Source: Prosopocoilus inquinatus (Eukaryota; Arthropoda; Insecta; Coleoptera; Lucanidae). Taken from it: DNA of 64,000 nucleotides. Of this stretch, positions 1 through 64,000 are shown in pieces. The notes beneath the pieces were generated by a model, which was not told the origin of the DNA, did not search any database, and saw only the letters and a list, made by a program, of their open reading frames with translations. Position 1 is the first letter of the stretch, and every line of letters begins with the position of its first letter. Both the position numbers and the translations under genes were made by a program. Location of the stretch: the NCBI GenBank assembly GCA_036172665.1, contig CM069870.1, positions 66,402,212 through 66,466,211 of the forward strand, read 5' to 3'.

Positions 1-132
1 CTTAAAGAAAGAATTCGACAGGAGTGTAGGTTAATAACACCTCAAACTATTCAAAATGTAATAAATGAATTTTATGACCGTCTTTGGTATTGTCAGTTGG
101 TGCTTGGTCGTCAGTTTGAACATTTATTGTGA
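1..132 (+). pseudogene. C-terminal end of a Tc1/mariner-like transposase
   Basis: The first 43 codons are open in frame 1 and end in a TGA at 130-132. The peptide ends in the pattern basic-Leu, Cys, then Gly-x-x-Phe-Glu-His-Leu-Leu, with an upstream Ile-Thr-Pro. A very similar end (His-Phe-Glu-His-Leu-Leu) closes the minus-strand fragment at 57477-57704, so both are taken as the tail of one transposase family widespread in insects. The rest lies outside the window. Bases 133-415 hold no recognisable gene. Family assignment rests on this tail alone. Confidence 0.6.
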
Positions 133-415
133 TTTCAATGACTGTCAAAATCAAATTTTGTTTATTTACACCTTAATTTTGTTTCGTTTTAAACCTAGCT
201 AACTAGATGTTCTGTTTATTTCTTCAACTTTACAATTAAACTTTTATGGCCGTTTTTCTGGAATTTTTTGTTATGTAATCGATCCAAAATTTTACACTGT
301 TGAAAGCAGGTTTAAGAATCCCACCGAAATAAAAAATAAAAAATATAGGTTGTCATTTAAAAAAAATCTTATACCCCTTTTAGATTTTTGCTTTATTACA
401 AATATTAACTGAGTT

Positions 416-2844
416 ATGGATTTTATTCGCTACTTAGTTTCCACGCTGTATAGACCGCCGGCCGGTGATTTTAACGTATTCATTGAGAGCATTGACAATA
501 TCTTATCCCGAATTAATACAAACAGTACCTTGATACTATGTGGTGATTTGAATGTTAAATTCAACCCAGCGGATAGACGAGCAGCAATGCTAATAGATCT
601 ACTCGGCTCCTATGGAATTCAACAATCAATATTTGAACCAACACGAAAATCAAATTGTTTGGATAATATATTCACAAATATAAATAACGAAAATTTTGAG
701 GCTTCAGTAGTGCATTTGGATCTATCCGATCACGATGGGCAGCAAATAGTGTTTTCGAATACCAAAACTAGATATGAGTGGGAGAATAAAATTCTACCGA
801 CGCATAACAATGAAGGGCGGGTTGTGTTTGCATAACATTCTCGAGGAACTTGATTGGAAATACATACTGAACGACAGTCTGTCTGTTGAAGTCAAATGTA
901 AATACTTTCTGGATAATTTCGTTGATGCGTTCAATATTGCTTTTCCTGAAATAAAAACTAATACATGTACATGCGACTCATACCTGAAATGGTTCACCAA
1001 TGATTTACAAATCATGAGGACTAACTTACAACTCCTCAACGAATTGTATAAAACGGTTAAAACTGAGGAAGTAAGGAAGAAGAGAAATGATTACCGAAAA
1101 TTATACAGAAATTCATTAAGAAGAGCTAAGATAAATGCAAACGACAAGATTATTCAAAAATCTAATAACCCTGTAAAAACAATGTGGAAAATAATCAATA
1201 CCAAACGTAAAAATATAATTAATAATAACCTAAATTTAAGTGTAGATGATTTCAGTAAACATTTCACTGAGATACCTGATATAGTTGCAAGTAAAATACC
1301 TACAACTAATCACAATCCTTTAAGTTATGTAGTAATAAAAACAACACCGAAAGAAAAATTTTACTTCACTGAAATAGGTTTCATCGAAACAAGAGAGATT
1401 GTGATGTCTCTAAAAAATTCAAAATCAAAGGATGTGTACGGGTTGACCGTTGACATCATAAAAAGCAATATTGATAACATCCTAATACCACTAACGAATG
1501 TTATAAATGGTATTATTAAAGAAGGTATTTTCCCAAGCTGTTTGAAGGTGGCCAAGGTTGTCCCTGTATATAAAAGTGGTGATAAAGAATGCCTGAACAA
1601 TTATCGACCTATATCGCTGTTACCCATATTTTCGAAAATTGTTGAAAAACCTTAAATAACAGGATCTCCAAGTATTTAGAAGATAATGTAATAATAAATG
1701 AAACTCAATTTGGGTTTAGAAAAGGACGAAGCACTACGGATGCCATATTACAGTTTGTAAAAAACACACTTCAATGCTTTGAAAGACGTGAACATTCGGT
1801 ATCAGTCTTCTGTGATTTAAGTAAAGCATTCGACTGCGTTCAACATACTATACTAATTGATAAGCTAAGATTATATAATTTTGGACACAACAGTATAAAA
1901 TTAATTAAATCATATTTATCCCATCGTGTGCAACAAGTTTTCTATAACGGGCAGCTTTCGGAGAAAAAAACCTTAAATGTTGAGGTACCGCAAGGATCGG
2001 TATTAGGCCCATTACTGTTTTTAATCTATTTTAATGATTTTAACTTGTGTGTTATGAACGCCGATCGCATATTCTTCGCTGATGATACAACTATAACTGT
2101 TCAAAATGCTAATGTTGCGGAGGCAAAACTGGAATCGGAAGTGGCTTTAAGAAAGGCGGCAGACTGGTTCGCATGTAATAAACTGAGCTTAAACATCGAC
2201 AAGACAATCAACATGGTGTTCTCGCTTAATCGCTTAGTGCATAACGAGAATAACAATGCAGTGAAATTTCTAGGAGTACACTTGGATCCTAAACTAAACT
2301 GGCAAATACAAACTGACACTTTAGCTAAGAAACTTAGTAGTTGTGTATTTTTGCTTCGTAATTTGTCAAACAACGTTTCCCAAGAAACTTTGGTACTGGC
2401 ATACCATTCTCTTTTTCATCCAGTCATGTCTTACGCAATCTTAACCTGGGGTCATTGTGCAGGGAGTAAGAGAATATTTGGATTTCAGAGGAGGGCTGTG
2501 AGAGTGATAGGGAATCTAAAATACACTGAAGATTGTAGAGAAACATTTAAAAAATACCATATACTACATTGCCCTGTGAATTCCTGTTACGTTGTTTGTT
2601 ATATGTACATAGTCATGCAAACACTCGTAAAAATAACAATATTCGTATGAATTTTTACCGTCTCACAGTTTCAAAAAACGGTCCCAATTATCTATGTATT
2701 GATTTATTTAATAAATTACCACAAACTATAAAAGATATGCCGTATAAGAACTTTAAATTAAAAGTAGCCACATTATTAAAAAATAAGGCATTTTACTCCA
2801 ATGATGAGTTTTTGCGCTACTTGGAAAATAATGTATTTGAATGA
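416..2844 (+). pseudogene. Decayed jockey/CR1-like non-LTR retrotransposon ORF2 (endonuclease-RT)
   Basis: Pieces in three frames make up one ORF2. Positions 416-835 match the C-terminal half of an apurinic-type endonuclease, with the Gly-Asp-Leu-Asn and Ser-Asp-His signatures. Positions about 774-1655 continue through the linker to the start of the reverse transcriptase (Asn-Tyr-Arg-Pro-Ile-Ser). Positions 1655-2650 are one open frame with the RT core: Phe-Gly-Phe-Arg-Lys-Gly, Asp-Leu-Ser-Lys-Ala-Phe-Asp, Pro-Gln-Gly-Ser and the catalytic Phe-Ala-Asp-Asp at 2074-2085. Positions 2569-2844 give the C-terminal tail in another frame. At least three frameshifts make it inactive. The 5' part (ORF1 and endonuclease start) is missing, as expected for incomplete reverse transcription. 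Confidence 0.88.
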
Positions 2845-2938
2845 CGTCATATACCGAAATATGTAATTCTGTGATATTGTAATGTGTTACTTTGTTTACA
2901 TCTCGTTTAGTAGTAGTTAATTTTTACATTTCTATTTG

Positions 2939-2981
<43 letters not shown>

Positions 2982-3071
2982 TTCTTGACAAGTCTTCTAA
3001 GAAGCTATTGCTATTTTTAATTTTAATTATGACTCTGGAGATACATATGTATGTATGTCAATTACCAATAA

Positions 3072-3104
<33 letters not shown>
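2845..3104 (+). repeat. 3' end of the non-LTR element with (TTA)n tails
   Basis: After the ORF2 remnant there is a short 3' UTR with pure (TTA)n runs at about 2942-2977 and 3072-3102, separated by about 95 bp containing GTATGTATGTCAATTACC. A reverse-complement match to this end (ATA run, then GTATGTACATAC) lies at 7865-7925. Short tandem-repeat tails are typical of CR1-group elements. Two tails suggest slippage or two overlapping ends. Confidence 0.6.
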
Positions 3105-3354
3105 TCGTATCCATAATCCCAGCAATGACTCCTTAATCCGAACGGCGAAATGATTCCCGCTGTGTAAATGGTGAAATGCCTTCGTATCATGTTTTCTGAG
3201 AAATGCTCTCTTTCCTTTTTGTCGTACATTACATTTGTTATTCACTTCAGCTTTAAATAAGTGAAAAATTAAGCTTACGAACTCTGAAAAATATTTAAAA
3301 AAAAGTCAAGCAAACAACAAAGTTAGTCACTTTATAAGCGAATTTGTACATAAA

Positions 3355-3905
3355 TTGATGAAACGATGAATCAATGGAATGACGAAGATATGGGTCGTTG
3401 GTACGATAAATCAATGATGCGACGAATCGATGAAACGATGAATCGATGAAACGATATATCGATGAATTGATAGATAATGGATTAATGAAACAATGAATCG
3501 ATGGATTCATGAAGCAACAGATCTATGAAGCGATGGATCAATGAAACGATGAATTGATAAATCAAACAATGGAGACATAAATCAATGGATAAATTAGGTG
3601 ATGGATCGATGAAGCGACGTAAAAATCCAGAAAACCAATGATAGAGCGATGGGTCAATGAGGCTACAGATGGATCAAGCGAATAATGGATGATGAGATGG
3701 ATATAGCGATGGATCGATGTTACTGTGGATTAAGCGACTGATGGATGATACCGTGGATAAGTAAAGCAATGGATCGATGATACAACAGATCGATGAGAGG
3801 ATGTATTGATTAAACGATGAATCTTTGATGCGATGGATCGATAGATTATTGATCCGACGATGCGGTGAATTAATAAAATAATGGATTGATGAAGCCATGG
3901 ATCCA
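3355..3905. repeat. Degenerate GATN-type minisatellite
   Basis: About 550 bp made almost wholly of variants of GATGAATCGATGAAACGATG and GATGGATCGATGAAGCGATG. The unit is about 12 bp and built from degenerate 4-mers starting with GAT. Open frames here on the minus strand are Ser/Ile/His-rich and reflect the repeat, not a gene. From 3906 to 4789 nothing is recognisable. Confidence 0.8.
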
Positions 3906-4789
3906 TAAATAATTATATCTTTTCAAGCTATGACGTTTTTGTAGATATAAAGAGGTTTTACAGGTTTTTACACGTTTCAGATACAAATCGCTTCAGTTAC
4001 AAAAGCATCCAAGCGAGATAAATTAAGTTACCCCGCCCCAATGATAAAATCTTCAATAACTTAAAATGTTAAAAATTAGATAATTTTATAGAAATTATAT
4101 TCATCAAAGTCTTTTAGAGGACTAGATGACAAACTATCATTTCCAATTCATAATTTTAAAAAATAGTTACAAATCCGTATATTTGGGGTATTTCAGTTAT
4201 CTCCCTAGGACACAAAACTGTTAAAAGTTTAGAGGCGGGTTAAGTTTTGATTTAAAAGTAAGGAATTTTTTAATTGGGAAAATGTTTAAATTCGTGGACA
4301 ATTAGGAAAACGGATGTTTTCAGTCTTTTGTTCAATAATTCCAACATTTCGAAAATCAGGTTTAACCAGTGCAATTACTAGTTCGGATTAAAGAGGTCCT
4401 ACTGTACAGATAAACCGCCATTCGAGCAACTGTGGAAGACAAATTGCAAAACCGATTTCTGGCTTTTCGGCTAAACCAGTTTACGCTACGAACAAAGAAA
4501 TTGAGATCCAAATTTGTAAGGTTTGTTTTAATGAATTGGCGACAAAAAGGGATGAACAGTGGTTTTCCAACTCCCGTCCGTACGGGCTTTACAATTATTT
4601 AAAGTTACAATTTTTAATTCTTTTTTAATTCTTGTTAATTTAAGCAACCAAGACCTCTTCTAGACTGTCACAACCCTAATAATTAAAAAGTTTTAAGTTT
4701 CTGTTAAGGTATCTATCTAAGCTTCTTGGATCGACTTCTAGTAAGAATCTTACTAGCATTCCCGTCCCCACGAGCCCCTGTCCTTAGTG

Positions 4790-4985
4790 CAAGCGTCTTG
4801 TATAATCCCGAGACAAGTGTCTTGTCTGCCCCGAGCAGTGTACTAGTGTCTTTCATAAACTCGAGACAATCGTCTTGTCTGCTCCCGACCAGTGTGTAAG
4901 TGTCTTGCATAATCCCAGAACAAGTGTCTTGCCTGCCCACGACCAGTGTGCAAGCGTCTTGTATGAGACAAGTGTCTTGCCTACT
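4790..4985. repeat. 54-bp tandem repeat, about 3.5 copies
   Basis: Units starting with the CAAGCGTCTTGTATAAT type begin at about 4790, 4843, 4897 and 4951, a period of 53-54 bp. Each contains two GTGTCTTG-like words and an AGACAAG word, so units also fold on themselves. The period is a multiple of three, hence open frames on both strands. It lies directly upstream of the transposase remnant at 5073. Confidence 0.75.
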
Positions 4986-5072
4986 CTCTCGAATCCAGAC
5001 AAAGTATCGTGCGAAACCGAACCCAGACTGTTACGCCATCGTACATTTACTAGTATATTCTTTCGAAAAACC

Positions 5073-5397
5073 ATGGCAACTATAGCTGACACAATTTTTA
5101 TAAACGCACACAACTTTTCTAATCAAGAATTAACAGACACTCTCATGGTGTATCGTAGAGCTTGTGTAAATGCTGAATGGAAGCACGAAGACTGCGATTC
5201 GTTTCCTAATTGTATTTTACCCAACAGACATCCTCGTACATTTCAATCAATTGTCCAAATTCTCCAGGATCATGGCTCATCTCAATTTCAAACATAAGAT
5301 CTTGGCTGTAACTGCTGCTGGTACAATTATCCGAAGACACGTACTTCAGCAAGGTGTATCGCATTTGACAATTTGGCAAATTTTAAAAGTGGAATAA
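5073..5397 (+). pseudogene. N-terminal (helix-turn-helix) remnant of an insect transposase
   Basis: An ATG at 5073 opens a frame to 5297 with the pattern of the HTH found at the start of Tc1/mariner-related insect transposases (Leu-Met-Val-Tyr, then Phe-Pro-Asn, Pro-x-x-Phe, Gly-Ser). A second HTH-like piece (Val-Ser-His-Leu-Thr-Ile-Trp-x-Ile-Leu) continues in another frame to about 5394. One frameshift and the loss of the whole catalytic part make it a fossil. Confidence 0.6.
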
Positions 5398-6289
5398 TTC
5401 TGTGCAATTACAGTTTTTCTTCGCTGTGTTTAAGGATTATGGAAACCTATAATAATAAACAATTATTTGTCTCCGACAACTTATAAACGCAATTTCTGTT
5501 CAAATTTAATAAATGTGACATACATTATAACAATTGACTTTTCTATGTGACTTTTTCGTTACTATCACAACAGAATTTCCCGTCTTAACCACAGGCGGGT
5601 ATAGATTTTAATATGTAACACGTTTCAAATTTTAAATCAGTTCAGAAAGATTTAAATAAAAAAAGTCAAACAGAAAAATATTTCATTTAGCTCTAACTGC
5701 ACTCCGTGTTAAAATTAACACACGTATTTCTGATACACCCAGTATATGTATATAAATAGTTAGTGTCGGAATACAGTTTCTTCACAACCACATATTCTCT
5801 ATTTTGAACCTGGACACCGGCGAGTTGACCCGCATCGAACCGAACCGGAACGTTACAACTTAAATAATTGACTGGTGACGGCGAATTGGACCGATGGCGA
5901 ATTAGGTTGACGGCGAACTGAGGATGGTAAACCATCTCATTCCCTTTCTCTCGGCTTTTAACCTACCGTTGTTGTCAAGTTTCAACTATTCCGAGCAAGA
6001 ACATGTTTTTCTGACGTTTTGTTTGTTGTCTTTAATTTTCTATTGACTTGCATTTCCAAATAAAATGAAATGAACTAACTAATCTGAGACTTTTTAAGTG
6101 CATAGGCAAGTGATAAAAATAAAAATGTTCCAAACTTGTTTTTTTAACGTAAAGTGTCCTTGGCATAAAACACTCGTAAAGAAGTTGAGCAACGTGGTTC
6201 ATCGAAGATAATTTTAGCGACTGATAAATTTAACATATAGTCACCGTCGTAAACTCCCATTTACATAGTGCTTTTGCCTTCCGATTTGT

Positions 6290-6370
6290 TACATCCGGAA
6301 ATGAAATCGATTAAACTGTGATACCTACTTTCGTCATCACTAAATAGTGGACCGAAAAAGAGCAAGTAAG
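6290..6370 (+). promoter_or_regulatory. Putative non-coding first exon and donor of gene A
   Basis: The stretch from GGAAATGAAATCGATTAAA to GAGCAA^GTAAGTCAAATGA (donor GT at 6366) has a clear counterpart upstream of gene C (about 26005-26070). Shorter counterparts lie upstream of B (donor at 19200) and D (donor at 50654). Conservation of a GTAAGTCA-type donor about 140-210 bp before the ATG suggests a 5' UTR exon plus intron. A further block at about 6178-6270 also matches upstream of C. The transcription start is not defined. From 5398 to 6177 I see nothing else. Confidence 0.45.
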
Positions 6371-6538
6371 TCAAATGATTGATTTTGTTTCCATTCTTCA
6401 ACACTTACAGAATATTTGTCGGTTTTCTTATAATAACAATTACACTAAAAAATAAATACATTTTGTTCTCATTCTTCATCTTCAATTCGTAATTGTAATG
6501 TTAGTTCAGTTTCAGATTGCAGTAGATTTATAAAAATA

Positions 6539-9500
6539 ATGAAATCAACATGGCTGAAGTTATTTTTCGCTTGCTATTTCGCTAAGATGTTCGCATCAGG
6601 AAATAAAGGTTCGTTCGTCATTACCAGAGAATCAAACAGAGACAAAGAAGACGGCCGGAAGGTTTGCGCAAATATTTCATTGATGTGCAACATCAAAATA
6701 TCAGTTATTTTTCTTAGGGGGCGGAGAATTTTGATGATGAAGTGATGCCCAAAACGCACGTGATGCAGATAGAAAGCAAAATTTACAATCGATTTGCCTC
6801 TACACTCATCACCAGCAAAGTACAAAACTTGAACAAAACGGCACGCGAAGTCACTTTTTCGGTCATCCTACCAGAGCAAGCATACATTTCAGAATTTGTC
6901 ATGGTGATTAGAGGGAAAAACTACAAGGCTTACGTAAAGGAAAAAGAGAAGGCCAACAAGATTTACAATCAGGTAATACGGCGAAACATCTTTCTTGAAG
7001 TGACTGTCGGATAAACTGCGTTTTCTCAAGGCTATTGCAAAAGGCTTAGGAGCGGCTCACATTGCTCGAACTTCCAGGAAATACGGTCTCTTTAACATTT
7101 CTGTGAATGTGGAGGCTCTAGGCCAAGCGACGTTCTTATTAAAATACGAAGAACTGTTGAGACTTAAAGACCACCAATACGAACTAGTCATCAACATTCA
7201 ACCCAACGTGCCAATTAAAGATTTCCAAGTGAATGTAAGTACATTATGTCTCAATTCTGTCATTGCTGGTATCATTGTCACACTCTCTGTGCGCTCTTAC
7301 TAAAGGTAGCCGTTGGAGTAACGTAGCTCTAACGTTAAACAAATGGGTTTCTTACCTCGTCCCGGTCTTGTCTCGAAACAGAAAGGTCCTCTTCAGACAA
7401 AAACTCCCCACAACACTTTTAGGCTTTATTGAGCACCGCTATAGAGCCACCTTGCCGAGCCCACCTTCCTTGGACGGTGCCACCTCGACTCTGTCCCCGC
7501 AATTTCCCAATTATCCGTAGCTCAGCAAAGTGACCCGTTAACAATTATATACAGCTGTCCCGAAAGAGTCTTCGTGACATTATTACCTATCTGATGGTCA
7601 ATGATGGTCAAAAAATAAAGCTATCTCTGGATCGACTGATGTCAGAGCCGCCGGCAACTACAATGGGACGGTTGTGGGAATCTCAAACTAACGCGAAATT
7701 TAGTAAAAAGCGCACCACTGATTTTTTTGGGAACGTACCAAACTGTTACACAGTTTTTATTAAATTCCAAACACCAGTATTACAAAATCAAGGAAACGTT
7801 TGACAACAAGTCGAGCAAACAATAGTTCATCTAAGGAAAACCACAGTATAAATCCTGGACAGGATATAATAATAATAATAATAATAATAGCATTTATTAG
7901 AACTCTCGTATGTACATACACATTAGTAAATAACAAAAATTATTTGTCGAATCGCAGGGTTGATTTCAGATTAACATAAAGTTATCTCTAATCGTAATTC
8001 GCCGAGAGGTGGGTTTTAGCCAAAAATTCAAATTAAAAAGGTCGGCAAAAGGTTTTAAAACAAGTGAAAATTAAGGTAAAATTTTAATCCGAAATTGTCA
8101 TTCAAAATACCGCAGCCTCTGGGTTTTATTATTCCGATCCGGATGTGTCTTAACCAAAAATTAGTCAAAATTAGTCCAGAGTCCTGAAGAGTCTCGTAAA
8201 ATTACCAACAAAACGGTTCTATTCAGTCAAGCAAGAACGCGCAAAGCCATCAAAAATCGCTGACACGAGCAGGCAGTTAAAAAAATTAAGCCCGACCTAT
8301 CCCTGATGTAGTGTCGAGTCGGTCTAAAACGAGTCACCGCTCCGGTAACCTAGCCCCTCCGATCCTCCACGCGTCCGGCAACGAACGGTGAAACGGAAAT
8401 AACAGATCTAGACACTACTACGAAGAGCTAGGAGTCCTTCCGGCAGATCACCTCCACGAAATACTTTGCAGCGGTAGGGCCAATGGCCAAAGGGGCAATC
8501 AGCATAGCTCACCGAAGACTAGAAGCCTAACAGAGGAACGAAAGAAGTCGCACGAATCGGATTAGCCCACGATGATTAACTCACCTGGTCACCGTTATCA
8601 ATTTTGTTAGGTTGAGAGAAGCGCGGGAATACGCAGCTTATATTTGGGATTAATCACGCAGGACCGACCAAGGCTGTGAGTTATATTTCTCCTTCTCAAG
8701 GAAAATATTTCAACAACACAACACAATTCAGGCAAAACACGAGTGGTTAACCTAAAATCTAACTCGGTCACCATTTTCAATTTTGCCAGGTTGAGATAAG
8801 CGCGGAAATACGCAGCTTATATTTGGGATTAACCAGATTAACCACGCAGGACCGGCCAAGGCCGTGAGTTATATTTCTCCTTCCCAAGGGAAATATTCCA
8901 AGAATACAACATAATTCAGGCAACACACACAAAACATGAGTGGTTAACCAAAAATCTAACCGGGGAATGAAGTGTCGCTAATTCGATTGGGGATAGCAGG
9001 GAGTAAAGAAACAAACATAAGGAAAGAGGGATCGAGAATAATTAGCCAATTCGACGAAATGTGACATAAGTAAAGACGAATCCCAATAAACGTCAAGGGT
9101 CATGAGAGCGTCCACAAAACGGACGGGGAATTATTACTGGTAAAATTTCTGTTCTTATTTTGAGACACCTTGTTTAACAAGAAAAGCAAGGCGTGCCGCC
9201 GTGGACGTGCGAGCAGGATGTGTCTTACGGCCGCTCGGGCCCGAGAATAAATTTAATTGAACGATAAATTCCCGGATCGCTTATTCACTTCGCTTTATTT
9301 TCAGTTGTTAGAGGAAAGCATTTTAAATTAGAAATGCGTTTCTAGATTTTTTTTTTAATCGCAGCAGGGAAGTTCATGGTTTACGAAATAATTCCAGGTG
9401 GCGCTAAGGCGGCGATTTCGTTTGCGACGAATTGTGAAATACCACGGCCGCTCTTTGGATGGGTTCGCGACCCTCGACATTCAAATCTGATGGAATAAGG

Positions 9501-12500
9501 TTGATGTCACGTTCTGCCAGATTGGTTTACTTTCTTCGGTCCTTTCCTTTTCTCCCTTTTGTCTTTTTTCAACCCATTACCCCGAATCGAGTCTACAACG
9601 AACTATTCTAGAAATAGTTACCGGGGTGACCACACGTGGTCCTAGTGACGTTTATTGGCCTTATTCCCCTTGGGAAAGTGGAATAGAGGCTACCGCCCGA
9701 GCCGATCTTACATGGTAATTCCCGATGATAAGCTGCAAATTAACGGTTAGGCTTTTGTTTTATCTACCGGCAACCCTGCATCATTGTAAAGAAAAACAAA
9801 AACTAAAGACCATTAATTAATAATCGATAAATAAAATCAAATCGCATAAAAGAGGAAACAAAAATGGCGATCAATCGAAGAGATTAAAATGTAAAATAAA
9901 TAAATAAAAAAAAAACAAAAAAAAGAAACGATCAACTGATATTCAATAAAATTAATTAAAACGAAATCAACTCAAATTGATAAAATTGGGTTGAATCTCC
10001 TAACTCAATTTTATTATACTGCAAACCACTATCTCCCATACATTTGAAAACTCAAATTAAGTAAATAAAAAAAAACAACAAAAGTCAATCAATTGATAAT
10101 TAAAAAATAAAAAGTCGTACCAAATAAAGTAAAACGAAAGAAAAAGAATAAAAATACACGAAAATAAAAATTATACAAAAAAAAACAATTGTTGAACGTT
10201 AAAAAATATAATTAAAGCAAATTAAATCTGATAAATCGAATAGTATCGTATGTCGAAGGGATGAAAATGTAAAATAAATTCAAATCGAGTAAATTAAAAG
10301 AAAAACAAAAGATGATCAATTAAAAATCGATAAATAGAATCAAATCGCATAAAATAGGAAACAAAAATGACGGTCGATCGAAGGGATTGGAATGTAAAAT
10401 AAGTTCAAATCGAGTAAATAAAAAAAAAACAAAAACAAGAAACGATCAACTCATATTCAATAAAATTAATTAAAACGAAATCAACTTAAATTGATAAAAT
10501 TGGGTTGAATCTCCTAACCAAAAAAAAAAAACAAAAGTCAATCAATTGATAATTAAAAAAAATCACATCAAATAAAGTGAAACGAAAGGAAAAACAAAAA
10601 ATAAAAATACACGAATATAAAAATTATACAAAAAAATCGTTGAACGTTAAAAAATATAATTACAGCAAATCAAATCTGATAAATCGAATAGTATCGTATA
10701 TCGAAGGGATGAAAATGTAAAATAAACTCAAATCGAGTAAATTAAATGAAAAACAAAAGACGATCAATTAATAATAAATAAATAAAATCGAATCGCATAA
10801 AAGAGAAAGCACAAATCGCGATCAACCGAAGGGATTAAAATGTAAAATAAATTCAAGTCTAGTAAATTAAATGAAATTGAATAGAAGAAAAATAAATCAA
10901 GTCAATTAAGGAATTAAAAAAGCGAAATAAAAGATCGGTGATAAAGATAAGACGAAAGTAAGCATACAATTGCACTTACTAGTCAAATCGAATCAAGTAA
11001 AGACAAAATACGATCGTTTATAACTAAAAAGAAAAAAGAAAAACTGTGAAATAGAATCCGTATATCTACAGACATGTTTTAGTAATAATAAAATAATGTA
11101 GCAGGGGATCCACTAATATTAACCAATCTATACGGTTATCGAATTCACGGGTAATCGGGGCACGTTAAGGCAGTCTAGGGATTGGTGGCGAAATTAATAA
11201 TAAATATGTACTTTAAAATTAAGAATTTTCACAATTTTGAAATCAGAAAGTTATTGAACATTTAAGTTATGCATGGAGGGGGGCATTAAACAATTTTTGT
11301 CTTTCAAAGTGGGCGGCGATCCCAAAAAGTTTGGGAACCTATTAGCCAGAATGCGATTATTTACAAGCAAACTTAAATTCTAAGGAGAGGCAAGAAATTA
11401 TTGAAGACCATAAAATCTAGTCCTCATACAACAGATGTTATTCTACATAGAAATAAGAGCTATTCGAAAATATTCTATCTCTAAAAGTACGATTGTTAGG
11501 GATGTATTAAGGACAAAAGACTTCTTTTACATACATATACGGATGAAAAGGTTCAAACCCGAACATAGCAAACTTGCATTGAAAACAACGTTTCTGTAGA
11601 TTACTGCTCGCCATTTAAAGGTACAAAAATGGTAATGGTATGAAGGGAAAGAGAAAAATAAGGCCAATATTATCGTGTTAAAATTATTCCTAATATTAAT
11701 ACATTCAGAAAAAAAATTTAATTTTTAAATTTTAAATGAAAAATTTAGTCGCCTATGTTAAATTTGAAACTGTCAGTTCTTTTCAGTTAACGGAAAATAA
11801 TTTATACATCAGTCAAAAAGTATTATGATTATGAATAATTATACGGGCTAAATAACAGGCACTCTTATCGTTTAAGTTACGATATTTTCTTTATTAGAAT
11901 AACTTTATTCTGCATCTTAGCATACAAAAATATTGTTGTTTCTGATTCTATCAATCATTCAATTTAAACTCGATACTAAATCAGTTTTAAATTTCTATTC
12001 CCTCGACATTCAAATCTGATGGAATAAGGTTGATGTCACGTTCTGCCAGATTGGTTTACTTTCTTCGGTCCTTTCCTTTTCTCCATTTTGTCTTTTTTCA
12101 ACCCATTACCCCGAATCGAGTCTACAACGAACTATCCTAGAATTAGTTACCGGGATGACCACACGTGGTTCTGGTGACGTTTATTGGCCTTAATCCCCTT
12201 GGGAAGGTGGAATAGAGGCTACCGCCCGAGCCGATCTTACATGGTAATTCCCGATGATAAGCTGCAAATTAACGGTTAGGCTTTTGTTTTATCTACCGGC
12301 AACCCTGCATCATTGTAAACCAGCCGTGACTCTCACCTCCGGCGAAGCGCTGTCCGTTTTTATGCCCTTTCTGGTCCTTCTGCCGCATATTGCCTCTGGG
12401 TTCCTGGCCCTCGAAGGAGTTGCAGACCTCCGTTGTAGTCTGATGAAACGGGATGGAACGGGACGCAGAAGACGAGGAGGTTGCTGAGTTTACGGAGCTT

Positions 12501-15500
12501 CGACCGCCGCGTCTGGATCGACGCGACGGTGCGCTTGGCGCAAGTCGGATGTTTTTTTTATTGTTTTTTTTATTGGGCAGTTTTATTTGCCATTTGCCTA
12601 AATAAGAATTCGTACGCAGACTTCGCGAATTAGATTGAAGCGATTTTGCGTAATTGGGCAGTCCCGTTGTAAATATTGTGTACACGAGGCCCGTCAGGAC
12701 TATTTGCCCAGTGTTAACTTTGGTTAAGGACTTCTCTTGTGATTAAGAAGTCATCTACTGAAGATGGCAAAATACGTATATAGTATTAAAAAAACTTTTT
12801 GTGGTTAGGAGACTCAATCCATTTTCGTTGGTTAAGGGCTTATCGATTGTTAAATTGATAAATTTTTGACTTAGATCTGAATTTACGCACTGGAGGGACG
12901 TGGTGAGTTTCGAGTTTGTACGAAAGTCAATTTTCCGTTAGAACTAACTTTCCGGCCTGGTGCCGTTTGTTTACTATTTATTCGTTTTTTATTGGAATGT
13001 TTTGTTGTGTTGTTTCCCACTCAGCTCCAGGTATTTTGATAGTTATAATTTAGTATAGTTTGGCGAAGCGTTCCTTGCGCATTTTCGAATCTTGTTCTCG
13101 CCCAACCGTCAGCTGGTTTCTTATTTTTGATTTGGAACTTTATTACTTGTGTTAATTTGGTTGATTGAAGCAATAGAAATAAAGATTATGTAATATTTTG
13201 GATGAATCGCGTTTTCTTGTTTTTCCCGCGATAAAAAAATTAAGTGGCGCCCTTTGAGTTAATTTTCGCCTTTGATTTGATAACTCCCACCCCGTCCCGT
13301 TGTAGTTGGTCGGCGACACCGAAGCCATTCGTCACGGTGTTAACCTTGCTATCCCCTGAACAGGTACGTAGCAAAATGTTGCAACATGTTCTGAACGAAT
13401 AACAAAAAAAGAACCCAGACTAATTGGCGTCTCCCGGAAGAAAATAAAATGCAATAAATTTCGCTTAAATTTTATTAAAATAAAACAAGCCTGTTTCTGT
13501 CTTGAAATTCATTCGAAGAAATCTGTATTTAATAAAATTTAAAATAAACTTCAGGCAATACGATTATATTTGGAGCGCGACTTAATTGCCCAAGGGCAAA
13601 AACAGTCAAACTTAACTCCGGTAAATTTACTGTACAGGGCATCCAAAAATAATAGATGAATATAAAACTGTAACAATAGAATGATATGACGGAATTTAAT
13701 TGCACAAAGTTTCTTTACATTTTTAGATATGTCTAGCTCAATGAAATTAGGTACAAAATAAAAATTTGTAAAACGAAAAAAGAAATCTGTTTTAAGACAA
13801 CCCTTATTGAGATTGCAATCCACAGAGTAGAAATACCGTACAGATCAAACACTTGTAAACGTTATGAATGTAGCAAATATATACCGTATTTGCTTTAATA
13901 TAAGTCGAAAGACAAAAAGGAAAGATTTTTTTTTTAATTTTTAAATTCAAATTAAAACAAAAAAAACTTGTATTCTTCTATTTCGAGGAACGTTTATTTT
14001 AACTCTCAAATATTTAGGTAATAATCAACGAGTCGATGCCGCTCAAGTTTATTAGAACTCCAACTTTACGTTCAGGCAACGAAATTAGTAAACGCGATGA
14101 AGATTTAGAACCAGAAGCCAGCATTTTCCGATTTAATGCAAAATCAGCTCTCGTTCAATTTAAACAAATTGAGAGGCAAAATGAGTTTGGCAAGCATCCT
14201 GGAACAGATGTGTCAAAAGGACTATCAGGACAATTCGTCGTGCAATACGACGTAGAAAGAGATCCACAAGGCGGAGAAGTAAGCCCCCAATTACTTTCTT
14301 GTGCGTCATCATCGAGAGTGCACGTTTCTAGGTGTTGGTCAAAGACGGATATTTTGTTCATTTCTTCGCACCCAGTGAATTCAAACCGTTGAACAAATTC
14401 GTAGTGTTCGTTTTGGACACGGGTGGGAACATGAAGGGCCAAAAGATCGCCCAATTAACACTGGCGATGACTACGATTTTGGACGAATTAGATCCCGACG
14501 ATTATTTCCACATCCTAAGTTTCGGGGCACAAACGGAAGTCTGGAACATATCCAGCGGAATGCCAAACGATTTGGGATCGTATGCAAGGCAGAACTACAC
14601 GGGTGTTACTGTAAGGATCACGATTCAAAAGAAAAGAAAAACAACGCGAAGCTGCTTCATTTTAGAATATGGATTTTCCAGTTGCTTTTCCAGGACATTC
14701 CAATAACATCGATAACGCCAAAGAGGTGATATTAAATTTGCGTAGTGATGGCGGAAGTAACATTTATGAAGCCTTGCAAATAGGTTTGAGCCTAGTTGAA
14801 GTAGAGAAGACCAAAGTAAACCATGAGCATCCACCACAACCAATAATTATGTTTCTGACTAACGGAAAGCCGACTGGCATTAGTTACACCGAGAAAATCA
14901 TAACAGATGCAAGTCCAGTTTATTTTGACACATTCACAATACATTTTTCTAAATTTACAGATAACCAATCGAAACGGCGAGCAAACTCCTATTTATAGCT
15001 TATCGTTCGGAGACGATGCCGACAAGAACTTCTTAAAAGAATTGTCGCAAAAGAATTACGGCTTTTCACGACACATTTACGAATCGTTCGATGCCGCACT
15101 GCAAGTGAAAAACTTCTACAAGGAAATCGCCTCACCCCTACTTAGTGGGGTCAAATTTGTATATGTTTCAGACGCGACCAGTTTGACGAAAACTAAATTT
15201 CCACTTCACTTTGGCGGTTCAGAACTCGTAGTCGCTGGAAAACTACGTAAGGAACACAAATTAAGAGAAAACAGTACTAATAACACCCTGTAACATTTCA
15301 GGCACATCTACATTCCCAGAATTACCTCGAATCCTGAGCAGCGGTAGAATCGGCCCAGTGACACTAAACCCCGCCATTGAAGAATCGATAACATCTTTGG
15401 AACGGCTTTGGGCATATCTGACCATACAACAGTTACTGGACGAGGAAGAAACCATGCAAAACGAAAAGAAGGCCTTAGATTTAGCACTAAAATACTCATT

Positions 15501-15672
15501 TGTCACTCCGGTTAGTTCTCTGACTACTGTAAAACCAAATTCCCCTGATTTGAATTTAGTTCCTGCAAAGGTTACTAATTATTCGGCTTCCAGAGTCGAG
15601 AAGCTTCGTTCTATCCTTTTTCAAAATTCCTTATCAAAAAGATTTAGAATGCCTGTGCTCAGGGTCGGATAA
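6539..15672 (+). CDS. Gene A: ITIH-like VIT-vWA secreted protein, C-terminally truncated
   Basis: Eight exons: 6539-6661, 6718-6972, 7031-7234, 14018-14278, 14332-14610, 14666-14908, 14961-15246, 15302-15672 (about 673 aa). Exon 1 is a signal peptide (hydrophobic core Leu-Phe-Phe-Ala-Cys, then Ala-Ser-Gly). Exons 2-3 are a VIT domain. Exons 5-7 are a von Willebrand A domain, but its metal site is degenerate: Asp-Thr-Gly-Gly-Asn instead of DxSxS, and Thr-Asn-Gly instead of Thr-Asp-Gly. The intron after exon 6 uses a GC donor (14909). Exon 8 runs into a stop at 15670-15672, and the CLIP exons present in B, C and D are absent before gene B. Exon 4 lacks one codon kept in B-D. Intron 3 is 6.8 kb of repeats. 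It may be a shortened gene or a young pseudogene. Vertebrate relatives are extracellular-matrix (hyaluronan) proteins; the role here is unknown. Confidence 0.8.
7865..7925 (-). repeat. 3' scrap of the CR1-like element, reverse orientation
   Basis: An (ATA)n run is followed by a sequence whose reverse complement (GTATGTACATACGAGAG, then AATAAATG and the TTA run) resembles the tail at 3040-3102. It lies inside intron 3 of gene A. The stretch 7235-7864 before it holds no recognisable feature, and 7926-8580 after it likewise. Confidence 0.45.
8584..8960. repeat. Tandem duplication, unit about 185 bp
   Basis: Two adjacent copies (about 8584-8757 and 8758-8960) share GCAGCTTATATTTGGGATTA, CACGCAGGACCG, GTGAGTTATATTTCTCCTTC and GAGTGGTTAACC. 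The second carries a small internal duplication (AACCAGATTAACCACG). It is non-coding and inside intron 3 of gene A. From 8961 to 9470 no feature is recognised. Confidence 0.75.
9471..9790. repeat. 320-bp direct repeat, copy 1
   Basis: Runs from CCCTCGACATTCAAATC to GCATCATTGTAAA and recurs at 12000-12319, 2529 bp away, with only scattered differences and no length change. The ends are not TG...CA and I find no target duplication, so LTR status is not supported. It lies in intron 3 of gene A. Confidence 0.85.
9791..10980. repeat. A-rich tandem repeat, period about 514 bp
   Basis: About 1.2 kb of extremely A-rich plus strand (long AAAAACAAA and AATAAAATCAAATCG runs). The block GAAACGATCAACT...GGGTTGAATCTCCTAAC begins at 9925 and again at 10439, a period near 514 bp, with a partial third copy to about 10870. 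Purines lie almost entirely on one strand. No coding potential. The flank 10981-11999 shows nothing recognisable. Confidence 0.75.
12000..12319. repeat. 320-bp direct repeat, copy 2
   Basis: Second copy of the 9471-9790 repeat, same orientation and length. Here it continues without a break into the GC-richer segment 12320-12540, whereas copy 1 runs into the A-rich block. This suggests copy 2 is closer to the original sequence context. Confidence 0.85.
12320..13420 (+). mobile_element. Possible LTR-element leader fragment with TGGCGCC word
   Basis: A non-coding segment that is GC-richer than its surroundings. It ends in an A run followed by TTAAGTGGCGCCCTTTGAG at about 13240. TGGCGCC resembles a retroelement tRNA primer-binding site, and a similar GGGTGGCGC word sits in the two related remnants at 24880-25230 and 54545-54890. 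No protease, RT or integrase reading is present. From 13421 to 14017 nothing is recognised. Confidence 0.3.
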
Positions 15673-17292
15673 TGGGGCGGGCGAGACGGGCCATTGTTTG
15701 GAGCGCTAATTTTGATATTGATTACTACTACACTAAAGCAGAGAATTGTATATGCTTAAGTTTTTGCGCCAAACACGTTGTAAGAACTCTTTATGTTTGT
15801 AAGCAAACTGCACATGCACATGCTTCGTATAAAACAACACTTATTTCTTTATCTGTTACTTTAGAACGTAGTTCCTCCTGCACCAAACTTCACCCTTAAG
15901 TCCTTGCGCTGCGAGGCTCAAAGATGTGATGTGGCAAGACTGTACTGTAGTTAATTTTACTTTACTGTTTGACTGAGGTTTGATGCTTTGACTCTGTGAC
16001 GAACACATGTCGTAAATGAATTAAAATAAGTACATATATTGCTGTGTTGTGTAACAATAGGTCGGATAAAAGTTTATTTACTTACATTTTATGATGTTTT
16101 TACTTTTGTAAATACCACCCCCAAAATGTTTGTTTTTGAAGTAAAGGTTTATTTTCTCAATGGTTTATATTTACTCCCATAGAGTCCTTGTTCTAGAAAG
16201 GAGGAATTTGTACAAAGTTGTAAGAATTATGATGTCTTATACGAGTAGAGCAGGACATGCCTAACCTAGATGACACGCCGATGCACTTGTCAATTTGTAA
16301 TCCGAGGACATCTTCATAAGTCCCAGCTACAAAAAGCCTCATGCGAAGCATCAGAGCCGGTTCCTTTCGGTATTTCCATTTCCTTGCCAGTCCCGGAGTC
16401 CTTATAGCATGAGGAATTGGAGGAGGCATTAAAGGAGCTCTCCAAGAGCTTTTTTAAGAATAAAAAGGGCGGCAGGAGGCGGTCTCTGTTGAAATTGCCG
16501 GATGGAAGCAAGACAAAGCTTCTGAAGAAGGATGCGCTTCGTATGGGCTTGCGCAAGTGGCCTGCACACTAATTTCGTGTATTTACTGCAAGGGGGATAA
16601 CAATTAGTTTGATTTTTACGCGATTTGAGTTTATTTTTGAATTTTGTTAATTTTTATTTGAGGTCATGTTGCCTATTTCGTTACTTTCTGCCTTGGAAGT
16701 TAAGTACTGGAAGAGTAAAGAACGAGCAGAAAACGAGCCGATTTTCGGACGCGCGCTCCTTTCTCTTGTGTGGCAAAAATAAAGAACACCAGAGAACAGA
16801 ACATGTGTACGATAAAGTGCGCGATACTCCACACTCCGTTAGAAAGTTTTAGAAAGAAGCATGCGATAGGAAACTTCCTCGTGTCTTTGTAACTTTTGAT
16901 AATTCTTACGGTTTGGTATAAGTTTTCTCGTGGCATAGACACACATCATCGATGAAGTAGTGTTTTTCAATATTTTAAATCATTCATATACTATTTACAC
17001 TAAACAGAAGAGGACCTGAAATTGAGCCTTAGGGAACGTCGCAGATGATTAGTTTGAACATTTGATGCAGTTTTGTTCCTCTTCCAATTTTTGTATGTGC
17101 ACGTGCTCCGGAATTTCCACTTTCTTGTAGGATTGTAAAACGCCAGCTTGAAAGAAATGGTTTACAAGTTTCCTAAAGATTTAATGGCAATAATAACCCG
17201 ATTACAAACCTTCAGCAATATTTCGTCAGCACAACTAAAAAAAGTTTGTGCTTTTATATCGTTACGGTTATCTTTTATTAAATTTATTATTA
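15673..17292. other. Intergenic stretch without recognised gene
   Basis: Between the end of gene A and the first MITE. Open frames are short, overlap on both strands and match no motif I know. No CLIP-type cysteine exon (Tyr-Glu-Leu-Gly, Val-Cys-Cys-Pro) was found here, which supports the truncation of gene A. Confidence 0.6.
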
Positions 17293-17525
17293 GCCATTTG
17301 CACCATGTCTAGTTAAAAATTAAACCAAGTTTAACAGTAAACCCAGTTTGCACCGCGGCTTAAACCGTAGTTAGAAACTCGCTAAACCAACTCAATTTAA
17401 TCCGTCTTCCTTGCTAATTTACCGTTGAGTTGGTTTAGCGAGTTTCTAACTACGGTTTAAGCCGCAATGAAACTGGGTTTACTGTTAAACTTGGTTTAAT
17501 TTTTAACTAGACATGCTGCAAACGG
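17293..17525. mobile_element. 233-bp palindromic PIF/Harbinger-like MITE
   Basis: Two arms of about 105 bp (17293-17397 and about 17425-17525) are near-perfect reverse complements, starting GCCATTTGCACCATGTC and ending GACATGCTGCAAACGG. The spacer is about 27 bp. The element is flanked by TTA on both sides (17290-17292 and 17526-17528), the 3-bp TWA target duplication typical of PIF/Harbinger elements. No coding capacity. Confidence 0.8.
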
Positions 17526-17886
17526 TTATAAGTTAATAAATAAACAATTATCACTTACATGGTCTTGTAGAAGAAAAGACTTACACAGGGCACTACTGAT
17601 TTGGTATGGACTGACTTAAACTACACTAAGAAAGGCTACATCTCAATTAAATGTTTTCCCTGCATTTGCGGTTTCTGCCACTTAAGTGAATCTACGTAAG
17701 AACAAAGAAATCTGATATAAGCGTGGTTCGTACGCATAAATACCTGAATGTTTTAACGCGACAACGGGAAAATCCGCTGGGAAAGAGCGATTTAAATCAA
17801 CTCAACGAGTTCACAGGACATACAGGACACAGATATTACCAGTAAAAATTCAATGGAAGAGACTGTCGGCGCTTGGTGAAACATTA

Positions 17887-18072
17887 TAATAATAAAGTAA
17901 AATGAAATAAAAACACTCGGTATTGTTTCACTTAATTTATTTAGTACTCAACTCAACTGTCAATAATAATATAACTCCTGAAGATGGCATAACAGCCGAA
18001 ATGTGCATTGAGTACTAAATATATTAAGTGATACAATACCGAGTGTTTTTATTTTATTTTACTTTATTATTA
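17887..18072. mobile_element. 186-bp palindromic MITE with CTGAAGA...GCCGAAA core
   Basis: Arms of about 65 bp run from TAATAATAAAGTAAAAT at 17887 to ATTTTACTTTATTATTA at 18072 and share AAACACTCGGTATTGT and TTTAGTACTCAA. The centre (17979-18004) holds CTGAAGATGGCATAACAGCC then GAAA. The flanks 17526-17886 and 18073-19190 hold no recognised gene. Confidence 0.75.
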
Positions 18073-19189
18073 CCAGTATTACACTGTAATTGATAAAATT
18101 TCGCAATAATCAGCGACAATTCACTGGAGTGCGATACACACGTTTGTACCATTGGGTATAAATACAAGCAAACGACTCCTAACGGAATTCTTGCACTATT
18201 TTAGTCTTGTAAAATCAGACAAATATTTGTGACAATCAAGTAATATTAGTTCGTTACGAAGCATTGGCAAATCAAAATCAGACGATGTTACGAAGCATTG
18301 GCAGATTAAAGTCAGACATACAATAGCGAAAAAAATCGTTTACTTTTCTTTGCACCCGATGGTACCTTGCGCTGGCAATATGTTAAATGGTACGAAAAGA
18401 AACCGGAACCAGTTTTCAGTACGACCAAAATATCTGTCCAGTCCTCACAGGGAAAAGACAGTCACTTTCACATGAATATTAATAAAACCAGGGAAATAAC
18501 CTGTACCACGTTATATGTATATATTTGCTTGAAATCAGCAGAGCTCGTGTGCATGAGAGTATTTTTATATTGCGGACACCGGAGCTTATCCGGAAGCTTT
18601 CCAGAATTCGGGCGTACTTTAACGCTCCGAGTGATGTTGGTGGCGATTCCGCCAAAGCTCCCAAAGCTGTACTCGATTATATGCATCATCATCATCATCT
18701 ACCTTTCGCGATGAATCACACAGGGGAATTTTCATATATCACGGATGTTTGTCAGAATATTGTTTTGATTGTACGCAATATTTTGAGAAAGAATTGTATA
18801 AAATTATTCGCAAAAATATTTTCAATGAGAACGATAAATAAACAAGTGTCTTCCAAACTAAAAAAAAAAACACTCTGACGACATCCTAATTAATTTGAAG
18901 AAGCCCCAGAGTAATATGTTTATTAAACAATTCTTGCAATTAGATATGAAGCAGTTCACATAACTCAAGAACGACAGCGTTACGCATTGAAAACACATAA
19001 TTCCTGTGAGTGATAACTTCATATCATATACTATCATAAAGTAGATATAAAACAGAATGCAATGTACTTTTTATTTAGTAGAAAAAGAAGAAGTGATCAA
19101 CGAGGGTGTGCCGCCGAGTGGTAAGATATAAAATCCCAGTAAAATAAATTATATGTGATATTTTAATTATCAACAAACTCTTGACCAGA

Positions 19190-19205
19190 TTATAAGCAAG
19201 TAGGT
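19190..19205 (+). promoter_or_regulatory. Putative 5' UTR exon donor of gene B
   Basis: TATAAGCAA^GTAGGTCAAGACGA (donor GT at 19200) matches the CAAGTAAGTCAAATGA block upstream of gene A at the same relative place, 138 bp before the ATG. Inferred from paralogue conservation only. Confidence 0.35.
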
Positions 19206-19337
19206 CAAGACGAGCAGTATTATTGCTGTTATTTCATTTTGAAAACACTCGGTTATCTTAATGTTACAGCGAACATACAAACATATAAATTGAATCAGAG
19301 TTATCCATAACGTGAACTTGTGCAGAATTTTACGAAA

Positions 19338-22300
19338 ATGGCAAAGTCTGTCTGGTTGCTGTTATTCTTCCTGTACTGTCTCGCTGAAGATTTCGCGTCA
19401 GGAAATGAAGACTCCTTCGTTTTAACCACTGAATCGAATAGTGATAAAGAAGAAGGCCCGCAGGTGTGCACACTTGCTTCAGCCAAATGAAACTTGAAAA
19501 TAAAACAGTTTTCTTCTTAGGGGGTAAATTTTGGCGATGAACTGGTGCCCAAAATCTACGAAATGCAAATAGAAAGCAACATCTCCAATCGATTTGCCCA
19601 AACGCTCATCACAAGCAAAGTGCGAAACTGGAACAATGTGGCGCGCGAAACCACTTTCTCAGTCATCCTACCCGACAAAGCCTATATTTCAGAATTCGTA
19701 ATGGTAATCGGGGGGCAAAGCTATAAGGCGTACGTGAAGGAAAAAGAGGAAGCCAAAAACATTTACAATCAGGTGAGTACTAGAAACGGTTCTGGGGCGA
19801 TTCATAATTTCCTTTTTGCTAAGGCTGTTGCCAGTGGACTTGGAGCAGCTCACGTTGCTGTAACTGCGAGGGAATCCAATCGGTTTACCGTTTCGTTAAA
19901 CGTGGAGGCTTTAAGTAAGGCGACTTTCTTGCTGAAGTACGAGGAACTGTTGAGGCTTAAAGACAACAAGTACGAATTGGTCATCAACATCCACCCCAGT
20001 CAGCCAGTCAAGGATTTGTATGTGGATGTGAGTACACTCTTTGGTATATTTCATTAAACATCACCATCACATTTTTGCAATACCAAAATTTTATTTATTT
20101 ACGATCAGAACATTGTGTAAGCAAAATTAAGCCAACCAAATAACCATTCACTATTCAAGCCACGTGGGGATAGGCATGAAGTCCTAAACCAATAAGTAGT
20201 AGAGCACAAGGTTGTGTCTACAATATTTATCTGTAGCCCTTACTCATCCATTTATTTACTACTACCATTTCGTTGCGAACTTCCACACTAAGCCAACCAC
20301 AGTCGCCACCAAAACCAGGGCAAAAAAGCCAAACTTTCCACCTGGTGCTGTCGTCGTTCCTTCTTTTGCAATTTACATTCGAGACGGAGAGGTAAACCCT
20401 AGTTTTATCAACTATGACGATGAGATCCAAAAAGCTTTTCAAATAACGGGTCAACAAGGCCAAAATCGCTTCTGAAGTCATCACTCTTCCTCTCGTTTTC
20501 CCGAATATCAACATTCGGAGTAACCATCTTGCTCGAAACCTTGTGCCATCCCAAGTGGTCACTTATTATTGTTCCAATCTGAAATGCCAGTTATTTGTGC
20601 TAAATGCCTTGTGGTCCACTGAGGATCTTTTTTAATCAAGTCACACATACACGATCAGCACCCAATTCTTTATTACATAACATGCAAGACCAATATCTCC
20701 AAGTACTGTCACCATATCTTCAAGAATTTGTTTTAATGTCAAATCTGTCTTGTGAAGATATTTAATTACAGCACGGAGTTTGCTCTTTTTCGTTACGTCC
20801 TGGTAAATTTTTTCTCCCAAGTACCTCGTCTTCGGCATTTGCAGATTTTGGTCAGCAATCTTCATCCTTTTGTCGGTTACAATCCTTCAAAAAAATAAAA
20901 ATAAAGGAAGGAATAATTGCGTCTTGAGTTTAAAGGACATCGTACCGTGTAAAGTTACTAACGTACACTCCGTACGTTTCTTCATTGTCGAAGGACGTAG
21001 GTCTTTGGACTCCAAAGCTGCGGGTTGCAGTGAATTTATCGAATATCTAGTATAGCTGTTTCGAAAACTTAATCCAACTTGCAACAAATTTTTAAATATT
21101 TAGGTAATAATAAATGAGTCGAGGCCCTTGAAATTCGTCAAGACCGCATCTCTGCGTTCAGGCAACGAAATCAGCAAACTCGACGGCGACCTAGATCCAA
21201 GAGCAAGCATCTTCCGATTGGATTCAAAATCCGCCCTCGTCCAATTTAAACCGAACATTGAGAAGCAGAAGGAGTTCGCCAGGCATCTTGGAACCGATGC
21301 GTCCAAAGGATTGTCGGGACAGTTTGTCGTACAATACGACGTACAAAGAGATCCAAACGGAGGAGAGGTGCGATTAATTATTTTTTGAAAGTTGAAAGAG
21401 CGAGGGTGCTTTTAGGTGTTGGTCAAGGACGGATATTTTGTTCACTTCTTCGCACCCAGTGAGCTCAAGCCGTTGAATAAATTCATTATATTCGTTTTGG
21501 ACACCAGCGGGAGCATGTACGGTCAAAAAATCAGCCAGTTGAAACAGGCCATGATGACAATTCTGGAGCAGTTGGATCCTAACGATTACTTCCAGATCGT
21601 TAACTTCGAAACGAACACGAAAGTCTGGAACATAATTAATCCCGGCAATAGCAGCGAAACTCCTAGACGTTTTGGCTGGTACAGAACGGAGCCAAACACC
21701 GTCGACTATACTGTGGGTACCATTACCTTGGGGGGGAAAAGCGTAAAGTAATCTCCTTTTATTTTAGAACATTGCTTTTCCGAGTGCCTTTTCCGGACAC
21801 CCCAACAATATTAAGAAGGCCAAAGAAGTGATTTTAGAGTTGCACGACGGAGGTGGTACCAATATTTACGAAGCGTTGGAAGTAGCCCTAAACCTAATCG
21901 AAGCCGAAAAAAACAGCGGAAACCATGAGTACTTACCACAACCCATAATTATGTTTTTGACTGACGGCGACGCAACTGTCGGAATCACTAATTCAGAACG
22001 AATCATAACAGACGTAAGTAATTGGAAATTGAGGATGATAACGTTCACTGTCTAAATAACTTTCCAGATAACAAATCGAAACAACGAGCAAGCTCCTATC
22101 TACAGCTTGTCGTTCGGAGACTACGCCGACAAGAATTTCTTAAAAAAATTGTCGCAAAGGAACCAGGGATTTTCGCGACACATTTACGAAGCATCAGACG
22201 CTGCACTGCAGCTTCAAAACTTCTACAAGGAAATCGCCTCACCCCTATTGAGCGGGGTCAAATTCGAATATGTTCCGGACGCGACCAGTTTGACCAAAAC

Positions 22301-23458
22301 TAAATTCCCACTTCACTTCGGGGGATCTGAAATCGTGGTGGCCGGAAGACTGGGTAGGTAACAAATACCAAGCGAAAACGCATTTATAAACTTCCCCTAA
22401 CGCTTCAGATAAGCCTGAGTTCCCGATATTACCTCGAATCATATGTGGAACCAGAAGCGGCCCAGTGACCTTGCACCCCACCACTGAAAGGCCGATTACA
22501 TCTTTGGAAAGACTCTGGGCTTATCTCACCATACAACAGTTACTGGACGAGAAAGAAACCGCCCAAAACAAAACGGCTAACGAGAGGAAGGCCTTGGACT
22601 TGGCACTGAAATATTCTTTCGTCACGCCGGTTAGCTCCCTGGTAGTCGTAAAACCAAATTCCACCGAATCCAACATAGAAACCGAAGCAGCTGATAAAAG
22701 TGAGGAGTTGAAAAACTTGTTTTTACCAAGATTTTGTTTATTCCAATTTTAGTTTCAAAGCAATTTGACACCCAGCCTATGCACGCCTTTTCAAGAAGTT
22801 CAGCCCGTTCGCGTGTGAGTTTCAGAAGATTTAATGGTCCTCCAATACTTCGTTTAGGAGGAGGCAGTTATTCGGGTTACGGTCGTACATATTATCCAGC
22901 TAGAGCACCATTTACTACTCACCGTACAGATAACGTCGTACGTACCACATCAGTACCAAAGTACGATTCTAGCAAAAGGTTAAACGCAGCGGAACCTGAT
23001 TCTACTTTGTCACTTCGAACTAGTGGTGCCGATGGAACCGACCATGACTCCAACGACAACAAATTAAACGATTTAAAATCATCGCTGCCTTGGCTGAAAA
23101 ATTGCTTGAATGAAGATGGCACCCTCAAATCGCCGCCAGGTGACTTTAGTTTTTTGTACCTACAATGTTTCGTATACTAAAATCTTTTTGCGTGCAGGTG
23201 GTTATGAATTGGGGTTGAATGCGACGTTCTCGAGCAAACCCAGTTGTTTCGAAACACCGACCAACACTACGGGCCATTGCCAACTCCTGCAAGCGTGCCC
23301 CAAAGTACACCGCTTGTTAACCACCGAAGACATATTCGTGCGTTACTTTTGCCCCCTTAACGAACATCATAGGCGGTAAATAAATAATTAATTGCTGCGA
23401 AGAATGTTTGATGTTCGTCTTATTTCTTTGCAGGTTTGCCGGTGTTTGCTGTCCCTAG
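19338..23458 (+). CDS. Gene B: VIT-vWA-CLIP secreted protein, intact
   Basis: Eleven exons: 19338-19463, 19521-19772, 19824-20027, 21104-21367, 21416-21712, 21768-22013, 22068-22353, 22409-22699, 22753-23139, 23198-23375, 23434-23458 (851 aa); every junction keeps frame with GT-AG. Residues 1-22 are a signal peptide. Residues 43-160 form the VIT domain. The vWA domain (about 305-490) has an intact MIDAS: Asp311-Thr-Ser-Gly-Ser315, Gly-Gly-Thr-Asn, and Thr-Asp-Gly-Asp. Exon 9 adds an Arg/Ser/Gly/Tyr-rich disordered stretch missing from C and D. Residues 801-851 carry six cysteines (801, 812, 818, 836, 849, 850) in CLIP-domain spacing, with Gly-His-Cys, Cys-Pro and a terminal Val-Cys-Cys-Pro. 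It is probably an extracellular or haemolymph protein. This is the best-preserved member of the cluster. Confidence 0.9.
20220..20880 (-). pseudogene. Mariner transposase remnant in intron 3 of gene B
   Basis: The minus-strand frame at 20641-20865 gives the mariner DNA-binding pattern Arg-Ala-Val-Ile-Lys-Tyr-Leu, then Leu-Thr-Leu-Lys-x-Ile-x-Glu-Asp-Met-Val and Leu-Gly-Asp. The frame at 20227-20562 continues with Phe-Leu-Asp-x-Ile-Val-x-x-Asp-Lys-Thr-Arg-Val, the region of the first catalytic Asp. Frameshifts and stops separate the pieces, and the C-terminal third is missing. It accounts for most of this 1.1-kb intron. Confidence 0.65.
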
Positions 23459-23530
23459 CCGAAATGCAGCAAGTCTTTTCTGCGTTCAGTTGAATGTGAC
23501 TCTTGTTATTTTAATTTAATCCAATCGACC

Positions 23531-23536
23531 AATAAA
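23531..23536 (+). terminator. Polyadenylation signal of gene B
   Basis: AATAAA lies 73 bases after the stop codon of gene B, and a T-rich stretch follows. This is the usual distance and context for insect 3' end formation. Confidence 0.6.
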
Positions 23537-24879
23537 ATTCATAATCGACTTTTTTTATTTACTATACAACTTTTTCCTCGTGTAAAACGACGCAAATTGT
23601 CAGCGCAATTTTTAATAAACATTAATATGCAGTAGTTTCCTCTCTTTTCCCCCGCGCTCTTGCATCTCCGACGTTTAAATGTCGCCTATTGTTCCATATT
23701 GTAACGGCTATTAGATCGCATCGCGATCTTGGTGGGAGAGAACGCAAGCGGGGACGCGTTTGAGGACGAGTTGTTTTATCGCTAACGACTGGTGCAGATG
23801 GTCTGATAATTTATGTGTGGATCTTCCGAGCTTCGGCCCGCATTTTTGTCGATTTCTTTCACCGTCGTTATATTCCCTCAAGTGTCAAGCGGGGATCGCA
23901 TTCTGCGGATTTGGGCAGCGATATTTGATAACTCTACAGCTCTTCCTAACTCCGATTTATACGTAGGCTGAGTTTTTTCTGTGGACCTCGTGGTTATTCT
24001 TTTGTTAATTGTTCCCTTCTTGTTCCCCGTTATTATAGTGCTAGACCCAGGCAAGGGGGCCGCTAGGCCGCTACACACGTGAACTGACGAATCCCTTTTT
24101 AATGTCGACTTTCCACCGAAGTTCGAGTTGCTACAGCGAGACGAACCGAGAGTCGCTATCTTAGGTTCCTTCGAACAGGGCCGCCAGCCCAACCGTCCTA
24201 GCGAGAACCGACGCTGAATCGTCGACGCCGTCGCAGAAGCAATTCTAAGGCCGATTCATTTTATTTTATTTTTGATTCGGCTCCGTATCTCGACATTATC
24301 TTTGAGGAATGAAGCCGACGTTTTTCTTTTTTCGTTACCGCCGTGTGGAGAAATTTCCCCTCCCCCTGTTACTTGGCGCACTCGGCCCGTTTGGATCGTG
24401 TATCCTGTTTTTTTATGTTGTTCGGAATTAACTTTAAAATTCAATTATCACTTTGCAAGGCTCCTTCAGAGTATTAGACTTTGACATAAATTTTCTTTTT
24501 TTTTTTCCTTTATGAACTTTATTTTAAAGATAAAAATTTTGTTTGTTCTGCCGTTACGCTTCAGAGGTTCATTCAGAGCGCTGACCATTGCCGTAAGTTT
24601 TTTATTGTTTTGTGTTTGACTTGATTTCAACGTTTTCTATGTACTTTGGATTAGAGTTTAAAGCGAACTGTTTTCATGCTTTGGTGTAAGCTAACGCGTG
24701 AGTACTCCCGTAAAGGCGTTCTTTCTATCCACGAGTTGAACTCTGAATATGAATTTATTTAAGGCATGGTCGTTGCTCGCCTCGTATTTGGGCCTAGTTT
24801 TATACAATTTTGATATCTACGCGATTTGCACGAACTTGCTATAGAGTTTACATTAATTAAAGTACGATTTACGACCGAG

Positions 24880-25230
24880 GTGACTTTGTCTTTTTTTTTG
24901 TTGTGGAACTTTGTTACGGGCTTCATGTCTTTAAGGAATGGGATTTTGATGCTCGAAGACGAGTCCTAGGGTGTTGGAATCTTTGCGGACGGAACAGGAT
25001 ACAACCCCCCCCCCTCTCCCCGGCCGTGTATCCTCTACACTATTGAGTTACGTAATCACTGCTGGGTGGCGCTCTTTCTGGTAACATCTTTTGCGTTTTC
25101 CCACGCCGTCTCCACTGAGTGGGCACAGTTACGTAATCCTGATCAACACCATCGTTCTTGAAGGTCCGACCGAGTAAGGTAAGTTCCGGATTGGCGCAGG
25201 CCCTCTTCCATCTTCCACCGCTGTCTTGGG
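24880..25230 (+). mobile_element. LTR-element-like remnant, copy 1
   Basis: The core GTAATCACTGCTGGGTGGCGC, then GTAACATCTTT, TCTCCACTGAGTGG, CCGACCGAGTAAGG and GCAGGCCCTCT, aligns at roughly three-quarters identity by eye with 54545-54890. GGTGGCGC may be a primer-binding-site remnant, and GGTAAGTT downstream resembles a splice donor in a leader. No coding domains are seen from 23537 to 25890, so only the leader or LTR survives. Confidence 0.45.
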
Positions 25231-26004
25231 CTCAAACAGCGCTGAGCGCTCCCTTGTCGCCATATCAAACTGGATCAAACCGGTGGTGAAAAGTGGTTGC
25301 AACAAAAATTTTTCCCTTTTTCTTTCTTTCCGGTTACAAATCATACAACGTAAAATTAACCACAAAATTACTAAAATGCTACTTATACAGAGAAAAAAAA
25401 TTGCAAGAAGAGAAGATGAGACAGAAAGGAGAACAAATCTGAGAACAAAATGGAGTATATAATTAAATTAATTAAGTAATTACATAATCACTTATAACAT
25501 AATTAAAAATAAAAATAAAAACTTCATGTGTAATAAACACGTAATCACATTCCAATTATGAAATCCTAGAAGTCAGCGAACAGACGATGCGCGAGTGATG
25601 AAACTGGAGCGCGAGCATTACAAGCTTTCGCAAACTCAAGTGCTATATCGTGACTTAGTTAAGTAAGCAGATATTTTTAAACAAAACCGTATAAATAAAT
25701 CGAGTCGAATTTCGGAACTTTAGTCGTTAATGCGATTTACGAAAAGAGCCTCGTCCTCTTCCCACGATGGTCGTGCAACGGCAAAGTATTATACGTACAA
25801 AACCAGCCCAATAAAAAAAAATTAATAATCTGAAAAAAGCATAGCAAATTTGTTTATAAAAATAAATTGCCGTGCAATCAAACTCTCGCGAAGTTGAGCA
25901 ACATTTGCATGGAAATTAATTCAAACAGCTGATAAATGTAACACTAATGCACGTAGTACGTGGTAAGCTTCCCATTCACAGACTGATCTTGCTTTACAAT
26001 TTAT

Positions 26005-26070
26005 CAAAACGGGAAACGAAATTGTTTAAATTTTAAACAGTAAATACTGGACTGAAAGAAGGCAAGTAAG
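26005..26070 (+). promoter_or_regulatory. Putative non-coding first exon and donor of gene C
   Basis: GGGAAACGAAATTGTTTAAA to GGCAA^GTAAGTCAGACGA (donor GT at 26066) matches the segment upstream of gene A. The block GAAGTTGAGCAAC...GCTGATAAATGTAAC at about 25893-25950 also matches upstream of A (6181-6235), so proximal promoter sequence appears to have been duplicated with the genes. Confidence 0.45.
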
Positions 26071-26222
26071 TCAGACGACTACACTACGTTATTATAACCT
26101 TGTGACCTTCTCGTAAGTCGTAAATGAAAACATTTACGCGATTCGATTAAATTAAATAATAATTCAGTTCGTTCTTACAGTTCATTTTTCATTCATAATT
26201 AATTTGAAATTGCTTTATAAAA

Positions 26223-29200
26223 ATGGTAAAAACAAATTGGCTGATGTTATTTTGCGTGTGCTATTTCGGTAAGAGATTGGCGTCAGCAAACAAAGATTCC
26301 TTCGTAATTACCACCGAACCAAACAACGGTAAAGAAAGCGATCTGAAGGTTTACACGGTTACATCAGAGGAGTCCAACTTCAAAGTTACAGTTTTCTTTT
26401 TTAGAGCAAGGAGAATTTTAGTGATGAAATGGTGCCCAAAATATACGAAATGCATATAGAAAGCAACGTCTCCAATCGATTTGCTTATACGCTCGTTACA
26501 AGCAAAGTACGAAACTCGGACAAAATTGCACGTGAAGCCACTTTTTCGGTCATCCTACCAGACCAAGCCTACATTTCAGAATTTGTCATGGTGATTAAGG
26601 GAAAGAACTACAAGGCATACGTCAGGGAAAAAGACAAAGCCAAAGAAATTTACGATAAGGTAATAGGGGAAAAAGAAATCTTTTTTGTGAGATAAACAAT
26701 GTTTCGTCAAGGCTGTTGCAAGAGGCTTAGGAGCGGCTCAAGTTGCTCTGACTTCCAAAGAATACAGTCAGTTTACCGTTTCCGTAAATGTGGAAGCTCT
26801 AGGCAAAGCGACTTTCTTATTAAAATACGAAGAGCTATTGAGACTTAAAGATCACCAGTACGAATTAGTCATCAATATACAACCTAATCAGCCAGTCAAT
26901 GATTTGTATGTGAACGTAAGTATATTATTCTTCGAGTGCTAACAAATATATCAGGGATTCCGAACCTTCTTATATATCCGATCCTTTTAGCAAGTAACGG
27001 TGGGTTTCACAAAAAAGAAATGTTAATCAGCGATTAATTTAATTTTCTGATTAAGGAAGGTCATTGAACGAAGTTAACAATAGATTTTTCACCCAACCAA
27101 TCACAGGCGTTAATCACGTTGTTAAATTAATCAGTGGTTAAATAATTTTTGTGAAACTGGGGGTATGTGTGGTAAGCGTGTTTGATGAACGTCAACCTTT
27201 CTGAACCATATGCTGATATTAATCATCAAATTGTTTGTTTAAGCTGGAAACTTTACGACGGTCTTTGTGGTGAACTTTCCCAACAAAAGCTCAATTTGTA
27301 AATCAGATTTGTTTTCAAATTTTGTTAGAAAGTGTATGCTGTGTACAGGGTGGATTAATTTCGATGTCTCTGATGGGCATCTCCGTAACTATAAGAGATA
27401 GAAAAAAACTAGTGGCCAAGTCTCGATCTCTTTTTTGGAGATTAAGTCAATAGTGTAAACAAAAATTGGCTATCTTCTTTTGTTTTCAAGTTATAGGCAA
27501 AAATTGCCATTTTCGACTTTTCGTTTTTCGGTCATATCTCGTTTATTTCTAGAGATATTAAAAAACTGCTTGAACATTATTAGGACACTTTTTGGAATAC
27601 AATTTAGTGGTGTAGTTGATTTTTTAATATTTACTTAAAATTTCGAAATATAACATAAAGTTATGTTTTTTTTTAATGGAAATCATAGTAGGCAATGCCT
27701 TCATTAAATAGAGATTTTCTTTTCTATTTTCAAAAATATATACTTTGTTGGGTTTATTTTTTATAATTAATAGGAAAAACTGTCCTTTTCATTATTATCC
27801 TTGAGTTAAAATCCTAGTCTCAATAGGCTGGGTTCAATACGGTGCGAATTTTTTGTTTTGCAAAAAAAATTAACGAGCTTTAAAATATTTTCACAGTTTT
27901 AACTGCGTAAATAATTTCCTATTCGCGTTAATTTGCAAAATTCCGGTTTATCGTTTTGAATGACCGTTCTGACAAGAGCTCCTATCTGACTTTCTATTGA
28001 AAATGAGTTTATCATTCATCACGTTTCACAGAACATTTTAACAAGAATGTTTTAAACTATGTATTATTAAAACGTGTTATGACCGAAAATTTATAGAAAA
28101 ATTATTTTCAATCTTTGAATGGTCAACATCGCACGAACACTCAACGTTTCACTATCGGTTGATAGCAGGTAGTGCTGGCAAAAACCGGAAAAAATTGAAA
28201 CCGAATAATCGGTTTCTTTAAAAACCGGTTTTGGATAAAACCGGTTCTCCAAATAATGATTAAAACCGACTATTCGAATATCTAAAAACCGATTATTCGG
28301 ATATTCGGATATCCAAAAACCGATTATTCGGATAATCGAATATCCAAAAATCGACTATTCGGATATTTGAAAACTGTCTACTTGAATATATGCAAAAACC
28401 GACTATTCGGATATTCGCGAAATCTGTAATCAAAAAACCAGCTTTTGGATTACCAGAAAATCTGATTCATAAAAAACAGACTCGACTGAATTTTAACTCT
28501 AAAACCAATTTTACAATGGCCACATATTTTTGAAATATAAAATGAATGATAAATTACGTATTATATTACAGTTCATGTATAGAAGGAAATACGATGTACT
28601 AGTGGTTTAAAAGATTGGTATTTCCAAGACAAGAGCGCCACTAATGTTCCTGGTTTTTATTCAAATCAAGATATTTTCAAACATTTCAATGTTGTGCTTC
28701 TCTTGTTTCTTTTAAAGTATTAACTTCATTTCTAATTTATAAGGACTCACACATCTAAAATGTGACAAAAACTCACTAATAATAGTTTTCGTTTTTTTTT
28801 TTTGTTAAATACTAGATAAATGTCAATTATTCTTGTTCTAACTAATGAAAAATATTCAACAAATTGTAAAAGTAATGCAAATATTTTGTGCTGTAAAAAT
28901 TCATTACCGTGCCGAACATCTGTACCATAATAAACTTTTATTAAATTCTCCGAAAGACGGTTGGGTAAGGTCGAAAAGGCTACTCACAACAAAAACTAAA
29001 ATTATTTTAATTCTTCTCCTTCGACTTCTAATATGTGGATTAGAAGTACAACTTGATCACCTACATTTTTTTTACGTAATGAACATAACAGATAAGTTTT
29101 ACCTTCATTTTTTTTAATACTTCCAACATTTACCCATTTTCAATTTTATTTGAGTTTTCCTAAGAGTATCTTTAAAAGGATGGACAAAATAAACACGTTA

Positions 29201-32200
29201 TTGTGTGTACAGTTATTTGAATTTCAAGTAGTTGGGCTATTTGAAATATTTCACCATTTGAATAACCGGTCATTCGAGTATCCAAAAACCGATATTATTC
29301 GAATATCCGGTTATCCAAATAATTGGATATTCGAATAACCGAATATCCGGATAATGGGTTTTCGGTTTTGTTTAAAACCTCGGATAATCCAAAACCGGTT
29401 AACCGGTTATCCAAACAATCGATTTGGTTGCCAGCACTGATAGCAGGAAGAAGCGTTGAACGTTCGTGCAATTTTCAGTGTCCGTTTAAAGGTTGAAAAC
29501 AATTTTTATACAATTTCCATCGGACAAGAAACGACTTTAATAAAAAATATATAATTGAATTCTTGTTCTAACGAAATATGTGAGAGAAAATAGTTTTTAA
29601 ACTTTAAATGGTACACTATGAAATCGCAAGAACACTCTACGTTTCGCTATCGCTTTACAGTTTCGTCAGGAGTGAAAAAATGTAAATAAACAAATTGTCA
29701 AGAGAAACGAAAAAGTAACATGATTTTAAACTAAAATACAAGTTGTCCGGATAAACGTAAAGGTACCTAATAATAACTAAATTAGAACTAAATTAAGGTT
29801 TCTTTTTTTTGTTTCTCTTGAGTTATATTTTATTAAAAACAAGATAAACAAAAACAAACACACAAATAGTAAAATATAAACAATATCGGACATATATCAA
29901 ACTAGACTTGCCTGCATTCATATTTAATAAAAACAAAAAAGTTTTTGCCAGATCGGTCGCGATGGGTGCTACATTTTTCAAACGAAATTTTGTAAAATAA
30001 AGTGAATATGAAATTCTTTACGCGGACAAAACTGTCTAAAGTTTTGAAAGTTCGTTAATATTTAATAAAAACAAAAAAAATGTCGGCACTGCATTGAAGC
30101 CAGCCTACTGAGACTAGGGTACGCAAAGATAATAACAAAAATGACAGTTTTTTCTATTAATTATAAAAAATAAACCCAAAAAGTATATATTTTTGAAAAC
30201 AGAAAAACATCTCCTTTTAATGAGGACATTGCCTAATATGATTTAAAAAAACATAACTTTATGTTATATCTCGAAAATTTAAGTAAATATTAAGAAACCA
30301 ACTACACCGCTGAATTGTATTCCAAAAAGTCCTAATAATGTTCAAGAAGATAGCCAATTTTTATTTACACTGTTGACTTAATCTCCAAAAAAGAGATCGA
30401 GACTTGGCTACTAGTTATTTTCTATCTCTTATAGTTACGGAGATGCCCATAAGAGACATCGAAATGAATCCGCCCTGTACATTACGTTGCAAGATAGGTT
30501 CGCCCGATCAATTCAAAATGTACTTATTCCATGCACAATGATCCTTCTTGAGTTTTTGCATACGTTAATTAAAAGTTGGACTCTACGAATGATAAGTAGT
30601 AATAATTGTTATACAGACAAGGCGCGCTACCTTCTATTGTACGTCATTGGTTAATAATGACGTCACATTCATGATGCATTGATAAATATTTAAAATGCAA
30701 ATGAATTTTCACATGGTATGTTCACCTTTATAAAGAATCTCACGATGTACAGGTGTCCACCAAGTGCCTGAGTTATTGAGTTCAGTTGGGTTGGTTCCAC
30801 CTTAAAATTGGTTGGTCATAATTTAATAATTGGTCTCTCATTTTTTATTTTTTCGCTTGGTTTGAATTAACCATAATGGTTAGTTTTTTTCTATTTTTGT
30901 TTTTTTATGTCTGCTGAGTTGTCTTTGAGATGGATCGAATTTTTAATGACTTCAATTTTTTTATTCTTTTTTGGCTTCGGATAACTTGGGGTAATTTCAG
31001 TTGGATTGACTGTGAGACCGAGTGGACTTCTTTTTTAATTAATTTTTCTTATATTTTTCTTTATTTTTGAATTAATTGCTTATAAATTATTTTACACATA
31101 TTTTTTCGAAAAATCACTTCTTTAAAGAAAATCTTCTCTTTTCTTTATAATTATTTATAATTAGCAAGCTCTCGAATTTAGTGAGCAGTTCGACATTGTT
31201 TTGTTTTTGGTTTAGAATGCGTAGTACGTTGTTTTAAAATTTATTTTGAATTTAATTTTTTATTCAGTAATTTTTTGTTTTACTTCAAATTTTCATAATG
31301 TTTAATTTTTTCATGCATTTTTAATTTTTACAATTTATAATTTTTTACTTCTAATTTTTATAATTGTTACTTATTTACTTATTATATACAATGTCCATCG
31401 AGTGCCGCGGTCTTCTCCACCGTCTAAAGTATACAAGACAGAAAAGAAATTCAAACGAGCTGAGGTGTAACTCAGTCAGCTCTATTTTCTAAAATTATTT
31501 TTGGCTATACAGGATGTTCAGTAACTGAGAGGCATACCAAAGGTATATTTTTTTAAATGGAACACCCAGTATATTTTTACATATTTCGAAAGTACACATA
31601 ACGAGTAGGTACCAGAAATTTCGCAATTTATTTAAGAATTTTTAATATGTTAATAATACTGTATACGAAATTGCTCTACTTTGAGCTCTTGGAGTTTGAT
31701 TTTTTATTTACATATCATCGTGAATTTTTGTAGGTAGACAATACAATATCTCATCTACAGAAATTTCACAACAGCTGCAATCTATTAGTTATTATGTTTA
31801 CAGTGTGTTGAGTTTTGAAAAAGTTAATTTTTCTTAAAATTTTCAAATGAAACACCCAGTATATCTAAATTCTTGTGAAACACTGCCTGCCATAACGAGC
31901 TTTCATAAAACGCCAAATGTTTTTGTCCAAACTGAACAAATGGCGAAACAAAAATTACTTATTGTTTTTAATTACAATATTGACGCTTTTTAGCCTTTTC
32001 TCTCGGTCATTATGTTTTATTTTGTAGATAAATTAACAAATATTAGTTAGTTTAATTAATATACTAGAAAGTAACAAAATAATGTACAAATTAAGAATAA
32101 TAAGTACTAAATTAGAAAATAACAGAAAACAATGAACAAATTAAGAATGATAAGGAACCATTGGATCTAGAAAATTTATATTAAATATTCAAATTGTTTT

Positions 32201-35200
32201 TCAACTTCTTGTAAATACTTCTTACTTCTTGTAATCTTTACGCTAAAAGACAGTTTTGGTTTCTTTCTCCTATTAGGTGTGTCACGTCACGTAATTTTTC
32301 ATTATTAGAATCCATTTTGTTAACACAAAAAGAAGTACAAATTTGTAAAAATAGTGTCTCACTTTTCTAAACAATTGTTCTCTCAATTAAAAATTCATGG
32401 CAACTGTTTTCCTATTTTCTAGCAAACGGAAACGTAATTTTAAATTTTATTTTTTTTTAATTATTTTAATAAAGTGATTTAAATATTTTCAAAGTAAAGG
32501 AAAATAGGAGTTAGTTTAATAAAAACATATTCAATTACTTTGAACACAAAATAAAACATATTTATTCATTGATCATCTAACTGAAACAGAAAAACCGAAT
32601 GGAAAGGCTAAATAACGTTATTATTGAAAGAAAAAAAAAATATTTCATTGCTGTCTCGTGATTTCTTCAGTTTAGACAAAAACATTTGGCGTTTTATGAA
32701 AGCTCATTAAGGCAGTGTTTCACAAGAGTTTAGTCATACAGGGTGTTCCATTTGAAAATTTTGAGGAAAAAGATTTTGCAAAACTCAACACCTTATACAC
32801 ATAATAACTAACAGATTGAATCTGTTGTGAAATTTCTGTAGAAGAGATATTGTATTGACTACCTACAAAAATTCGCGATGGAATGTAAATAAATAATCAA
32901 ACTATAAAAGCTCAAAGTAGAGAATTTTTTTACACATAATCATTAATATCTTACAAACTCTTAAAAATAACTTGCGAAATGTTGTATAGCCAAAAATAAT
33001 TTTAGAAAATAGAACTGACTGAGTTACACCTCAACTCGTTCGAATTACTTTTTTATATTGTATTGTGGCGAGCCAACCTGACTTAGCGCAAGGCGTCAGG
33101 AAGTCGGTCCGCTTCGATGTGTCATAGGCCGTCACGCGTTCGGGGCCTATATGGAGCAAACTAGAATCTTCCAGAATCGAGACTTCCAGACGCCAGCAAT
33201 GATATAAAATGGCCCGGGGTTGACTCACCAGTCAGTCGAATTCGAGCAGCGATAGTCGAAGTTAGATTTTAGTGTGAAAATAAATTGTTAGAAATAAATT
33301 AGTTTTTAAACTTCATTAAATTACGGTTAAGTTTTTATCGAGTGTTTTATTCGTTTAAATAAATAAACTCAAACCCTAGAAACGTAACAGTGGTGTCAGG
33401 TGTGGGGTTTGTGCAAATAAATAAACAATTTAAAGTAAATTAAATTTAATCAGATTATTAAATAAGTACAGTAAAGAAAAAAAAAAAAAAAAAAAAAAAA
33501 CAATGGCTACGAGAAAAGTGTTGTTGAAAGACTTAAAAGTGGCCGAATTAAAAACCGAATTGGAAGAACGAGAGTTAGAAACCTGTGGTTTGAAAGGCGC
33601 ACTTCAACAGCGTCTCCGATCCGATTTGTTAACAGCTGGTGAAGATCCAGAGACGTTCCTTTTCGAAATTTCGTGTGGTCCCGTCGATTTTAATAAAATC
33701 TTGAAGGATGAATTTCGAGAACAATCCAGAAATTTAGAGGAGAAGCTTCTAGAACAATCTGGAAATTTCAAGGACGAACTTCGAGAACAATCCAGAAATT
33801 TGGACGAGAAGTTTCAAGAACAGTCTGGAAATTTAGAGAAGCTTCAAGAACAATCCAGAAATTTAGAGGAGAAGCTTCTAGAACAATCTGGAAATTTCAA
33901 GGACGAACTTCGAGAACAATCCAGAAATTTGGACGAGAAGCTTCAAGAACAATCCAGAAATTTAGAGGAGAAGCTTCTAGAACAATCTGGAAATTTCGAC
34001 AAATTACAAAATAAATTGTTGGAACAATCTAGAGACTTAGACGAGAAATTTCTAGAGCAATCCAGAAATTTCGACGAGAAACTTCTAGAACAGTCCGGAA
34101 ATTTGAAGGGTGAATTTCTAGAACAGACGAAAGGACTCGAAGATAAACTAGTGGTAAAAATATCGGAAGAAACAAGAAACCTTCAAGAAAATGTGGAAGA
34201 AATAATATTCCAGCAGGATAATAAAATCAAAAATCTGGAACAAATCATGGCGGGGTTGCGAGTGTTCGGGGATCAGCCACCAGTAGAAGTACTAGAAAAT
34301 AATGAAACCCGAATTGTGGAAGGACCAACAGAAAATTCTAAACTGAAGATAAAACCACCAACGTTCGATGGAAAGTCTTCTTGGCCCAACTACTTCAAAC
34401 AGTTCGAAGCAGCAGCAAAGGCAAACAGATGGACGGCCAGCGAAAAAGCCACTTCGTTAATTGTGGCCTTGAGAGGGGACGCTATCGATGTGCTGCAGAC
34501 GATGCCGCCAGAGGAACAAGAAGACTTCGACAAGCTGGTGAATAGGATGGAAATGCGTTACGGACAGGCCCATCTGACCGAGGTATACCATGCGCAGTTG
34601 AGGAATCGCTGTCAGAAATCCGGAGAAACTCTTCAGGAATTCGAAGCAGACGTTGCGCGTCTGGCCCAGTTGGCATATCCCACAGCTCCTGTTGAATTCC
34701 TCAAATGTTTGACGGTGCAGACCTTCATAGATGGAATCCGTGACCCAGACAACCAGCAGGCATTGAGAATGACCCATCCGAAGACGTCCAAGAACGCATT
34801 AGCTTATGCCTTGGAATTTGAAGCAGCGAGACGAGTCTCAAGAGGGCATGTCAAGGTGCGAGCGGCTATGGACTTCCAAGAGGAAGAAGAGGAAGAATCC
34901 GCTAACGCCAAGGTGGGATCTGCTATAAAGGAGCGACCCAGGGAGTATGCCACCGCCGAGGATGTTCGCCGCATTGTGGAACAGGTCCTCAAGAAGAAGA
35001 AGCCGCTGGAAAGGCCAGGACGAAGGACATGTTCGCAGGCGATGTCCAAAGCCCAGACAGGATCCAAGGAAGCCACAGTTAAACTAAGCCGGGTCGGTGC
35101 AGAGGGGCAAACGTCGACCCGTATTCAAAGGCCCTCAAAGACGAAAGCCAACCAAGTAATATCCCTACGGCAGTTAACCAGCAGTATCTTCGTGGATGTT

Positions 35201-38200
35201 ACCATTGATGACATTCCTCACACCATGTTGTTGGATACGGGTGCGACGAAGACCATCCTAAGACCCGACGTCATTAAGTCATCTGGACGCACCGAGCCGA
35301 CCAAGTGGAGACTGAAAACTGCAACTGGAACATCAGCAACTGTCCACGGTGAAGTAGAGGTTATCATCACCATTGGTTCAACTCCAATAAAACACCGTGC
35401 ACTGGTGGCAGATATAGAGGACGAGGCAATTTTGGGCATGGACGTCATGTGTGCCCACGGGTTCCAATTGGACTTAAAGCGTGGCGTGATGGCGGTCAAT
35501 AATGAGGAGTTGGTTCTACATCAACGAGGGGACGTGGCCGCTCGAGTAGTCCTCGCTGAAGACGTCGTATTACCCAGCAGGACTGAGGTTATCGTCGACG
35601 CAAAACTGGACGGTGTTTTTCAAGATGGGCAAGTCATTATGGTTGAACCTAATACTGATGATCAAAGGATTGGAAGAGGAGTCCTCGTTGGGAAAATGTT
35701 GTTGACGGCGAAGAAGGAAGTACCTGTCCGCCTGATGAACGTCAATTGTTTCTCTGTCAATATCAAGAAAGGAACAATCTTGGGAAGCTGCACCATGGTG
35801 TCCTCCATCTCCCGGCAACTTGAAACAAACGTGCCAGAAGCGAAAGTCCCAAAGAAATTATGGGAAATGGTTATGTCAACAGCCCAGGAATTGACTCCAG
35901 ACCAGAAGACAAAAGCAAAGAATCTGATCGGCCGCTATCAAGATGTATTTGAGGTAGAAAATGGATCCAAGGGAAGAACTGATGTCGTGAAACACAAAAT
36001 AGAGACTGGAGAAGAAAGACCTATCCGTCAAGCTCCAAGGCGATTACCGTTGGCGAAGCGTGAGGAAGCGGAACGCATTATTCGCGAGATGGAAAAGGAT
36101 AATGTAATAGAACCATCAAGCAGCCCGTGGGCGTCACCAGTAGTGCTTGTGAAGAAGAAGGATGGGTCCACCAGGTTCTGTGTAGACTACCGGTTACTCA
36201 ATAATGTCACCAAGAAGGACAGCTATCCCTTGCCCCGGATTGATGATACCCTGGACACCCTGGCCGGCTCAAAGATCTTCTCAACTTTGGACTTAAAGAG
36301 TGGATATTGGCAAGTGGAGCTGGCGCCCGAAGATCGAGAAAAGACGGCGTTTTCCATTGGTATGGGTCTGTGGCAGTTCACAGTGATGCCATTCGGGTTA
36401 TGTAATGCCCCAGCGACATTCGAGAGGTTAATGGAGACGGTTCTGAAAGGTCTGTCCTGGACAACGTGCATGGTGTACCTTGACGACATAATTGTCGTGG
36501 GAAAGACGTTCGACGACCACCTCAGGAACCTGGAAGGAGTGTTCCAGCGGCTTCGCGGAGCTGGACTAAAGCTTAGCCTCAAGAAGTGTCACCTGTTCCA
36601 GAAGGAAGTGAATTACCTGGGGCACATTGTTAATGGAAACGGAATCGCCGTGGACCCTGTGAAGATTCAGGTGGTGAAAGACTGGCCAACTCCCACAAAT
36701 AAACACCAAATAAGGAGTTTCCTTGGCCTGTGCACTTACTATCGGCGCTACGTTCCTGGATTTGCAGACATTGCTAAGCCGTTAACAAAACTCACTGAAG
36801 AAGGTCGTCCATTTGAATGGGACCAACAGTGTCAAATTGGCTTTGAACAACTAAAGCAGTACTTGGTTAGTGCTCCTATTCTGAGTTATCCTCTCCCGGA
36901 AGGCAAGTTCGTCGTGGACACAGATGCTAGCAACGTTGGAATTGGTGGCGTACTCTCCCAGATACAAGAGGGGCAAGAGAAGGTGATCGGCTACTTCAGT
37001 AAAGTCCTATCAAAGCCGGAACGAAACTATTGCGTCACAAGAAGGGAATTGCTAGCCGTCGTAAAAACGATAGAACACTTCTACAAGTACTTGTATGGTA
37101 GACGCTTCCTGCTGAGGACCGACCACGCCGCTCTAAAATGGCTTCTCCGTTTCAAGAACCCAGAAGGGCAAGTTGCACGATGGATCGAACGACTTCAGGA
37201 GTACGATTTTGAAATTCAGCATCGGGCAGGAACTAGCCATCGAAATGCCGATGCTCTGTCGAGAAGACCCTGTGCCGAAGACTGTAAGCACTGTAGTCGT
37301 TTGGACGAGAAAGTAGCCACGACTGCGAGGACAGCCATTGTTGATGACAAATGGCAAGGCGAAGAACTGCGAAGAGACCAGGAGAACGACCCGGATTTGA
37401 AATTAGTGCTAGAATGGAAAAGCAGGGACGCGAGGCCTACCTGGGAAGAGGTAGCGCCATGTGCACCGTCCGTAAAATCATACTGGGCGCAGTGGGACTC
37501 CATAGTGTTGGATCGTGGTCTTCTGAGACGAAGCATAGAGAATCAGGAAGGCATGGAACAGAAGACACAGTTACTGATCCCGAAGAATAGGGTGCCAGAA
37601 GTTCTGAGGGAACTTCACGATGGAACTTCGGGAGGGCATCTGGGAGTTAAGAAGACTATGGAGAAGGTGCGCGAAAGATTTTACTGGGTGAACTGCAAGG
37701 AAGACGTGAAGGAATGGTGCAGAAAGTGTACAGTCTGCGCAGCCAGTAACGGTCCCCACAGGCGGGGTAAGGCTCCCATGAGACAGTACAACGTTGGAAG
37801 TCCTTTTGAGAGAGTTGCCATCGATGTAGCCGGCCCGTTTCCAGAAACGAATGGTGGAAACAAGTACATCGTCGTGGTAATGGACTACTTTAGCAAGTGG
37901 GTTGAAGCTTACGCCCTACCTAACCAAGAGGCAGTCACTATTGCGGAAGTCCTTGTCAGGGAATGGATCAGTCGGTATGGTGCACCTATGGAACTGCATT
38001 CAGACCAAGGAAGGAACTTTGAATCGGCCTTGTTCAAGAACGTGTGTACTCTGCTCGGCGTACGAAAAACTAGAACAACTGCACTCCACCCACAGTCGGA
38101 CGGAATGGTGGAAAGGTTCAATAGAACCATCAACCGACATTTGTCCAAGGTCGTTTCCAATCATCAGAGGGACTGGGACACGTACATCCCCCTATTTCTA

Positions 38201-41200
38201 ATGGCATACCGCTCATCTGTTCATGAGACAACAGGGGAGACTCCCGCGAAAGTGGTATTCGGGCGAGAGCCGAGACTGCCCTGCGACCTGAAGTTTGGTG
38301 TGAAGCCTGGCGAAGTCTCTGCCGACGAAGATTACGTGAGCAAATTACGCAGGAAAATGGATGATATCCACAACCAAGTGCGTCACAATATACAGACGGC
38401 CAGCGATCGGATGAAGGAGCACTATGACATCAACGCTCAACACGGGGGATACCAACCTGGAGCACTGGTCTGGCTTTATAACCCCCAAAGACGTCGAGGC
38501 CTCTCCCCAAAATTACAGACCTCTTGGGAAGGTCCTTACAAAGTGATGAAACGGATCAACGACGTCGTTTACCGCATCAAGAAGGTCCCCCATGGCAAAC
38601 CCAAAGTAATCCACTTCAACCGGATAGCCCCTTACCATGGAGAAGCAGATGAAGGGACAGTACAAAGAGCGCAAGTTTCCGAAGTGAACTTCGAAACCTT
38701 CATGTCTCATCACGCCGAAGGAAGCAAGGCACGGTTTGGAGTGACCACGGAGAAGCAACAAGATCTCTTTAAAGTGCCACTGGAGTACAGTCTGGCCCAC
38801 TGCGTAGCAGAAGACCTGAAAATGTCCAAAGGAATCGCTCAGGTGTTTAAGAAGAAATTTGGCCAAATCGAGGAGCTACGAAGACAGCATCCCGTGGTAG
38901 GCAAGAGCTTGCAGATCATTGATTCGACGGCAGATCGGAGGCGCCACGTGCATTATTTAGTCACTAAGAAGACATCAAGCGGTAAACCTGACTATGTGAC
39001 TATGTGGAGAGCCCTATATAGCCTGAGGAGACAGCTAATAGAGAACCATCAGATGAAGTTAGCCATCCCCAAATTGGGCTGCGGATTGGACGGACTAGAC
39101 TGGAGAGTAATTCGAAGCATGCTGGAAGTCATCTTCCACAGAACGGGAATTGAAGTCCTAGTCTGCAGCCACCACCCACAGGCAACAGTCAGCAACAGCA
39201 AAACCGTGGACTGTTACTTCTTCCAGGCGGGAAGTTGCAAGAATGGGCCAGCATGTAGATTCCGACACCCTCCTTCAAGACTATCACCAGGAACATTTCG
39301 AGACGAAACGTTTCTAAGAAGGGGGCAGTGTGGCGAGCCAACCTGACTTAGCGCAAGGCGTCAGGAAGTCGGTCCGCTTCGATGTGTCATAGGCCGTCAC
39401 GCGTTCGGGGCCTATATGGAGCAAACTAGAATCTTCCAGAATCGAGACTTCCAGACGCCAGCAATGATATAAAATGGCCCGGGGTTGACTCACCAGTCAG
39501 TCGAATTCGAGCAGCGATAGTCGAAGTTAGATTTTAGTGTGAAAATAAATTGTTAGAAATAAATTAGTTTTTAAACTTCATTAAATTACGGTTAAGTTTT
39601 TATCGAGTGTTTTATTCGTTTAAATAAATAAACTCAAACCCTAGAAACGTAACAGTATAGTTTAGACGGTAGAGAAGACCGCGGCACTCGGTAGACACCC
39701 TGTATATACTGATTACATTTTAAGCAAATAAGTAGTTAAACATATTTATCAACACAACATGCGTCTGACGTTATCATTAACGAATGACGTGCAACGGAAT
39801 GTAGCGCGCCTTGCCTATGTACGGAATCCTCAAGAAGTGTGTTCTCGGGCAATATCTCAATTCTCAATAACGAAATTACAGAAATAGTTTCAACACAATT
39901 TCGTTTTAAAACTTGTATTCTTCTACTGCATGTTCATGTTGACTCTGAATAGGTGATGATCAACGAGTCGATGCCGCTCAAGTTTATTAGAACCGCACCT
40001 TTACGTTCAGGCACCGAAATTAGCAAACTTGAAAGCGACTTAGATCCAAGAGCAAGCATCTTTCGATTTAATACAAAATCCGCCCTCGTCCAGTTTAAAC
40101 CGAACATTGAAAGGCAAAAGGAGCTTGCCGAGTATCTTGGGACAGATGTGTCCAAAGGACTATCAGGGCAATTCGTTGTGCAATACGACGTGGAAAGAGA
40201 TCCACAAGGCGGAGAAGTAAGCCCCCAATTACTTTCTTGTGCGTCATCATCGAGAGTGCACTTTTCTAGGTGTTGGTCAAAGACGGATATTTTGTTCATT
40301 TCTTCGCACCCAGTGAAATCAAACCGTTGAACAAATTCGTAGTGTTCGTTTTGGACACGGGTGGGAACATGAAGGGGCAAAAGATCGCCCAATTAACACT
40401 GGCGATGGCTACGATTTTGGACGAATTAGATCCCGACGATTATTTCCACATCCTAAGTTTTGGGGCACAGACGGAAGTCTGGAACATATCCACCGGAATG
40501 CCAAACGATTTGGGATCGTATGCGAGGCAGAACTACACGGGTGTTACCGTAAGGACCACGATTCAAAAGAAAAGAAAAACAACGCGAAGCTGCTTCATTT
40601 TAGAACATGGATTTTCCAGTTGCTTTTCCAGGACATTCCATTAACATCGATAACGCCAAAGAGGTGATATTAAATTTGCGTAGTGATGGCGGAAGTAACA
40701 TTTATGAAGCCTTGCAAATAGCTTTGAGCCTAGTTGAAGTAGAGAAGACCAAAGTAAACCATGAGCATCCACCACAACCAATAATTATGTTTCTCACTAA
40801 CGGAAAGCCGACTGGCATTAGTTACACCGAGAAAATCATAACAGATGCAAGTCCAGTTTATTTTGGCACATTCACAATATATTTTTCTAAATTTACAGAT
40901 AACCAATCGAAACGGCGAGCAAACTCCTATTTATAGCTTATCGTTCGGAGACGATGCCGACAAGAACTTCTTAAAAGAATTGTCGCAAAAGAATTACGGC
41001 TTTTCACGACACATTTACGAATCGTTCGATGCCGCACTGCAAGTGAAAAACTTCTACAAAGAAATCGCCTCACCCCTACTTAGTGGGGTCAAATTCGAAT
41101 ATGTTCCAGACGCAACCAGTTTGACGAAAACCAGATTTCCACTTCACTTCGGCGGATCAGAACTCGTAGTGGCTGGCAAACTACGTAAAGAACACGGATT

Positions 41201-42328
41201 AAGAGAAAACAATATTAATTAAACCCCCGGTAACATTTCAGACACATCGATATTCCCAGAATTACCGCGAATCCTGTGCAATGGTAGAATCGGCCGAGTG
41301 ACCTTACATCCCACCATTGAAAGGCCGATTACATCTTTGGAAAGACTCTGGGCTTATCTGACCGTACAACAGCTACTAGACGACAAGGAAACCGCGCAAA
41401 ACGAAAAGAAGGCCTTAGATTTAGTATTAAAATATTCATTTGTCACCCCAATTAGTTCTCTAATTGTCGTAAAACCAGATTCCACTAAGTGCAATATTGA
41501 CCCTAGACGGATTACTGGAAGAAGATTTTCGAGGTCGAAAAGAAAACAGTTTGTTTCTGCCGTGAAACATCATTTAAATCGCGGCGACGGTGGTGCTGAT
41601 TTCATTCATCCTCCACCTTCTCGACCTTCATACGAAAACCAACCAATAAACCCAACGCCAAGTAATTTGGACGCTGGAAACGTAACTGATGCGCCAGAGA
41701 AAATTCTATTTCCAGGTAAAAATGTTATTCCTTTCCGCTCCAAGATGTAATAACTTCATGCGTCTTTCAGCACCATATTTTATTTTGGATAATGAATCAC
41801 GTGATAGGTTAGTTCTTTTGAAGTTATTAATCCCGTGGTTGGAAAATTGCCTGAATGAGAACGGCACCCTCAGATCGCCACCAGGTAGCTTTTAAAAACG
41901 TTTTCAACCATCTGCTTTCTAGAGCACTCTCAAAGTTTTCCATCTTGTTTTAATCTGTGGTAACAAGAAGGCATGGAGATACACTCAAAGTGCCTTGGAG
42001 CAATTAATAATTGAAAACGCTTATAAGTTTATTATAAGGTGTAATGTATTAATTGTTCTTTTACGCGCAGGAGGCTATGAGTTGGGATTACGCAGGACGT
42101 TTTTGAGAAAACCGAATTGTCCTGAAACACCGATGAACACCACCGGCCATTGTGAACTTCTGTACGAGTGTCCTCAAGTACACCACTTGTTAACCACCGA
42201 AGACGTATTCGTTCGCTATTTTTGCCCTCTTAAAAGTCGTGGCAGGCAGTAAGTAACAGATTACTGTTATATAAAAAAAAATTAAAATATTTTTTTTAAA
42301 TAGATTTGCAGGCGTTTGCTGTCCGTAG
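26223..42328 (+). CDS. Gene C: VIT-vWA-CLIP secreted protein with 13-kb intron 3
   Basis: Eleven exons: 26223-26348, 26405-26659, 26712-26915, 39953-40216, 40270-40548, 40604-40846, 40899-41184, 41242-41715, 41771-41884, 42071-42248, 42304-42328 (815 aa). It has a signal peptide (exon 1), VIT domain (2-3), vWA domain (5-7), an extended exon 8 with a basic and Pro-rich tail, and a six-cysteine CLIP-type end (10-11, closing Val-Cys-Cys-Pro). The MIDAS is degenerate exactly as in A (Asp-Thr-Gly-Gly-Asn; Thr-Asn-Gly-Lys). The intron after exon 6 has a GC donor (40847), also as in A. Exons 4-7 and their introns are nearly identical to A. Intron 3 holds two large inverted-repeat elements, a hAT-like element and an active-looking gypsy element. 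Frame is intact throughout, so it is probably still expressed. Confidence 0.87.
26999..27164. mobile_element. MITE with GGTGGGTTTCACAAAA termini
   Basis: Starts GGTGGGTTTCACAAAAAAG and ends TTTTTGTGAAACTGGGGGT, imperfect terminal inverted repeats of about 17 bp. The interior has further inverted words around GTTAATCA and TGATTAA. About 166 bp, non-coding, in intron 3 of gene C. The target duplication is not clear. Confidence 0.6.
27345..30480. mobile_element. Long inverted-repeat element LIR1, copy 1
   Basis: The left arm starts GTACAGGGTGGATTAATTTC and the right arm ends with its reverse complement (GAATCCGCCCTGTAC). Arms of roughly 0.8-1.0 kb match over words such as ATGGGCATCTCCGTAACTAT, CCAAGTCTCGATCTC and GATAGCCAATTTTT. 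A second full copy is at 43056-45682. The centre is split by the hAT-like insertion 28170-29439; without it the element is about 1.86 kb. No transposase reading was found, so it is non-autonomous or of unknown class. Confidence 0.8.
28170..29439. mobile_element. hAT-like non-autonomous element inside LIR1 copy 1
   Basis: Termini TAGTGCTGGCAAAAACCG and CGATTTGGTTGCCAGCACTG are inverted repeats ((T/C)AGTGCTGGCAA), flanked by the 8-bp direct repeat ATAGCAGG (28162-28169 and 29440-29447). An 8-bp duplication with CAG-type ends is the hAT signature. Sub-terminal regions are packed with variants of ACCGATTATTCGGATAT in both orientations. An open frame at 28845-29117 matches nothing I know. Length 1270 bp, too short for a full transposase. 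Confidence 0.75.
33064..33389 (+). repeat. 5' LTR of the gypsy element (326 bp)
   Basis: TGTGGCGAGCC to AAACGTAACA. Contains a TATA box TATAAAA at 33203-33209 and downstream AATAAA words (for example near 33292). It matches the 3' LTR without a difference that I can see. Confidence 0.95.
33503..39346 (+). CDS. Gag-pol polyprotein fused to TARG1-like macrodomain and CCCH zinc finger
   Basis: 1947 aa; ATG in context AACAATGG after a long A run. Domains by residue: SAP-type motif 7-44; thirteen 11-residue Glu-Gln-Ser repeats 73-215 (coiled coil); retrotransposon Gag core about 281-445, with no CCHC knuckle after it; aspartic protease Leu-Asp-Thr-Gly-Ala-Thr 577-582; reverse transcriptase with Tyr-Leu-Asp-Asp 992-995; RNase H about 1134-1250 (Asp1139, Glu1182, Asp1207, Asp1250); integrase HHCC zinc site (His1372, His1379, Cys1409, Cys1412) and catalytic Asp1441, Asp1501, Glu1537 (D-59-D-35-E); GPY/F module near 1676-1679. 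Then the unusual part: a macrodomain about 1743-1890 and a C-x7-C-x5-C-x3-H finger 1904-1922. The last codons and the stop lie inside the 3' LTR. There is no frameshift between gag and pol. Confidence 0.95.
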   Translation: MATRKVLLKDLKVAELKTELEERELETCGLKGALQQRLRSDLLTAGEDPETFLFEISCGPVDFNKILKDEFREQSRNLEEKLLEQSGNFKDELREQSRNLDEKFQEQSGNLEKLQEQSRNLEEKLLEQSGNFKDELREQSRNLDEKLQEQSRNLEEKLLEQSGNFDKLQNKLLEQSRDLDEKFLEQSRNFDEKLLEQSGNLKGEFLEQTKGLEDKLVVKISEETRNLQENVEEIIFQQDNKIKNLEQIMAGLRVFGDQPPVEVLENNETRIVEGPTENSKLKIKPPTFDGKSSWPNYFKQFEAAAKANRWTASEKATSLIVALRGDAIDVLQTMPPEEQEDFDKLVNRMEMRYGQAHLTEVYHAQLRNRCQKSGETLQEFEADVARLAQLAYPTAPVEFLKCLTVQTFIDGIRDPDNQQALRMTHPKTSKNALAYALEFEAARRVSRGHVKVRAAMDFQEEEEEESANAKVGSAIKERPREYATAEDVRRIVEQVLKKKKPLERPGRRTCSQAMSKAQTGSKEATVKLSRVGAEGQTSTRIQRPSKTKANQVISLRQLTSSIFVDVTIDDIPHTMLLDTGATKTILRPDVIKSSGRTEPTKWRLKTATGTSATVHGEVEVIITIGSTPIKHRALVADIEDEAILGMDVMCAHGFQLDLKRGVMAVNNEELVLHQRGDVAARVVLAEDVVLPSRTEVIVDAKLDGVFQDGQVIMVEPNTDDQRIGRGVLVGKMLLTAKKEVPVRLMNVNCFSVNIKKGTILGSCTMVSSISRQLETNVPEAKVPKKLWEMVMSTAQELTPDQKTKAKNLIGRYQDVFEVENGSKGRTDVVKHKIETGEERPIRQAPRRLPLAKREEAERIIREMEKDNVIEPSSSPWASPVVLVKKKDGSTRFCVDYRLLNNVTKKDSYPLPRIDDTLDTLAGSKIFSTLDLKSGYWQVELAPEDREKTAFSIGMGLWQFTVMPFGLCNAPATFERLMETVLKGLSWTTCMVYLDDIIVVGKTFDDHLRNLEGVFQRLRGAGLKLSLKKCHLFQKEVNYLGHIVNGNGIAVDPVKIQVVKDWPTPTNKHQIRSFLGLCTYYRRYVPGFADIAKPLTKLTEEGRPFEWDQQCQIGFEQLKQYLVSAPILSYPLPEGKFVVDTDASNVGIGGVLSQIQEGQEKVIGYFSKVLSKPERNYCVTRRELLAVVKTIEHFYKYLYGRRFLLRTDHAALKWLLRFKNPEGQVARWIERLQEYDFEIQHRAGTSHRNADALSRRPCAEDCKHCSRLDEKVATTARTAIVDDKWQGEELRRDQENDPDLKLVLEWKSRDARPTWEEVAPCAPSVKSYWAQWDSIVLDRGLLRRSIENQEGMEQKTQLLIPKNRVPEVLRELHDGTSGGHLGVKKTMEKVRERFYWVNCKEDVKEWCRKCTVCAASNGPHRRGKAPMRQYNVGSPFERVAIDVAGPFPETNGGNKYIVVVMDYFSKWVEAYALPNQEAVTIAEVLVREWISRYGAPMELHSDQGRNFESALFKNVCTLLGVRKTRTTALHPQSDGMVERFNRTINRHLSKVVSNHQRDWDTYIPLFLMAYRSSVHETTGETPAKVVFGREPRLPCDLKFGVKPGEVSADEDYVSKLRRKMDDIHNQVRHNIQTASDRMKEHYDINAQHGGYQPGALVWLYNPQRRRGLSPKLQTSWEGPYKVMKRINDVVYRIKKVPHGKPKVIHFNRIAPYHGEADEGTVQRAQVSEVNFETFMSHHAEGSKARFGVTTEKQQDLFKVPLEYSLAHCVAEDLKMSKGIAQVFKKKFGQIEELRRQHPVVGKSLQIIDSTADRRRHVHYLVTKKTSSGKPDYVTMWRALYSLRRQLIENHQMKLAIPKLGCGLDGLDWRVIRSMLEVIFHRTGIEVLVCSHHPQATVSNSKTVDCYFFQAGSCKNGPACRFRHPPSRLSPGTFRDETFLRRGQCGEPT
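33521..33634 (+). other. SAP-like nucleic-acid-binding motif at the Gag N-terminus
   Basis: Residues 7-44 read as two short helices with Leu-Lys-Asp-Leu-Lys-Val-x-Glu-Leu-Lys, then Gly-Leu-Lys-Gly-x-Leu-x-x-Arg-Leu, the helix-extended-helix pattern of SAP domains. SAP domains bind DNA, usually AT-rich or chromatin-associated. In this position it could direct Gag-Pol to chromatin or bind the element's nucleic acid (inference). Confidence 0.75.
33719..34147 (+). repeat. 33-bp in-frame repeats coding an 11-residue coiled-coil array
   Basis: Glu-Gln-Ser (or Thr) recurs at residues 73, 84, 95, 106, 116, 127, 138, 149, 160, 174, 185, 196 and 207, spaced 11 with single 10- and 14-residue exceptions. 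Unit type: [11 protein letters not shown]. Neighbouring units are almost identical at DNA level (AACAATCCAGAAATTTAGA), so unequal exchange is recent. An 11-residue (hendecad) period suits a long coiled coil for Gag multimerisation. Confidence 0.9.
38729..39172 (+). other. TARG1/OARD1-like macrodomain (ADP-ribosyl hydrolase fold)
   Basis: Residues about 1743-1890 follow human TARG1 (OARD1) closely: [15 protein letters not shown]-x-x-Phe-Lys-Lys-Lys-Phe-Gly, Tyr-Leu-Val-Thr-Lys-Lys, and Ile-Pro-Lys-Leu-Gly-Cys-Gly-Leu-Asp-x-Leu-x-Trp. The TARG1 catalytic Lys84 and Asp125 correspond to Lys1822 and Asp1863, both present. TARG1 removes ADP-ribose from acidic residues, and the retained residues predict the same chemistry here. 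It lies between integrase and the 3' LTR, so it belongs to the element. Confidence 0.9.
39212..39268 (+). other. CCCH-type zinc finger at the polyprotein C-terminus
   Basis: Cys1904, Cys1912, Cys1918 and His1922 give C-x7-C-x5-C-x3-H with the usual Tyr-Phe after the first Cys and Phe before the last ligand. Fingers of this type generally bind RNA. As the Gag segment lacks a CCHC knuckle, this finger may supply genome-RNA binding (inference). Confidence 0.88.
39329..39654 (+). repeat. 3' LTR of the gypsy element (326 bp)
   Basis: The same 326 bp as 33064-33389. Its first 18 bases encode the last five residues and the stop codon of the polyprotein, so coding sequence and U3 overlap. It is preceded by the purine tract AAGAAGGGGG at about 39316-39325 and followed by GTAT. 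Confidence 0.95.
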
Positions 42329-43055
42329 GAAAACATCTCTCATTCTATATACAAACATATGTATATCTGGCGTGTTCTACTAAACCGGTTAAAGTATACG
42401 AGAGTCAAAAATTATTTATTGTACGTTTTATTTTTGAAATTGATTAAAACAGTTAATTTTTGGCTTTTACTGCTTGGCCTCCAGACTGTTTAAAAAAGCA
42501 GTTTACCTCCTTTCATAAATGCCTTTTCGAAAATGTAAAAAAAAAAAAATTTCGACGTTCCTTTAAAAAATGTGCTCAAAACATACTATCATACTGTACT
42601 GAAGTATTATACTTTATTTAAGTTACACATGAACGCATAAGGCAAAAGCACTGCGCGTAATTTCTATTGACCGAATATAATTTGAAATTACCGCGCAAAT
42701 TTAAACGTAAAAGTGGCGCCCAATTCAAACTATCCACACATGTCTCTCTATCGAGTAAATATTTTTGGTTTTTGTTACTTTCGCTGGTATGAAGACATTT
42801 ACGACGTGAACATTTCGATTTGTTTTCTTTCACAATGTGACAAATTTTCCCTATAAAAGTACTAGATCAGCGCACGGTGCTGAAAAAATTCGACGTTGAG
42901 TTAACTTTGATTATTATTATTAAATATTATATTTAGGTTCGAAACAAATTTAATTATTGCAAATGCATACGTATTATATATATTTGTATAATGAAACGTT
43001 TATGTTATGAAATGTAAAAAAAAGTAAAAAATAAATAAAATTTCGTTTCTGTACA
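42329..43055. other. Intergenic stretch downstream of gene C
   Basis: AT-rich with poly-A runs and no recognised gene. No close AATAAA follows the gene C stop at 42328. The first clear ones are near 43030, so the 3' end of C is not fixed from sequence. Confidence 0.5.
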
Positions 43056-45682
43056 GGATGGTTTAATTTCGATGTCTCTTATGGGCATCTCCGTAAATAT
43101 AAGAGATAAAAAGAAAAAAACTAGTGACCAAGTCTCGATCTCTTTTTTGGAGATTAAGTCAATAGTCTAAACAATAATTGGCTATCTTCTTTTGTTTTCA
43201 AGTTATAGGCAAAAATTACTGTTTTCGACTTTTCGTTTTTCGGTCATATCTCGTTTATTTCTAGAAATATTAAAAAACTGCTTGAACATTATTAGGACAC
43301 TTTTTGGAATACAATTCAGTGATGTAGTTGATTTTTTAATATTTACTTAAATTTTCGAGATATAACATAAAGTTATGTTTTTTTTATATGGAAATCATAT
43401 TATAGAAAAATTTTTTGTGCAAATCGTTTTTGATTGCAGTGAGAACCTCGAGCAGCCTCTGGACAGCTGTTTCAGCCCTGCTTGGGGCTTCTTCAGCAGA
43501 AACGTAGCTCGACATTCCCACTGCAGACCAAAAACGACTTGCCCAATTTATTCGCAAATGCGATGTAAGAATGATGAACATAGAAAATAGCGACATCTTA
43601 CTATCGCTTTTTGACCTAACATTGCAGTAGGATAGACAAATTGAAGCGGGATTTGCTCCTAATGAGTCCCCCATGCAAGGCGGCCATGCTTGCTGTCAAA
43701 GCATAATGAAAGATTTTAGAAAAATTTTGTGCAAATCGTTTTTGATTGCAGTGAGAACCTCGAGCGATAGTAAGATGTCGCTATTTTCTATGTTCATCAT
43801 TCTTACATCGCATTTGCGAATAAATTGGGCAAGTCGTTTTTGGTCTGCAGTGGGAATGTCGAGCTACGTTTCTGCTGAAGAAGCCCCAAGCAGGGCTGAA
43901 ACAGCTGTCCAGAGGCTGCTCGAGGTTCTCACTGCAATCAAAAACGATTTGCAAAAAATTTTTCTAAAATCTTTCATTATGCTTTGACAGCAAGCATGGC
44001 TGCCTTGCATGGGGGACTCATTAGGAGCAAATCCCGCTTCAATTTGTCTATCCTACTGCAATGTTAGGTCAAAAAGCGATAGTAAGATGTCGCTATTTTC
44101 TATGTTCATGGAAATCATAGTAGGCAATGCCTTCATTAAATAGAGATTTTTCTTTATTTTCAAAAATGTATACTTTGTTGGGTTTATTTTTTATAATTAA
44201 TAGGAAAAACTATCTTTTCTTGTGTTTTTATTAAATATTAACAAATTTTCAAACCTTTAGACAGTTTTGCCTGCGTAAAAAAATTCATATACACTTTATT
44301 TTACCAAATTCCATTTGAAAAATGTGGCATCCATCGCGACCGATCTGGCAAAAGCTTTTTTGTTTTTATTAAATATGAATGCAGGCAAATCTAGTTTGAT
44401 ATATGTCCGATTTTGTTTATATTTTACTATTTGTGTGTTTGTTTTTGTTTTTCGTGTTTTTTAATAAAATATAAGTCAACAGAAACAAAAAAAGAAACCT
44501 TAAGTTAGTTCTAATTTAGTTATTATAACCTTTATGTTTATCCGGACAACTTGTATTTTAGTTTAAAATCATGTTACTTTTTAGTTTCTCTTGACAACTT
44601 GTTTATTTACATTTTTTCACTCCTGACGAAACTATAAAGCGATAGCGAAACGTAGAGTGTTTTTGCGATTTCATAGTGTCCCTTTTAAAGTTTAAAAACT
44701 ATTTTCTCTGACATATTTCGGCGGACAAGAGTCGACTTCAATTATATATTTTTTATTAAAGTCGTTTCTTGTTCGATGGAAATTGTATAAAAATTGTTTT
44801 AAACCTTTAAACGGACACTGAAAATTTCACGAACGTTCAACGTTTCTTTCTAACGAAGCTATCAACCGATAGTAAATATTGAGTGTTCGTGCGATGTTCA
44901 CCATTCAAAGATTAAAAATAATTTTTCTATAAATTTTCGGTCAAAACACGTTTTAATAATACATAGTTTAAAACATTCTTGTTAAAAAGTTCTGTGAAAC
45001 GTGATGAATGATAAACTCATTTTCAATAGAAAGTCAGATAGGAGCTCTTGTCAAAGCGGTCGCTCAAACGATAAAACGGAATTTTGCAAATTAACGCGAA
45101 TAGGAAATTATTTACGCAGTCAAAACTTTCAAAATATTTCAAAGCTGGTTAAAATTTTTTGCAAAACAAAAAAATCGCACCGTATTGAACCCATCCTATT
45201 GGGACTAGGATATTAACGCAATGATAATAATAAAAAGGACAGTTTTTCCTATTAATTATAAAAAATAAATCCAACAAAGTATATATTTTTGAAAACAGAA
45301 AGAAAGTCTCTATTTAATGAAGGCGTTGCCTACTATGACTTCCATTAAAAAAAAAACATAACTTTATGTTATATCTCAAAAATTTAAGTAAATATTAAGA
45401 AATCAACTACACCACTGAATTGTATTTCAAAAATTGTCCTAATAATATTCAAGCAGTTTTTTAATATCTCTAGAAATAAACGAGATATGACCGAAAAACG
45501 ATAAGTCGAAAATGGCAATTTTTACCTAAAACTTGAAAACAAAAGAAGATAGCCAATTTTTGTTTAGATTATTGATTTAATCTCCGAAAAAGAAATCGAG
45601 ACTTGGCCACTAGTTTTTTTTCTATCTCTTATAGTTACGGAGATGCCAATAAGAGACATCGAAATTAATCCAGCCTGTACAG
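43056..45682. mobile_element. Long inverted-repeat element LIR1, copy 2
   Basis: Starts GTACAGGATGGTTTAATTTC and ends GAAATTAATCCAGCCTGTACAGG, the same termini as copy 1 (27345-30480). Arms of about 0.9-1.0 kb meet near 44850 (CGAACGTTCAACGTTTC against GAGTGTTCGTGCG). The left arm is split by the foldback insertion 43400-44107. Subtracting it leaves about 1.9 kb, equal to copy 1 without its own insertion. No coding domain is recognised. Confidence 0.8.
43400..44107. mobile_element. 708-bp foldback element inside LIR1 copy 2
   Basis: Flanked by the 12-bp direct repeat ATGGAAATCATA (43388-43399 and 44108-44119). LIR1 copy 1 has that site once, followed directly by GTAGGCAATGCC, so this is a clean insertion. 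Inside, a block carrying CTCGAGCAGCCTCTGGACAG appears once in each orientation, as does a block carrying AGCGACATCTTACTATCGCT. Identical short peptides therefore read out on both strands and are not taken as genes. A 9-12 bp duplication would suit a Mutator-like element (tentative). Confidence 0.75.
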
Positions 45683-46862
45683 GTAGTAAATGACTTCTCG
45701 CGCTTTTACCTAGACTACAAATGGCGGCCTACTATCAACTTGCTTCACTTGGGGTGCGTTCAAAAATAGCACACCTCGGGGTAAGAGTGATACTTGAGCG
45801 AACGTCAACCGTTCAAAAATGAATTAAGAGAAACTCTATCAGCGTTCATGTAAAGATTTGGGCTCACCCTCTGCGCTCCTCGGTCACGACAGGGGTAAAA
45901 TTTACATGCGTTAAGAGCCCGTTCCAGTCGCCATCATTGTGCCACTTTCGTAGTTCAAGAATTACGCAAAAATTACTGATCTGATCATCAAATAGTTTTA
46001 ACACTTTCGTTTTGTTTTTTTAATAAGAAATTTGGGAAAGTCATTTTTAATATTTTCTAATAATTTTTATAGTTTTTATTCCTGATAGAAGTCAATTTTC
46101 AACTTAAAATTAACTTTCCCAAATAGATAAATTAATTAATATTAATTATTAAATATTCATTTAAGGTGAACTGCTTACTGTTTAGAGATTATAACAGAGA
46201 AGTTTCAAATATTAAAGGCTTTGTTTTCTTTATTCAAATTGTGTACGTCCGTTTTATTCCATAAAAACTTAGTGTACGAAAATACAATAATAATAATCAC
46301 TGCAATGATACCAATGATACAGTGACCGACGCCTTGGGAATTTTTTTTATAGTTAAAAATAATTATTGCGCCAATAGTTTGCTATGTTTGATAACTAAAC
46401 ACAGGCTGATTCAAAATAAGTGTCCGACCTGTTAGCATAGTATTCATTAAAGGTCATGCAAGTGCGAAATTGCAAAAAATAAATCTATCAGAGGCATTTC
46501 AAAAATCATCCTCGTTTGAATACAAAATGGAAATTATGATTCTTTTCTTACGTATACATACACAAGTCCGAAATTAGAATGAATAAATTGCATATTAAAC
46601 GTATTTTTCCGCAGAAAGTCATATATAAAAACGTATTACAGTTTCATTTCAAGGAAAGCTAAAGGTAAATTAAACCTCCCGATTTTGGAGGGACAGTCCT
46701 GATTTTTAACGATTTGTCCCGTGTCCCGCGGAATCTCAAAATATTGAAACAATGTTTTGCAGTATGCAGAAAAAATCAGTAGACTAACAATTTCAAATTT
46801 TATAACGCATATAATTATAATATAATGTTAATAACATTTTTACAGTGTTTGTAATTTTTGGT
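45683..46862. other. Intergenic stretch without recognised gene
   Basis: No gene is seen. GCGTTCAAAAATAGCACACC and a related CGTTCAAAAATGAA word near 45760-45830 might be ends of a small decayed element, but the match is too short to call. Confidence 0.4.
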
Positions 46863-46990
46863 TATACAGGGTGTTCAGTAACTGAGAGCCATACCAAAGT
46901 TATACTTTTTTAAATGGAACGCCCAGTATATTTTTACATATTTCGAAAGTACGCATAACGAGTAGGTAATAACCAAAAATTTCTATTTAA
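46863..46990. repeat. Fragment of the LIR2 repeat family
   Basis: CAGGGTGTTCAGTAACTGAG to CGCATAACGAGTAGGTA matches 31508-31620 in the LIR2 left arm with few differences, including CCCAGTATATTTTTACATAT. It abuts the 3' break of the minus-strand non-LTR element. Confidence 0.7.
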
Positions 46991-47721
46991 GAGTTTGTAA
47001 GATATAGCAACGTAAAGATCAATAAGGTTTGCATTTCGAAAATTAAAGTTATTTTTATCATTGTTTCTTAAGAAGGAGTTGGTTTGTGCAATTTCATGAA
47101 GAACATCAATATAAAGACAAGGGCGATGGCCATCTTCACGAACAAGCGGCAGATCTTCTTCTCTATATACATTCACCAATAGTTTATCATTAGTGAGAAT
47201 TAAATCCAAAATTCAAAATTTTCAACATTATTATTCTGCGTTAAATTATTGAAAGGCATAAATTGTAAAAAAGTGCTGAATAAATTTGTAGTTCTCAAGC
47301 CTAGAGAACAATCCAAACATTCTGGTATATTAAAATCCCCCACAATAATAACCGGTTCAGAGAAATTGATAGCAGTATCTAGATAATCCAGAAGTATGAC
47401 GTAATCATTTACTTGTGTAGACGGAGGTAAGTATATAATAACAACCTTTACTGCTGCTAAGACATCAATGCCTAAGACAGGAGATACCAAATTCAGATTA
47501 TAAGAGTTTAAATTTTGTTTTATGGCAGCCAATACACCACCACCTCTACCAGACGCTCTATCACTTCTATATACCATGAAGAGTTCAGGAAATAATTCGT
47601 TGGAATGTATATGAGAATGAATCCATGTTTCCGATAATACTATTATATCAACATCACATTCACAACAGTTAACAAAAAATTCTGATATTTCAGTATTAAG
47701 ACCCCACACATTTTGATACAA
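46934..47721 (-). pseudogene. ORF2 endonuclease of a minus-strand CR1/jockey-like element, truncated
   Basis: The frame 47721-47200 has the endonuclease signatures Gln-Asn-Val-Trp-Gly-Leu, Leu-Ser-Glu-Thr-Trp-Ile, Ser-Asp-Arg...Gly-Gly-Gly-Val, Tyr-Leu-Pro-Pro-Ser and Val-Gly-Asp-Phe-Asn. After a frameshift, 47209-46934 continues with Asp-Leu-Ile-Leu-Thr-Asn and Pro-Leu-Val-Arg-Glu-Asp-Gly-His. No reverse transcriptase follows. The copy stops where the LIR2-family fragment begins. Confidence 0.8.
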
Positions 47722-47759
47722 AATTTCATACTTACAAGACTGTACTATCTGTTGGGATT

Positions 47760-50003
47760 CTATTCGTTTTTTGCATTCGGCATTATTTTAGGCACGCCTT
47801 TTACAAACTTTAAATGTATATTTTTCTCACCCTTGGTAACTCTATTGTTAAATTCCGTTCTAAATGCATACGCATCCTTTTGTTGCGCAGGAGTAAGGTC
47901 CTCTGTTAAGTAAATGCAATTCTTGGACCGGGGCTTTTTGCGCAAGACAGTACGTGCTGTAAACGGAGTATCAAAGATTACTTTAATTAATCGAGCCCTA
48001 CTTGAATTAAATTTCCTAATGCGTGTAACTGCCAAGATTACTGAGGTGTCACTTCCAGGCAAGGTTGGAAAGTTTAAAACAAACTTTTTAAAACGTAGTG
48101 TTTAAAATATGTTTAAAACACCTAATTAAAAACATACCACCTGTTTTAAACAAAATGTTTTTTTTTGATAATGTTTTAAATTCATTTTTTGTAATTTTAA
48201 GCTAAAAAGAACTCTTTTGATATAAGTGCTTTATTTTTAAGTTTTAAACATGTTTTTCTGTTAATGTTTTAAATTCATTTTTTTAGTTTTAAGCTAAAAA
48301 GAACACTTTTGATTTATCTGTTTTATTTTTGCAACGTAATACTGTGTAACCAGAAGTTAATTGTTTAGGGTCTGTATTTCACTGATAGATTAACTTTAAA
48401 CTTTTGTTTGTTCTCATATCAATTATTTTAATAATTGTAGACAATGCGTGGCTGAGCTGATGACGTGATGACCAAGGAGCGGATGACCTGAGGTTTTACT
48501 TAAGGTTATTCAAACCGTAATCATTATATTAAAATTATTTTTATGGAATCTTGTAAGTAAATTTATTTTATATTATATACACATTCATTCAACGACTTAT
48601 AAGGTCTCGGGCAATGCAAATCGCCTGCATGCGTCATCAGAAACCTCAATTCCGCCGCTCGCTGGTCATGACTACACTGTAGCTCTGATTTGAACTAAAT
48701 TTAAATTGCATTAGATTGATTATAATCAATTCATTAATTATTACTGATTACTAGAATAATACTTATATTGTAACATTTTAAAATACCTTTTCAATATTTA
48801 ACCTTTTATTATTACATTAAGTTTACAACATACTGGGTCCTCCGCTTCCCTGTTCATACTATGGGCTACGGGGTGAGTTATTATGTAGCAAACTGGCTTG
48901 AATTTGTCAATGTTAATGCAATGTTAGGTCGAAAAGTGATCGTAGGACGTCGCTATTTAAACTATTTATAACATTATCGTTTCATTTGTCTTCATTGAAC
49001 TTCTACCGTGTGTCCCAAGGCTGTATATTTGCCCTTCTAGAATTTTAAGGTTTGTTTAAAATTTGAAACGATGAATTAAACAAAAATTTAATTTGAATTT
49101 TCAGACATATACCTACTGGACTTTTGGTTTCGCCGGAAGTAATATCAACTTTGTTATTTTAAATGGAACATTCTACATGTTTTTACATATTTGAAATGTT
49201 TGTTTTCCAGTATTGAAAGCCACGAGTCATGTATTTTAGTTCTAATGCGATTAAGTAATTTGAAAAAAATACTTCTTTGGATTGTATTTGATTTTAGTTT
49301 TTATTGGGAATGTTTTTCTCAGTATGTTGATACCAATACTTCATACTTTCTTTGAAAATCATTTAAAACACCGCGACCGAAGATCCTAAATAAATCAAGC
49401 TCTGCCTTAAATGATTTAAATTATTATCAAAGTACATACATTATTTTTAAAAAGGAACATAATCTAACATTACAAAACTTTTAGAGATTGAATTTTAATA
49501 AATCCTTCTTTTTACACAAATATCAAATAATAATAATAATAATATGTATCTTTTTATGTAAGCTGTAAGGGCAATTTAAATATCTAAAAGTTGTTTTAAA
49601 CAGCTGTTTTTTTTTTTGTTTAAAACATGTTTAATTTAGGGTCAATTTTAAACATGTTTTAAACAAAAAAAAAACTGTTTAAAACAAAAAAAAGCAGAAG
49701 TTTTGTTATTTTTTTAAAAAACCAGTTTTTTCCAACCCTGTTTCCAGATAGCAATGGTGATAATAATTTTTTTATTGACTCATAATCCGCCTCTTTTTGA
49801 GTAACATCAACAGCCCTGGATTCAGCGATACCACTAATTTTTATGTTGTTCGCCCTTCTAATTCGGTCAGCCCCCTCTTGAATTATAAATTCATCATTAT
49901 TTGAGTTTACCCGTAATATCTCATTATTAGCGTTCACATTATCGGACTTTAACAGTTCAGTTTCTTCTCGCAGTTTTTTGCTTTCAACAATTAAATCGCT
50001 CAT
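47760..50003 (-). pseudogene. ORF1 of the minus-strand non-LTR element, split by a hAT-like insertion
   Basis: The N-terminal part (50003 to about 49749) reads as a coiled coil followed by Arg-Arg-Ala-Asn-Asn-Ile-Lys-Ile-Ser-Gly-Ile, the start of an RRM-like domain. The C-terminal part (48051 to 47760) reads Val-Ile-Leu-Ala-Val-Thr-Arg-Ile, then Lys-Val-Ile-Phe-Asp-Thr and Ile-Tyr-Leu-Thr-Glu-Asp-Leu-Thr-Pro. This is the ORF1 nucleic-acid-binding arrangement of CR1/jockey-type elements. Both parts are colinear once 48060-49740 is disregarded. ORF2 starts just downstream. Confidence 0.75.
48060..49740. mobile_element. 1681-bp hAT-like non-autonomous element
   Basis: Termini CAAGGTTGGAAAG and TTTTTTCCAACCCTG are inverted repeats (CA(A/G)GGTTGGAAA). 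Flanks CTTCCAGG (48052-48059) and TTTCCAGA (49741-49748) match at 6 of 8 positions as an 8-bp target duplication. Sub-terminal regions are full of GTTTTAAAC/GTTTAAAAC palindromic words, as in many hAT elements. No transposase frame. It contains one copy of the TAGGTCRAAAAG...GTCGCTATTT repeat near 48920-48963. Confidence 0.75.
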
Positions 50004-50653
50004 GACTATATATCGGGGAGATATATTTTGCGCGGTTCAAATTCTAATGAAGCGGGCAATATAAGATATTAGAACGTAGCGTGTAAACAAACGCGAGGAC
50101 GGCGGAAACAATTAACGCCGCTACAGCAACGGTGTTACTCAGTATAACAAAAAACAGAGCAACATTGCCGCAGTAAAAAATTACAGTTATACAATCAACT
50201 CTTCTTGTTTCAATGTGTAAAGATTTTTAGAGTAATGAGTTGACCAGTTGTACTTCGATTTCCGGAGTATATGGCTACATTGCATCACACAGTAAGAACG
50301 CCGTAAATTATTTTCACCGTCCCATTACACTATGTGCCTGTTCGATGCATTTTTACGGCGCTACTGAAACGATGGCGTGTACTTATTCAAATCCTATGTT
50401 TATTCATGACCTTCTTCATATCGGCAACAGTCGACGACAACGTGTTAATTGATGCTATTAGATTAGATCCTTCTTCGGATGATGGTGTGGGCGTATTACA
50501 ATCACAGCACATTTTTTTGTCAGCGCAACTAACGTGAGATCATACATCGCATTGTGGACAATAAATACGTCTTTGTACCGCTGGACTGTTGCAATCAAAA
50601 CAGAGCACATTATCCGCCTGACTACATCCGTCCGCCATACTAACTCAATCAAA
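50004..50653. other. Upstream region of gene D
   Basis: No gene is recognised. Short frames on both strands around 50240-50650 have no motifs. Confidence 0.4.
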
Positions 50654-50665
50654 GTAAGTCAAACG
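50645..50665 (+). promoter_or_regulatory. Putative 5' UTR exon donor of gene D
   Basis: CAATCAAA^GTAAGTCAAACGA (donor GT at 50654) matches the donor block of A, B and C, 210 bp before the ATG. The following TTACAGAATATTTGTCGG also recurs upstream of A (about 6405). Confidence 0.4.
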
Positions 50666-50863
50666 ATAGATTATTTTTCATTCTTTAATAGTTACAGAAT
50701 ATTTGTCGGGTTATCTCATGTTATGTTGTTATAAAAGTTCAAATGTATTTCGCAAACAAAAATATTTGCTTGCTGCAATTATACTAAATAACTATTCAAT
50801 TTCTCCTCATTGTTCATCTTCAGTTCATAGTTAATTTCAATTCAGTTCACTAGATTTATAAGA

Positions 50864-53800
50864 ATGATGAAATCAGCACAGATATTACTTTTCGCGTGCT
50901 ATTTCGCCGAGACTTTCGCATCAGGAAACGGAGATTCCTTGGTGATTACCAGCGAATCAAGCAATGGTAGAGACGAAGGACTGAAGGTTCGCGTAGTTGC
51001 TTCAATCGAGTGTAACTAGAAAATATCATCCTTTTTCTTTTTCTTAGGGTGGTGAAGAGAATTTTGCCGAGGAAATGGTGCCGAAAATATACGAGATGCG
51101 AATAGACAGCAATATCTCCAATCGATTTGCCTGCACGCTCGTCACAAGCAAAGTACGAAACTTGAACAAAGTTGCACGTGAAGTCACTTTTTCGGTCATC
51201 CTACCAGACCAAGCCTACATTTCCGAGTTTATCATGGTGGTTAGAGGGCAAAGCTACAAGGCTTACGTAAAGGAAAAAGAGGAGGCCAAAAAGATTTACG
51301 ATAAGGTAATAATAATGGGAAAGACTTTTCTGAAGTAACTGTCTGATGTTTTCTCAAGGATGTTGCAAGAGGTTTAGCAGCGGCTCACGTTTCTCTAACA
51401 TCCGGGGAGTACAGTCATTTTACAGTTTCCGTGAATGTGGAGGCTCTAGGCAAAGCGACTTTCTTATTAAAATACGAAGAGCTATTGAGGCGCAAAGACA
51501 ACCAATACGAATTAGTCATCAATATTCAACCCAATCAGCCGGTTAATGATCTGCAGGTCAACGTAAGTGCATTATTTATTCAGTGGTTAAGAGTTCCATA
51601 AAAAAGATTTGAATATGGTTACGAATTCTAACAAATATCAGTATTTCAAAACTTTTTAATCGTCGATCCTTAAATGCCTTTGATGAACGTCATCCTTTCT
51701 AAACTACAAGCTGATAAGCATCAGTAAACTGTTTGTTCGACCGAAAATTTTAGAATTCTTTTAAGGTAATCCATCCATATAGTAAACTTCAAAACTCGAA
51801 TTTGTGAAAGAATGTGTCTGGTAACAAGTTATATCACTCTATTTTTTCTTGATAAGTGAAAAAATCTGTATTTTTTCACTTATCAAGAAAAAATAGAGTC
51901 CAAAAGTCCAGGGCCTTTACTCCACGTAAATAAATAAGCAAAGATAAGATTTCCAGTGAATATTCCATTTGCACTGTATTCTGTTCAACTGGAATCTTAC
52001 AGAATAGAATTCAAGTGAATTTTGTTAGATACAATAAATTCTATTTCGCGTAGATAGATGAACATAGAGAAGGTTCTACCAAAAACGTAGACTTCTAGAG
52101 TCCAAAAGTATTCGTTGATGCATATGTGATAATGGGGTCTATTCTGTAACATTGATATGGACTTGAAACGCAACAATTATTGATACGGGACGTAACCTTG
52201 CAAAGTCACTTGCTAAACATATCAATTAATTGAAGAGGCCGTGCTGTCTAGCAAATTGAAACGCTGTTACAAAAATAATCACTGTTTTTACGCATGCAGA
52301 AATATCATTTTCCGGGCGTCAATGTAAATGCATTTAAAAAAAATGTATAAGCGTGCAGGATTAAAAAAATAAAAATTTGTCCATAATTAGTCGTTGGGTT
52401 GTCGTCAAGTGAAACGTTAGAAGAACCGTGATTTTAGCATGGATTTGGAAGGTCAAATTGTTACTTATTTTTCTATTTCTCGCTATAAGTACAAATAAAT
52501 CACGATAACCTTAAAATTGGCAACGCACGCGCAATCCATAAGTTGTGCATCTCTTCAATTCGTGTTCAAGTTCTCTTCAATTATTGAAGACCTTGAAGAC
52601 GCATAGCAATTGATATGCGTATCAATGTTACAGAATAGACCCGATTATGCATCTCTCTTCAATTTGCGGTCGGCAATCAACATGAAATATTATGAAATCG
52701 TAACAAGTTCTTTTCAATTATTGAAGACCAATCAATTGATATGCATATCAATGTTACAGAATAGCCCTGAATAAATAACATTATGTTTTCCAAATATCTG
52801 TTTAAAAGCAGTTTCTCTCATTAGTTTAGAAATGTGATGAAATGAAATACAGTACGTGTACGGGAATAGCTAATACAACAGCTAACTTCGCTATTTGAAT
52901 TTTTACGAAGCAACCTAAATTAGGAGGAAAGTTTCAGGACCTTTCCTGCCCAGTTTTATGGCAACATCGGAAAAACAAATGGCCGTCAAGTTTTCGAGAT
53001 TTTCATTTGCGATAAACTTGTTTTTAATGGAACATTATATTTTTTATCATCGCATGGCGTTCAGGATGTCGAATTACATTTATTACGTTTTTCTTGTGTT
53101 GGAGGAGTGTGATTGCAATCTTCGGTGCCGCTTTAGCTCTTTGCCGTTAGATTGCTTATGACGCTCCGTTTTGAGGCAAGTCTGTGTAATGCTGGGTACA
53201 CGCGGCGTAAGTTACCTGGCGTCACTTGGTAACGCATGTTGACTCGAGGTGGTCGGTAGATTTTGTTTGCTGTGATAAAAGTTTGAACGGACTCCCGTTT
53301 TGTCGGGCTCTGTCACCTCGAGGGAGTTTTCCCCGTTCGCTTTTGGGGCCGCTATTGCGGTATTGCGAATCAGTCGACGTGTGTTTCTTTGAGGCTCGTT
53401 GGATCATCGACGAGGTGAGTAGTTTTATTGTCCTTCCCGGTCTCTGCTTTTGTTTTGTTCGTGGTATTTTATTAATTTGATGTTGTTTCCCCTTTTCTGA
53501 AGTAACTTGTACGGGGCCTATTTAGTACCTCCCCCCTGATTGAGAGGAAGCCAGTTTGAAACAAGCGTCGGTCAATCCGACACCGCATTCCATCTACGCT
53601 TTTTCCTGTAACTTTGACGCTTCGAGAACACCCAACGCCCGAGAGAAGAAGACTCGTTATCTGCCGTCCTGAGGCGGGATACGCTGTGTCGAGAGTGGAA
53701 TTTTCTCACCACGTAAGCTCGTTCCAATACTTTATTTTCTTCTCTTCGGTCAACTCCCGGCACTGGCGTTGTGCGGAACGTCGCGTTGGCACGTGGTTGA

Positions 53801-56800
53801 CGACCGAACGGCGCGGCTTTTAAATTTTTGGATTTTTGCGGCGGCATCCTTACTTTTATATTGCCCCCCACCCATTTACTCAATTTTTTTGGGGTTTTCT
53901 GTGTAATTTTTAAATTTTTGAAGTCCCTTATACACTTGTTTGTTTACCTCGTTCAGCTTTCTCGTTTTAATTTGAGGCCCCTTCAGAGCAGAAGTTTAGA
54001 TTGTTTATCATTCTGAACGTTTTTTCGCATTGTCACGGTCCACATGTCATGCGTTATTTTAGTTACTTTGCGCTTTGGCGGGCGTTAAAATTTTATACAG
54101 GGTAATACTGCTCTCCTAAGCAAGAAAATCGTATCAGCATTTCTACAGTTTTGAGATTTTTAGGTTTCCCTCTTCTTTATTGCTGGATTTTCTTTATTTC
54201 TTGCATAATAACAAATTTCACAAGCAATTTTAATTAATAAAATATGAAGATTCGTCAACCAAATCAAGCTAAACAGGTGCGAAACTTTATACTTGTAGTG
54301 TCCATTAATTGCGGGACGTCGATTTCGATAGAAAATATAGATACGACCTTCTTGCTTAGGAGGGCAGAATAGACGTTATGCTATTGTGTGCAGACGCAAG
54401 AGTACTCTCGCAGAAGCAACATTTGCCCTGCTTTGGGCGTTGTTCTATTTATTTATTTTTTTCACCCCTGCTGTGTGTCTGTTTTCTTTTATAAACATTT
54501 TCCCGGCGACTGCCCGAGTGAATAAACTGGTCTCTGGCCACAGCGAACTTAGTTCATTTTTGGGTTTGCCTATCCTTGGGAAGGGAGGTTTCTTCATCGC
54601 CTTTTGGGGTATGCTGTTGAGGAAGCGGGTCCAACGGGGTTGTCCTTGACGAGAACGCCTAAGAACACACTTTCCCGGCCCTGTGTTCCAGGCACAGTTG
54701 AGTTGCGTAACCACCGCTGGGTGGCGCCCTTTTCCGTAACATCTCTAGAGTTTTCTCAAGCAGTCTCCACTGAGTGGACACCGTTACGCAACTCCGATTT
54801 CCCATCTCGTATTCGGGAGGGCGACCGACCTGACGTTTGTGCCGAGGTAAGTTACGGAGATTGACGTAGGCCCTCTCATTTCTCCGGACCGTTTCGAACG
54901 TGCCGAACCCTCGTTTCAGGTCGTCAAACTAGAGAAAGGTGACAAATTATTGCTGTGAAAAAATATAAAAAGCAGAAACTTGAATAGGAATCAGGCAACG
55001 ATTGTGCATTTCATTTGAAATTCTTCTTCGACGAACAAATACCACCGAGGAGTATTTAATAACTTTAAGTTTAAGAATTCCACACAGAAAACAAGAAAAA
55101 GTTTCAACGTTTTCAACAAAATACACGTCACATTGAAGCGCCATCTGTTTTCCCAAAATGAAAACTAATGTAATCAAATATCTACAATACGATTAAGTCA
55201 TTAAGGCCTTAGTAAAGGCGATGTTTTGAATTAAATCGAAAATATAACCCAAATACAAAAGGGTCATTATATCGGAAGAGCGCCATCTGTTGTTCAAATA
55301 TGGAAATTATTTTAACTAAATTTCCTTCAACAGCATTTTAACATCGGGCTAACATCCTCCGCAAAATCCCCGGCTTTTATCTTCGTAGTGGCATTAATTT
55401 GAAAATCGAGAATTCAATGTTTTCAACAAAGTACATGTCACATTGAAGCGCCATCTATTGACCCAAAACGAGAACTAATTTATTCAAATATCTACAATAC
55501 GATTACGTAATTAAAGTGTTAGTAAAGGCGCTGTTTTGAATTAAATCCAAAATATAACACAAGTACAAAAGGGTCATTATTTTAGAAGAGCGCCATCTGT
55601 TGTTCAAATATGGAAAGTATTTTAATAAATTTCCTTAAACAGCATTTTAATTTCGGGCTAACATCCCCCGTAAAATCCCCGGCCTTTATCCTCGCAATGG
55701 CATTAATTTGAAAATTCAAATTCAAAATGTGATGATCACTCAAAGCGCCATCTTTTGACCATGCTGTAACAGCTTTTAGTCTGCACCCTGACGTTGTCAG
55801 TAGTTCTCAGTCTTCTACCTTCGCAATGATTAAAATTTATTTGAAAATCTAAAATGTGCGATGGAAATTTTTCGTAGCGCCATCTAGTAACCAAAAGTGA
55901 AAGCTACTTCATTCTGGTTTCAGGTAACAAGGTATCGAAGTCACGTTGATATTTTTAACAATAACTTCGCCTTCGACCTCTGCATTTATTTTTATTTCAC
56001 TCTTTCATTTTATTTTATTTAAGGGAAACGAGATGCGTAATTAATAACGAATTATTTAGGAGCGCCATCTCTTCGCTCGCTGATCTTTTTAATTTGTCCC
56101 CAAAAATGAAAGTCGCCTTATTCAATCTTCAAGAGGGCGATTTCGTTTTAATATTCACAGCAAAAGTAACTTTTTCAAAATTAAATCGTAAACAAAATCA
56201 ATGCGCGTCAGTAATCTTTCAGGTCGTCATCTCTTGGCCAAAAGGGTAAACTATTTTAATCGAAATTAAAAAAATATATATTTCACATCGCTTCAAACGT
56301 TCACAGTTCGTCTAATTATTTTAGCTTTAAAACAAACAATGTCTTCTTTAATAACCAATTTCTAGGAAAACTGAAGGAGATTTAAGGAATTATTACTTAG
56401 AGAGCCATCTCTTGACTAAAATGAGGAACTATTTTAATCGAATTTAAAAAAATATATATTTCATTGCGTGCACAAAGATAAAAGTGAATCAATTATTGGA
56501 AAATTTAAAATTTCTTATTCAAAAGTAATCTTTGTTAAGAATGTATTCCAATAGAAACATAGTTGCGGTAAAGGTTAAATAATGGTAGACGTAATAAATA
56601 CAGAACACGTGCTTTAATATCAATCAAAGGACAAAAATGAAAGTTTCTATTTATTATAAAAAAATACAAATTTAAATAAAAACTTGCATTCCTCTATCGC
56701 AATGATTATTTATTTTAACTCTCGAATGTTTAGGTAATGATCAACGAGTCGAGGCCGCTGAATTTTATTAGAACCGCACCATTACGTTCAAGTAACGTAA

Positions 56801-59800
56801 TCAGCAAACGCAAAAGCAACTTAAATCCAAGAGCAACCATCTTACGATTTAATTCAAAATCCGCTCTCGTTCAATTTAAACCAAACGTAGAGAGGCAAAG
56901 GGAGTTTGCCATGTATCTTGGGACCGATGTATCCAAAGGACTGGCAGGACAATTCGTTGTGCAATACGACGTAGAAAGAGATCTACACGGGGGAGAAGTA
57001 AGCTTCCAATTATTTTTTTTTGTACCTACCATCATAGTCATAAAAACGACTACAGGGAAGTGACACTGACACTTTGATTTAAAAAAAAAATAGATGTATA
57101 ATATTAAGGCTGCGGCAAGTGAACGGTCGAAGTGGTCAGACCAAACCACGTGATCACTTTTCTCAATTGGTGATTGGTCAGAGGGTTTAGTCGGACCGTT
57201 GACTTGACGATTTTGTGCAATTTGACCGTTCACTTAACTCGGCCTAACTTTGACAGTGTTTGTCGCCTAGTTGTTAACTTCAAATCATATCCATCTCATT
57301 TGCGCGTAAAACGGTGAAAACGAAAAGATCATTTAAAATACCGTGCCTTCAATTGAATTCCTCATTAAAGTAAGTTGTGATTTTTTTATGAAGTTGTCGA
57401 CACAATTCTAGAGAAAACAGTTGTCATTAACTGTCAATACCGATCATAACATCAAATAAAAACATAACATTAAAGTTTAAAGTAGATGCTCAAAGTGCTC
57501 TCCTTCAGCTTGAATACATAAGCGTACTCTGCGTTTCATGTTTCCAAACCCGTTTGCTATGTGTTCGGGGGTTATGTTAGCACACACATCTGTAATGCCC
57601 GCACGAAGTTCTTCGATTGTGTGACGCGTAGTTCTAAAAATTGTGTTTTTCATGTGCGGATAAATGAAATAATCCATAATTGTGAGATCCGGATTTTCTT
57701 TCACGTCGTGTTTTGGGTCGAGGTCATATGTTAGGTTAACCTTGAAATAGACTGAGGGGGAAAGGGGGCTAAATTTTTATTTTATTGATTTCGATTTGCT
57801 GCACTCTTTACCTTTTGCCCGTATGTGTCATATTTATCTTATCTTATTTTGAATCAAGTTCAGTTAAGTTGGGTTAACCTTGAAATAGGCTGAGAAGGCC
57901 GGGAGGGGGGGGACTTAAATGATTATTGATATGAAACAATAGAAAACTCGCAACATCCAAAACGTACGTATTTGTTGTATCCTTAACTTTACCCCCGATC
58001 CCATTTCAATTTTTAAAACTTTTTTGATGTCGTGTTTTGGGTCGAGTTCAGTTGTTATGTTGGGTTAACCTTGAAATGAAAACTCGCATCATTCAAAAAG
58101 CAAGTATTTGCTGCGCCCTTTACTTTCGCCCCTCGCCCCCCACTCACAAAACGCTTGTTTTCGCAGGGATGCCACTCGCCGAGAAAACTTGGAAGACCGG
58201 GAAAAGGCAGGGAATTTATTTAAATGCAAACATCAATAAAATTAATAATAACTAATTGAAAAACTGGAAATTTGAATACATTTCAGTTTTTCTAAAACTG
58301 AAGAAAAATGGAAAATTGTTTTAAATATAAAAAAGAAAAACTGAATCTTAGTGGGGACTGTAAAAAAAGTTTATCACATCACATCCTATAACAAAATCTT
58401 TTTCTTCTTGGCATTTCCTCGATACAGGCAACCATATTAACGGCTGTGTTAATGGGGTTGCGTATACTAAGGTTTCTTGTACCCTGAAAAAATCTTATTT
58501 GTTATTTTTTTAACGAACAGATGACATTAAAATTAATTGCTTTTAATATTTATAGGTAATTCAACAATTCTTCTCTCCATAATATATGTGATAATAAAAA
58601 AATTAATAAATTACCAATTTTTGTACGTACAGTTGTGGATGGAAAATTTCGGACACTATTGACATTCCACCGACGTGACGTTGTGCCTGTGAATCGGTCT
58701 TTTCGAGCAATTAATCTCAATTTTTGGCTTCGATCGTATTCATGTCTGTCATTTTGACAGCGAGAGCAGTGATACCTACTAATCAATCACACTCGCTTTT
58801 TATAGTCCTCTTTTATTCCCTAGTAGTTTGTTTTCATTTGCAAAAACTTTCCACGTTTTTCATTTTTATTGCTCATTTTTGCTTCATTTTTACTGCTGTT
58901 TTTAATTCATTTTATGCTATCGGGTGTTTTCTTTCGTTTATTTATAACGAGTTTGGATTTTTTGACATTTTGTTGATTGACGTTTGTTTTACATTTATCA
59001 TTTGTTTTCTACGAGATTTCTTTTTTAATTTTTCGTCAGGAGTTTCAACTAAAAGCTTTGCCTATGACCAGAATATTAAACAAAATTAGTGTTTTTCTCT
59101 GTCTGTACCGATAGGAAATTCAAATCTTTACGCTAGATTTAACTTGTGCATTACAGTACAGTTAACTATGCGATTTGAAATATTGTCAATGACAAAAAAA
59201 AAGGTTACAGCGGGCGTCGCAAGTCTTAAACAAAAGCTTTGTCTCAGACCGGACCATTAAATAAGATTGCTTGCTTTAAGTGAAATTAATTTGAAAAGAA
59301 ATGGTAGTTTGAGTACGAATTTATTTTCTTAAATTGGGGGGAAAACAGGACATTGTTTTAAATATTTAACAAAAAAATTAAATCAAGGAGAACTGTGAAA
59401 AATTTTGTCGTATTTTTAAATCCCGATTTTTTTGGACGCGTCCTGATTTTTCCCGATTTACGAAATTTAGATGTTGGCAACCCTACCTGGAACAACCCAA
59501 GCCTGGTTATTATGCGCGAAACTTGAAATAGACGAGAAAATATTAAAAAAATGAATCCAAGTGAATTGTGAAAAAGTTTATCGTTTATAGTTTCGATTTT
59601 GAAATGTACCTCGGCCACAACATTTGAATCTTGAAACGCACCTTAGCCACAACATGGACGCCATATTAGTGGATTTATTCGTCACTATTTTCAGACAAAT
59701 GATGTGATGCCTGTGGGCAATTAGTGAAAGGCAACGTAGCTTTTCGAATTGTAATTAATTATGCAACTATTTAGCAGTTTGGAGAGATTAATTTATTTTA

Positions 59801-62754
59801 GCATTTTCGTATCGTTGTTAATTTTTCTTTTTTTTAACTTTTCTCATGTTTAAACGAGCGATGCTATCGTGTTTCACCTTGCAGGAAAATTCACAAACCG
59901 ATTATCGAAAAACTGCTTCAGGAAAGTCATTGTTTGATGAGCTGTGTGGGCAGTAGCATTGTCTTGCTGAAAAAACCCTTCTGTCATGTAGTTGATTAAT
60001 GAAAGGTTCTAATAACTCATTTCGGTATCTTTCAGCAGTTACTCAGTCGTTAAAAAATATTGGTCCGATGATACGCCTTCTTGACACTGCTAGCCAAGCA
60101 CCAATTTTTAATGGATGTAATGGAGTTTCCACAAATTCATGGGGATTTTCTGCTGACCATATTCTCATATTTTGTTTATTTAAATACACTGAGAGATGAA
60201 ACCAGGCCTCATCTGAAAAGAAACACTTGTCAAGAATGTCGTCGTTGTTTCAGTTATCAAGAAACCACTGACAATATTCTGTTCTTCTGTAAAAATCTAC
60301 TGGCCTGAGTTCGTGGACTGCTTGAATCTTACATGGATAAAGCTTTAAGTCTTTTTTAAGAACAGTGTGACATGTTCCCACTGATAGCTGAACTTCTTGT
60401 GAAAGTTTCGCAATAGATTTCTTGGGAGAGTGTTCCATTCGATCCCGAACATCTTCAATGTAGGCTGCAGTCCTTTTCTTAGCTCCCTGTTCTGCGATCA
60501 AGTGATCCTGTTTCACGAAATTTAAGAACACAAGCATGGATATGTTTAACTAGCTGTTCATAAGTAATAGCAAAATTAGGAAACTGCTGTCGAAACTTCT
60601 ATACAGACTGATTAACTGAATAAACTAACTGTCCATTTTCTATTCTATTGGCTTGAAAATAACTTTCAACAATAAATATTTTCTGCTGTAATTCTAACAT
60701 TTTGAATTAATTGAAAATACAAAGTGTCAATTTGACATTTGTTTAATTAAATAATTGAACAGCTATCAGTGCTGCAAATCTTAGGAGAAAAAAAAAATAG
60801 TGAAATCATAGCCCACTTTAATGAGGAATTCAGCTGAAGGCACGGTATATTTCAGTCAACTTTTTTGAATGTAGTCGGTTTTGTGATCGCGATGGTACAT
60901 TTTCAGGTGTTGGTCAAAGACGGATACTTTGTTCATTTCTTCGCACCCAATGAAATCGAACCATTGAACAAATTCGTCGTGTTCGTCTTGAACACGGACA
61001 GGAACAAGAATGATCAAGAAATAGAGCAATTAAAGCTAGCCATGACTGCGATTCTTGATGAACTAGATCCCAACGATTGTTTCCACGTCCTCAGTTTTCA
61101 GACGACATACACGAGAATCTATGCGATCAAAATGAAGTATATTTCAGATCGTACACAAGGGAGATCTGTATGGGTGTCAACGTATGCATTATGACGCAAA
61201 AGAAAAGCAAAATAAAGCAATCTGGATTCATTTCAGAATATGAATTTTCCAGGTGCTTTTCCTGTATCTTCCGCTAACATCGATGCAGCCAAAAGGATGA
61301 TATTTAGTTTGCGCAGTGGTGGTGGAACTAACATTTATGGAGGCTTAAAAGCAGCTCTGAACCTAGTTAAACTAGAGAAGACCAGAAGAATCTATACATA
61401 TCTACCACCACCGATAATTATATTTCTCTCTAACGTAGAGCCGACTGGAATTAACTCCACCGAGCAAATGATGATAGATGTAAGTTCAGATCAGTTTAAC
61501 ACATTAACATAATCTTCCTTTTTATAAATTGCAGATAACTAATCGAAATGGCGAGCATACACCGATTTATAGCTTTTCGTTTGGAGATAATGCCGATAAA
61601 AACTACCTAGAACGATTGTCGCAAAAGAATTACGGCTTTTCACGGCACGTTTCCGAATCACAAAACGTCGCTCTGCAAGTGAAAAACTTCTACAAGGAAA
61701 TCGCCTCACCTATACTCAGTGGAGTCAAATTCGAATATGTTCCAGACGCGACTAATTTGACGAAAACCAAATTTTCATTTTTCTTTAACGGATCTGAACT
61801 CGTAGTCGCTGGAAAATTACGTGAGAAACGCGGATTTATAGAAAACGGCATTAATAACGACCTTTAATATTACAGCAACATCTACATTTCCAGAATTACC
61901 TCGAATCGTGTCCAGAGACAGAATCGGCCCGATGATCCTAAAGCCTACCATTGAAAAACCGATAACATCTTTGGAACGACTGTGGGCATATCTGACCATA
62001 CAACAGTTACTGGGCGAGGAAAAAACCGCGCAAAACAAAAAGAAGGCCTTAGATTTAGCACTAAAATATTCATTTGTCACTCCAGTTAGTTCTTTGATTA
62101 TCACTAAACCAAATTCCACTAACTTTAATATTGACCCTAAAAGTTTTTCGGTTCCCAAGAGCGAGAAAATTATTTTTGCCATGCAAGCTTTCTTAGAAAT
62201 GAGATCTACTTCTAGCGAAGAAACTATTTGTAGAGTTTTTTCGCCAGGTGAATCTCATTCTGCAGGTAAAGATGATATTCCGTTCTGCTCCAAAGTGTAA
62301 CTTCACATATTTTTCAGCAAGGTATTACTTAGGTTTAGATGATGTATCTCGCAGCAAATTAAAACATTTAATATCATCAATGCCATGGTTGGAAAATGGG
62401 CTGAATGAAAATCGCACCCTTAAATCACTGCCAGGTAATCTTTGAGTTTATTATAAATGTGTGATGCATTAATTATTCTTTCTGTGTGCAAGAGGTTACG
62501 AATTGGGATTGAACGTAAAGCTCTTGAAGAAACCAATTTGCCCTGAAACACCGGACTATACTGCAGGCCACTGCGAACTTCTGCACGAGTGTCTTCACGT
62601 ATCTTACATCTTGTACTCCGAGGAAAAATTAATTCGCTATTTTTGTCCCCTTAGAAGAGGTCGCAAACAGTAAGCGACGGATTATTATTTTTTTGAAAAA
62701 ATTTAATTCTGATTATTTTATAGATTCGTTGGTGTTTGTTGTCCAGAACTATGA
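50864..62754 (+). CDS. Gene D: VIT-vWA-CLIP paralogue, diverged; frame depends on shifted splice sites
   Basis: Proposed exons: 50864-50986, 51048-51305, 51359-51562, 56734-56997, 60907-61167, 61237-61479, 61535-61820, 61876-62265, 62318-62434, 62495-62669, 62724-62754 (783 aa). It has a signal peptide, VIT, vWA and a six-cysteine CLIP-type end closing Val-Cys-Cys-Pro-Glu-Leu. The MIDAS is lost (Asn-Thr-Asp-Arg-Asn; Ser-Asn-Val-Glu). In exon 5 a net change of about 4 bp moves the reading frame, and only an earlier donor (GTATGG at 61168) keeps it; the ancestral donor would be at 61183. The ancestral exon 10 acceptor has become AA, and the AG three bases later restores frame. Introns 3 (5.2 kb) and 4 (3.9 kb) are transposon-filled. 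Start may be either of two adjacent ATGs. Functional or young pseudogene is undecided. Confidence 0.75.
51836..51899. repeat. Perfect 30-bp inverted repeat, 4-bp loop
   Basis: ACTCTATTTTTTCTTGATAA and the following ten bases (51836-51865) are repeated exactly as reverse complement at 51870-51899, with CTGT between. It would fold into a 30-bp hairpin in DNA or intron RNA. Lies in intron 3 of gene D. Confidence 0.95.
52134..52642. mobile_element. MITE with GGTCTATTCTGTAACATTG termini
   Basis: The left terminus GGTCTATTCTGTAACATTGA (from about 52136) and right terminus TCAATGTTACAGAATAGACC (to about 52641) are perfect inverted repeats of at least 20 bp. A further right-end copy (ATCAATGTTACAGAATAG) lies at about 52746-52764. 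TCTTCAATTATTGAAGA words occur near the right ends. Non-coding. From 52770 to 54100 there is no recognised gene. Confidence 0.7.
54103..54373. mobile_element. 270-bp MITE
   Basis: Ends TACTGCTCTCCTAAGCAAGA and TCTTGCTTAGGAGGGCAGA are inverted repeats of about 30 bp with few mismatches, including CGTATC/GATACG. It is inserted next to the LTR-like remnant. Confidence 0.65.
54545..54890 (+). mobile_element. LTR-element-like remnant, copy 2
   Basis: Aligns with 24880-25230: GTAACCACCGCTGGGTGGCGC, GTAACATCTCT, TCTCCACTGAGTGG, GCGACCGACCTG, GAGGTAAGTTACGG, GTAGGCCCTCTC. The GC-richer flank 53100-54090 may be part of the same element. No retroelement protein is readable. Confidence 0.45.
55107..56410. 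repeat. Array of AGCGCCATCT motifs in a partly duplicated repeat
   Basis: AGCGCCATCT occurs exactly at 55137, 55279, 55447, 55589, 55744, 55876 and 56061 (starts), with a degenerate copy near 56225 and AGAGCCATCT at 56401. A unit of about 310 bp is tandemly duplicated at the 5' side (about 55107-55417 and 55418-55735: TACAAAAGGGTCATTAT, GGCTAACATCC, CCCCGG). The other motif copies sit in less similar sequence, so the motif is better conserved than its surroundings. Intron 3 of gene D. Confidence 0.85.
57108..57244. mobile_element. 137-bp PIF/Harbinger-like MITE
   Basis: Termini GGCTGCGGCAAGTGAACGGT and ACCGTTCACTTAACTCGGCC are imperfect inverted repeats, flanked by TAA on each side (57105-57107 and 57245-57247). 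Internally GTCAGACCAAACC and GGTTTAGTCGGACC are also inverted. Intron 4 of gene D. Confidence 0.7.
57477..57704 (-). pseudogene. C-terminal fragment of a Tc1/mariner-like transposase
   Basis: Minus-strand frame: Asn-Pro-Asp-Leu-Thr-x-Met-Asp-Tyr-Phe (region of the third catalytic residue), [16 protein letters not shown], ending His-Phe-Glu-His-Leu-Leu. It is colinear with the N-terminal part at 59875-60700, about 2.2 kb away, so one copy probably was split. Intron 4 of gene D. Confidence 0.75.
57709..58090. repeat. Direct repeats with GGTTAACCTTGAAATRG
   Basis: GTCGTGTTTTGGGTCGAG occurs at 57706 and 58029. GGTTAACCTTGAAAT occurs three times (about 57734, 57873, 58062) with T(A/T)TGTTGGGTTAACC-like contexts and CTGA-GGG tails, a period of about 140-190 bp. 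It sits where the transposase copy is interrupted. The rest of 58091-59870 contains no recognised gene; a hydrophobic frame at 58724-59089 is probably chance. Confidence 0.55.
59875..60700 (-). pseudogene. N-terminal and DDE part of a Tc1/mariner-like transposase
   Basis: On the minus strand from ATG at 60700: an HTH start (Ser-Tyr-Phe, Tyr-Ser-Val) with an in-frame TAG, then Phe-Arg-Glu-Thr-Gly-Ser, a frameshift, a second HTH (60537-60250: [18 protein letters not shown]), then Phe-Ser-Asp-Glu-Ala-Trp-Phe (first catalytic Asp), Ile-Gly-Ala-Trp, and [10 protein letters not shown] (second catalytic Asp, about 59945). Several stops and shifts make it dead. Confidence 0.75.
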
Positions 62755-62869
62755 AAGAAAGGATGAGAGAATTTCCTACAATAATTGCATAACAGCGTGT
62801 GCTGCAATTTGCATCTAAAACAGCTACAGTGACAATTTATAGAAAAACATTTATTTTTTATATGGTTTT

Positions 62870-62875
62870 AATAAA
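62870..62875 (+). terminator. Polyadenylation signal of gene D
   Basis: AATAAA lies 116 bases after the proposed stop of gene D, within a T-rich context. A reasonable distance, not proven. Confidence 0.5.
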
Positions 62876-63900
62876 ATTTTACTTCTTAAATTTTATTTCA
62901 CCCGTAATTTTTTGAAGGTGGTTTGCATAAATTGCTTAGTTCTTCTTGTTCCAATTTCAGTGGAAGCAAGTATACAAGAGTGAGAAACAGTTTTATTTTC
63001 AATTTGCTCTGTCCACGTACAATTTTCATCTTCGTTCAAATATAACCTAAAACTTAATACTTGTATTACAGGTGGTACACTACTGTCGAAAAGTTTTAAG
63101 ACGAAAAGCAATAAATCTGTTGGAATTTGAGATTTATTGAAACAGCCCGTCTGAATTTAGAACCTTCTGCATTCGAGCCTCCCCGTTTCTCTCTCCCTCT
63201 CTTGACCAGGGGATGAGCAGGATCATAAAATTCATTTACGAGAGCAGGTAATCTGTTAAGCATTGAATAATGAAATTCCAGGTAATGAGAACTGCGTAAT
63301 TTGTAATGTATTATGACAGTAATTATTAATAAAATTAATTCAGGTATATAGTCATATTTTGTGAAGTCATGTTTAGTTTGTTAATTGTTTTCAGTTTAAT
63401 GTTAATAAAAATAATATCTACACGGGTTTTGTTATATTCTGTTTTTTTTATGATTCAATTTAGATTTTCATATTTAAATTGTTAACAAAATTGAAAGATA
63501 TTAAATCAAAATGTTTTAAACTGCCATAAGTTCGGAATGTATTTAAATTTAAATTTAAGTTTGAACGTGTTATTGTTGTTGAATAATAAATAAACGAAGC
63601 GATCAGAAAAGGAAAATACTTTTTATGTTTCATGTGTTGCAATTAAAAATTTCCAACACTAATTTAGATCAAACTGTTATACAGAGTCAAACAAAACGAG
63701 TTAAATAAACCAAAATTATTTTATTATCCTATTTTTTCTGTATAAATCGAATGAGTAACAAAGTATTTTTAATGACACATTAATTTTTAATTGGACCTAT
63801 GGCCGTTTTCATAATCAGACTTTAAGGAAGCGTTAAGTCAATTTAAGAATGAGGAAACAAATGCATTTTTTAGGTTAAAATAACTTTAAAATTAAATGTG
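62876..63900. other. Intergenic stretch downstream of gene D
   Basis: AT-rich; short frames on the minus strand (62893-63111, 63460-63642) show no motif. Nothing else is recognised to the window end except the repeat at 63901. Confidence 0.5.
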
Positions 63901-63944
63901 TTAGGTCAAAAAGCGATAGTAAGATGTCGCTATTTTATATGTTT
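63901..63944. repeat. Copy of the TTAGGTCAAAAAGCGATAG repeat
   Basis: Contains AGCGATAGTAAGATGTCGCT, a 5-bp stem (AGCGA/TCGCT) with a 10-base loop. The same sequence is at about 44067-44100, in reverse near 43585-43625, partly near 43765-43785, and diverged near 48920-48963. It looks like a terminal segment of a dispersed element family. Confidence 0.65.
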
Positions 63945-64000
63945 AAAATTAAAGTCCTATTATCAAATCGGACCTTACTGTTATATTAATTAATTCATGA

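What the first reader, a model, noticed from the sequence alone, without database searches (positions are those of the whole stretch)
33503..39346. Gypsy retrotransposon carrying a catalytic-looking TARG1-like macrodomain
Residues 1743-1890 of one intact gag-pol frame match the TARG1/OARD1 class of macrodomain, including the residues corresponding to catalytic Lys84 and Asp125 (here Lys1822, Asp1863). Macrodomains are known in some RNA viruses as erasers of host ADP-ribosylation. A Ty3/gypsy element carrying one inside its polyprotein suggests either counter-defence against host PARP activity or removal of ADP-ribose from its own DNA or proteins. The placement between integrase and the 3' LTR, within one frame of a young element, shows it is element cargo and not host read-through. 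The sequence match is direct; the function is inference.
Basis: partly seen in the sequence, partly recalled or inferred. Interest (0 to 1): 0.95.

Follow-up and report, generated by a model that had tools for sequence, protein, structure and literature searches.

The report
Retrotransposons carrying an ADP-ribose eraser enzyme
A jumping gene of the gypsy kind, common and recently active in one genome, carries inside its own protein a copy of TARG1, an enzyme that strips ADP-ribose tags from proteins, DNA and RNA; other gypsy families carry the same enzyme at other places, which hints that hosts tag these elements and the elements clean the tags off.

The parts
33060..33063 (.). target site duplication, GTAT, left copy (right copy 39655-39658)
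   Evidence: empty-site comparison
33064..33389 (+). 5' LTR, 326 bp, TGTGGC...GTAACA
33391..33407 (+). putative primer binding site TGGTGTCAGGTGTGGGG; the tRNA was not identified
   Evidence: sequence
33503..39346 (+). single gag-pol open frame, 1947 residues from ATG
33524..33622 (+). SAP domain at the N-terminus of gag
   Evidence: PF02037, 25.1 bits, cut-off 23.9
33681..34177 (+). 33-base repeats coding for an 11-residue charged unit, probably coiled coil (inference)
34331..34873 (+). gag core homologous to that of Aromia elements; no CCHC knuckle pattern in the whole frame
35192..35449 (+). aspartyl protease
36149..36631 (+). reverse transcriptase; best match among solved structures Ty3
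36896..37204 (+). RNase H
37577..38083 (+). integrase H2C2 and core
38531..38632 (+). integrase C-terminal (p58_C) domain
38726..39178 (+). TARG1/OARD1-class macrodomain
38966..38968 (+). codon of Lys1822, equivalent of TARG1 Lys84
39089..39091 (+). codon of Asp1863, equivalent of TARG1 Asp125
39200..39274 (+). CCCH zinc finger behind the macrodomain
   Evidence: 27.0 bits, cut-off 20.5
39316..39328 (+). polypurine tract, in frame, coding for the LRRGQC tail
   Evidence: sequence
39329..39654 (+). 3' LTR, identical to the 5' LTR; the stop codon 39344-39346 lies in it

Best explanation
The element is a recently active Ty3/gypsy retrotransposon whose polyprotein ends in a TARG1-class macrodomain. 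Made as part of the one gag-pol chain, the domain is carried with the pol products, fused to integrase or freed by the protease. It hydrolyses ADP-ribose from acidic side chains or from thymine/uracil bases by the Lys/Asp dyad, and so undoes host (PARP-type) modification of the element's own proteins, RNA or cDNA on the way to integration. Shown: fold, dyad, membership of the element, mobility with the domain, presence in several gypsy lineages. Inferred: activity, particle localisation, substrate, benefit.
For: Fold and dyad. Copies with LTRs and duplications. Integrase sequence directly in front of the macrodomain in 29 of 29 window-type hits. Domain at other pol positions in distant gypsy families. 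dN/dS of the macrodomain 0.134 between two D-family elements, linkers 0.36 and 0.19. Papers: TARG1 and TARG1-like enzymes reverse uracil- and thymine-linked ADP-ribose, shown for human, Drosophila and bacterial enzymes (PMC13036486, passages); Lys84 and residue 125 form the dyad (PMC7050489, section 17); in parp-1 null Drosophila five of eight significantly changed mobile elements rise and ten more rise with weak statistics, nine of those ten of the gypsy superfamily (PMC7712786, passages).
Against: No biochemical test. TARG1 Ser35 (an active-site residue; recalled) is Ala in 35 of 36 window-type sequences (the other has a gap), though among the 114 other rows it is Ser in 66, Ala in 31 and Gly in 17. 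Among 35 copies of the window family variants are few and the macrodomain ratio (0.52) is not lower than that of integrase (0.32). The D-family macrodomain is less constrained than RT or integrase (0.134 against 0.033 and 0.025) and its dS of 1.5 is near saturation. The parp-1 effect may be indirect, as that paper says.
Confidence: 0.6

Rival explanations
1. Reader, not eraser: the macrodomain binds ADP-ribosylated chromatin or repair factors and steers integrase to them, as chromodomains do behind integrase in chromoviruses (recalled).
For: Position behind integrase in the window family and in L088; a CCCH finger next to it in the window family.
Against: The catalytic dyad, which binding alone should not need, is kept in 36 of 36, 4 of 4, 2 of 2 and 2 of 2 sequences of groups A, B, C and RNA viruses; in other families the domain sits between protease and RT or between RNase H and integrase. 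The duplications of 19 copies are AT-rich, but no chromatin preference was tested.
Confidence: 0.2
2. Metabolite enzyme: it deacylates O-acetyl-ADP-ribose or a similar free compound and aids reverse transcription by clearing it.
For: PDB entries of human TARG1 are also titled O-acetyl-ADP-ribose deacetylase 1.
Against: No link of such metabolites to retrotransposition is known to me (recalled); OARD1-like host genes already exist in this genome.
Confidence: 0.08
3. Passenger: a captured host exon that hitch-hikes without function.
For: Young family, little time for decay; no clear selection signal inside it.
Against: Open frame and dyad kept in relatives at 53-61% identity; dN/dS 0.134 in another family; several placements in distant lineages.
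Confidence: 0.05
4. Artefact or host read-through: chance similarity, or a host gene joined to the element.
For: None found; Pfam alone misses its cut-off.
Confidence: 0.01

Closest known systems
TARG1 / OARD1 / C6orf130 (ALC1-like macrodomain hydrolases)
   Same: fold, length and Lys/Asp dyad; 37-38% identity to human TARG1 in the structural alignments
   Different: part of a retrotransposon polyprotein; Ser35 position is Ala; followed by a CCCH finger; no intron, whereas the OARD1-like gene in the same genome has one inside the domain
Ty3/gypsy LTR retrotransposons (Metaviridae)
   Same: LTRs, duplication, PR-RT-RH-INT order, RT best matched by Ty3 among solved structures
   Different: macrodomain and CCCH finger behind integrase, SAP domain in gag, no CCHC knuckle pattern found
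Macrodomains of RNA viruses
   Same: ADP-ribose domain inside a polyprotein; two polyproteins with viral methyltransferase, helicase and RdRP (P0031, P0033, unnamed assemblies) carry a TARG1-like one at 45-47% identity; Kadipiro virus VP8 43%
DarG antitoxin macrodomain
   Different: far below the DarG cut-off of 250 bits
Retroviral dUTPase and chromoviral chromodomain (recalled)
   Same: a captured enzyme or binding domain inside pol; dUTPase lies between RNase H and integrase in some lentiviruses, as the macrodomain does in group B
   Different: another activity; comparison from memory only

Membership tests
TARG1/OARD1 class macrodomain | ALC1-like macrodomain fold | tested here: met
TARG1/OARD1 class macrodomain | catalytic Lys84 and Asp125 | tested here: met
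   alignments; the review text calls residue 125 Glu, the sequences show Asp
TARG1/OARD1 class macrodomain | closest to OARD1 in a tree | tested here: inconclusive
   falls among OARD1-like sequences but deep forks are open, and only TARG1-like rows were in the trees
TARG1/OARD1 class macrodomain | ADP-ribosyl hydrolase activity | not testable with these tools
   needs an assay
Ty3/gypsy LTR retrotransposon | paired LTRs with TG...CA and short duplication | tested here: met
   19 of 19 copies with both LTRs have matching 4-bp duplications, 20 copies inspected
Ty3/gypsy LTR retrotransposon | pol order PR-RT-RH-INT | tested here: met
Ty3/gypsy LTR retrotransposon | RT related to Ty3 | tested here: met
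   4ol8 E 3.1e-94, best of the list
Errantivirus (env-bearing gypsy) | env gene behind pol | tested here: not met
   behind integrase the frame is macrodomain plus CCCH and ends in the LTR
Chromovirus | chromodomain behind integrase | tested here: not met
   no chromodomain among the 21 Pfam families at E up to 0.1
Viral counter-defence macrodomain | reverses host ADP-ribosylation and aids the carrier | not testable with these tools
   inference only

The most novel reading that the evidence does not exclude
Insects restrict LTR retrotransposons by ADP-ribosylating their proteins, RNA or cDNA, and gypsy elements have answered by taking up a TARG1-type eraser into pol more than once, at three or four different places; some RNA viruses did the same.
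Probability: 0.35. Interest if true: 0.93.

Novelty: new variant of a known kind. Interest (0 to 1): 0.83.

Why it matters
If the domain is an active eraser, ADP-ribosylation would be exposed as a host weapon against retrotransposons in insects; the parallel I know of is from RNA viruses (recalled). It gives a natural set of TARG1-like enzymes in several placements with which the natural substrates of this class (acidic residues, thymine, uracil) can be tested, and a marker for a new kind of accessory domain in LTR elements. It also warns annotators: a leafhopper protein named OARD1-like groups with the elements.

Tried and rejected
Private fusion: rejected. The tail was found 150 times at 98-100% (only 150 of 1526 candidates were scored; 147 of 150 without a stop), and window-type relatives exist in other species. 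Because the query was the tail itself, these calls cannot count copies that lack the domain; I did not count those. Host read-through: rejected. A single origin of the element macrodomains: not rejected by AU tests (all of A, B and C together p 0.137; A with B p 0.508; A with P0157 p 0.113; families D to G were not in those tests), so repeated capture is not claimed as shown. Recent capture from this host's own gene: not supported, the OARD1-like genes of L091 were not placed with any element family, in a poorly resolved part of the tree. Group B is not one group: P0032 stands beside the window type there, with weak support (91/57). Selection inside the window family: tried on 35 of 40 copies (39 could be placed, 4 of them dropped for 150 or more differences, 1 not placed); few variants, not informative, and the copies were taken from a list of best scores, hence biased to intact frames. 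Macro-free close relatives: with the L088 integrase 112 of 4642 candidates were scored, 8 at 92-100% and 104 at 43%, which I take for the window family from places that recur (not checked one by one); no other lineage appeared, but most candidates were not scored. Repeats like LTRs were not found in L086, L088 and L090; these stretches may not reach both ends, so LTRs of those families are not shown. Structures of groups B to G were not predicted. The host species was not identified. Rfam and tRNA scans of the window were empty. IMG/VR gave 5 loci at 23-36%, not followed.

Papers. Searches: macrodomain with gypsy and retrotransposon, TARG1 with retrotransposon, macro domain with LTR retrotransposon and ADP-ribose, two of OARD1, transposable element and macrodomain, macrodomain with LTR retrotransposon, Appr-1-p with retrotransposon. 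From titles and abstract starts in these listings I saw no paper on such an element; only 20 of 62 were listed. Seen of papers: passages of PMC4245714, PMC13036486, PMC11833690 and PMC7712786; passages and section 17 of PMC7050489. Others: listing only.
Full report
What is there. The window lies in a 649.6-Mb genome of 173 contigs, at C2:66402212-66466211. The element has two identical 326-bp LTRs (33064-33389 and 39329-39654), TGTGGC...GTAACA, with the duplication GTAT on both sides. It landed in one arm of an inverted-repeat element whose other arm still shows the site without it: the joined flanks match that arm at 117 of 131 positions. Between the LTRs is one open frame with SAP, a charged 33-base repeat region, gag, protease, RT, RNase H, integrase with p58_C end, macrodomain and CCCH finger. 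The frame runs on through the polypurine tract and ends in the 3' LTR. The LRRGQC tail, written by the tract, recurs in several relatives. So no host sequence is left between the macrodomain and the LTR.

Copies. A search of the genome with the last 248 residues scored 150 of 1526 candidates. The 150 match at 98-100%, 147 have no stop in the match, and by my count of the listing 32 lie in open frames of 1900 residues or more. Some pairs, for example on C5 and C6 at similar spacings, may be duplicates in the assembly. Of the 20 fetched with that search, 20 have the 3' LTR at the end of the frame, with 20 different flanks. For 19 of the 20 both LTRs were found; all 19 have matching 4-bp duplications and 13 have LTR pairs without a difference. 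The domain therefore travels with a recently active element. These were the best-scoring copies, so they lean to the young and intact, and copies without the domain could not show up in this search.

Relatives of the window type. A search with residues 1745-1970 against 5.8 billion proteins gave 33 hits: 29 of the window type (23 of Aromia moschata, 5 unnamed assemblies, one contig filed under the fungus Erysiphe pulchra), 2 gypsy proteins with the domain elsewhere, and 2 RNA-virus polyproteins. All 29 have integrase sequence in front of the macrodomain. The CCCH pattern was found in 10 of 10 of them scanned for it, but it is lost from at least P0028 and P0029. RT-RNase H was matched over full length only in the 5 unnamed ones (45 residues in P0026); the Aromia gene models lack it, and I did not see their DNA. 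A profile search listed the best 120 of 2406 hits and added shorter entries of Brassicogethes aeneus, Pyrocoelia pectoralis, Aromia and Macrosteles quadrilineatus. The first three species are beetles of different superfamilies, the last a leafhopper. In the macrodomain trees the 13 window-type rows form one group (100/99, 90/93). Against the window, the 10 scanned have 53-61% identity in the macrodomain and the 5 with RT 76-83% in RT-RNase H.

Other placements. Outside the window type the domain sits between RNase H and integrase in P0032, P0034, P0155 and P0156 (group B), in front of the protease in P0157, and at the N-terminus of P0158 from the thrips Megalurothrips usitatus. In the window's own genome a fly OARD1 query found first not the host gene but other long-frame elements. 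L086 and L087 have protease, macrodomain, RT, RNase H and integrase in this order; L090 likewise; L088 has the domain behind integrase but without a CCCH pattern; L089 has protease and macrodomain in a short frame; the 3' part of L092 holds a relative of L090. The protease of these was matched weakly or by its DTG motif only. RT-RNase H identity to the window element is 60% for L088, 49-50% for L086/L087, 43-46% for L090/L092, 44-46% for group B, 42% for P0157, 27% for P0158 and 39% for yeast Ty3. In the RT tree L088 is sister to the window type (99/99), which fits one gain in their ancestor. L086/L087 group with B (98/97) although the domain sits elsewhere, so it moved or was gained again there. 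AU tests did not reject a single clade of the macrodomains of groups A, B and C (p 0.137), nor A with B (p 0.508). I therefore claim several placements in distant lineages as shown, and several captures only as likely.

Host gene. L091 (C5:3750900-3755200) holds parts of two tandem OARD1-like genes; in the second an intron with GT...AG borders interrupts the macrodomain in the Arg codon of NFR|QQFK. The element domains I read are open across this point. This fits uptake from spliced RNA, but an ancient intron-less donor is not excluded. The host genes were not placed with any element family, in a poorly resolved part of the tree.

Selection. Between L086 and L087 the macrodomain has dN 0.203, dS 1.508, ratio 0.134; RT-RNase H 0.033, integrase 0.025, linkers 0.36 and 0.19 (Nei-Gojobori; a dS of 1.5 is near saturation). 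So the domain is constrained, less than the core enzymes and more than the linkers. Its dS is three times that of RT in the same pair (0.478) and near that of integrase (1.668), which suggests segments of different history, such as exchange between elements. Inside the window family the signal is too weak to use.

How it likely works. TARG1-class enzymes remove ADP-ribose from acidic residues through a Lys/Asp dyad (PMC7050489, section 17) and from thymine and uracil bases, in Drosophila too (PMC13036486, passages). In parp-1 null Drosophila five of eight significantly changed mobile elements rise and ten more rise with weak statistics, nine of those ten of the gypsy superfamily; the authors allow that this is indirect (PMC7712786, passages). 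Numerous viral genomes hold TARG1-like domains, few with all essential residues (PMC4245714, passages). I read the element's domain as an eraser carried with the pol products that keeps the element's proteins, RNA or cDNA free of host ADP-ribose. The variety of placements argues that being part of pol matters more than a fixed link to integrase. No CCHC knuckle pattern was found in the 11 window-type rows scanned (the window included), and all 11 have the CCCH pattern; the finger may take over nucleic-acid binding, but several of those rows lack gag, so this is a guess.

Novelty. Gypsy elements with accessory domains and viruses with macrodomains are known (recalled; viruses). A retrotransposon with a TARG1-like hydrolase was not seen in six searches of the held papers, which leave out most subscription journals and bioRxiv. 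I file it as a new variant of a known kind.

Noticed in passing
P0031, P0033; Kadipiro virus VP8: RNA viruses with TARG1-like macrodomains at 43-47% identity to the window's; thrips-associated virga-like and negev-like viruses also match in fold, at 23-27% in the named rows.
   Followed up: partly
P0099: A Macrosteles quadrilineatus protein annotated OARD1-like groups with the retrotransposon macrodomains, so it is an element piece or a domesticated one.
   Followed up: partly
P0026: A contig filed under the fungus Erysiphe pulchra encodes window-type pol sequence, with gag-like sequence probably behind it; perhaps insect contamination and a circular or tandem form.
   Followed up: no
L086 vs L087: RT-RNase H 97% identical but macrodomain 66%, dS 0.48 against 1.51: perhaps mosaic elements.
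   Followed up: no
window 31383-33063 and 39655-39706: Long inverted-repeat (foldback-like) element into which the retrotransposon inserted.
   Followed up: yes
window 19521-20057: Frame with a VIT domain, perhaps part of a host inter-alpha-trypsin-inhibitor-like gene.
   Followed up: no
window 1646-2650 and 47200-47787: A reverse transcriptase frame and an endonuclease frame, probably remains of non-LTR elements.
   Followed up: no
window 33681-34177: 11-residue repeat in gag, units of varying similarity.
   Followed up: no
L091: Two tandem OARD1-like host genes, one with an intron inside the macrodomain.
   Followed up: partly
G000 C5 and C6: Pairs of hits with the same lengths several Mb apart on one contig, perhaps segmental or assembly duplicates, so copy counts may be inflated.
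   Followed up: no
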